A stretch of 35,877 bases of DNA from a virus. Made by a program: the position numbers and the translations under genes. Location of the stretch: IMG/VR virus record IMGVR_UViG_3300025131_000187, positions 1-35,877 of that record; one strand, written 5' to 3'. The stretch's first letter is position 1; the number at the start of each line of letters is the position of its first letter. Under the pieces are notes generated by a model. It was not told the origin of the DNA, did not search any database, and saw only the letters and a list, made by a program, of their open reading frames with translations. Shown piece by piece: positions 1 to 35,877 of the stretch.

Positions 1-1075
1 ATGAAATCAATCCTGTGTAATCTTTCATTATTCTTATACTTAATGCTGACGAGGTGTCTTTAGCACCAGAGGCACCAGCAGTTAAACTAAACACATGTAG
101 AACAGCATTTTTTTCAAGATCCTGTGTTGTAATTGCATATGGATGTGTTGTTGTTTTTGTAGTTGAATATACTTCCCATGCCGTACTACCTACTCCTGTA
201 ATTATATCAGGATCAGTTTCAGAAGAAACAGCATTTGCTGGATAGGTTGATCCATCACCAAAATCAATCATCCAATGGGTTGTGTTAGTCGAAGTAGTAA
301 CATCAAATGTTACATTATTAGTAGTTCCGCTACCTACAGATGTTTCATCAATATATGCTGGTGTTGTAGTATGTGAAGTAGGACTAACAGAACCAGTGGC
401 TTGATTATAAGAATATTTAAAAAGGGCCACAGGTGCAGGAGTATAAACTATTATGTAGCCTGTTCGTTTAAATGTTGCGTAACTGCCTGTAGTACCAGCT
501 ATAGCATTTGTGTTTCTTGCTGTTAAAGTAACATCAAACAAACCACCCGCAGTACCAGTATAAGCATATTGATAACTTGGGTTTGTTGTTGTAATAGTTC
601 CCCCATCACCAAAGTCCCATTCATATGAATTTGCATTATATCCAGTATAAACGTCAGAGTCTACAGTAAAAGTTGTTGTAAGTGTTGCCGGACCAGCTAC
701 GGTATTTGCTGTAAACTTAGCATGTCTTACATAATTTGTTTTATAAACATTATGTATTAATTCATTTATATTATCTACTACATCAGGTACTGTATCTGTT
801 GCTGATATACCAGTAACTGGAGTATGACTATCATATGCTTCGTCTTTACCTACTAATGCTCCGTCTCCCCAAGATCCATCTGTAGGCGTTCCTATTACTG
901 ATCCGCCTGCTACAGTTAACGCAGATCCATTCCAAAATAAAGTGCCACCTACATTATAAACTTTATCTGTAGTTGTACTAGGAGCAGAGCCTAAATCTTT
1001 CATTTCTAAATTTAAACCGCCAGATTCCGTTGTAATAAGTCCATCGCTATGTTTAATGAAAATTTTGGTTGACAA
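1..1075 (-). CDS. PKD-domain virion structural protein (partial, C-terminus beyond left end)
   Basis: This frame is open for 358 codons from a TTG at 1075-1073 to the left edge. An AAGGA ribosome site lies about 9 bases upstream, and the frame has a TAA at 1093-1091, so TTG is the best start. Two PKD-type beta-sandwich repeats are visible: one around residues 115-200 with WDFGDGG near 152-158, and one around 213-340 with IDFGDGS near 270-276. The first 100 residues resemble marine phage fibre proteins (FWNGSAL, then VVDNINELI). PKD domains usually mediate protein or polysaccharide binding at surfaces. The gene starts 11 bases after the subtilisin-like gene ends, so the two are probably translated together as tail-tip or fibre components. 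The exact role is unknown. Confidence 0.75.
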   Translation of the reverse strand, partial: MSTKIFIKHSDGLITTESGGLNLEMKDLGSAPSTTTDKVYNVGGTLFWNGSALTVAGGSVIGTPTDGSWGDGALVGKDEAYDSHTPVTGISATDTVPDVVDNINELIHNVYKTNYVRHAKFTANTVAGPATLTTTFTVDSDVYTGYNANSYEWDFGDGGTITTTNPSYQYAYTGTAGGLFDVTLTARNTNAIAGTTGSYATFKRTGYIIVYTPAPVALFKYSYNQATGSVSPTSHTTTPAYIDETSVGSGTTNNVTFDVTTSTNTTHWMIDFGDGSTYPANAVSSETDPDIITGVGSTAWEVYSTTKTTTHPYAITTQDLEKNAVLHVFSLTAGASGAKDTSSALSIRIMKDYTGLIS

Positions 1076-1085
1076 TTTAAATTCC

Positions 1086-3746
1086 TTATGTTATACTTAC
1101 AGTAATACCATCTGTTAATGAAATACCACCTGCTGATGAAACAACAGGTGTAGGTGTTGTTGATTCTAATACTGTCATTTGATATTTTTTAGTTTCAATT
1201 CCATATCCATTTGTAATTTGTACTGACCATTCATAACTTGCATTTTCTGTTAAGGATGGAGCAGTTCCTGTTAACATTCCGTTACTAGCATTTAATGTTA
1301 GTCCTGCCGGTAAAGAACCAGCAGTAACACTATATGTTTCAGTGAACGGCCGTTCACTATTATGTCCGGTTTCCATTGAACCAGATAAATCTACACTAAC
1401 AGATGCTCCTTCAGTAACCGCAGTTAAACCAAATGTTCCAGTTGTTGTGTTTCCTTCTGTCCATGTTGTTGTATATTCTTGATACGGTGTAAACAAATGT
1501 CTATTTGGAGTTGGGTAAATAAATACTCCTGGAGGACATACTCCTTGTTGATAAGTTGCGTTTACAGCTTCTGGCCAATATAATCCTGTTGATCCGCCGC
1601 TTTGGGTTTTTAATTCTAGATTATCTGTTTCCCAAATAACTCCTTCAGTATAATCATGTGTATCTGCTCCACTTTGCATTAGAGCAAGAAACTTGACACC
1701 AGTTCCGCCACCTATTTCTGCTGATGACGGAGATACCGCATTTCCGCTAATATCTAATAATGCAATATCAACCAAATCACCAGCAATATTAACTACTTTA
1801 TGCCATCCATTAAAACTATTCTCAGGTACTCCACCTATAAGGCCTCCTGTACCTACTACTCCGCGCAATTGAATATAATCACTTAATGTTATACCGTGGT
1901 TTGGTTGTAATGAGACTTGAGCAGTATTAGTTCCTGTACCAGGATGTGTTCCGGCGCCAGCGGCAGTTGTTATTGGATTTACTATTAAATCAACTTCAGT
2001 TTCTAAGTCGGTAATACCAGTACCATTTATATCTGTTGATGCTACAGATTTAAGCCAATCCTTAACTTCTAATGAGGTGGCTTCAGGATGTAATCCTACG
2101 TATTGTGCAACTAACCCTGCTGTAATTGGACAAGAAAAACTAGTACCACTTATACTGCTTATTGGCCAACTATTACCATTAGTAAAAGTGTTCCAATGTG
2201 GAACTTTAACATATCTTCCGGGAGCATTTATTGTATTTGCTCTCCCATAATTTGAAAAATATGCCATTGCTGTTGCATTATGTGCTTGGTGTTGTCGTCC
2301 TGAGGTAGGGGATATATTATTATTATATCCAGTGCCCCAAGATAAATTAGCCGAACCCGAACCTGTATTGTCTGTAGTTGCCCCTACTATAATAGGGAAT
2401 CCTTGGCCAGCATCAGGATTAGTAGTTTCACTAGGATATGCTAAACCAATAGTGCCAATATTATATTCTGTTTTTAACGGACCTCGAGTATTTCCATCAT
2501 TATCATCATACCCATTACCTGCAGAATTGACTACATGGACACCTACATGGGTTGCAGTTTTAAGAGCGTCTTCAATAATATCGCCTGATGCGGTTCCTGC
2601 TGTATCTACATTAATATATTTGGCTACTGTTGTTGGTATTCCGTGTCCTATACTAATATTGATAATCGAAGGTTTTTTATTTACTGTAGGATGGGTAGTC
2701 TTAACCGTAACTGCACCTGTACCCCCATATCCTGAATGATTACCACAATAATAATATAATGTTACTGCTGTACTTGATGTAACTACTATTTGTGTGTAGG
2801 CTCCCGATAATCCTGGAGTTCCGCTATAGGTTACGTTTCCGCCGTCTAGATATTCAGCACCACCACCGTGTGTTCCGTCAGGTGTTGTAGAAAACTTTAA
2901 AGGATGTCCTAACATAGTAGAGTCGGATGTATCAAATTTATAAGTCATGCCAGGAAATAAATTAAATGATTTAGATAAAACATCATTAATATAATATTTG
3001 CTACTGGCTATCCTCACATACATTGTTGCGGTTGCTGTTTTTGCATTGTGATGTGATACAACTCCATCAATAGCGGCGGCAATTGTAGTACCTGATCCAG
3101 ATCCAGAAGAGTTTAATACTTTTAAAGCATAAAATTGAACGCCTTTAGCAACACCAGGACCATACCCACCACCTTGACTATTATCATGTCGTCCGCCTAC
3201 ACATAAAGAACAATAAGTTCCGTGACTATGATCATCGTTATTATTTGAAAATCCATAATTTGTAGGATCATAATGGCCTGTAGGCATTTCAAAAGATCTA
3301 GTAGCATCACCTAAATGTAAATGACTATGATTAATACCAGTATCTATAACATAAACATCAACGTTAGTTCCATCTTCATCATAAACATAATTATGATAAT
3401 TTGTAGTTGTTAAATCTCTTTTTTGAATTTGCTCTAGTTGCCAGTAATAATTTGCACCATATGATGTAGATTGGGTTGTATAGTTTGCCTCAATTGTTTC
3501 TGTAGGAATTTCGGATTGATCTCCTGCCGGACCTTCTTCTTCAACAGAATAAAATGTTGCTTTATATTCAATATCTTCATGATAATATTTTAATTTATTT
3601 TCAATATTTGTTAAAACAGGATCATCGTCTTCACATTCCCACGACAAAATTTTAATATTAGAAAAATAGTTTGCATTTTGCAAATCAAATTCTGTAATTA
3701 AATCATCGTCTGCAAATTCATCTTTTACTTTGCCTACATAAATCAT
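1086..3746 (-). CDS. Subtilisin-like serine protease (peptidase S8) of the tail-fibre cluster, with a cupredoxin-like insertion
   Basis: The protein has 886 residues. The S8 catalytic triad is intact: D135 in VIDTGI, H175 in HSHGTY and S536 in SGTSFSCP, with oxyanion Asn N411 in NSAGN. Between His and Asn, where subtilisin has a short link before INISIG (361-366), about 110 residues are inserted (roughly 240-350). The insert reads like a cupredoxin-type beta-barrel: FDTSD, GHPLKF, then YYYCGNHSGYGG. Residues 600-720 are of unknown fold. Residues 800-860 (LPAGLTLNASNGMLTGTAP) match a putative-Ig (He_PIG) domain. There is no signal peptide. The start overlaps the previous stop as ATGA. The neighbours are fibre genes, so I infer a virion-borne protease that may act on host surface proteins or mature a fibre. 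Confidence 0.9.
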   Translation of the reverse strand: MIYVGKVKDEFADDDLITEFDLQNANYFSNIKILSWECEDDDPVLTNIENKLKYYHEDIEYKATFYSVEEEGPAGDQSEIPTETIEANYTTQSTSYGANYYWQLEQIQKRDLTTTNYHNYVYDEDGTNVDVYVIDTGINHSHLHLGDATRSFEMPTGHYDPTNYGFSNNNDDHSHGTYCSLCVGGRHDNSQGGGYGPGVAKGVQFYALKVLNSSGSGSGTTIAAAIDGVVSHHNAKTATATMYVRIASSKYYINDVLSKSFNLFPGMTYKFDTSDSTMLGHPLKFSTTPDGTHGGGAEYLDGGNVTYSGTPGLSGAYTQIVVTSSTAVTLYYYCGNHSGYGGTGAVTVKTTHPTVNKKPSIINISIGHGIPTTVAKYINVDTAGTASGDIIEDALKTATHVGVHVVNSAGNGYDDNDGNTRGPLKTEYNIGTIGLAYPSETTNPDAGQGFPIIVGATTDNTGSGSANLSWGTGYNNNISPTSGRQHQAHNATAMAYFSNYGRANTINAPGRYVKVPHWNTFTNGNSWPISSISGTSFSCPITAGLVAQYVGLHPEATSLEVKDWLKSVASTDINGTGITDLETEVDLIVNPITTAAGAGTHPGTGTNTAQVSLQPNHGITLSDYIQLRGVVGTGGLIGGVPENSFNGWHKVVNIAGDLVDIALLDISGNAVSPSSAEIGGGTGVKFLALMQSGADTHDYTEGVIWETDNLELKTQSGGSTGLYWPEAVNATYQQGVCPPGVFIYPTPNRHLFTPYQEYTTTWTEGNTTTGTFGLTAVTEGASVSVDLSGSMETGHNSERPFTETYSVTAGSLPAGLTLNASNGMLTGTAPSLTENASYEWSVQITNGYGIETKKYQMTVLESTTPTPVVSSAGGISLTDGITVSIT

Positions 3747-4219
3747 CCTATCACCTGTACTGTTTTACAATGTCCTACCCAACGAATATTATCAGTTCCT
3801 ACACCTGTTACTTTTATAATTAAAGCATCATTTGTATTGTCTGCTTCAACTGTTGTGTCATATGTTGAATCATTAGCAAATTCTTCTTTTTGTATAGATC
3901 CTGCAACGGCAGTTGTACCTGCATTGTTATCTATAGCACCAGTAAATCTCCAACATGCAGATGCATCTTGGTCTGTTCGACGAGCAACAATATCAACTTC
4001 AAAAAACCAAGTTGAATCTGTTATAAGATTCATTCTAGAATTAGAGTTATTACCTACAAAAATTTCTGTTTCTGTAGCATTTGTTGTAACACCTCGTAAT
4101 ATAAAATGTCGTACTGTTGCATCGCTGTCAGAGGCAAAATTCCCGTCGCTCTGTACAAAATTAACACCAATCGGATCTCCAAATCGAATGGTTTTGCCTT
4201 TTTTAACAAAGGTAGCCAT
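3743..4219 (-). CDS. Tail-fibre accessory protein, paralogue of the C-terminal domain of the 7245-8702 protein
   Basis: This is a 158-residue protein of predicted beta structure. It aligns by eye with the C-terminal part of the 485-residue fibre protein at 7245-8702. The shared landmarks, in the same order, are a V/L-x-G-x-VTTNxTETEIFVG-like strand, a SARRTG/VARRTD turn, a NDAG/NNAGTT turn, a YDxxxxADxTNDxLxI segment and a closing beta strand. It follows the 111-residue gene by three bases and overlaps the protease start, so it belongs to one translationally linked run. The likely role is a virion decoration or fibre module, with no enzyme motif visible. The function is inferred only from position and paralogy. 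Confidence 0.7.
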   Translation of the reverse strand: MATFVKKGKTIRFGDPIGVNFVQSDGNFASDSDATVRHFILRGVTTNATETEIFVGNNSNSRMNLITDSTWFFEVDIVARRTDQDASACWRFTGAIDNNAGTTAVAGSIQKEEFANDSTYDTTVEADNTNDALIIKVTGVGTDNIRWVGHCKTVQVIG

Positions 4220-4222
4220 TTA

Positions 4223-4558
4223 TTAAATCTCCGTATACGATAAAACTGCTTGGATATTTCCGCCACTGCTTACTGCAATTATGCTATCATTTTCATCTAT
4301 TAGTAATTTTTCAGCATTAAAGGTAAATGTATCACCTCCGTCTATAGATAAATCTTTTATTAAAAAATTTTTATCATCTGCTGATGTTTCTGCTAATGCT
4401 GATGCGTCTGGATAAGCATAAACGGATAGCGTTTCTGCCAAAGCACTTGAATTTGTAAAAAACATTACAACTACTGCATAAGTTTTTCCTGAAGGAATTG
4501 GTCCTAACAGAAGTGTTCCGGTTGAAGTTGTTGCAACTGTAGTGTTTGATAAAGCCAT
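4223..4558 (-). CDS. Small beta-rich virion accessory protein, paralogue of the 8702-9031 product
   Basis: This is a 111-residue protein. Like the 109-residue protein at 8702-9031, it has a first strand ending near a tropism-like turn, a central hydrophobic strand (YAVVVMFFTNSS versus AVIHGLFMANTH), a strand carrying KxLxxxDLSI/NAVPIP, and a C-terminal DSIIAVSSGGNIQAVLSYTE or DKLFVQASTTDCEITASILE. I know such small proteins from marine T4-like and other phages beside fibre genes, without a firm function. A late promoter at 4583-4590 and an AGGATTAAG ribosome site precede it. It therefore begins its own late transcription unit with the 158-residue protein, the protease and the PKD protein. Confidence 0.7.
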   Translation of the reverse strand: MALSNTTVATTSTGTLLLGPIPSGKTYAVVVMFFTNSSALAETLSVYAYPDASALAETSADDKNFLIKDLSIDGGDTFTFNAEKLLIDENDSIIAVSSGGNIQAVLSYTEI

Positions 4559-4582
4559 AGTTCTTAATCCTGATATTATATG

Positions 4583-4590
4583 TATTTATT
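4583..4590 (-). promoter_or_regulatory. T4-type late promoter (AATAAATA)
   Basis: On the minus strand this octamer reads AATAAATA, one base from the T4 late consensus TATAAATA. It sits 25 bases upstream of the ATG at 4558 in a short intergenic gap, which is the expected position for gp55-directed transcription of the protease/PKD sub-operon. Confidence 0.55.
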
Positions 4591-4608
4591 AGTATTAAGA
4601 ATTAACTA

Positions 4609-5535
4609 TTATAGGATGAGACCAAAGATAAATGCTTTCTTGTCTACATATTTTTTTCTAGCGGCATAATTATCATCAGTAGGATCTGAAGGTAATAAAG
4701 TTAATGCGCCAGTCATTGTTCCGCCTGTTCTAGAAAGTAAACTATTTACTCCACTTCCTGTAAGATTACCGACTGCATCAGTTGATAATATGCAACCTTG
4801 ACCATTAGTAACTTGTTCGTCTGTACCGAGAACAACACTAAGTACTTGCAATGCTGTGAATGATGCCGGTTTTTTAATTGACATTCCACCCAACTTAATA
4901 GTTGAACCAGAAACATGTAAAGATTTCCATTGTTTATCAGCAGATCCAAGATCATATGTTGCATCAGCACTAGGAACAAAATCTGCATTTAATTCTATAA
5001 CATCATCATCTTCACGCCATTGAAGATTTATGTTGTCTTCTGTTCCTCTATCTATCTGGATTCCTGCTATTGCACTTCCAGTAACTCCAGCGCCTGTTTC
5101 ACCTTTGTTAATAGTAATAATTTTATCTTCAACATCTAAAGTTGCTGTACTTAAGGTTGTTGTATCACCTTGAACAACTAAATCACCTGAAACAGTTAAA
5201 TGTCCTGGGGTTATTAAATCGCCTGTAAGTTTTGCTGAAGAAACACTACCATCTTCTGGGCTTTTAATTTCTAGAGGATGAGATAAATGTAAGGCATTTA
5301 TTACTGTACCAACTCCGGGTTCATTACTATTAGTAAATAGTAAATTACCAGATGCTGTTAATGCATAATGAGTAGTTGGATGTTTAATGACTCCGTCAAT
5401 ATAAACCAATAATTCTCGTACAGATAATGGTTTAGGAAGAGATAATGTAAACGGGCCTGTTGTTGCATCCCCTGTAAACACATCTAATGTAAACGGCGCT
5501 TGGTTTCTTGTTAAATTATAACCTAAATACGACAC
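4609..5535 (-). CDS. Tail fibre protein with shared MSYLG-type N-terminal anchor domain
   Basis: The protein has 308 residues with a GTG start (5535-5533). The GTG overlaps the preceding TAG in TAGTG and has AGGAG about 8 bases upstream. Residues 1-95 form a domain shared with the 485-residue fibre protein: MSYLG, then V-x-IDGVxxxPTT and a late hydrophobic strand. That domain probably attaches the fibre to the baseplate. The middle contains DVEDKIITINKG and ADATYDLGSADKQWKSL, sequences common in phage fibre shafts. The C-terminus has GTMTGALTLLPSDPTDD followed by AARKKYVD, a phage tail-fibre repeat. It ends in a short hydrophobic tail. I infer receptor binding or fibre assembly; no receptor can be deduced. 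Confidence 0.8.
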   Translation of the reverse strand: MSYLGYNLTRNQAPFTLDVFTGDATTGPFTLSLPKPLSVRELLVYIDGVIKHPTTHYALTASGNLLFTNSNEPGVGTVINALHLSHPLEIKSPEDGSVSSAKLTGDLITPGHLTVSGDLVVQGDTTTLSTATLDVEDKIITINKGETGAGVTGSAIAGIQIDRGTEDNINLQWREDDDVIELNADFVPSADATYDLGSADKQWKSLHVSGSTIKLGGMSIKKPASFTALQVLSVVLGTDEQVTNGQGCILSTDAVGNLTGSGVNSLLSRTGGTMTGALTLLPSDPTDDNYAARKKYVDKKAFIFGLIL

Positions 5536-6029
5536 TACTTAACTCCTACTACAATTTCTATAACACCAAAATATCCGGTGTCTTTACTTTCTAATGCCCT
5601 GCCTATTACTGCTCGATCACTTGAGGGATTAACACGAGCAGATTCTGCCTGGGCATGTCCTGGTTCTTCTGCGCTAACCAATCTGTCCCCTTTGTGTATT
5701 ATACCAACTACTTTGCATTTAATTCTGCCCGCTAATGCTACAAAAGGATGTGTTCTATCATTTCCTGCACCAGTATTCATTTCAAATGCTGGTGTTGCTG
5801 ATATAACACCAAACACATTTTTATCATTTGGTGTTATCGTCTGCGTAATTTCTTTTTCTCCACCTAATGAAACTACAGTACCTAAATCATATATTGAATC
5901 TGCTTCATATCTTTCTGCTAAATCAGCATATATTGATTTAGTTGTTAAATTTCCTTCAGTTGACTTTAACAAGTCATCTGGTACTGTCAAATAACACAAA
6001 ACATACTGATATCCAGGGGGTGAAGCCAT
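5535..6029 (-). CDS. Fibre-associated protein with Peptidase_G2/intramolecular-chaperone-like domain
   Basis: The protein has 164 residues. The segment from residue 34 onward (ADLAERYEAD, GTVVSLGGEKEIT, VFGVIS, then FVALAGRIKCKV and a late KGD) follows the pattern I associate with the C-terminal auto-processing chaperone domain of phage spike and fibre proteins (Peptidase_G2-like). Here it forms a stand-alone gene with a short N-terminus. In the family this domain helps fibres trimerise and may then be cleaved off. Whether the catalytic residues are kept cannot be judged without an alignment. It lies 12 bases after the 396-residue fibre gene and overlaps the 308-residue fibre start by one base, consistent with acting on a neighbouring fibre. 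Confidence 0.6.
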   Translation of the reverse strand: MASPPGYQYVLCYLTVPDDLLKSTEGNLTTKSIYADLAERYEADSIYDLGTVVSLGGEKEITQTITPNDKNVFGVISATPAFEMNTGAGNDRTHPFVALAGRIKCKVVGIIHKGDRLVSAEEPGHAQAESARVNPSSDRAVIGRALESKDTGYFGVIEIVVGVK

Positions 6030-6041
6030 TATTATATCCTA

Positions 6042-7232
6042 TTAATGTAGATCAACCCATATACTATTAGCTCTACCTTGAAATTTATTAGTAGATGTAT
6101 TATAAACAACCATTCCGTCAACATTTGTACTAATAGCATCTCGCTGGGTAGTAGTTAATCGAGGTAAAACCATTCCGCCTGTTATTGTTGTTGCAGTAAT
6201 ACTACCACTAGTTGCAGAAATTTCAACTCCTGTATTACTTGATAACGTTGGTGTTCCTGCCGCTGTTGTTGCAAATGAACCTGCTGTTACTACATCAGTT
6301 GTTTTATTATATGTAAATCCTGCATCGCCACCAAATGTTGATCCACCATCATTAAACTGAACTTGTGTATCTATTCCTCCTGGAGCTCCACCTGCAGAAG
6401 CTGAATTAACCCAAGCACTACCGTTATATGTTAAAACTTCAGTATTTGCTGGATTTGTTATCGTTGTATCAGTTAACGCCGCTAATGTTGACGACCCGCC
6501 ACCTGATATAGTTGTAAAACTTAAAGTACCACTACCATTAGTAATAAGAGCATCACCTGCTGTTCCGTCTGTTATTGGTAATGTATATGTTAAACTTGTG
6601 CCTACTGTTCCCGCTTTTAATCCAATATAATTAGATCCATCGTCGGTATCTTCAAAAAATCTTACTTCACCAGGTTGTGTACTATTACCTGAAAAATTTA
6701 CAACACCAGTACCGTGTGGATCTAATACAACATTACCATTTGTTGCCGAAGTTATTGAATTACTATTTACATCTAAGTTACCACCAAGTTGTGGTGTTGC
6801 GTCACTACTTAATTCAGTTGCCGCAGATATTTTTATAGCATGATTTGCTACATTAGACCCAATAGTTACATTAGTTCCGCCAACTAAAAGCATAGCCTGA
6901 ATTGGACTTGCTGATGTAATATCTGCTGGATTATTGGCTTCGTCCCACGTATAGCTTGGATCGGTGTTTGTTGGTGATATTGTTTGGTAAGTAGAACCAA
7001 GACTTGACCATGAAAGGGCACTTCCTGAAGTAGTTAAAACTTGATTTGCAGTTCCATAATCTGTCGGAGTATCAGTTAAATTTTTAAAAATTACTTCTGA
7101 TCCTCCTGCCGTACTTCCGTCGTGAACAACCAACGATTTATTTTCTGTATTAACAGTTACTTCGCCTGCGACACCTGTAAATGTACTATGTTCGTTTGTA
7201 GTACCGCGTCGAAATTGAACTCTAATTGCCAT
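6042..7232 (-). CDS. Tail fibre protein with Mtd-like N-terminal domain
   Basis: The protein has 396 residues. The N-terminus (VQFRRGTTNEHSTF, GEVTVNTENKSLVVHDG near residues 5-41) matches the receptor-binding-protein N-terminal fold seen in Mtd and many marine phage fibres. The middle is low-complexity, rich in Thr, Ser, Asn and Gly, typical of beta-strand shafts, with repeated LTDT and ITNG-like turns. The C-terminus (LPRLTTTQRDAI, DGMVVYNTSTNKFQGR, NSIWVDL) is the common fibre end motif that also occurs near the N-terminus of the 9033-10112 protein. The start has a TAAGGAGAA-type ribosome site. It is an adsorption structure; its target is unknown. Confidence 0.8.
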   Translation of the reverse strand: MAIRVQFRRGTTNEHSTFTGVAGEVTVNTENKSLVVHDGSTAGGSEVIFKNLTDTPTDYGTANQVLTTSGSALSWSSLGSTYQTISPTNTDPSYTWDEANNPADITSASPIQAMLLVGGTNVTIGSNVANHAIKISAATELSSDATPQLGGNLDVNSNSITSATNGNVVLDPHGTGVVNFSGNSTQPGEVRFFEDTDDGSNYIGLKAGTVGTSLTYTLPITDGTAGDALITNGSGTLSFTTISGGGSSTLAALTDTTITNPANTEVLTYNGSAWVNSASAGGAPGGIDTQVQFNDGGSTFGGDAGFTYNKTTDVVTAGSFATTAAGTPTLSSNTGVEISATSGSITATTITGGMVLPRLTTTQRDAISTNVDGMVVYNTSTNKFQGRANSIWVDLH

Positions 7233-7244
7233 TTAAATTTCTCC

Positions 7245-8702
7245 TTATATAGAACCAAAATCATCTGATTCGACAATATTACTATCTGTTATAGCACCTG
7301 CATCATTGCCTGATGTGTGTATTGATGAATTTTGAGTGCTTGATTCTGTTACTAAACCTCTATCTTCTGAGGCAGTTACAACAGTTGCAGAAGTTGCTAT
7401 TGTTAAATTAGCAGTAACAAAAAAACTTGCTTCTTCACCAGTTGGAACTTTTGCTTCTATTTTTAAACTATCATTTGTATCGTCTGCTGTTATTTGTATG
7501 TCATAATTTGTATCAGCATATATTGCTGTTTTTGAAACTGTGCCATTTAATGCTGTAACACCAGCATCATTGCTTATCATTGCAGTTGCTTCCCAACCAC
7601 CATACTTATATGTAGAAGAACCAGTACGTCTTGCTGATGCCATAATGCGAACTGTTACTGTACTGTTTTCAGGTATAGATATTCTAGTATTTGTAACTCC
7701 GCCAACAAATATTTCTGTAAATGTATTAGTAGTAACAGCACCTAACAACCAATATTCTTTTGTATTTCCTTCGGGGATTGTAGTTGATCCTTCACCTTTT
7801 GTTAATATACCTGCTGTTATTTTTTTGTAAGAACTACCATCATGCAACAATACCACATCAGAATTAGTAACACTTGTTACTTCTGTTTTTCCTGTTACAA
7901 AACTATCTTGAACAGTTACCGCACCAGTAGATGACATATCAACATCACCGGATATATCCACAAATTCAATTGCATTAGTTATAGAATTTACTTTTATTAT
8001 GTAATTAGGATTATTAGCATATGAATTAGGAGTGTCTGCTAGTGCTAAGAATGCACTTAATCCACCTCCACTACCGCCGCCAGTACTAGTAAATGTTATA
8101 GTATCATTACTTGTATCGGTAGTAATAGCCATACCTGCGCCAGCATGTAATGTTAATGTATCATTTATAATATCAGCAGTAAGAGACGACTGGTTTGCAG
8201 TACCTGTTATTGCAAGATTTCTCCAAGTATTTTGTGTTGAACCTCCAGATCCAGAACTGGTTATTGTAATTGTATCAGCATATGTATTACCATCATCTAA
8301 CGAAATTCCTGTTCCTGCTTTTAGTTTTTTAAATTCTAAATCATTTCCATCTTTTGTTTTAAAAATACCTATACCTGTAGCATCTCCAACATTTACTCCA
8401 GTACCTACTAAGCCTTGAGGAGGAAGTTTAGATCTATATACCACTAATGCTTTTTCACCGGAATTTAATGCTGTAGTGAATGATATATTTGGAACATTAG
8501 CATCTATAGTAAAATCAGTTGTTGGGACTTGTGTAACACCATCGATTGAAACGTCAATACTGTTTACTCCAGTTGGTGTTGAGTTAAGAGTATAAACAAA
8601 TGCTCCAGAACCTGTTATTGTTTGTGCAGAATATTCAGGTATGCTATAAACATCTGCCCACGCTACTCTTGTTTGTATATCACTAGGACCTAAATAAGAC
8701 AT
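7245..8702 (-). CDS. Long tail fibre protein with MSYLG anchor and paralogous C-terminal domain
   Basis: The protein has 485 residues. Residues 1-95 resemble the anchor domain of the 308-residue fibre (MSYLG, then a strand with IDGVTQVPTTDF and a YRSKLPP end). The middle (TGISLDDGNTYADTITI, then GMAITTDTSNDTITF) shows repeated beta-shaft elements. Residues 310-440 contain the domain that also occurs as the separate 158-residue gene at 3743-4219. The start overlaps the stop of the 109-residue gene as TAATG, so translation is coupled. The combination suggests a modular fibre assembled by domain shuffling. No enzymatic motif is visible. Confidence 0.8.
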   Translation of the reverse strand: MSYLGPSDIQTRVAWADVYSIPEYSAQTITGSGAFVYTLNSTPTGVNSIDVSIDGVTQVPTTDFTIDANVPNISFTTALNSGEKALVVYRSKLPPQGLVGTGVNVGDATGIGIFKTKDGNDLEFKKLKAGTGISLDDGNTYADTITITSSGSGGSTQNTWRNLAITGTANQSSLTADIINDTLTLHAGAGMAITTDTSNDTITFTSTGGGSGGGLSAFLALADTPNSYANNPNYIIKVNSITNAIEFVDISGDVDMSSTGAVTVQDSFVTGKTEVTSVTNSDVVLLHDGSSYKKITAGILTKGEGSTTIPEGNTKEYWLLGAVTTNTFTEIFVGGVTNTRISIPENSTVTVRIMASARRTGSSTYKYGGWEATAMISNDAGVTALNGTVSKTAIYADTNYDIQITADDTNDSLKIEAKVPTGEEASFFVTANLTIATSATVVTASEDRGLVTESSTQNSSIHTSGNDAGAITDSNIVESDDFGSI

Positions 8703-9031
8703 TATGTTAATTCCAAAATACTTGCTGTAATTTCACAATCAGTTGTTGATGCTTGAACAAACAATTTATCACCTGTTTCTAAGTTAACAGGTTTATCCAT
8801 TGATAGTGTTGTGTTTGGTGGTATCGGCACCGCATTTAATATTTTTGTTTCGGCATTTGAATTACTACTATCTACTAATTTTAATGTTATATTTACATTA
8901 GATGAAGCATGTGTATTTGCCATAAAAAGACCATGTATAACCGCCGAAGTGCTACCTGGTGCTGTATACAATGTTTGATCTGTATTAGCAGTTCCAATTG
9001 TTGCTGTTTTATTTTTAAAACTACTTGCCAT
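8702..9031 (-). CDS. Small beta-rich virion accessory protein
   Basis: The protein has 109 residues and resembles a family of short phage structural proteins with the pattern TxYTAPxGxxAVIxxLFxAN, then KxLxxVPIPxxxTL and LExGDKLxVQAS. The same pattern occurs in the 111-residue protein at 4223-4558. It lies between two fibre genes, with two bases to the upstream gene and a one-base overlap downstream. I infer a virion accessory or fibre-joining protein. Function is not established from sequence. Confidence 0.7.
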   Translation of the reverse strand: MASSFKNKTATIGTANTDQTLYTAPGSTSAVIHGLFMANTHASSNVNITLKLVDSSNSNAETKILNAVPIPPNTTLSMDKPVNLETGDKLFVQASTTDCEITASILELT

Positions 9032-9032
9032 T

Positions 9033-10112
9033 TTATCCTCCTAAAGCAATAGCAAATGCTATTGCATCTCCTTCTGTTACACCTTCTATATCGGTTCCTG
9101 GTGCCCAGGCTGTTCCATTCCATTTTAAAACTTGATTTGTTGTTGGTGAGGCGGCACTTACATCAGTCATATCATTTAAACTTATTGTTGCTGGTGCCCA
9201 TCCTGCTGTGCCTGATGAATCATATTTAAAAAAATCATCATTTGTCGGAGTTGCATTTTTAACATCACTAAGTTTGTTTATTGAAGTACCACTTAAATCA
9301 AATCCACCTATTGTTCCGCTATAATTTTCCGATGTGTTTGTTGCATTAGTAAAAAAGGAAAATAAGCCTGTGCCAAAATCTTGTCCAAAAAAACCAATTT
9401 TAGCAGTTCCGTCATTATATTTAAATTCAATTCCTCTATCTTTGCTTTGAACAACAGTATTTTGGCCTATTGAAAATACTGGATCTGCTATTGTCACTGT
9501 AGTTGAATTTACTACTGTACTTGTTCCATGAACTGTTAAATCTTTTGCAACAAAATCTATAGACGATGTACCTCCATGAGGATGGTACCAACTATCTCCA
9601 TCTGTTTTTTTAACATATTCTGATGTATTATTAAAACTTATAACGCCTGTACTATTATCATAACTTATATCGCCTGTTGCTGAAACGGATGCCCTTGCTC
9701 GTGTAGTTGTAAAATATAAATTAGTAGTTCCTTCTGATAAATCATCTGTATCTTTTGTAGCCAACCATGTATTTGCTGTTGCGGCAGTAAAATATAAATT
9801 AGTAGTTCCTTCGGATATATCGTCGGATGTTATTGCAGTGGCTTCCCATTTTGTTCCGTTATGTTTTATAAAATAACCCGAACTAGGTGCTTCAGATACT
9901 TGTATAATTTGAGACCATCCGCTGTTAAGGAAAATTTCTGGATTAAATTGTCCTGAGGTCTCAGTATTAACTCGAAAAGCACCTTCTTTTGCCGCAGGAT
10001 ACCGTTGAGCAGTAGTACCTTTTGGTAAAACTAATGATCCTGTAGTATCTATATCTAACGTTGTTGTTGATGGTACTAACGAATTTTTTTGGTGGTCAAT
10101 ATTTACTGACAT
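9033..10112 (-). CDS. Tail fibre protein, first gene of the fibre operon
   Basis: The protein has 359 residues. Near the N-terminus, LPKGTTAQRYPAAKEGAFRV and NTETSGQF resemble the fibre motif that closes the 396-residue protein. Residues about 95-145 contain a duplicated element, DDISEGTTNLYFTAA and DDLSEGTTNLYFTTT, encoded by a 78-base tandem repeat. Later come SIGQNTVVQSKDRGIEFKY and KLSDV/NDMTDV turns ending in QVLKWNGTAWAPGTD, all typical of marine phage fibres. A late promoter (10133-10140) and an AGGAG ribosome site precede it, making it the head of the fibre operon. Likely a proximal fibre; its partner is unknown. Confidence 0.8.
   Translation of the reverse strand: MSVNIDHQKNSLVPSTTTLDIDTTGSLVLPKGTTAQRYPAAKEGAFRVNTETSGQFNPEIFLNSGWSQIIQVSEAPSSGYFIKHNGTKWEATAITSDDISEGTTNLYFTAATANTWLATKDTDDLSEGTTNLYFTTTRARASVSATGDISYDNSTGVISFNNTSEYVKKTDGDSWYHPHGGTSSIDFVAKDLTVHGTSTVVNSTTVTIADPVFSIGQNTVVQSKDRGIEFKYNDGTAKIGFFGQDFGTGLFSFFTNATNTSENYSGTIGGFDLSGTSINKLSDVKNATPTNDDFFKYDSSGTAGWAPATISLNDMTDVSAASPTTNQVLKWNGTAWAPGTDIEGVTEGDAIAFAIALGG
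9711..9812 (-). repeat. 78-base direct repeat inside a fibre gene
   Basis: An identical 24-base string occurs at 9711-9734 and 9789-9812, 78 bases (26 codons) apart, and encodes the repeated EGTTNLYF element. It is an in-frame repeat that could expand or contract by recombination. Confidence 0.85.
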
Positions 10113-10132
10113 TCAAGACTCCTATTAATTAA

Positions 10133-10140
10133 TATTTATC
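10133..10140 (-). promoter_or_regulatory. T4-type late promoter (GATAAATA)
   Basis: On the minus strand this reads GATAAATA, 20 bases before the first fibre gene and just after the terminator that ends the capsid unit. It fits the gp55-type late promoter and would drive the fibre operon. Confidence 0.6.
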
Positions 10141-10164
10141 TAAAGAATAAATGTACAAGGAATA

Positions 10165-10203
10165 AAGAAGAAGAAAAAAGGAGCCAAAAATCAATCTGGC
10201 TCC
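10165..10203 (-). terminator. Intrinsic terminator after gp23
   Basis: On the minus strand a perfect 7-base stem GGAGCCA/TGGCTCC (arms 10197-10203 and 10180-10186, 10-base loop) is followed by TTTTTTCTTCTTC. It lies 27 bases after the gp23 stop, the classic place to end the highly expressed capsid transcript. Confidence 0.85.
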
Positions 10204-10229
10204 TTCTTTCGTAAAAATAAACTTTCTTT

Positions 10230-11414
10230 TTAAATGAAAGTTAGGTTTGAAACTGCTATCTTCTCAAGATAGTCGGCTGCGTTACCCAAGGATGATGCTT
10301 GGTTAGTAAGCTCAACGTAACCATATCGTGTCATAAATGAAACGACTGGTTCGAATGAACTAGGATCAAGCACGACCCCGGAACTCATCAGCGGAACGTA
10401 TGGGCAATAAAAAGATGCGGCATCCATTTCGCCTGGTCCTTTATAACCTACAAGAATATTGTCATCCGCGGCATATTGATTAACATATACGCGAACTGAG
10501 CTATTCAATGTACCAACAAATTTTGTATTAGTTGGTGCTTCAAATGTGCCTTCTGTTGTTCTTGCAAAAGCTGAAGTTGTTGCACTTTGTAGTACTGTAA
10601 GAGCACTCGGTGAAATAACTATCCAGTTTCCTGCGCCACGCCTTGTTCTGGCTGCGATCAAGTTCGCGGCTTGGTTAATAAGAATTGCAACTACTGCATG
10701 TTCGTCACCAACATAGTGTGGTGTACCTGTAAAGGAACCACTTTGATTGAAAGCAAGACCAGCACCAGTACCAGCTAAACTAAACAAAGAAGTAATTACT
10801 TCTTGGTCAATTTCAGCGGTAATTTCTTGTGCTAAAGCGGCCATAACTTCTGCTTCAACGTCTATACCATGTTGTGAACTTGCATCTTGTGCGGCTTCAA
10901 ATGTCCAACGTGCGGAAAGTCTACGTGTTTTAGCTTCAACTGTCTGCTTCAATACTTGAATAGACAACTTGTTGCCAGGTAAACCTTCTAAGTCGCTTGT
11001 CGGAGCTGCCGCCCCTGAACCTGCTGTGCTTCCGTCAGCGCCTGCATCACCAGAATAACTCTTAGCAATATTAAAAGGGCTAAGTGCTTCTGTGCCTGCT
11101 GTGACACCATCTTTAGAATCAGCATATCTCACACGTAATGTGTGAATTTGTCCAACTGGACCTGTCATCGGTTGAACACCAATAATTTCATTGGCAATAA
11201 CCGTAGGCATAACCCGTCTGATAACCGGAAGAATAACTTTGTTAAGAGTAGCTACATTACCTGCACCTGTTGCGCCCGCTCCCGCGGCCTCAGTCAAATG
11301 CTGTTTTGTATTCTCAAGTGTTGTTTCCATAACAACTTTTTTGTTACCTTCGAGTCCATCAGTGAGGGCATCTTTTGTTGCTTGCCAGTTAGACTCAAAT
11401 AGTGCGTCTGCCAT
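10230..11414 (-). CDS. gp23: Major capsid protein precursor, gp23
   Basis: The protein has 394 residues, shorter than the T4 protein (521) and in the range of marine T4-like phages. Family landmarks are clear: VIRRVMPTVIANEIIGVQPM near 64-83, VGQIHTLRVRY, EAKTRRLSARWTFEAAQD, HGIDVEAEVMAAL, then VGYKGPGEMDAASFYCPYVPL and FMTRYGY near the C-terminus. It forms the hexamers of the head shell. An L-T-E motif at 40-42 before AAGAGATG matches the position and form of the T4 gp21 cleavage site, so mature protein probably starts at A43. A strong AGGAG ribosome site precedes the ATG. It follows gp22 by 14 bases and is closed by an intrinsic terminator. Confidence 0.97.
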   Translation of the reverse strand: MADALFESNWQATKDALTDGLEGNKKVVMETTLENTKQHLTEAAGAGATGAGNVATLNKVILPVIRRVMPTVIANEIIGVQPMTGPVGQIHTLRVRYADSKDGVTAGTEALSPFNIAKSYSGDAGADGSTAGSGAAAPTSDLEGLPGNKLSIQVLKQTVEAKTRRLSARWTFEAAQDASSQHGIDVEAEVMAALAQEITAEIDQEVITSLFSLAGTGAGLAFNQSGSFTGTPHYVGDEHAVVAILINQAANLIAARTRRGAGNWIVISPSALTVLQSATTSAFARTTEGTFEAPTNTKFVGTLNSSVRVYVNQYAADDNILVGYKGPGEMDAASFYCPYVPLMSSGVVLDPSSFEPVVSFMTRYGYVELTNQASSLGNAADYLEKIAVSNLTFI

Positions 11415-11428
11415 TAATAATCTCCTAA

Positions 11429-12571
11429 TTAATTATCTAATCCGGCTAGTTTTCGCAGGTTACCAATTTCTTTTTCAGTATCTGGTGTTTCATTACCGAT
11501 ATGAATAGGAAATGTTTTGTTACCTGTTCTTACAGACTTTTTCGCCGGTTTATTTGTTTTACTTTCTGTTAGTGATTTCTTTTCTGATTTCTCAGTCTTT
11601 TTAATCACCTTTTCATTAATAACTGCCGGAAGATATTTTTGGAATGCCTTTCCTAAATTGTCAGTTTTCACTGATTCAAGTAGGTCTTCCATAATCTCCT
11701 TTTTATCCTTAGCTAAAGGATCAAGCAGTTCACTCATTTGTTTTTGCCGATTCGCTAGGTCTTCAGCAATGTTAGCTTTGCGTTCACTTTCAGCAATTTG
11801 AACTTTACTATCGGTAAGAGACTTATTGCCCTCTTCGATTTGTTTCTCAAGTTCAGAAATTTTATTGCCGTATTTACGCAGTTGTGTACCTTCTGCCAAA
11901 TAAGATGTCATAAATTCTGCCGCGAAAGTTTCAAAAATCTTTCTACCAAAGTTATTTTCTCTAGCGGATTTGATATCATCTTTCAAGGCTGTAAGTTCGC
12001 CTTGAACAGCTGATTCAACAACTTTCTCTACTTTTTCTGCGGCTTTTTTAACAAAATCTTTCTTGGCATTTGCTATAAGTTGTTTTCCTTCTTTAACTAA
12101 TCTTACTTTCTGTTCTACAACAGACTTCTTATCAGTATGAAACTCATTCAACTCTTTTGTTAGTTGCTTTATGACAAAGCCTTCTAACTTTTTAAAATTG
12201 TTGCTTTGGTTGGTCCTATCCCCCCGAAGCTCTGTTATTTCCTTTTTAAGTTCTTCTAAAAGAAACTTATCTAGGATTTCGGCATGCTCTTTAATATTTT
12301 TCTTATAACCAACAGTAGCGTTTGCAAGATTTTGTCTATCTGAGACAAATTCTTCTACTTCTGTTTTTATAGAATCATTGAGCATCTTATCCATAGCTTC
12401 AATAATTTGGCCTTTGTCATTTTCATAACGTTGTCCAAATTCTTCTCGGAGTTCAGCTTTGATCTTGTCTTGCGACTCACTAACCTTCTTCTCCCATGCT
12501 TCAGATAATGCCGATTTAACATCTTCTGAGAGAACGTCTGAACCTAATAATTCCTCAAAAGCATCTGCCAT
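11429..12571 (-). CDS. gp22: Prohead core scaffolding protein, gp22
   Basis: The protein has 380 residues, highly charged (Lys/Glu) with predicted coiled coil over most of residues 20-310 and almost no aromatic core, as expected of an internal scaffold. Its place between gp21 and gp23 is the T4 order. In T4 gp22 forms the prohead core and is degraded by gp21 during maturation. The C-terminus (KKSVRTGNKTFPIH, then IGNLRKLAGLDN) is basic then helical, a plausible capsid-binding tail. The name rests on synteny and composition more than on a sequence motif. Its start region (AATTAGGAGA, then ATGGCAGATGC) closely resembles that of gp23. Confidence 0.85.
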   Translation of the reverse strand: MADAFEELLGSDVLSEDVKSALSEAWEKKVSESQDKIKAELREEFGQRYENDKGQIIEAMDKMLNDSIKTEVEEFVSDRQNLANATVGYKKNIKEHAEILDKFLLEELKKEITELRGDRTNQSNNFKKLEGFVIKQLTKELNEFHTDKKSVVEQKVRLVKEGKQLIANAKKDFVKKAAEKVEKVVESAVQGELTALKDDIKSARENNFGRKIFETFAAEFMTSYLAEGTQLRKYGNKISELEKQIEEGNKSLTDSKVQIAESERKANIAEDLANRQKQMSELLDPLAKDKKEIMEDLLESVKTDNLGKAFQKYLPAVINEKVIKKTEKSEKKSLTESKTNKPAKKSVRTGNKTFPIHIGNETPDTEKEIGNLRKLAGLDN

Positions 12572-12585
12572 TTATGTTCTCCTAA

Positions 12586-13212
12586 TTAAAAAAGATCGTT
12601 AATAAATTTAACAACCTCTTTTTGTAAATGTTTTTGTGCCCGTCTGTCTGTCCTAACTGCTTCACCCAAATCCATTAAACTTTTACAAGATTTATATCTC
12701 TGTACCTGTTCATATATAGGATCTGGGTACGCATTAGGTGCACTCGGTTGGGCAACAATATCAACAGTCACTATTTCAAAATCTGAAACACGACCGCCGT
12801 CGTCAACATTCCCACTACCTCTGGAACTTACACCTAGTTTCGCTCCACTTTCCAATAGGGTTTTAACTATATTTCCCATTGGGGTTGGTAATATTTTTAG
12901 TTTACCTATTCCATCAGCTCCTTGCATATCCATTTCGGTTATCATATGTGATACTCGATCTAGATTAACTGTTAAGTCTTCTGGATGATCTGCTTCACCG
13001 AGAACTGAAAATCCTCCGTTTAACTTTTCTCTTAGAGACTTAACTGCTTTACCGATTTCATTTACTGGGTAAACTCGTTGGTTTTGGTTTTTAACATCGC
13101 CTTGAATGAAAACACCTCCCATATACAGATCTTTACCTGTTGGACCCTCTCGAGACTCAACTAGTATACCTGCTTGTTCATATGAAAGAGTTTCTTTTAA
13201 AGTACGTTGCAT
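12586..13212 (-). CDS. gp21: Prohead core protease, gp21
   Basis: The protein has 208 residues, near the T4 length of 212. The HK97/T4 prohead protease fold is recognisable: GGVFIQGDVKNQNQRVYP at 32-49, the catalytic His in GEADHP (H76), the catalytic Ser within GVSSRGSG (S129 or S130), and an acidic residue in TVDIVAQPSAPNA (D151) as the likely third member. It cleaves the scaffold, core proteins and the gp23 precursor after Glu in L/I-x-E sites, then digests itself. The ribosome site AAGGGG is 6 bases before ATG. The flanking acidic core protein and gp22 are its likely substrates. Confidence 0.95.
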   Translation of the reverse strand: MQRTLKETLSYEQAGILVESREGPTGKDLYMGGVFIQGDVKNQNQRVYPVNEIGKAVKSLREKLNGGFSVLGEADHPEDLTVNLDRVSHMITEMDMQGADGIGKLKILPTPMGNIVKTLLESGAKLGVSSRGSGNVDDGGRVSDFEIVTVDIVAQPSAPNAYPDPIYEQVQRYKSCKSLMDLGEAVRTDRRAQKHLQKEVVKFINDLF

Positions 13213-13243
13213 ATTAACCCCTTATAATTATCTCACAGTTAGA

Positions 13244-14098
13244 TTAACTTCCTAACGGTGACTTTTTGTTTTTAGCATCTGATCCTTCGGTTTCTTGTGC
13301 TGAAGGTACGGCGCTTCCGCCTTCTCCGTCAGCCTTACCTGGGACAGTATTAACATTTCCTGCATTATCTTCGCTTACACCACTAGTTCCGTGATTGCCT
13401 TCACCACCGTCTTTCATTTTAACGGCAGATCGTCCTCCGGAATCCATTGGGTTTGCGCCTGCTGTAGGACTTGTTTTGTGTTTAGCATCTGAACCTTCTG
13501 TCTTTTGTGGTTCAGGTGCTGTTGCCATATCATGACCCTCTTCGAGGTCTTCATAGTCTTCTTCAAGCTCTTCGTCGTTGTCCTGGTTGTTATCAGCTGA
13601 CATCATAAGTTCTTCTTCTGCGTCAACCATAGCACCCATTTCTTCGTCGTCTGTAGGTTCTTCCATACCCATATCTTCTGCACCTTCGTCGCCCATCATA
13701 GCGGCAAATTCCCGCTTTAGTTCGTCGAGTGCATCTTCAACGTTCATGAAAGCATCTTCAACTGCTTCTTCGCCACCTTCCGGTTCTGCATCCATTTCTG
13801 GTTCGATCATTTCATCGCCTTCTTCATCTTCTAAATCGTCTTCCGAAAATACTTCTTCTGACTCAATTTCATCTGAATTGGCTTGAACATCGTCTACAAA
13901 ATCGTCGGCTACGTCGCCTGCAATTGCTTCTTCTACATCTTCAACTTCTTCTTCGACTGCTTCATCTTCTTCAATCAAGCCTTCGTAGATAGAGCGAGCT
14001 TTTTCTACAAAAACGTCATGAAGGAGATCACTAGCTTTTTCGCCTTCCTCGTTAATTAAATGTTCGAGGACCTGTTCTAGTTTTTCCTTTGCTGACAT
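13244..14098 (-). CDS. Acidic prohead core protein, gp67-like
   Basis: The protein has 284 residues, extremely acidic (Glu/Asp-rich from about 38 to 205). A short helical N-terminus (EKLEQVLEHLINEEGEKASD, then VFVEKARSIYEGLIEED) resembles the start of T4 gp67, the small core protein encoded between gp20 and gp21. T4 gp67 has only 80 residues, so this is a much expanded version. The C-terminal third is disordered, Gly/Ser/Lys-rich, with two copies of TEGSDAKxKxSP (about 201-213 and 269-281). Probable role: internal prohead core, processed by gp21. Its antisense frame is an artefact of the acidic repeats. Assignment is by position and composition. Confidence 0.75.
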   Translation of the reverse strand: MSAKEKLEQVLEHLINEEGEKASDLLHDVFVEKARSIYEGLIEEDEAVEEEVEDVEEAIAGDVADDFVDDVQANSDEIESEEVFSEDDLEDEEGDEMIEPEMDAEPEGGEEAVEDAFMNVEDALDELKREFAAMMGDEGAEDMGMEEPTDDEEMGAMVDAEEELMMSADNNQDNDEELEEDYEDLEEGHDMATAPEPQKTEGSDAKHKTSPTAGANPMDSGGRSAVKMKDGGEGNHGTSGVSEDNAGNVNTVPGKADGEGGSAVPSAQETEGSDAKNKKSPLGS

Positions 14099-14214
14099 TT
14101 CTATCTCCTAATTATTAAATGTTTCAAGAAAAGACACGATAACATTTTCATGTATGTTATTTACTATAGAAATTCAAAAAGGTAGGAAAATGACCCAAAA
14201 AATGAATTTTTAGA
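14099..14214. other. Short gap with weak hairpin
   Basis: The 116-base gap contains no credible gene. A 7-base inverted repeat, ATAACAT/ATGTTAT, lies around 14140-14162 with an 8-base loop and no U-tract, so I do not call it a terminator. The TAATTAGGAGAT ribosome site for the acidic protein lies at its left end. Confidence 0.4.
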
Positions 14215-14424
14215 TCAAACTTGAGGCATTTCAGTAGGTCTTCCGTAAATTATATTATAAAAGTTCTCTCTTTGCTCCATTTCTACTTTTTTCAGTTCGC
14301 GCATTTTTCGTAACCGATTTAAATGTTTCAAAGTTAATCTTGGTCTACGGGTTTCATCAATATCTGCTACAGTATATTCATCTAATGTTGCATCATATTC
14401 TTCTCTTAATTCAGTATATCTCAT
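14215..14424 (-). CDS. Small basic protein between portal and core genes
   Basis: The protein has 69 residues with an acidic N-terminal helix (MRYTELREEYDATLDEY) and a basic central helix (RRPRLTLKHLNRLRKMRELKK). The start overlaps the gp20 stop as TAATG, so it is translationally coupled to the portal gene. T4 has small head genes (67 and 68) at this point, and the neighbouring acidic protein is the better gp67 match. This could therefore be a gp68-like or lineage-specific head protein. I do not recognise a motif. Confidence 0.65.
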   Translation of the reverse strand: MRYTELREEYDATLDEYTVADIDETRRPRLTLKHLNRLRKMRELKKVEMEQRENFYNIIYGRPTEMPQV

Positions 14425-16142
14425 TATGGTAATTCTCCTGGAGGAAGTGGCATTCCTTCTGCTCCACTAATTGGTGATTCGGTTCCCCCCATATCGGGTT
14501 GTTCTTCACCTTCTAATCCTTCGTCTGGTAATGTGTCTTCTCCTGGTGCTTCTAAATCAGGTGGGCGTAATCCTACTGCACCTAATGCATCACTAGGTCC
14601 TCCGCCGGAAACACCTGCTGAACCAATTGGTACTTTATCGGGATTTTCTTCTTTCCACATAGTTTCATTTTCTACTATGTCATCTTCTTCCCAAGCCAAA
14701 TATTTCTTAAGAGCAAATCGTCTACTCATATATGGTACTTCTGCTAATTGATTAAATACCCCTGCTCTTGCACCTTCAATTTCAATTTGTCTATATTGGC
14801 TAAATGATTGTGGATCCATAAACTGTAATTCAAAGATTGAAGAATCAACATTTATTCCTTTAAATTTACAAAACATTTTAAATTCTTTATCAAAATGTGG
14901 ACCAAGTAATTGCTGTAATCGTTGGCAATATTTTGTAAATCGATATTCTTGGATAAATGCAGTTCCGACTCTTCCGTCAACAAAACTAGCAGTTCCGTCA
15001 TCTGGACCAGTTGGAAGATAAGAACTAGGAATTCTTAATGCTCTCAAAAGTTTATTTGTAAAATATTTTAAATCATCTATTTGTCCTAAGTTTTCGCCAC
15101 CGGGCAATACTTCAACTTTAGATCCACGACCTTCTGCTGATTGAGCAAAGAAATAATCTTCCATAATTGATAATGGATTATAACTTGCATCCATTATGCT
15201 ATTACCACCGCCTGTTTTATTTGGTATTCTACGTTGATGGATTTCATTTTTTACACGTTCAACAAAACTCATTGCTTTATGTGTAGGCATACTTCCTACA
15301 TCTATATAAAATACTCTACGTTCTGGTGCTCTTTGTACTCTATAAATTATAATTGAATCTTCTAACAGTTCTTTTTGCTTATATGTTTTAAAACATGGAT
15401 CTAATATACTTGTACCAAACGGCCAATTTGGATCCATACCTTCAGTAAGTGACAAATGTATAACATGATTAGCATCTATACCGAATTCTTCTTGTTGGGC
15501 GTTCGTTCCTGTGTTCATACCACCACTACCATATGCACCTCGATTAACTACACCACCTGACATCATAGAGCTTACGCTCATATACTGCTCGTTGTGTTGA
15601 AGAATAGTTGACGCTGTCTTTTCTTGTAAATTTAAATCTAAATTTCTAACTACGTACTGTTCTATTTTTTTACCTTCTGAATCATTGATTATAACTTTAG
15701 GCACATCTACCGGATTAACCCACATCCATACATAGGTTTCTGGATCTCTAATAAAAAACTGATCTCCGTATTTTAAAGTACTTCTCATAATTCGAAAAAT
15801 ACGTTTATCCCATTCGTTTATTCTATTCCATTGGCTAAGTGTTTTTTCAAGAACTGAAACTTCTGAATCTGTTGAATCATCATTCCATTTAATATTAAAC
15901 GGTATTTTTTGGTCATCATCAAATTGGGTAGAAAATTCTGATATCGTGTCTAATGCCGCATTAATTTCAGAATCAGTGTCCATTTGATCGTATTGAAAAT
16001 AGCGTTCAACCCTATTTGGTTGTCCACTATATACTTCTGGCAAATAATTTGAAAATTTACTATATCTGCCTGCTGGACCACCAGATTGGTTACCTTGTTG
16101 ATTTGCAAATTTATAAACTGTAAAATGTTTTTTCCAACTCAT
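14424..16142 (-). CDS. gp20: Portal vertex protein, gp20
   Basis: The protein has 572 residues against 524 in T4. Family landmarks: YSKFSNYLPEVYSGQPNRVERY at 27-48, then a QMDTDSEINAALDTIS segment, IYRVQRAPERRVFYIDVG near the middle, YLPTGPDDG, FVDGRVGTAFIQEYRF and a long helix before QFMDPQSFSQYRQIEIE. It forms the dodecameric portal through which DNA enters and leaves the head and which nucleates prohead assembly. The C-terminal 70 residues are Pro/Gly/Glu-rich and probably disordered. A late promoter (GATAAATA at 16162-16169) lies 20 bases upstream and overlaps the end of the preceding gene. Confidence 0.96.
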   Translation of the reverse strand: MSWKKHFTVYKFANQQGNQSGGPAGRYSKFSNYLPEVYSGQPNRVERYFQYDQMDTDSEINAALDTISEFSTQFDDDQKIPFNIKWNDDSTDSEVSVLEKTLSQWNRINEWDKRIFRIMRSTLKYGDQFFIRDPETYVWMWVNPVDVPKVIINDSEGKKIEQYVVRNLDLNLQEKTASTILQHNEQYMSVSSMMSGGVVNRGAYGSGGMNTGTNAQQEEFGIDANHVIHLSLTEGMDPNWPFGTSILDPCFKTYKQKELLEDSIIIYRVQRAPERRVFYIDVGSMPTHKAMSFVERVKNEIHQRRIPNKTGGGNSIMDASYNPLSIMEDYFFAQSAEGRGSKVEVLPGGENLGQIDDLKYFTNKLLRALRIPSSYLPTGPDDGTASFVDGRVGTAFIQEYRFTKYCQRLQQLLGPHFDKEFKMFCKFKGINVDSSIFELQFMDPQSFSQYRQIEIEGARAGVFNQLAEVPYMSRRFALKKYLAWEEDDIVENETMWKEENPDKVPIGSAGVSGGGPSDALGAVGLRPPDLEAPGEDTLPDEGLEGEEQPDMGGTESPISGAEGMPLPPGELP

Positions 16143-16161
16143 ATAATTTCTCTGTTTTTAA

Positions 16162-16169
16162 TATTTATC
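16162..16169 (-). promoter_or_regulatory. T4-type late promoter (GATAAATA)
   Basis: It reads GATAAATA on the minus strand, 20 bases upstream of the gp20 ATG and overlapping the stop of the tape-measure-like gene. It would start the head-module transcript that ends at the terminator after gp23. Confidence 0.6.
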
Positions 16170-17967
16170 TTATGCGTGTGGTAGGGGTAAATCCTTGATC
16201 TGGATTTATACGTCCTTGTCTTGAGACTTCTTCAACACCAATTCCTAACCAATTTTTAAGACTTCCTACCCCGTCTGCTATGTCTTTAAGAATAGGTATC
16301 GTTTCTGCTATAAGTTCGTAAGGACTTGTAACCTCTCCTGTCTTAGGATTTTTTTCAAGTACCGCATCATTTAATTGACCTGTAAGATGGGTTAAACTTT
16401 TAACAAATTCAGCTCCTTGTTCTGCTAATGGTTCGATTAATCCTGCTTTGAATCCGTCAATTGCTGTTTCGACGGATTTCATTTGTAACTCATAACTACC
16501 AAGAGCTATTTTAGTACTATCAGAAAACTTTTTTGTAGAAGCGGCCATAATATCTTCATCTTTTCTACTAGATTCTGCTACCATATCTTTAGCTTTCTTA
16601 ACAACATCTGTCATTTGAACAAATGAGGTTTGGGCTTGTATCAAATCCATTAGACCGGCTTGCCCTTTTTGAGCTATTAATTCTGTTTGTCTTTGGTCTC
16701 GTGTTTTCTTTAAGTCTGCAAAAACCTTACCAAATGCTTCAAATCGTTCTGCTGTTTCTGCTTCAGTTAATCGGCCTTCACTTATATCTTTAGTAATTTG
16801 ACTAAGCATAGTTCCTGATTCGCCCATTAATGCAATCATTGGTTGCATATCGGTTAGTTCTAAACCTGCTCCTGTAGCAATTGCATCAGTAATCGGACCC
16901 ATCATTTTATCACCTTCAGCTCCGAAGGTTTGTTTTATCATAGCCGCGAATAAAGCAGAAGTTTGTGTTAATCGTTCTCCGGCTTCTCCACCTAATGCTT
17001 CTGCCCGTCTTCGTACTCCACCTGCTCCTGCAACATCCATTCCAGCTCTAAGAGCTTCTCGTCTTTCTCTACCTGTTTGTCTCGCCATCGCATCAGTTTG
17101 TAATGCTAATGTTCGAAAGGCTTTTTCTACTCCGTCGGCGGCTTCTTGTCCTCTTTTTCCGCTTTTTCTCTGTAGTTCTAAATATTCACCTAAAAAATGG
17201 TTTATTTCTTGTGACGTTAAACCATATGCACCAAATTCTTTAGCAGTTTCTCTAGCTCTTTTAGCTAATATCGAAAAGTTAATTGCCGCTTCTTTTGAAG
17301 TCCCTCCTAAATTTCTAACACCTGCTCCATATTCTTGCATAACAAGAACATAATCATCTAATGAAACACCTGCTGTAGCCAATTGCCGTTGCAAGTTTAA
17401 CATTGATGTACCAAACCCTGAACCTACGTTAGTTAGATCTTGGACTTTTTTTCTATATTCCTCCATTATACCGAGAGCGGCAGCTATTCCTAAGCTCAGA
17501 GCACCTACTCCGGCACCTAGACCTTTCATCGATTTTCCAAGCGCACCAAACCCTGGAATAGTTGATGTTGTTAGCATATTAGTTAAGCCACCAAAAATTC
17601 CTTTACCTACAGCGGTAGGTTTGAATAATATTGCAAGTTTATCCATACCTTTTGATAAATTACCTAGTTCACTTAACTTTTGACCCAACGAAGTAGCAAT
17701 CATATTCGTACCGAATAAAAATGATTTATTTAAACCAGTAATACCTACGTGATGCATATCATGAATATTTTTATTCATCCCTTTTTGGATATGAACTAAA
17801 TTTTTATTTTGCATGCCAGTAAATTTTGTACCGGCATTAATTGCTCCAAGGGCTACTGTACTCGCGGCAATCTGTTGCATTGTGTGGGCGAGTTGTTGAA
17901 CTGTACTTTCTAAAGCGAACATTGGAACAGTTTTTCCATCGAAATTAAATGTCTGATTAGAGGCCAT
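16165..17967 (-). CDS. Putative tail tape-measure/hub protein (gp29-like by position)
   Basis: The protein has 600 residues, close to T4 gp29 (590). It is mostly helical, with an Ala/Gly-rich hydrophobic segment at about 149-167 (GLGAGVGALSLGIAAALGI) and long amphipathic stretches afterwards, a common tape-measure layout. It lies head-to-head with a gp26-like chaperone gene, which in other phages accompanies the tape measure. The C-terminus (PIL then KDIADGVGSLKNWLG) is predicted helical. I see no lytic or peptidase motif. The assignment rests on length, composition and context; direct sequence identity to T4 gp29 is not evident by eye. Confidence 0.55.
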   Translation of the reverse strand: MASNQTFNFDGKTVPMFALESTVQQLAHTMQQIAASTVALGAINAGTKFTGMQNKNLVHIQKGMNKNIHDMHHVGITGLNKSFLFGTNMIATSLGQKLSELGNLSKGMDKLAILFKPTAVGKGIFGGLTNMLTTSTIPGFGALGKSMKGLGAGVGALSLGIAAALGIMEEYRKKVQDLTNVGSGFGTSMLNLQRQLATAGVSLDDYVLVMQEYGAGVRNLGGTSKEAAINFSILAKRARETAKEFGAYGLTSQEINHFLGEYLELQRKSGKRGQEAADGVEKAFRTLALQTDAMARQTGRERREALRAGMDVAGAGGVRRRAEALGGEAGERLTQTSALFAAMIKQTFGAEGDKMMGPITDAIATGAGLELTDMQPMIALMGESGTMLSQITKDISEGRLTEAETAERFEAFGKVFADLKKTRDQRQTELIAQKGQAGLMDLIQAQTSFVQMTDVVKKAKDMVAESSRKDEDIMAASTKKFSDSTKIALGSYELQMKSVETAIDGFKAGLIEPLAEQGAEFVKSLTHLTGQLNDAVLEKNPKTGEVTSPYELIAETIPILKDIADGVGSLKNWLGIGVEEVSRQGRINPDQGFTPTTRIR

Positions 17968-17977
17968 TATATACCTA

Positions 17978-17985
17978 TATAAATA
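17978..17985 (+). promoter_or_regulatory. T4-type late promoter (TATAAATA), rightward
   Basis: An exact T4 late consensus octamer, 35 bases upstream of the gp26-like ATG at 18020, followed by a GGAGG ribosome site. It overlaps the region of a leftward promoter for the tape-measure-like gene. Confidence 0.75.
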
Positions 17986-18003
17986 TTACTTTAAGCATTA
18001 TAG

Positions 18004-18011
18004 TATTTATT
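18004..18011 (-). promoter_or_regulatory. T4-type late promoter (AATAAATA), leftward
   Basis: On the minus strand this reads AATAAATA, 37 bases upstream of the tape-measure-like ATG at 17967. Because it lies to the right of the rightward promoter, the two transcripts would overlap at their 5' ends. Confidence 0.55.
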
Positions 18012-18019
18012 GGAGGAAA

Positions 18020-18850
18020 ATGTCTGAAAACCCATTATCTGAATATTTTAAAAAACCCGGCATATATGTTAAACTTCCTAGTGAAGGAAATTATTATGAC
18101 GAGGATATTAATCTTACTTCGACAGGTGAAATAGAAATTTTGCCTATGTCTGCTAAAGATGAAATGCAATTTAAGTCTCCTGATGCCTTACTTAATGGTG
18201 AAAGTTTAGTTAAAGTTATAACTAGTTGTGTTCCTGGAATTAAAAATCCTAGAGAAATCCCATTACCTGACCTTTCTGTTATATTAGTCGGTTTACGAAT
18301 TGCAACATACGGAAATGATATGGCTGTATTTGCAACTTGTACTAAATGTGAAAATAGAGATGAACTAACATATGATATTTCTCGTATGTTAGATAATATT
18401 AATTTAATAACTATAGAAAATACAATATCCATAAAAGATGCAATAATTTATGCAAAACCGTATACTTTAAATTTACATACCCGAGCATCTATATCAGCAT
18501 TTGAACAATCAGTACTTATGACTAAAATTGATGCAACTGATCAGCCAGAAGAAGAATCAATAAAACAATTAGCTGAAGGATACGCAAAGATTACATCGTT
18601 AAATTTTGAATTATTAGCCGATTCTATCATAAAAGTTATATTACCAAATGATATAACTGTTACTGATAACGAACACATACGTGATTGGATAGTTAATACT
18701 GATAAAGCAACATACGATGTAATACAAAATTTTGTTGTTAATACTCTAAACGAAGAAAAAGTAAATAATAATTTTCAACATACTTGTTCAAAATGTAATT
18801 CAGAATTTTCGTCTGATATTGATTTTGATCCTACTTCGTTTTTCGGCTAA
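18020..18850 (+). CDS. gp26: Baseplate hub/tail assembly protein, T4 gp26-like
   Basis: The protein has 276 residues against 208 in T4. The start MSENPLSEYFKKPGIYVKLP, then LPMSAKDEMQFKSPDALLNG and VPGIKNP, matches the T4_baseplate (gp26) family. Unlike the T4 protein as I recall it, two CxxC pairs are present, C107/C110 and C256/C259, which could form a zinc ribbon. In T4 gp26 is needed to build the central hub; related proteins act as tape-measure chaperones. A GGAGG ribosome site and an exact late promoter precede it. Its stop lies 5 bases before a TTG-initiated frame in the minus-one phase. Confidence 0.8.
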   Translation: MSENPLSEYFKKPGIYVKLPSEGNYYDEDINLTSTGEIEILPMSAKDEMQFKSPDALLNGESLVKVITSCVPGIKNPREIPLPDLSVILVGLRIATYGNDMAVFATCTKCENRDELTYDISRMLDNINLITIENTISIKDAIIYAKPYTLNLHTRASISAFEQSVLMTKIDATDQPEEESIKQLAEGYAKITSLNFELLADSIIKVILPNDITVTDNEHIRDWIVNTDKATYDVIQNFVVNTLNEEKVNNNFQHTCSKCNSEFSSDIDFDPTSFFG

Positions 18851-18855
18851 GGCTT

Positions 18856-19071
18856 TTGCGTCTAGATGACCAAGAAATCGGTCCTTTTCTAGAACAACAC
18901 GAAAAGGATGCAGAGGCCATAATTAAAGAGATTTCGCAATTAGTAATATATGCTAATCTTGGATACCAAGAAGCATGGCATATGTCTGCTAAAGAAAGAG
19001 ATATTCTCGTGTCTTCATTAACTGATAAATTAAAAGCGGAAGCAGGAAAACCTGCTAATGATCAACTATAA
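18856..19071 (+). CDS. Small helical protein after gp26, possible frameshift extension
   Basis: The visible frame has 71 residues from a TTG at 18856 and consists of two or three helices (EQHEKDAEAIIKEISQLVIY, then AWHMSAKERDILVSSLTDKL). The AWHMS-ERD-L pattern resembles the second part of tail-assembly chaperones, which in many phages is made by a minus-one frameshift. The TTG has only AAGG three bases upstream, a poor initiation site. The frame is open back to 18829 and overlaps gp26 in phase minus one, with GTTTTTC at 18838-18844 inside the overlap. It could thus be a gp26 extension. It overlaps the convergent HAD gene by 10 bases. Confidence 0.65.
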   Translation: MRLDDQEIGPFLEQHEKDAEAIIKEISQLVIYANLGYQEAWHMSAKERDILVSSLTDKLKAEAGKPANDQL

Positions 19072-19565
19072 CCTATTTGTTTAAGTTGTCTAATTGTACT
19101 ATTTGCTGAAGTATGTAAAACTCCAATACCACCCGCTGAGTTAAATTCTGATATATTTTTTCTATGATCATCTATTAAAAGATTTGGGCGTTTATCTTGT
19201 CTGTCTATTGCAAAAAGTTGTTTTTCATTTCTAAAAACTACATTAACCCTGTCCTGAGGATGTCCAAATAGTTGTTGCATCCATTTCATTTTATCAGCAC
19301 CAGCAGTAGGTATTCTAAATTCGTCTTTAGGTTTAGCTGTTAAAATAATTGGTTTATAAGGTTTTATAAAATTCCATAAAGTATGAGCATCAGGCATTGG
19401 AGGTAATCTAAGAAATATGTCTTGAGGCATGTCAGGCCAGTCTTTATTGTTAAAGTTGTCGCCAACTAAAGACATTGTGTACTTATGAAAATCAGCTAGA
19501 ACGCCATCCATGTCGCAATAAATCTGAGGAGTGTCAAACTCTGTAATAATTTGTTTTGTTTTCAT
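19062..19565 (-). CDS. HAD-family 5'(3')-deoxyribonucleotidase-like phosphatase
   Basis: The protein has 167 residues. Motif I is DMDGVLADF with nucleophile D18 and acid/base D20; motif II is ILTAKP with T76; motif IV is LLIDDHRKNI with D132/D133. This matches the small NT5C-type nucleotidases, which remove phosphate from (deoxy)nucleoside monophosphates. Similar genes are frequent in T4-like phages, where they may tune nucleotide pools. Here it follows the structured 405-base leader and shares the operon direction of the DHODH-like gene. The substrate cannot be deduced. The start is the first ATG after the leader. Confidence 0.8.
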   Translation of the reverse strand: MKTKQIITEFDTPQIYCDMDGVLADFHKYTMSLVGDNFNNKDWPDMPQDIFLRLPPMPDAHTLWNFIKPYKPIILTAKPKDEFRIPTAGADKMKWMQQLFGHPQDRVNVVFRNEKQLFAIDRQDKRPNLLIDDHRKNISEFNSAGGIGVLHTSANSTIRQLKQIGYS

Positions 19566-19970
19566 TTCTACGCTATTTACGATGAGCTAACGCTCATCGG
19601 ATCTTTCAGAAACAAGTTTCTTCAGATCAATAATACCTTATATACTTTACATACTGTATTTAACTAAATTTTAATTATTTCCTGAGTGTCTAGTCACACT
19701 TAGCCTGTTTAAGGCTAAGTTAACTATTTCCTTCGGACATAGCACATTCTAATAGAACAACCGTTTGAAAACGAAAGTTTCGTTTTCAAAATATAGGTAA
19801 GGGCGGTTAGGCTGTACCCTTTTATGTTCTGCTTACCAACGCAGGCCTATGTAAAGCAATTAGATCTACCTTACAGGCCATGCAGGTTCCAAAGTTGTCA
19901 GGAGAGCCTGCTCGTTATTTTCTGTTTTGCCAACGGAGATCTGAACGGGCGTACCCGTTCTCAACCGGTC
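19566..19970. ncRNA. Candidate structured RNA in a GC-rich gene-free region
   Basis: No gene fits these 405 bases. G+C is about 48% over 19801-19970 by my count against roughly a third nearby. Perfect or near-perfect stems follow each other: CGATGAGC/GCTCATCG (19580-19599, loop TAAC on plus), ACTTAGCC/GGCTAAGT (19698-19720), a C(TTCG)G tetraloop at 19731-19736, a 27-base palindrome (19764-19790), GGTAAG/CTTACC (19796-19837), GGCC-TGTAA/TTACA-GGCC (19844-19879), GCAGG/CCTGC (19882-19911) and GAACGGG/CCCGTTC (19943-19960). TTCG and TAAC loops on the plus strand hint at a rightward RNA, but the flanking genes all run leftward. It could be a free RNA, a leader or an origin. No tRNA, tmRNA, RNase P or group I intron signature was found. 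Confidence 0.5.
19764..19790. repeat. 27-base near-perfect palindrome
   Basis: Two 13-base arms, TTTGAAAACGAAA and its reverse complement, are separated by one base. It could be a protein-binding site, a cruciform or an RNA hairpin with an 11- to 12-base stem. It sits in the middle of the structured gene-free region. Confidence 0.85.
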
Positions 19971-20498
19971 TTACGACAATAGCGGCTGTATGCCATTAAT
20001 TGAGTGGTGTTTTACTGGAGCCTGATTTAATTCCCAAAAGTCTTCGTAGCCTGTGATTACCCAATCTTTGTATATAACGTGCCGTATAGTAGTAAATGAA
20101 GTGTTTAATAATTGTTCTTGAAAGCCTATGTATTTGCCTTTACGATTAAATTTCAGTATTAGTAAGTTTAAGTCATTTTCTTCAGCCACATCTAGTAACT
20201 GTTCTGTCCATTCGTCTAATAATCTAACATCACCAAGACTTAATAATTGGTGAAATGGAAAATCTGCATATGATTTACATTCTACGTTAAAATATTTCCA
20301 CTCGTCGGGTGGTATTATGTCTCCTCTGAAAGACTGTATTTGTCCCTCGGATAAAAAATCTTTTCGTACTACATTAGAGCCGCCAACATAAGCACCCGAC
20401 GACGGAGTTCTTACAAAACTCTCGTCGTACAGTTCGGATAATTCTTTTGCAACATCTCGTTCAAATGAACTACCTTTAATTTTGCTTTTACTAGGCAT
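19971..20498 (-). CDS. PD-(D/E)xK-family nuclease
   Basis: The protein has 175 residues. The N-terminal helix GSSFERDVAKELSELY (E13), then VRTPSSGAYVGG, RGDI with D60, and VECKSY with E73 and K75 form the PD-(D/E)xK nuclease core of the Holliday-junction resolvase/restriction-like superfamily. A C-terminal domain ending in a basic-aromatic tail is unassigned. It overlaps the DHODH-like gene by 8 bases (ATGCCTAG) and is downstream of gp46/gp47. A recombination or DNA-end processing role is therefore likely, but junction resolution and host-DNA degradation cannot be distinguished. Confidence 0.75.
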   Translation of the reverse strand: MPSKSKIKGSSFERDVAKELSELYDESFVRTPSSGAYVGGSNVVRKDFLSEGQIQSFRGDIIPPDEWKYFNVECKSYADFPFHQLLSLGDVRLLDEWTEQLLDVAEENDLNLLILKFNRKGKYIGFQEQLLNTSFTTIRHVIYKDWVITGYEDFWELNQAPVKHHSINGIQPLLS

Positions 20499-21216
20499 TG
20501 AGTATTTTGCGTAATTTCCAAGGTGTAAAACAAACAGTTCCTAAACTGAAATAATCCGCGCCTCTGCCTTTATAAAAATTAACAATATCAATATGGTTAA
20601 TTCCGCCTCCTGCGATAATCTTCACTGAGGGATAATTTGTCTTCAGGAAATCGATGTGTTTCGCTGTGTAGTTTATCAATTCCCTTCCGCTCAATCCTCC
20701 GCCAGTAATAGGCAGGGTGTTGGAGCAGTGGATCTGACCGAACCCAATGTCTAATAACCTTTTGATTTCGTCCTCTGTAGATAGAGGCGATATTTTGGCT
20801 ATACACCATTGTCTTTTATTATCCCAAAACGCATTGTAAAACTTAGTAAGTGTTTTATAATTAATTTCTACTTTATCTGTGTTTGGACAACTTAGATTGA
20901 GTTCTAAGTTTATATAGTCAGGTATTATTCGTGCAAAGTCTTCCCAATCAATTGGTAGTATTGCGGCAATGCTAATAACTTCTCTGTCATTATGTTTGTA
21001 TTTATTTAGACCTCGTCTTATACCCGGATTACGAAGTCCTAATTCGTTTTTCCAACCTTTTTTATTAAAATCATACCTAAGTGTTTTGATAAGTTGCTTA
21101 ACCAAGCCTGGTCTATGCAACATTGTATAGCTACCTTTAACACTTATAGCATTTTCGAATTTTAAGTAATTTCCAAATGGAGCCGCTATAAAAAATTTTG
21201 CTTGAGCATTAGGCAT
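20491..21216 (-). CDS. Dihydroorotate dehydrogenase-like FMN enzyme
   Basis: The protein has 241 residues, 50-90 shorter than most DHODHs. The TIM-barrel signature is clear: NELGLRNPGI with N57, LNLSCPNT with N107, catalytic-base position C110 and N112, KISP with K141, CSNTLPITGGGLSGRELI with N166/T167, and the FMN-phosphate loops IAGGGI (201-206) and FSLGT (223-227). A Cys base points to the class 1 (cytosolic) type. In the family the enzyme oxidises dihydroorotate to orotate in pyrimidine synthesis. The gene overlaps gp46 and the nuclease by 8 bases each, so it is translationally coupled to recombination genes. Tested against dihydrouridine synthase, the motif order fits DHODH better. Confidence 0.8.
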   Translation of the reverse strand: MPNAQAKFFIAAPFGNYLKFENAISVKGSYTMLHRPGLVKQLIKTLRYDFNKKGWKNELGLRNPGIRRGLNKYKHNDREVISIAAILPIDWEDFARIIPDYINLELNLSCPNTDKVEINYKTLTKFYNAFWDNKRQWCIAKISPLSTEDEIKRLLDIGFGQIHCSNTLPITGGGLSGRELINYTAKHIDFLKTNYPSVKIIAGGGINHIDIVNFYKGRGADYFSLGTVCFTPWKLRKILNA

Positions 21217-22942
21217 GCTCTAAAACCTCCTTATCACAACTAAACGTGGTAAATCCATTTTCCTTGACTACGTTAAGTATATCATTTACCCTTCCCACAA
21301 GTTCGTCTTTATGTGATATTAAAAATATATTCTTATTTCTATCTCTTGTAATTCTTTTTAGCTCAGCTAATGCAGATTCAACTCCGCTTATATCCATACC
21401 TGAATCTATAAGTTCATCAATAAACAATAAATTTATTGGAGTATTCATAGATTCAAACATATCTCTAAACGAGAAACTTAATCCTAAGATAAGTCTGTTT
21501 CGCTCTCCTCTTGACAAGTTATCAAAATCTAAATCTCTACCATGTTCTGTAATTTCTACACTCATATCGCTAAGAAATTTAACATAATGTGGAAGACCTA
21601 GTTTTTGTAAGTAATATTTAAGTCTTGTGTTCAAAAAACTAAGATTTTGCTCTATAATCTTCTTTCTTATGAAAGAGTCCTTATTTGTTAGTAGTTTAAG
21701 TAAGAATTCTTGGTGTTCTCTTAAGTTGTCTAGTTCATTAATATTATCCCAATTAATTTCCTGTAACCCTTTATTTTTTAGTGTTTCAATCTGATCTATA
21801 TATTGATTTGTTTCTGTTAATTTATGTTCAAGTTGGTTAGATAATGTATCTAATGTTGTTTTATGATCATATGCTTTGCTTATGCTATCGTAATGAGCAA
21901 CAGGTTGTTTGCCTAATTCGCCTAATTCTTTTTTTTCAGATGCTACAACTTTATGATCTTTTTCATATTCTTTTAGTTTGTTTGTTTTGTCTTTTAGTAA
22001 TGTTTTGTGCAAATCATCATCTAATGATTTACCACAAACATGACATGCTTCATCTTTTATGCTTGTTAGATCCTGATTTAATTTGGCTATTTTGGTGTCT
22101 AGTTGTGTTAAATCCACGTCTAGTTGTAACGTTTTTCTTTGTTTAGTGCTATATGCCTCTAAGTCTTTGTGTGCTTGTAATTCATTATTAATGTTTATTT
22201 CAGCAAGTTCTAACAGTTTAGTCTTTAATTCTTCTATATCTTCTGTATGTTTTTTATCCCATATATCACTGCGCCGTTGCAAGTCTTTTATTGAACTTTT
22301 AATTTGTTCATTTGCTTGTTGTACACCGCCTATTCTGTATTCTTCTTCTTTATGTTTATCTTTTGTTTCACGTACTAATTCTTTTAGTAGTGCCGCCTTT
22401 TCAGATAATAAAGTAATTCCTAATAACTCTTCAATTAAGTTACGTTGATCATTTTGTTTCATAGCAAGGAACGGTTCTGTGTATGTATTGAGTGCCATAA
22501 TATGCTTAAACATATTATGCGACATACAAAGAATTTTACCAATTTGCTCTTGAGTTAATCGACTTTCTCCTTGCCCTTCATCTGTTTCATCTATTTGTTC
22601 TGCATTATTAACAAAAAATCTACATACACTAGGTTTTCGTCCACGTTCTATTCTATAGGTTATATTATTATGTATGAATTCAATCATGACAAGCATATGC
22701 TTGCCGTTTGTTTTGTTTATTAAATTATCACGCCGAATATTTGTTAGTGCTTGTCCAAATAATCCATATGATAACGCATTCGCAATGGTAGTTTTACCTG
22801 TTCCATTGCGTGATCCGTCACCACCTAAATCTAAATTGTTTCCAAGAACTAATGTTAATCCGGAATCGCTTAACCTAACTCCCTGAGTTACGTTGCCAAC
22901 ACTCATGAAGTTTTTTAGCGTAATTTCTTTAATTGTCAACAT
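21209..22942 (-). CDS. gp46: Recombination endonuclease ATPase subunit, gp46 (Rad50/SbcC-like)
   Basis: The protein has 577 residues, near the T4 length of 560. It has the Walker A region GSRNGTGKTT (43-52, preceded by GNNLDLGGDG), a long coiled coil with a CHVC zinc hook (C300/C303), the LSRGERNRL signature (476-484) and Walker B LLFIDE (505-510), then a LISHKDE switch histidine at about 543. With gp47 it processes double-strand breaks for recombination-dependent replication, acting on DNA in the cytoplasm. It follows gp47 by 7 bases. A near-consensus promoter lies at that junction. Confidence 0.96.
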   Translation of the reverse strand: MLTIKEITLKNFMSVGNVTQGVRLSDSGLTLVLGNNLDLGGDGSRNGTGKTTIANALSYGLFGQALTNIRRDNLINKTNGKHMLVMIEFIHNNITYRIERGRKPSVCRFFVNNAEQIDETDEGQGESRLTQEQIGKILCMSHNMFKHIMALNTYTEPFLAMKQNDQRNLIEELLGITLLSEKAALLKELVRETKDKHKEEEYRIGGVQQANEQIKSSIKDLQRRSDIWDKKHTEDIEELKTKLLELAEININNELQAHKDLEAYSTKQRKTLQLDVDLTQLDTKIAKLNQDLTSIKDEACHVCGKSLDDDLHKTLLKDKTNKLKEYEKDHKVVASEKKELGELGKQPVAHYDSISKAYDHKTTLDTLSNQLEHKLTETNQYIDQIETLKNKGLQEINWDNINELDNLREHQEFLLKLLTNKDSFIRKKIIEQNLSFLNTRLKYYLQKLGLPHYVKFLSDMSVEITEHGRDLDFDNLSRGERNRLILGLSFSFRDMFESMNTPINLLFIDELIDSGMDISGVESALAELKRITRDRNKNIFLISHKDELVGRVNDILNVVKENGFTTFSCDKEVLEHA

Positions 22943-22948
22943 AGAATT

Positions 22949-22978
22949 ATTATACAGTCAATTGGGTGTAAATGTCAA
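22949..22978 (-). promoter_or_regulatory. Possible sigma70-type promoter at the gp47/gp46 junction
   Basis: On the minus strand TTGACA (22978-22973) and TATAAT (22954-22949) are separated by 18 bases. The predicted start of transcription falls at or next to the gp46 ATG at 22942, implying a nearly leaderless message. The AT-rich context makes a chance match possible. Confidence 0.35.
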
Positions 22979-23975
22979 TAAGTTTTTGGTTACTTATATG
23001 GGTAGATTTAATTGCAGTTAATTCATTTAGTACAATTTGATCTACTGATTCAAAAACAGCGCCTTCGTCGGCTGACCAATTGTCAGCATATTCATCCTCT
23101 CTTTGTGGCATCAATACAATTTCTCGTAAATCGTATTTTTCTGTAAAAACTTGTTTTATATGGGTTGCTTCTTCATATGATATATCAATATCAAGTGTAA
23201 CTCTTATGTATGTTTTTGGTTTTAAGTATTTTTCAGGATCATCAACAAGAGTACTAAGATTAATTGTTTTAAAGGAAGGAGCATTCGGCCATGCTATGTA
23301 TTTTGGTTTCTTTCCCCATTCTAGTATCATCATACCTCGATCATCTTGCCATGTATCCGAATAATTATGCGGAAATGCGTTACCCATGTATATAACATTT
23401 TTTTGTTCTTGACGACTATGAAAATGACCAGAGAACACATATTCTTGATTTTTAAAATGTGCTTTTTGCAAGCCTCCTGTTTCAGGCATGGCTATTAACT
23501 GATTCATTTGGAATCCGCCAAGTTCAAAATGACCAAATATATACCTAGATTTTATACCAGGCATTTCTTTCCATTCATCTTGAACTAACCAAGGTATTAT
23601 GCTTACATCGCCTTCTGTAAAAATATTATTTACAATATGTATATTATCATATAAACTACCAAATGCTACACTATTAATTTCACGTTTATCTCTATAAAAT
23701 AAATCATGGTTGCCCATTATTACAAAGACATTTGTAAATGCCTTAGATAAAAATTCTAAGTTTGACATCGTATAATTCATAGTGCTAACATTAATAGATG
23801 CTCTATGATGATGCCAGTCGCCTAGGAATATGCAAGTCTCACAGTTTGCTTTTTTGGCTTCTTTAATAAACCATAATACAAACTCTTCACAATCTGTATT
23901 ATGTTGTCTACTATTATTTCTTAAACCAAAATGAATATCTGTGAAACAAGCAACCTTTTTAAAAAGATTACTCAT
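22950..23975 (-). CDS. gp47: Recombination endonuclease nuclease subunit, gp47 (Mre11/SbcD-like)
   Basis: The protein has 341 residues, matching T4 gp47 (339). It carries all five calcineurin-like metallophosphoesterase motifs: DIHFGL (D13, H15), LGDWHHHR (D53), MGNHDLF (N89, H90, D91), FGHFELGG (H149) and SGHFHSR (H184, H186). A C-terminal domain of about 120 residues would bind gp46. It works as the Mn-dependent nuclease of the gp46/gp47 complex. It follows gp55 by one base, so sigma factor and recombination nuclease share a transcript. Confidence 0.96.
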   Translation of the reverse strand: MSNLFKKVACFTDIHFGLRNNSRQHNTDCEEFVLWFIKEAKKANCETCIFLGDWHHHRASINVSTMNYTMSNLEFLSKAFTNVFVIMGNHDLFYRDKREINSVAFGSLYDNIHIVNNIFTEGDVSIIPWLVQDEWKEMPGIKSRYIFGHFELGGFQMNQLIAMPETGGLQKAHFKNQEYVFSGHFHSRQEQKNVIYMGNAFPHNYSDTWQDDRGMMILEWGKKPKYIAWPNAPSFKTINLSTLVDDPEKYLKPKTYIRVTLDIDISYEEATHIKQVFTEKYDLREIVLMPQREDEYADNWSADEGAVFESVDQIVLNELTAIKSTHISNQKLIDIYTQLTV

Positions 23976-23976
23976 T

Positions 23977-24846
23977 TTAATATTGTTCCTCTATTTGTTT
24001 TTTTAGTTGTTGTTTTTCTTGATATTCGGCTTCTGATCTTTCACCTGCTTCGATAGTATGTTTCATTTGTCGAGTATAGCTAGGATTATGACCTGCTTTT
24101 TCAAGCATGTCATCTCGTATGTTTTGATTACGTTTTTCAATATTTAATATTCTAGTAAATGAATTAGTAACCGCAGCCGTATAATAAGCAAAAGGATTTT
24201 GGCTTTTACTCTCATCAAATTGTAATGCAATTTGTGATAATTGTAATAATGCTTGCGAACGCATTTCGTCTACATAAGTATATCCTCGCCAGTTTGCTCT
24301 GGTAGAATATCTATCACATAATTTTATAAACATCTTTGCTAAGTGGTCTGTTAAGTATCCGTGGTCAACACTAAATGTGCCTGTTTTTCGATCGCCCTTC
24401 CAATGTGATCGAGCAATTTCACGGCCTTTTGCACTAACATGCTTAAATGGTGGGAAGTTAACCTTTGCGTGATGATCTGCTTGGGTTTTGGGTTTGTTTT
24501 TTCTTCCTGGTTCTAGAGGAATATGATCAAAGGACATAAGCCTAAATACTAATTCTGTTTCTTTATGTTTTAATGTTCCGTCATATTTAAAACTGTTTAG
24601 TTTAGGTTTGTCACCTTTTTTTCCAGAAAGTTGGAAATCAAACATCGCTTTATCAAATGCTTGAACTGCGGTTCTATCAGCTCGTATTTGTAAAGATGTT
24701 TCTATTAATTCTTCGGTTATTTCGTCTTTATCAAAAATAATTGCATCGTAAAAATAATGTTTTTCCTTATTATTAACCCAGCAATATGTAAATTTTGATT
24801 TATGTATTTCTTTTAATAAGTCTTTATTGTTTAAGTAATTCGCCAT
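23977..24846 (-). CDS. gp55: Late-transcription sigma factor, gp55
   Basis: The frame starts further upstream at 24900, but the ATG at 24846-24844 has GGAG 7 bases before it and gives MANYLNNKDLLKEI, matching the start of T4 gp55 (NYVNNKELLQAI). That makes 289 residues against 185 in T4. The sigma-2-like core is YSTRANWRGYTYVDEMRS, then QFDESKSQNPFAYYTAAVTN and FTRILNIEKRNQNIRDDM. About 90 extra residues lie between the N-terminal motif and this core. The C-terminus (QQLKKQIEEQY) does not show the hydrophobic LDFLYE sliding-clamp motif of T4. It directs RNA polymerase to the TATAAATA promoters seen in this window. Confidence 0.88.
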   Translation of the reverse strand: MANYLNNKDLLKEIHKSKFTYCWVNNKEKHYFYDAIIFDKDEITEELIETSLQIRADRTAVQAFDKAMFDFQLSGKKGDKPKLNSFKYDGTLKHKETELVFRLMSFDHIPLEPGRKNKPKTQADHHAKVNFPPFKHVSAKGREIARSHWKGDRKTGTFSVDHGYLTDHLAKMFIKLCDRYSTRANWRGYTYVDEMRSQALLQLSQIALQFDESKSQNPFAYYTAAVTNSFTRILNIEKRNQNIRDDMLEKAGHNPSYTRQMKHTIEAGERSEAEYQEKQQLKKQIEEQY

Positions 24847-24871
24847 AAGAATACTCCATAAGTTTACTACT

Positions 24872-24900
24872 ATTATACATTCAGAACGCCAAAAAGTCAA
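24872..24900 (-). promoter_or_regulatory. Sigma70-type early promoter of the gp55-gp47-gp46 operon
   Basis: On the minus strand TTGACT (24900-24895), a 17-base spacer and TATAAT (24877-24872) precede the gp55 start by 25 bases. It shares TTGACTTTTT and TATAATAGTA with the lipoprotein promoter at 33724-33752, so a common early class is likely. Confidence 0.85.
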
Positions 24901-24912
24901 TGATTTTCGGAC

Positions 24913-24920
24913 TATAAATA
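24913..24920 (+). promoter_or_regulatory. T4-type late promoter (TATAAATA) of the baseplate operon
   Basis: An exact late consensus octamer, 18 bases before the ATG at 24938 and back-to-back with the early gp55 promoter. The predicted leader is only about 11 bases long. Confidence 0.75.
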
Positions 24921-24937
24921 TAGTAAAGAGATTGTAT

Positions 24938-25558
24938 ATGAATATTCCTGAATTGTTGACTGAAGATCATACGCAGAAAGTTGTTGTTTTTTATGGTGGA
25001 AGATTTCAACCTATGCATAAGGGTCACTATAAAGTATATAAATTTTTAGCTGATAAGTTTGGTGCTGACAACATATTTATCGCCACAATGTTTGGCAAAA
25101 AACAACAAGCAATGCATGATGAAAACAATTATTCAAAAGATCCGTTTACTTTTCCGGAGAAGCAACATATTATATCAACAATGTTTAATATACAGGCCGA
25201 TCATATAGTAAACACAATGCCATATAGGCCAGACATTAATTTAATAGGACGAGACCCGTATACTACAGCAGTGATACTTGCATTTAGTGAAAAAGATATA
25301 GGAAGACTAAGTCCTGGAAACGTGTTACAGCAATATAATGATGGTGTTAAGTTAGAAAGTAGATTGGATCCAGATACAAATGCAGAACGAGTTTATTATA
25401 TGACCGTTCCAACATATGAAGATGACATGAGTGCAACTAATTTTAGAGATGTTATGCGTTCTAGTGCATCTGATGAAGACAAAGGAAAAGTGTTTATGAA
25501 GTTTTTTGGTAAATGGGATGGAAACATCTTTACAATGATAGATAAAAGGATTAATTAA
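24938..25558 (+). CDS. NadM/cytidylyltransferase-like nucleotidyltransferase
   Basis: The chosen start is the ATG at 24938 (206 residues), with AAAGAG 7 bases upstream. A TTG two codons earlier is less likely. The nucleotidyltransferase signature is FYGGRFQPMHKGHYKVYKF, with the HxGH pair H25/H28, and a later SATNFRD at about 171-177 resembles the ISxTxxR motif. The family joins a nucleotide to a phosphate-containing substrate, for example NMN to ATP. Asp-rich loops and a phage-specific middle prevent naming the substrate. It opens the late baseplate operon and ends at the gp48 start (TAATG), so a structural-time function is possible. Similar proteins occur in other T4-like phages. Confidence 0.75.
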   Translation: MNIPELLTEDHTQKVVVFYGGRFQPMHKGHYKVYKFLADKFGADNIFIATMFGKKQQAMHDENNYSKDPFTFPEKQHIISTMFNIQADHIVNTMPYRPDINLIGRDPYTTAVILAFSEKDIGRLSPGNVLQQYNDGVKLESRLDPDTNAERVYYMTVPTYEDDMSATNFRDVMRSSASDEDKGKVFMKFFGKWDGNIFTMIDKRIN

Positions 25559-26343
25559 TGAGTTTTTTTGATGATTGGTTTTCTTCTAGTCCGCAAGACG
25601 CAAAAGATTATAGAGTAAGAATTGCAGTACCCCCTGGAAACAAAAATGTGTTTGGTGGTCCTATGACCGGCGGTGGTCTTGATTTTAGTAAAGGCCTGTG
25701 GGAAGGATTATTTGGAGGCGGGGATGATACTAGTAATGGATCAGAAAATGATGTCAGTGAAGTGTTGGCACCTATTCGTCGAACAAAAGGTGTCTTGTTT
25801 CCTTATACACCTACAATGAACGTACAACATTTAGTTGAATATATGGATTATGATTTAGTTCATACCAATTATCAATTTGGTAGTTTTTCTAAATCAAGAC
25901 CGCCCCAAATAGATGTTGGTGGTGTATTTACAGCCCAATCAGATGCAGAAGCAAAATATATGATAGGTGCAATACATTTTTTGCGTACTGTAAGTAAAAT
26001 GCATTTTGGAGAATTTACTGCTACTCCTGGAAAGCCACCTCCGGTATTACGTTTTTATGCATATGGAGATCTAATGTTTAAAAATGTACCAGTAGTTATA
26101 CGAAGTTTTTCATATGATTTACCGAATGAGGTTGATTATGTTGAAGTTGACGTACCGTATAGTGGTGGTAAAAAAGTTGGAAGTAAAGATTCCCAATCAG
26201 GTGTATTTAGAACTAAAGTACCATCTGTAATGAATGTATTTGTTAGTATGAGCGTACAACATAGACCAAGCGATGTACGAACAGATTGGAATTATAACGA
26301 TTTTAGAAAAGGCATGCTTGTTAAAAATGAAGGATTTATATAA
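25558..26343 (+). CDS. gp48: Baseplate tail-tube cap, gp48-like (gp54 also possible)
   Basis: The protein has 261 residues. The motif run GVLFPYTPTMNVQHLVEYM, LVHTNYQFGSFS, VGGVFTAQSDAEAKYMIGAI, HFLRTVSKMHFG, then PPPVLRFYAYGDLMFKNVPVV is typical of the T4 gp48/gp54 tube-initiation proteins. The N-terminus has a Gly-rich loop (GGPMTGGGLDFSKGLWEGLFG). These proteins form the ring on top of the baseplate that starts tube polymerisation. Only one family member is seen here. The start overlaps the stop of the preceding gene (TAATG) and its stop overlaps the gp53 ATG in the same way. Confidence 0.85.
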   Translation: MSFFDDWFSSSPQDAKDYRVRIAVPPGNKNVFGGPMTGGGLDFSKGLWEGLFGGGDDTSNGSENDVSEVLAPIRRTKGVLFPYTPTMNVQHLVEYMDYDLVHTNYQFGSFSKSRPPQIDVGGVFTAQSDAEAKYMIGAIHFLRTVSKMHFGEFTATPGKPPPVLRFYAYGDLMFKNVPVVIRSFSYDLPNEVDYVEVDVPYSGGKKVGSKDSQSGVFRTKVPSVMNVFVSMSVQHRPSDVRTDWNYNDFRKGMLVKNEGFI

Positions 26344-26651
26344 TGGCTGAATATTCTGCAAAATATAAACAAAATAGTGTATATGCATCAACCCCAATGA
26401 CAAGCCGATATTTAGATATATTCGATCCGCCTGATGTATCTGAACAAGGCGACGAACGAACTGTAGCTTTACAGCAACGGCATAATTTTAGACCTGATAT
26501 TTTAAGCAATGAATTATATGGTTCTCCTAGGCTGTGGTGGGTATTCACATTTTTTAATAGAGATATATTAAGAGATCCAGTATGGGATTTTAAAGCAGGT
26601 ACGAGTATAAAAGTTCCTTCTAATGATAATGTTAGCAAGTATATTCTATAG
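26343..26651 (+). CDS. gp53: Baseplate wedge protein, gp53-like
   Basis: The protein has 102 residues, shorter than T4 gp53 (196). The core is SRYLDIFDPP, RPDILSNELYGSPRLWWVFT, FNRDILRDPVWDFKAGTSIK and VP, a pattern of gp53-like wedge proteins and LysM-like tail proteins. In T4 gp53 joins the wedges around the hub. The one-base overlap with gp48 and an 8-base gap to the large hub candidate place it in the baseplate operon. It may represent only the C-terminal LysM-like half of a larger family member. Confidence 0.8.
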   Translation: MAEYSAKYKQNSVYASTPMTSRYLDIFDPPDVSEQGDERTVALQQRHNFRPDILSNELYGSPRLWWVFTFFNRDILRDPVWDFKAGTSIKVPSNDNVSKYIL

Positions 26652-26658
26652 GTAAAAT

Positions 26659-28890
26659 ATGACGGCGCAAAATGTTATAACAGGATCAGCAAGGGCAACG
26701 AAAGGAGCGTCCGGTACTCATCCAAGAGACAAGCATAAGATAGGTGCTCCAGTAACCGAAACAACATACAACGACCATCGTACACAAATGGGCGGAACTG
26801 TCGGAGCTAAAACAAATCCGTTTTCGTCAAATGCCACGAAAGAAGATTTATATATTCAATGGCAACCTAATGTATTAACTACTCAACAATCTTGGACATA
26901 TCATCTTCGTTTAACAATGATGTCCCCGAAAGATAAGACAAAGGCAGGACAGTCTGGTATCCAAACATTAAACAGTGAAAATGGTATTGTAGTTGCAGAA
27001 ACCGGTGTAACTAGTAAGTTTAATATAACTCAGTTAGAGACAACCCATATAGTAAATTGGACTCCTAAAGGAAGGGCGGCATATGCATTAACTGCTACTA
27101 TGACAATAACCGAGCCGCTGGGTGTTTCTCTTTTAGATTATATTGTACGAGGCGAAAAGGCGTTAGGATTAAAAAGTCGAACTGAAACCATATACTTGTT
27201 AGAAATTTCGTTTGAAGAAAACGACGACAAATCAGTTGAAAATTCAAAAGAAAAAGCATATCATTTTTCTTATGCTATGGTAATAACTGATTTTACAGTT
27301 GCAGTTGATCAAGGTGGAGCAAAATATTATTTAAAGTTAGTTGAAATGGGTCAAATAGCATTACGAAGTAGTGTTCAAGATTTGCACGGTTCTATAAAAA
27401 TATCTGCAAATACATTAGGACAATTTACTACTGAATTTTCTAAAATATTAAATGAAGAATCAAAACTTGAAACACAACACTCTGCAAAATTTCCTGATAC
27501 TTTTTCTATAGGGTTCGACAAAACTTCTGAGCAAATGTCTCAATGGGTGTTTGGCGGGTTACAAGTATATTCGGGGGCCCCTAAACATAAACTTTCATTA
27601 GAAGGTGACATTCTTACTTCAGAATTTCATAAAGGATCTAGTATAATTGATATTCTTAGTGTTGCAATTGCGGCAACAGTAGAAATGCAACAACTACCTA
27701 CAATTGACGGAGGAAAAGCAAAAGAAACTGGCGAGGATAAAGAAACAAAACAGGATAGTCCACATGCGTGGTTTAAAATAGTGCCTGAAGTAATAATAAC
27801 AAATAACTATGATACAAAAAGAAAAGTTTACCAAAAAATATTTATATACAAAATAAAACTTGTAGTGGATGAAGGACTAACCGCACTATCTGATGCATTT
27901 TTTACTGATCCGGAAAAACAAAAGCAAAGAGTAGGCCAACTTGGTAAATTCAAGTTATTAACAAAAAAATACATGTATATGTATACTGGACAAAATACAG
28001 AAGTATTAAATTTTGATATAAAACTGAATTATATATATTGGAGAATGGTAGCTACAGGAGGAGGTATGCAGAGTAATCCTGATACTATTTTAAGTCAAGA
28101 CCCAAGTGCTGACATTAGCGACAGTTCGGGATCGGTCCCTAATAAAGATTTAACTGCATCTTCTCCCGAAATTGCCGAAACATCAGATGGAGCAAAACCG
28201 GCTAAGTCATTAACAGATACCAACGGAACAGGTTTAAATTCTTCAGTTATGCCTCCAAAGTTTGGAGAATTTTTGTCAGTACCACAAGCAGATGAGGAAC
28301 CAATAAAACGTACATACTTAGAATCTTTTTCTGCTGAAAATGATCAGGAACAAGAAAACTGGTATGCTCCGCCAGTGCAGGCGACTGGGATTCCTACAGA
28401 TACAGTAACTGGCACGACACAAGTTGCAGGTGCTACTCCTCTTAGATTTGGTGAAGTATATGCAGATAAAACAAGCGGCGACTTTATGAATATAGAATTA
28501 AATATTGTTGGAGATCCATACTGGTTGGGCATGTCTAATATTAATAAACAATATGCAAACATAGGTACTAATCTTGCCGCTCATTATGATCATGGATCTA
28601 ATTTATTTTATTTTAAATTATTGATGCCACAAGAACATGACGAAACAGGCGATACTATAATAACTGATAGTTTTACTATAAGTGGATTATATTGTGTAAC
28701 ACATGTTATCTCATCTTACGTTGATGGTGGATTTACCCAACATTTACAGGCGTATAGAAGTTTAGCATCAAATTATAATTTAATAAAAGGACAATTAGAT
28801 AAAAATATAGTTGTTGATAATACCAAACCAGCAGAATCGAATAATAATATAACAACATCAGATCAATTAAACGAAGATACGACACCTTAA
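26659..28890 (+). CDS. Large baseplate hub protein candidate
   Basis: The protein has 743 residues without a clear motif. The beta-rich first half (YIQWQPNVLTTQQSWTYHLRL, then TMTITEPLGVSLLDYIVRG) and the middle (KYMYMYTGQNTEVLNFDIKL, then YIYWRMVATG) recall hub proteins with a tube-like fold, which in T4 is gp27. A low-complexity, Ser/Asp/Pro linker around 475-540 precedes a C-terminal domain containing FMNIELNIVGDPYWLGMSN (about 613-631), a hub-like motif in other phages. T4 gp27 has 391 residues, so this is much larger. The position between gp53 and gp5 supports the hub role; function is inferred from context. Confidence 0.6.
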   Translation: MTAQNVITGSARATKGASGTHPRDKHKIGAPVTETTYNDHRTQMGGTVGAKTNPFSSNATKEDLYIQWQPNVLTTQQSWTYHLRLTMMSPKDKTKAGQSGIQTLNSENGIVVAETGVTSKFNITQLETTHIVNWTPKGRAAYALTATMTITEPLGVSLLDYIVRGEKALGLKSRTETIYLLEISFEENDDKSVENSKEKAYHFSYAMVITDFTVAVDQGGAKYYLKLVEMGQIALRSSVQDLHGSIKISANTLGQFTTEFSKILNEESKLETQHSAKFPDTFSIGFDKTSEQMSQWVFGGLQVYSGAPKHKLSLEGDILTSEFHKGSSIIDILSVAIAATVEMQQLPTIDGGKAKETGEDKETKQDSPHAWFKIVPEVIITNNYDTKRKVYQKIFIYKIKLVVDEGLTALSDAFFTDPEKQKQRVGQLGKFKLLTKKYMYMYTGQNTEVLNFDIKLNYIYWRMVATGGGMQSNPDTILSQDPSADISDSSGSVPNKDLTASSPEIAETSDGAKPAKSLTDTNGTGLNSSVMPPKFGEFLSVPQADEEPIKRTYLESFSAENDQEQENWYAPPVQATGIPTDTVTGTTQVAGATPLRFGEVYADKTSGDFMNIELNIVGDPYWLGMSNINKQYANIGTNLAAHYDHGSNLFYFKLLMPQEHDETGDTIITDSFTISGLYCVTHVISSYVDGGFTQHLQAYRSLASNYNLIKGQLDKNIVVDNTKPAESNNNITTSDQLNEDTTP

Positions 28891-28908
28891 TAGATATAGG
28901 AAAAATTA

Positions 28909-29532
28909 ATGGCATATGAATTAGAAGTTACTACACCAACAAGCGAAAAAACGCAATTAGGTCTGGCTCCTCCTGTCGGTTCAGTAGCAGGATACGGAGA
29001 AGAACCAATTGGTGGTGTTTATAGTTTTACAGCAACCGGACATGACATAACAGATAGGCATATTGCTAGGTTACATCCAAAAATACGAGAATCAGTATCA
29101 ACGTTTATTAGAGGATGCCTTTCCGATACTGCAATACAAAAAGTAGTATATGTAAACGAATCTGTTCGATCTGCATCAGCACATGATGCATTAAAAAAAG
29201 CAGGTGAAACTACTACTGAATATAAAGAATCCCACCATTCAACTGGAACAGGATTTAAAATTATTTTACCAGCCACATCACCAGATTATGAATATATGAC
29301 TACAAGTTTAGCCGATCCGACAATTTCAGCAGGTAATCAAATTATTTGGGGGCTTATTGGTGCAAAGGCAATTGCAAATAGTTTATATTGGAGTGGCACA
29401 GACGGATGGAATTATGCACATTTTGAATTTAGAGATTGCAGTACCCAACCGGGTGCCTCAAAATACCATGTACGAAGCAATGAATATACAGATGCAGATG
29501 GCTGGTTTGAGTTATATTGTCCACCAGCGTAA
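28909..29532 (+). CDS. Peptidase M15-like (D-Ala-D-Ala carboxypeptidase fold) tail protein
   Basis: The protein has 207 residues. The stretch LHPKIRESVSTFIRG (55-69) followed by VNESVRSASAHDAL resembles the start of M15 endopeptidases (LHP, xxxRSxxxQ). The zinc motif SxHxxGxAxD appears as SHHSTGTGFK (108-117): H110 fits but the Asp ligand position is K117. The distal ligand region GWNYAHFEF (166-174, H171) is kept. If active it would cut peptidoglycan peptide stems during DNA injection; with K117 it may be a structural derivative. It lies between the hub and gp5, where a puncturing complex would be built. The ribosome site AGGAAAA precedes ATG. Confidence 0.55.
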   Translation: MAYELEVTTPTSEKTQLGLAPPVGSVAGYGEEPIGGVYSFTATGHDITDRHIARLHPKIRESVSTFIRGCLSDTAIQKVVYVNESVRSASAHDALKKAGETTTEYKESHHSTGTGFKIILPATSPDYEYMTTSLADPTISAGNQIIWGLIGAKAIANSLYWSGTDGWNYAHFEFRDCSTQPGASKYHVRSNEYTDADGWFELYCPPA

Positions 29533-29541
29533 GGAAAAATT

Positions 29542-30762
29542 ATGGCATTAGACGGAAGAAGTGCAAAAGTAGCAGACAGATTTACTGATGTCCCTACAAG
29601 TGTTCTTAACCAACCGAATGGTTTATATGTAGGTAAAATTAAAGATACTTCTGATAGCGACAGAATGGGAAGAATAAAGGTATGGATTCCTGACTTTAAT
29701 GGTCCAGAGCACCTTGAATCGGCTTGGACACTTGTACGTTATATGTCTCCGTTTGCAGGTTCAACTGCTGAAGAATATGAAACATCTGATTACACATCTT
29801 TTGATAATACTAAAAAAAGTTATGGTATGTGGATGGTTCCACCAACTCTAGATTCGTTAGTTGTTATCGGTTTTCTTGGAGGGGACCTTAACAATGGTGT
29901 GTTGATGGGTTGTTTATATCATCAAGAGAAAAATTTTACAGTTCCTGGGATACCTAGTGCTACTAATTATGGCGGTTTAGGTCCTGCCGCAGAAAGAAAC
30001 AAAAATGATCCGCAAGACGTTTTAAGACCTAAGCATGATCCTATGGCCGATGCATTAGATACACAAGGTCTAACCAATGATGCAGTAAGAGGAACCACAA
30101 CTAGCGGAGCTCGTAGAGAAGCACCTAGCAGAGTGTTTGGAGTACTTACACCTGGTCAACATCAATTTGTTATGGACGATGGCGATAGTGAAGGAACAGA
30201 CAGCATGATCCGTCTTAGAACAAGAAATGGCGCTCAAGTTATGATAAATGACGAACATGGAATGATTTATATTATTAGTCGAGACGGATATAACTGGGTT
30301 GAATTAAGTAATGACGGAAAGATTGATGTATATGCTAAGGGTAGTATATCTATGCATTCAGCAGAAGATGTAAACATACATGCAGATAATAATGTTAATA
30401 TACATGGTGGTAATGGAGTTAACATTCTTAGTCAAGGTTCGGATGGTATTAAAATAGATGCAATGGTAGGTAAATTTGAATTACATAGTATGAAAGATTT
30501 TATTTTACATTCTGATATGAATGGTAACATAAAATCGACAGGCCAATTTGGAGTACAAGCCTTGAGGGTAGATTTAAATAGTGCTACTGTACAGCCTGCA
30601 AAAACACCTAAATTAAAAAGTCTTGTCGGTAATACCACTACAGCAACAAGTATATGTGCTCGTGTACCAGAAGAAGAACCTTGGTTTAATCATAATATAA
30701 GTGTTGCAATAGATCCAGGATCTCAACAACAAGAAGATGTAGGAGCAATAGTTTACAAATAA
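29542..30762 (+). CDS. gp5: Baseplate spike/central hub, gp5-like, without lysozyme domain
   Basis: The protein has 406 residues against 575 in T4. Residues about 27-135 show the OB-fold of the gp5/VgrG family (LYVGKIKDTSDSDRMGRIKV, then VVIGFLGGDLNNGVLMGCLY). After a linker, 205-260 gives HQFVMDDGDSEGTDSMIRLR and HGMIYIISRDGYNWVELSNDG. The repeats NIHADNNVNIHGGNGVNIL at about 280-298 form the beta-helix needle. The central muramidase domain of T4 gp5 is absent. A lysozyme-like gene begins right at its stop (TAATG), so the activity seems split off. It would form the membrane-puncturing trimer. Confidence 0.88.
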   Translation: MALDGRSAKVADRFTDVPTSVLNQPNGLYVGKIKDTSDSDRMGRIKVWIPDFNGPEHLESAWTLVRYMSPFAGSTAEEYETSDYTSFDNTKKSYGMWMVPPTLDSLVVIGFLGGDLNNGVLMGCLYHQEKNFTVPGIPSATNYGGLGPAAERNKNDPQDVLRPKHDPMADALDTQGLTNDAVRGTTTSGARREAPSRVFGVLTPGQHQFVMDDGDSEGTDSMIRLRTRNGAQVMINDEHGMIYIISRDGYNWVELSNDGKIDVYAKGSISMHSAEDVNIHADNNVNIHGGNGVNILSQGSDGIKIDAMVGKFELHSMKDFILHSDMNGNIKSTGQFGVQALRVDLNSATVQPAKTPKLKSLVGNTTTATSICARVPEEEPWFNHNISVAIDPGSQQQEDVGAIVYK

Positions 30763-31637
30763 TGGCTATTTCAGCAACAGCGGCAACAATATACGATTAT
30801 ACTATTTTTGTAAAGGATACTGATAATTATTCTAGTACAAAAATTGCTATGGATAGTTTAAAAATAAGTGATAACGGAGTTTTGTTAATACTTGGGTTTG
30901 AACGATGGAGGGCATATCAATATTGGAATGGATCTGAATACAGAATTGGTTATAATAGTTTATCTGAGGATACAAATATAAATGGACTTACAGAAGATCA
31001 AGCATATAGTTTGTTTAGACAAGATCTTAAAACAGCTGAAAAACGATTAAGATCGGAATTAGGGGATAAACCAACACATTTAACACAAAACCAATATGAT
31101 GCATTTGTTAGTTTTTGTTATAGTATTGGAAGTATTTCAAAGGCAATCATATCAGAAACAAATTATGATTTAATAACTGCAATAAGAAATGCGGCTAGTG
31201 CAGATAGTGGAGTAGAAAGTACAACAGAAGCATGGAATAATGTTGCCTCCATGATTCAAGGTTATGGCGAACAACGAGATCGACGAGTAGCTGAAGCAAG
31301 TGCGTTAATGCTTGGAGATTATTCAGATTTAAAAGATAGATCTTGGTTACGGACAGAAGGTATCCAAGATATGAGAATTAAATATCCAGACGGATATAAA
31401 AGCGATACTAAAGATGGAAAATCTACAGGGTATCAAAAAAGACAGGCAGAATTTATTTATTATGTTGAAGCAACTAAGTTTCTGCCTGGAATGAGTGAGG
31501 TTGCTTATAGGGCAGTTGTGAACAGAACAACAAATCCGCCTATTGAAATCCCTACATGGGAAACTTGGTCTAAAGGAACAGGAAGCGGAATAACTGGCTA
31601 TAAATTACAAACATCTGCTTCTTCTAGTAAAATTTAA
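30762..31637 (+). CDS. GH24 lysozyme-like protein, detached from gp5
   Basis: The protein has 291 residues. Residues 43-135 match GH24 muramidases: GFERWRAYQYWNGSEYRIGY with E47 in the catalytic Glu position, GLTEDQAYSLFRQDLKTAEK, then LTQNQYDAFVSFCYSIG. The T4 Asp20 and Thr26 positions appear as N56 and R61, so muramidase activity is uncertain. About 40 residues precede the domain and 100 (AEFIYYVEATKFLPGMSEVA and a Ser/Gly-rich tail) follow; both are unassigned. The ATG overlaps the gp5 stop and no signal peptide is present, so it is more likely a tail lysozyme than an endolysin. Confidence 0.75.
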   Translation: MAISATAATIYDYTIFVKDTDNYSSTKIAMDSLKISDNGVLLILGFERWRAYQYWNGSEYRIGYNSLSEDTNINGLTEDQAYSLFRQDLKTAEKRLRSELGDKPTHLTQNQYDAFVSFCYSIGSISKAIISETNYDLITAIRNAASADSGVESTTEAWNNVASMIQGYGEQRDRRVAEASALMLGDYSDLKDRSWLRTEGIQDMRIKYPDGYKSDTKDGKSTGYQKRQAEFIYYVEATKFLPGMSEVAYRAVVNRTTNPPIEIPTWETWSKGTGSGITGYKLQTSASSSKI

Positions 31638-32830
31638 TTTTTAGCAATAACTTCGCCATTAAAGTTAGGTTGACCATGCATTTTACCTGTTACCCAATTA
31701 TCATTTTTACTTGCTAATGGTTCATTTTTGTTTAATTTAGAAGTACCTTCTAATATACCATCAACATAAAGTCGGGCTTCGTTATTTTCTATATCTATTA
31801 TTGCTTTTACAAGATATGTATGACCTTCTTTTTTGTTTGCTTTTCCGTTTATATTACTTGCATGGCTCGTACTACAAATAGGATCAAAATAAAATCCAGG
31901 TTGGTTTCCGGTTGGCATTTTCCAGGTATGTAATCCTATACCACAATTACTGTTTGACCAAATAACTCCATATCTTTCACCAGTACTTGCATCTTGCGGC
32001 ATTTTATTAATTAAAACTTTTGCCGATAATGTAAATAATCCTTTTGTATTTGTTTGAACATGCCTTTTGACAATTATTTTTTCTTTCTTTATAGTTTGAT
32101 TTTTAGCAACCGTATGAGTTGGTTTGTTAAGAACCTGTTTAAAGAATTCTGAACTTTGTTGGGCTTGAGCTAGAGCAACACTAGTATTTTGTTTTTCAAC
32201 TACTAGTTGATTTTCTAGTGATTCATTTTTTTCTTCTAACTTTTTTATTTTGTTAGTTTTTTGAGCTAGAAATGTATTTGCTTGTTTGCGATTTTTCTTG
32301 CACAAATCCATTTCTTCTTTCGGCACATAAATTAATGTTGAATCAACAAATGCATGGCCCATAAAACTACCACCATAAAAATTACTATATTTTTCTGTAT
32401 AGCGATCTTTAGTAGAAACATTTCCTAAAAGCATTTCTGCTTGCATCTTAGAAATTGTATTGCCCTTTGAGAATGTATCAATGAGTCCTCCGTTTCCACC
32501 CATACTTGTATCACGATGCTCGGAAAGATATTGTACATTTAGTCCACAGTATCGAGCAAACCCAATTAATGCATCATTAAATGATTCATTTCTTGCATTA
32601 CGTTTTTCAGTACGCTTAGTAGACATACCAACAAAATAAAATCCTTCTGTTGATTCAGGAACAACTTGTAACCAGTTAGGTCTTTCTGCTGGTTCTGTAC
32701 TATCTAATTGTGAAAACGTTTCAATTCTATTTGTTTTTGGTTGTTTGCTTGGGGTCGTTTGTGCAGATGCCGTACAACCTAAAATAAACGGTAGTGCAAA
32801 ACATAAAATGTTTATGCTTATATTTTTCAT
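31634..32830 (-). CDS. Lipoprotein with LPP20-like domain, coiled coil and LamG-like C-terminus
   Basis: The protein has 398 residues. A signal peptide ends in lipobox FILGC (lipid-accepting C19). Residues 48-100 (ERPNWLQVVPESTEGFYFVG, then NARNESFNDALIG) resemble the LPP20/FlgO-type lipoprotein domain and the corresponding part of the upstream 233-residue lipoprotein. A coiled coil spans about 178-232. Residues 262-397 look like a concanavalin/LamG beta-sandwich (ARLYVDGILEGTSKLN). The phage thus encodes a surface- or periplasm-anchored protein. Roles such as blocking superinfection or altering the host surface are only inferred. It converges on the lysozyme gene, overlapping 4 bases. Confidence 0.75.
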   Translation of the reverse strand: MKNISINILCFALPFILGCTASAQTTPSKQPKTNRIETFSQLDSTEPAERPNWLQVVPESTEGFYFVGMSTKRTEKRNARNESFNDALIGFARYCGLNVQYLSEHRDTSMGGNGGLIDTFSKGNTISKMQAEMLLGNVSTKDRYTEKYSNFYGGSFMGHAFVDSTLIYVPKEEMDLCKKNRKQANTFLAQKTNKIKKLEEKNESLENQLVVEKQNTSVALAQAQQSSEFFKQVLNKPTHTVAKNQTIKKEKIIVKRHVQTNTKGLFTLSAKVLINKMPQDASTGERYGVIWSNSNCGIGLHTWKMPTGNQPGFYFDPICSTSHASNINGKANKKEGHTYLVKAIIDIENNEARLYVDGILEGTSKLNKNEPLASKNDNWVTGKMHGQPNFNGEVIAKN

Positions 32831-32852
32831 ATTGCCCTTTATTAGCCTATAG

Positions 32853-32886
32853 TTAAAGAATAGGCGCAGTTATAACAACTACGCCT
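32853..32886 (-). terminator. Probable intrinsic terminator/attenuator between the lipoprotein genes
   Basis: On the minus strand AGGCGTAGTT and AACTGCGCCT (arms 32886-32877 and 32871-32862) pair over 10 bases, one of them a G-U, around a 5-base loop. ATTCTTT follows. The weak U-tract suggests partial termination, letting some transcription reach the second lipoprotein. Confidence 0.6.
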
Positions 32887-32893
32887 GAATGGG

Positions 32894-33595
32894 TTATTGT
32901 TGAGCGGTAACTTGCTTACCAGGAACTTGGAAAAAGTCATCAGTGGTAAGACCTTCTTCTTCTACGAGTTTCCAAAACTCAACAGTTTGGTTTGCCTGAT
33001 CCTTAGCAATTTGAGTAACGGCATTGGCCGCATCTCTTTGTGCTTTAAGAACATTGGCTTTTGCAGTATTCGCGAACGCTTCGAAAAAATGCTCTTTCGG
33101 TATCGCTACAAGTGCAAAATACTTGTATCCTGGACGACCAACCATGTCGGCTTCACGTTCAAAATACCATTTAGTAGTACGGGCACCTTTAAGTACATTC
33201 ATATGAACGAACTTGTAATAACCTCGAGTACCAATAGTCGGAGCAAGAGTAGTTCCGTCAAGGCCAAAGCCCATTTCTGCTTGCTCGTATTTTGCTTTAG
33301 CAACGGTGCTCAAGTATTCCATACCGGAAAATATAGCATCACGTTTAGCATCACGTCTTGCAGATTTTTCTGTGGCATAAAGCGAACTCACACCTGTGAA
33401 ATAAATTAAATCGCCTTCAAGCAACGGTTCGCTCATTACCCATTCAGGACGATCAGATTGATCAGGATATGTAACTGGCTTAAGGCTTTCCACAGTTAAT
33501 TCTCTGGTTTCCTCAGGATCCAGTACAGGCCTGGTATTACTTGAACAGCCCACAGCAAAAACTGCCATGGTAATTAGGATTATGATTTTTTTCAT
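32894..33595 (-). CDS. Lipoprotein with LPP20-like domain
   Basis: The protein has 233 residues. A signal peptide (KKIIILITMAVFAVGC) ends with lipobox FAVGC, C17. Residues 45-100 (DRPEWVMSEPLLEGDLIYFT, then SARRDAKRDAIFSGMEYL) match the LPP20-like pattern and the related part of the second lipoprotein. A helical C-terminus (FANTAKANVLKAQRDAANAV, then WKLVEEEGLTTDDFF) follows. The gene looks somewhat more GC-rich than its neighbours, which may point to separate acquisition. It has a strong sigma70-type promoter and a ribosome site (GAAAGGAA). Early expression of a membrane-anchored protein suits host modification or superinfection exclusion, but neither is shown. Confidence 0.8.
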   Translation of the reverse strand: MKKIIILITMAVFAVGCSSNTRPVLDPEETRELTVESLKPVTYPDQSDRPEWVMSEPLLEGDLIYFTGVSSLYATEKSARRDAKRDAIFSGMEYLSTVAKAKYEQAEMGFGLDGTTLAPTIGTRGYYKFVHMNVLKGARTTKWYFEREADMVGRPGYKYFALVAIPKEHFFEAFANTAKANVLKAQRDAANAVTQIAKDQANQTVEFWKLVEEEGLTTDDFFQVPGKQVTAQQ

Positions 33596-33748
33596 AATTT
33601 CCTTTCACTTTACCTTGTTACGGACAAAAATTTTCTTTTAGAACACCTAAAAGATACAGGTTTGCCCCACCCGTTTTACCTTTCTAATATAAGTTAAACT
33701 AGAAAAGCATTATTATTAGTACTATTATAAATGGTTTAGTTAAAAAAG
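33596..33748. other. Leader region of the first lipoprotein
   Basis: The 153-base gap holds a promoter at its right end and about 120 bases of untranslated leader. The leader includes a 7-base stem CTTTTAG/CTAAAAG (33635-33653, minus strand) followed by AAAATTTTTG, and a GGAAA ribosome site before the ATG. Confidence 0.5.
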
Positions 33749-33752
33749 TCAA
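33724..33752 (-). promoter_or_regulatory. Sigma70-type early promoter of the lipoprotein genes
   Basis: On the minus strand TTGACT (33752-33747), a 17-base spacer and TATAAT (33729-33724) match the host housekeeping consensus almost exactly. Extensions TTTTT after the -35 and AGTA after the -10 are shared with the gp55 promoter. The -35 overlaps the stop of the preceding 102-residue gene. Confidence 0.85.
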
Positions 33753-34057
33753 CCGAATAATGTAATTAATGCAATAAAATTCATTATTACAAACCAGGTT
33801 GTTAGAATAATTGCAAATGCGGCCTTGCGTTTAAATGTAGCAATAACGCCTAAAATGCTACCTATAAACATCATAGGAATGAATATTTTAGTGGCAGGAT
33901 TTAGTACAGTATAAGTTAATATTGCACTGGCACCACAAACAAGAATGGTTTCGCATAATTCACAATAAAATGCCAAAGGACTTAGTCTATGACTTTCTTT
34001 AAAGTATTCTTTAACGCTTGAAAAAGCCGTTTCTATTGTAATCTTTGTCTTCAACAT
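33749..34057 (-). CDS. Small inner-membrane protein of unknown function
   Basis: The protein has 102 residues with about three hydrophobic segments: ETILVCGASAILTYTVL (35-51), IFIPMMFIGSILGVIATF (58-75) and AFAIILTTWFVIMNFIALIT (80-99). A charged N-terminus (KEYFKESHRLS) is present. It overlaps the end of the 201-residue gene by 47 bases, long for a phage; no better ATG, GTG or TTG start is visible downstream. Candidate roles include holin-like or membrane-modifying activity, but no family is recognised. Confidence 0.6.
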   Translation of the reverse strand: MLKTKITIETAFSSVKEYFKESHRLSPLAFYCELCETILVCGASAILTYTVLNPATKIFIPMMFIGSILGVIATFKRKAAFAIILTTWFVIMNFIALITLFG

Positions 34058-34616
34058 ATATATAATTTTCTGGAGGAATAGCTAATTCGTCTTCCCATAC
34101 AGGAATTATTTCATTAAATTCACCCATATCTGTGTTAGGTCTTAGGTGCATTTCTATAAGTTTGCCGCCTACAAATTCACAATTTATATGCTCGTAGGAG
34201 CCTTTGAGTTTCGTTAGTATAAAGTTAATTTTTAATTTATCATTAACCCTTATCCATTTATCAAATTTCCATAAAGGATTTGCAACACCTCGAAATCCTT
34301 CGGTTGTTACTCCTTGTTCTATTGTGCGTGAGTTAGTATTAATAGCATAGTCGACACTTAAATGTCTACCTTCAAACGCTTCACACCAAAAATAGCCTGG
34401 TTCTAAATCCTGTCTTCCTTTTTCTAAAAAACGTAATTCAGCACCAATACCCATACCAGCAAGGTTTACACAAGGTCTAACTACATAATTATTTGATTCA
34501 GGTACTGCTACTTCTGCTGGTCCACATAGGTAACCTAATTTTTTGGCAAGAATTAGTTTGTCGAATATCCATAAGTCATCTGGATGACATTTTACCCAAG
34601 CATCGTAGTCATACAT
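34011..34616 (-). CDS. Conserved phage protein, possibly ATP-grasp-like
   Basis: The protein has 201 residues. NYVVRPCVNLAGMGIGAELR (43-62), GYFWCEAFEGRHLSVDYAIN (74-93) and GKLIEMHLRPNTDMGEFNEI (150-169) recall nucleotide-binding and metal-binding strands of ATP-grasp enzymes, especially the EMHLRPN ending. The usual full domain is larger. I recall related hypothetical proteins in marine T4-like phages but no function. It overlaps the 65-residue gene by 8 bases and the membrane protein by 47, so the set is probably one operon. The enzyme assignment is tentative. Confidence 0.6.
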   Translation of the reverse strand: MYDYDAWVKCHPDDLWIFDKLILAKKLGYLCGPAEVAVPESNNYVVRPCVNLAGMGIGAELRFLEKGRQDLEPGYFWCEAFEGRHLSVDYAINTNSRTIEQGVTTEGFRGVANPLWKFDKWIRVNDKLKINFILTKLKGSYEHINCEFVGGKLIEMHLRPNTDMGEFNEIIPVWEDELAIPPENYIYVEDKDYNRNGFFKR

Positions 34617-34806
34617 CTATTTTAATATTATCCAACGTTTTGGGTTTATATTCTTTTACTTTTATACCTTCTTTGTATAATTCGCATGGAATATTTGATT
34701 TGATTTTTTGTTGATATACTAATTCTGCTTCTTTCATTGTAGGGAATACATCGTGACTGGTTAAAGTTTCTACTTGGAAGATAGGCATTTTAGTATAAAA
34801 TGACAC
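34609..34806 (-). CDS. Small hypothetical protein
   Basis: The protein has 65 residues from a GTG start at 34806 with AAGGAA about 5 bases upstream. The sequence (MPIFQVETLTSHDVFPTMKE, then AELVYQQKIKSN) suggests a mixed fold with a C-terminal basic tail. An internal ATG at 34788 is an alternative start. It overlaps the next gene by 8 bases. No family is recognised. Confidence 0.55.
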   Translation of the reverse strand: MSFYTKMPIFQVETLTSHDVFPTMKEAELVYQQKIKSNIPCELYKEGIKVKEYKPKTLDNIKIDV

Positions 34807-34815
34807 AGAAATTCC

Positions 34816-34974
34816 TTAGTTGTTTCTGAAATAGATATCTTTAATATGTTTTAATTCTTTTTTTACTTCTTTTAATTCTTTTTGAACTGCCTCATATTGT
34901 TCTTGATAGTGATCACGCTCTTGTTCGAGTTCTTGCCAATGATTCAAGTGATCTTCTATATGAGGACCTGTCAT
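34816..34974 (-). CDS. Small coiled-coil protein, 52 residues
   Basis: A short frame starts at ATG 34974-34972 (MTGPHIEDHLNHWQELEQER) and stops at TAA 34818-34816. It is almost entirely one charged helix with heptad-like spacing (YEAVQKELKEVKKELKHIKD). GGAAAA lies about 8 bases upstream. It fills the gap between two leftward genes with normal phage spacing, which supports it as real. Function unknown; a dimeric coiled coil is likely. Confidence 0.65.
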   Translation of the reverse strand: MTGPHIEDHLNHWQELEQERDHYQEQYEAVQKELKEVKKELKHIKDIYFRNN

Positions 34975-34988
34975 GCATTTTTTCCGTG

Positions 34989-35294
34989 TTAGGGTTTAGG
35001 GTTGTCCGATTTTACTTTTGCCACTGCCTTATACCATTCCCCATCCTTAGTGCCCTTTCCTGCAGTCATGTCATGGAATAGTGTGTCTAACTGGTCCTGC
35101 CATGTGGAATATCCTACTTGGCGGTTACGAGCATAGGCAGTAGAATCCAGTTTAGTTTGAATTTCTTCTTCTGTAGGTTTATCCCCCTTAGTCCATCTTG
35201 TAATTTCACCATTCTCTGCTGTAAAATCAGCATCAGCAATTTTTGCTAATTCCGAAATTGCCTCTAAACGTGCCGAGAAATTTATATCTGCCAT
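34989..35294 (-). CDS. XkdW-like small tail protein
   Basis: The protein has 101 residues. The stretch TAYARNRQVGYSTWQDQLDT, then LFHDMTAGKG matches the XkdW-type pattern YxxxRxxxYPxxxEQLDxLxxD seen in small proteins next to tail-fibre genes of many phages. It starts 20 bases after the end of the fibre gene at 35315 and has an AGGAT ribosome site. A fibre attachment or assembly role is likely; no enzymatic motif is present. Confidence 0.7.
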   Translation of the reverse strand: MADINFSARLEAISELAKIADADFTAENGEITRWTKGDKPTEEEIQTKLDSTAYARNRQVGYSTWQDQLDTLFHDMTAGKGTKDGEWYKAVAKVKSDNPKP

Positions 35295-35314
35295 TTTAAT
35301 ATCCTATTAAATTA

Positions 35315-35877
35315 TTATCTTTTAATTTCTTGAAGAACCATAACACTAAAACCCTGACCTCCCCAACCAAGAGTTGCAGAACCGGAACTACTATGTGCTC
35401 TAACAGAAAGACCATAAGTTTTTTCACTAGTAGAATTTTCTGAACAAGTATCTAACCAAGCATAACCATTCGTGGCCCATATACAAGCATCATTCATCTG
35501 AGTTAGTCCATATGATTGCGCCGATAAATTTGCTGTTTCTGTAAAATCAGAAGCATTTTTGTAAATGTCAACAAAAGCATAAGCCGCATTTGCGTTAGCA
35601 CTAGTGGCTATATGGCCCTGAATTAAAATATCAGAATTTGCAAATTGGGGTGTAATAGTACCAAAAACAACTTTATTTGAAGTACTCCATGATGTACTTG
35701 CGGTTGATAACTGAGTTGTGTTGTTATACTGAATTATTTGTATCACATGACCAGCAGGGTAAACAATAGATGTATTACTAAGGTTCCCAACAGTCACAGT
35801 CCCAAGTCTTGTTATATTATCCTGTACTGCATTATCTAATGTTACAGTTCCACCTGATTCTGTTATTGCTGTTGTTC
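35315..35877 (-). CDS. Tail fibre protein, C-terminal end (partial, N-terminus beyond right end)
   Basis: The frame is open from the right edge to the stop at 35315, giving 186 visible residues. An internal GTG at 35797 is not the true start because the frame continues upstream with ITESGGTVTLDNAVQDNITR, a common fibre shaft sequence. The C-terminal domain begins with VYPAGHVIQIIQYNN and ends in GWGGQGFSVMVLQEIKR, a beta-sandwich tip frequent in marine phage fibres. This end often determines adsorption. It is followed by the XkdW-like gene in the same direction. Confidence 0.8.
   Translation of the reverse strand, partial: TTAITESGGTVTLDNAVQDNITRLGTVTVGNLSNTSIVYPAGHVIQIIQYNNTTQLSTASTSWSTSNKVVFGTITPQFANSDILIQGHIATSANANAAYAFVDIYKNASDFTETANLSAQSYGLTQMNDACIWATNGYAWLDTCSENSTSEKTYGLSVRAHSSSGSATLGWGGQGFSVMVLQEIKR

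Follow-up and report, generated by a model that had tools for sequence, protein, structure and literature searches.

A large pseudoknotted RNA family with paired variable segments in uncultured aquatic T4-like phages

A gene-free interval in the window

The window, which is the whole 35,877-nucleotide stretch of DNA analyzed (IMG/VR virus record IMGVR_UViG_3300025131_000187), contains 405 bases at positions 19566-19970 that are the exact interval between two minus-strand genes, a HAD/deoxyribonucleotidase gene (19062-19565) and a RusA-like gene (19971-20498), and the question raised by the locus is what occupies them. A sequence-only reading had suggested a new structured RNA on the basis of the missing gene, a rise in G+C, and dense inverted repeats, and all three observations hold. 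The right half, put at about 48% G+C, has a fraction of 0.485 (positions 19800-19999) compared with approximately 0.30-0.34 in the surroundings, and where at least seven inverted repeats including a 27-base palindrome had been claimed, ten of 8 bases or longer are present. The weight placed on the palindrome was wrong, as it is lineage-specific; its two perfect 13-base arms around a 1-base center are confined to the closest relatives, are decaying in L002 and L003, and are missing from L083, L084, L088, and L095. The features of the locus are as follows.

19580-19990, minus strand: whole structured RNA as inferred, conserved in L001-L003 and L083-L095 (z -7.0); 5′ end uncertain by approximately 20 nt
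19971-20498, minus strand: RusA-like Holliday junction resolvase, upstream gene (phrog_244, 1.4e-19)
19062-19565, minus strand: HAD 5′(3′)-deoxyribonucleotidase, downstream gene in the window lineage only (phrog_2643, 4.1e-24)
18020-18850, plus strand: gp26-like baseplate hub gene, convergent, the syntenic marker for the survey (phrog_150)
19764-19790, no strand assigned: 27-base palindrome, a lineage-specific insert outside the conserved RNA (inverted-repeat scan and relatives)

The minus strand of the gap folds more stably than 100 of 100 dinucleotide shuffles, with a minimum free energy of -135.9 kcal/mol compared with -97.4 ± 5.5 kcal/mol (z -7.0), and the plus strand also folds better than its shuffles (z -5.4). 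The assignment to the minus strand rests on G-U pairs, which would read A-C on the opposite strand; in a 67-sequence alignment these number 16 at one pair of helix H4 and 5 and 8 at pseudoknot pairs. All 44 matches in the hub-selected survey described below lie on the same single strand. A 52-amino acid open reading frame (19824-19982, plus strand) is not kept in relatives, and the longest frames of seven relatives vary in place, strand, and length; with no frame conserved across them, a protein-coding reading is rejected. Taken as a whole, there is almost certainly a structured non-coding RNA of approximately 400 nt on the minus strand at 19580-19990, a statement that covers both its existence and its strand.

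The proposal of a structured RNA is thus upheld, with abundant compensatory changes and no conserved frame; lack of the former or presence of the latter was to have refuted it, and both were checked and neither was seen. The plus strand, favored for its C(UUCG)G and UAAC tetraloops, was the wrong choice, and taking the gap as the limits of the RNA was incomplete, because the 5′ end extends approximately 15-20 nt inside the RusA open reading frame and overlaps its stop codon. At the other end, approximately 15 nt separate the RNA from the HAD start codon in the window and its nearest relatives. The absence of a tRNA, tmRNA, RNase P, or group I intron signature is borne out by ARAGORN, which finds no tRNA or tmRNA in the window, and by the Rfam search that had been recommended, which gives no window match at the gathering score and nothing credible up to E 10. 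Models of group I and group II introns, RNase P, known ribozymes, and tmRNA (Rfam or ARAGORN) are likewise unmatched, and intron and tmRNA readings are rejected on that ground.

Distribution of the RNA

The first relatives were viral contigs fetched by the HAD and RusA proteins. The closest share the intergenic region at 67-99% DNA identity (BLASTN), and more distant versions occur in L096 and L099. The conserved string GGUACnGCnnAACCGCC was scanned across IMG/VR, and a slightly relaxed pattern is found at 120 places in the loci collected, 83 of them non-redundant and also having the flanking stem and the upstream motif (L217 was later excluded). This stem and context filter was applied since the first DNA pattern mixed true homologues with chance matches.

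An unbiased survey used 79 viral loci chosen solely by the gp26-like baseplate hub protein. The RNA is present in 44 of the 79, with 34 matched by covariance model R1, which describes the core over 116 positions, and ten more by the broader model R2, and every match runs convergent to the hub gene. The earlier scans had already turned up eight of the 34 contigs. Among the 35 loci without a match, 13 stop within approximately 1 kb of the hub gene, so that many of the negatives carry no information. Searches of whole phage records of up to 347 kb, most of them fragments, give one match per positive record, and no RNA match occurs in the large phage records G005, G010, G011, G017, and G020. Two adjacent model matches are seen in L184 (10596-10745, plus strand), perhaps a split or duplicated core.

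The RNA family is common in uncultured aquatic T4-like phages. When 50,697 phage records were searched by BLASTN with four RNA versions and two fragments of the core, only chance matches were returned, and the isolates nearest by GIY-YIG or hub protein (Melnitz-3, phiN3, ACG-2014f, Phosso, Atu_ph07, and PA5oct) have no model match. The same locus, baseplate hub to gp46, in the cultured jumbo phages PA5oct (L246, 7525-9039) and Phosso (L244, 8233-9247) holds large structured stretches with little annotation (z -3.1 and -5.3, respectively) and no model match; these could be diverged homologues or a different RNA. Elsewhere in one RNA-carrying phage (L154, 13570-13650, plus strand) there is an Rfam freshwater-2 RNA (RF02980).

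Structure of the conserved core

The family layout consists of helix H1, a variable helix H2, hairpin H3 with GCGUU(R), hairpin H4, two modules with the consensus ~UGACU-N-CUC/UCU-R flanking a strong hairpin, a tandem-GA hairpin, and a terminal hairpin. The parts of the window RNA are listed from the 5′ to the 3′ end.

19929-19987, minus strand: 5′ domain with closing stem GCC (19984-19986)/GGC (19929-19931), counterpart of the RF01718 3′ half in freshwater members by eye only
19968-19977, minus strand: small hairpin GUC-GUAA-GAC holding the RusA stop codon, its stem invariant among close relatives
19797-19913, minus strand: conserved core, model R1 match (93.5 bits, E 3e-21)
19882-19911, minus strand: helix H1 (GCAGG/CCUGC) and inner H1b, up to four Watson-Crick types per pair
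19844-19879, minus strand: long helix H2 of freely variable sequence, folding in 67 of 67 aligned sequences
19829-19844, minus strand: hairpin H3, CUGC-GUUGGUAA-GCAG, with GUUGG (19836-19840) the 5′ side of the pseudoknot
19799-19821, minus strand: hairpin H4, AAGGG-UACAGCCUAACCG-CCCUU, with CUAAC (19806-19810) the 3′ side of the pseudoknot; outer pairs of four types, no exceptions
19725-19746, minus strand: module 1 (direct repeat D1), ending in variable segment AGGAAAUA (19725-19732), concerted with module 2
19698-19720, minus strand: apical hairpin ACUUAGCC-uuaaaca-GGCUAAGU between the repeats (comparison of relatives)
19676-19698, minus strand: module 2 (direct repeat), ending in variable segment AGGAAAUA (19676-19683), concerted with module 1
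19600-19628, minus strand: tandem-GA internal-loop hairpin (outer stem-UGA-inner stem-GAA-outer stem), same layout in 44 of 53 homologues compared with 5.7 expected
19580-19599, minus strand: terminal hairpin CGAUGAGC-guua-GCUCAUCG (inverted repeats and relatives)

Alignments A4 and A5 were fitted to the model and are biased toward its structure. In A2, a MAFFT-only alignment of 44 non-redundant sequences not fitted to the model, 98.8% of the proposed pairs form compared with 35-55% when the partners are slid. The value for the 67 aligned homologues is 98.4% (slid controls 35-55%), and for 31 distinct sequences selected by the hub protein and not picked by an RNA motif it is 97.5% (38-61% slid). 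In A2, each of the four Watson-Crick types occurs, with no broken pair, at three H1 positions, one H4 position, and one H1b position. The outermost H1 pair is broken in eight sequences. Helix H2 is folded in every sequence despite differing sequence, with a mean energy over the 67 sequences of -11.7 kcal/mol compared with -5.2 kcal/mol in mononucleotide-shuffled copies.

The loops of H3 and H4 form a covarying loop-loop pseudoknot in which GUU(R)(N) of H3 pairs with the H4 loop. The first search pattern fixed AACCGCC, leaving only the outer two pseudoknot pairs free to vary at first; in the hub-selected set, which is free of this limit, an inner pair changes from U-A to C-G in six sequences. 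The next pair is G-C, A-U, or G-U with no exception, the outer pair occurs as five types with seven mismatches, and one pseudoknot pair is broken in two sequences. A possible extra tertiary pair that crosses the pseudoknot is seen at columns 95 and 141 of A5 (46 G-C, 15 C-G, and 5 C-C). By eye, H3 of L133 is like the GTPase center of 23S rRNA; the loci scanned have no rRNA model match.

Paired variable segments

A segment of 7-10 nt, termed R, occurs twice in nearly every member, after (A)CUC and after (A)UCU, flanking the apical hairpin. Its two copies are nearly identical inside a genome and differ between genomes, as illustrated by AGGAAAUA in the window, GGGGAAUA in L083, ACCACAG in L110, AGAUGAU in L154, and GUGUCAAG in L291. 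Across 31 non-redundant genomes the mean match score is 7.35 within and 4.83 between genomes, and the total for own copies is 228 compared with 152 ± 7 when permuted, a value reached in none of 20,000 permutations. The permutation ignores kinship between genomes, which would if anything raise the between-genome matches.

No intramolecular complement of R exists at a conserved place in the RNA, which argues for a partner in trans. Genome-wide enrichment of R is absent in three of four phage contigs tested and in the window, making a many-site target inside the phage genome unlikely. In G001 (L263-L269) the R core GGTGAAG occurs 33 times compared with 9.0 expected (3.7-fold), which may reflect codon usage.

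Genomic context

In the phages the recombination operon runs gp47, gp46, and a nuclease gene and has the RNA at its end, usually convergent with the gp26-like hub gene. The nuclease gene is RusA-like in the clade of the window and GIY-YIG in most others, and a small protein is often encoded between gp46 and the nuclease gene. One such protein, in L128 (cluster 3), is encoded approximately 929 to 719 bases ahead of the GGUAC motif and has a match to the histone H1-like Hc1 family (PF07432, 1e-10). HAD follows the RNA only in the closest clades. Other clades have a different gene in that position or one on the opposite strand, and the HAD genes of other phages have no RNA nearby. A TTGAC-N-TATA promoter lies upstream of the RNA in 9 of 55 homologues compared with 0.02 expected. 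In the clade around L110 such a promoter precedes the RNA and the GIY-YIG gene is divergent, so that the RNA there is probably its own transcription unit, the promoter being recognized by consensus only.

The RNA is not confined to phages, as it has chromosomal copies. Of 399 genomes from one bacterial order, which was reached via a Betaproteobacteria MAG, three have an above-cut-off match to RF01718, the Rfam entry for Polynucleobacter-1 RNA, and one copy lies at 1.72 Mb within a 1.95-Mb contig. In all three of the bacterial loci L422-L424 RF01718 and the core occur together. Each bacterial copy is divergent from a DUF6641 gene (PF20346), and two are followed on the same strand as the RNA by a tyrosine recombinase of approximately 200 amino acids. 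The chromosomal copies are listed below.

L426, 11600-12196: chromosomal copy, divergent from DUF6641
L427, 8130-8768: chromosomal copy, divergent from DUF6641
L424: chromosomal copy, divergent from DUF6641

Their R segments (AACAAAAG, AGCGAAA, and GGCGAAAG) obey the within-genome match rule as well. DUF6641 is also the neighbor of a weak fourth place in L425, which at 25.8 bits is below cut-off. Model R2 matches only 3 of 18 DUF6641 loci, and one of these matches is weak. The L427 region also has an SNF2/Mrr-type gene. Five marine MAG contigs match too; we infer that these are probably phage contigs binned with bacteria.

Relation to Polynucleobacter-1

Polynucleobacter-1 RNA was described by Weinberg in 2010 (PMC2864571). 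In 14 of 19 loci scanned, an RF01718 match lies 5′ of the core and ends 16-18 nt upstream of it, showing that RF01718 is the 5′ domain of this larger RNA in freshwater members. The remainder of the RNA past this domain matches no Rfam family. The window itself is below the 37-bit cut-off of RF01718 and gives no match even at E 10; its 5′ domain, with the GCC/GGC closing stem, a small CC/GG hairpin, and a further hairpin, resembles the RF01718 3′ half by eye only, and it is not filed under RF01718 for this reason. The window RNA is a member of a large RNA family whose full form had not been assembled before, and literature searched on Polynucleobacter-1, large phage non-coding RNAs, and DUF6641 does not describe the full RNA. 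The earlier suggestion that the RNA is new is partly right, the freshwater 5′ domain being already known as Polynucleobacter-1.

Discussion

The reading we slightly favor (probability about 0.55) is that of a trans-acting RNA showing two R copies to a two-fold partner; it is inferred, without expression data. A promoter belonging to the RNA itself would drive its synthesis in at least one clade, and in the window lineage the RNA would probably arise via read-through, processing, or both. The partner to which the two R copies are offered would have two equivalent binding sites, being either a dimeric protein of phage or host origin or a pair of molecules of one target RNA, and a change of partner would select a change of R, requiring both copies to change together. 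Action in trans, equally inferred and without expression data, is the firmer component and is probable; the symmetric partner is the weaker one, and the balance tips a little against it. The genes beside the chromosomal copies (DUF6641 and the tyrosine recombinase) are unlike the phage neighbors, and no single protein partner is thus evident. In the window lineage, where the RNA is enclosed by an operon and a stop codon falls within its 5′ domain, action in cis remains conceivable. In a bolder version the R segments would be interchangeable guides by which the RNA binds a nucleic acid target at two sites, and would direct recombination or a nuclease together with RusA, GIY-YIG, or, in islands, the tyrosine recombinase; we hold both parts of this version to be very improbable.

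Among the rival explanations, an ornate phage RNA that assembles into homo-oligomers like GOLLD and ROOL, with the repeats as intermolecular contacts, has in its favor the size, the elaborate fold, the loop-loop pseudoknot, and the phage location. It is unlikely, however, given that no Rfam match to GOLLD or ROOL exists, the repeats are not self-complementary, a conserved complementary loop was not found, and proximity to tRNAs is not shown. We also doubt that the RNA is a 3′ element of the recombination-operon mRNA serving stability, processing, or termination and guarding the end that faces the convergent baseplate operon. The conserved place between convergent genes at the operon end, the terminal hairpin at the 3′ end, and the overlapped RusA stop codon in the window agree with such a role, but the complexity and conservation are far above those of a terminator, one clade has a divergent nuclease gene and a promoter for the RNA itself, and the chromosomal copies adjoin unrelated genes.

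A ribozyme or mobile intron-like element using the repeats as cleavage or splice sites would fit the pseudoknotted core, the direct repeats around a segment, and the tyrosine recombinase after two chromosomal copies. This is highly improbable, as group I, group II, RNase P, and known ribozyme models are unmatched and the RNA is a single copy at a fixed place and not scattered. The remaining two alternatives, both raised by the sequence-only reading, can be practically dismissed. A cis-regulatory leader or riboswitch of the HAD gene is suggested only by the RNA ending shortly before the HAD start in the window and closest relatives, and it fails because the downstream gene varies or is convergent in other clades and HAD genes of other phages lack a nearby RNA. 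A DNA element such as a replication origin or R-loop site could be argued from the nearby replication and recombination genes and the palindrome, but the pairing preserved by compensatory changes is of the RNA type, with G-U occurring on a single strand; conservation does not extend to the palindrome; and nothing emerged in support of an origin.

The covariation is exceptionally clean for a large pseudoknotted RNA, and the model can be used for annotating many contigs. For the favored trans-acting reading, the concerted variable segments offer a concrete, testable handle on partner binding.

Several known systems bear comparison. GOLLD and ROOL, which form RNA-only cages via kissing loops (PMC12286853), are also large, ornate, structured phage RNAs of unknown function, but they differ in sequence and structure, with no match to the Rfam models of GOLLD, ROOL, or OLE in the window or the relatives scanned, and in genomic place; the present RNA is smaller than GOLLD, and its paired variable segments have no mention for GOLLD or ROOL in the sections of PMC12286853 bearing on them. 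The abundantly expressed non-coding RNA of approximately 800 nt in the lytic phage ICP1 (PMC7567579) similarly occupies a large stretch without open reading frames, but in another phage group and at the start of the lysis cluster. Polynucleobacter-1 covers 141 positions, the only piece previously catalogued of an RNA found in T4-like phages and bacterial genomic islands, whereas the full RNA extends approximately 300 nt beyond it, and the orphan entry RF01718 becomes part of a full-length phage RNA.
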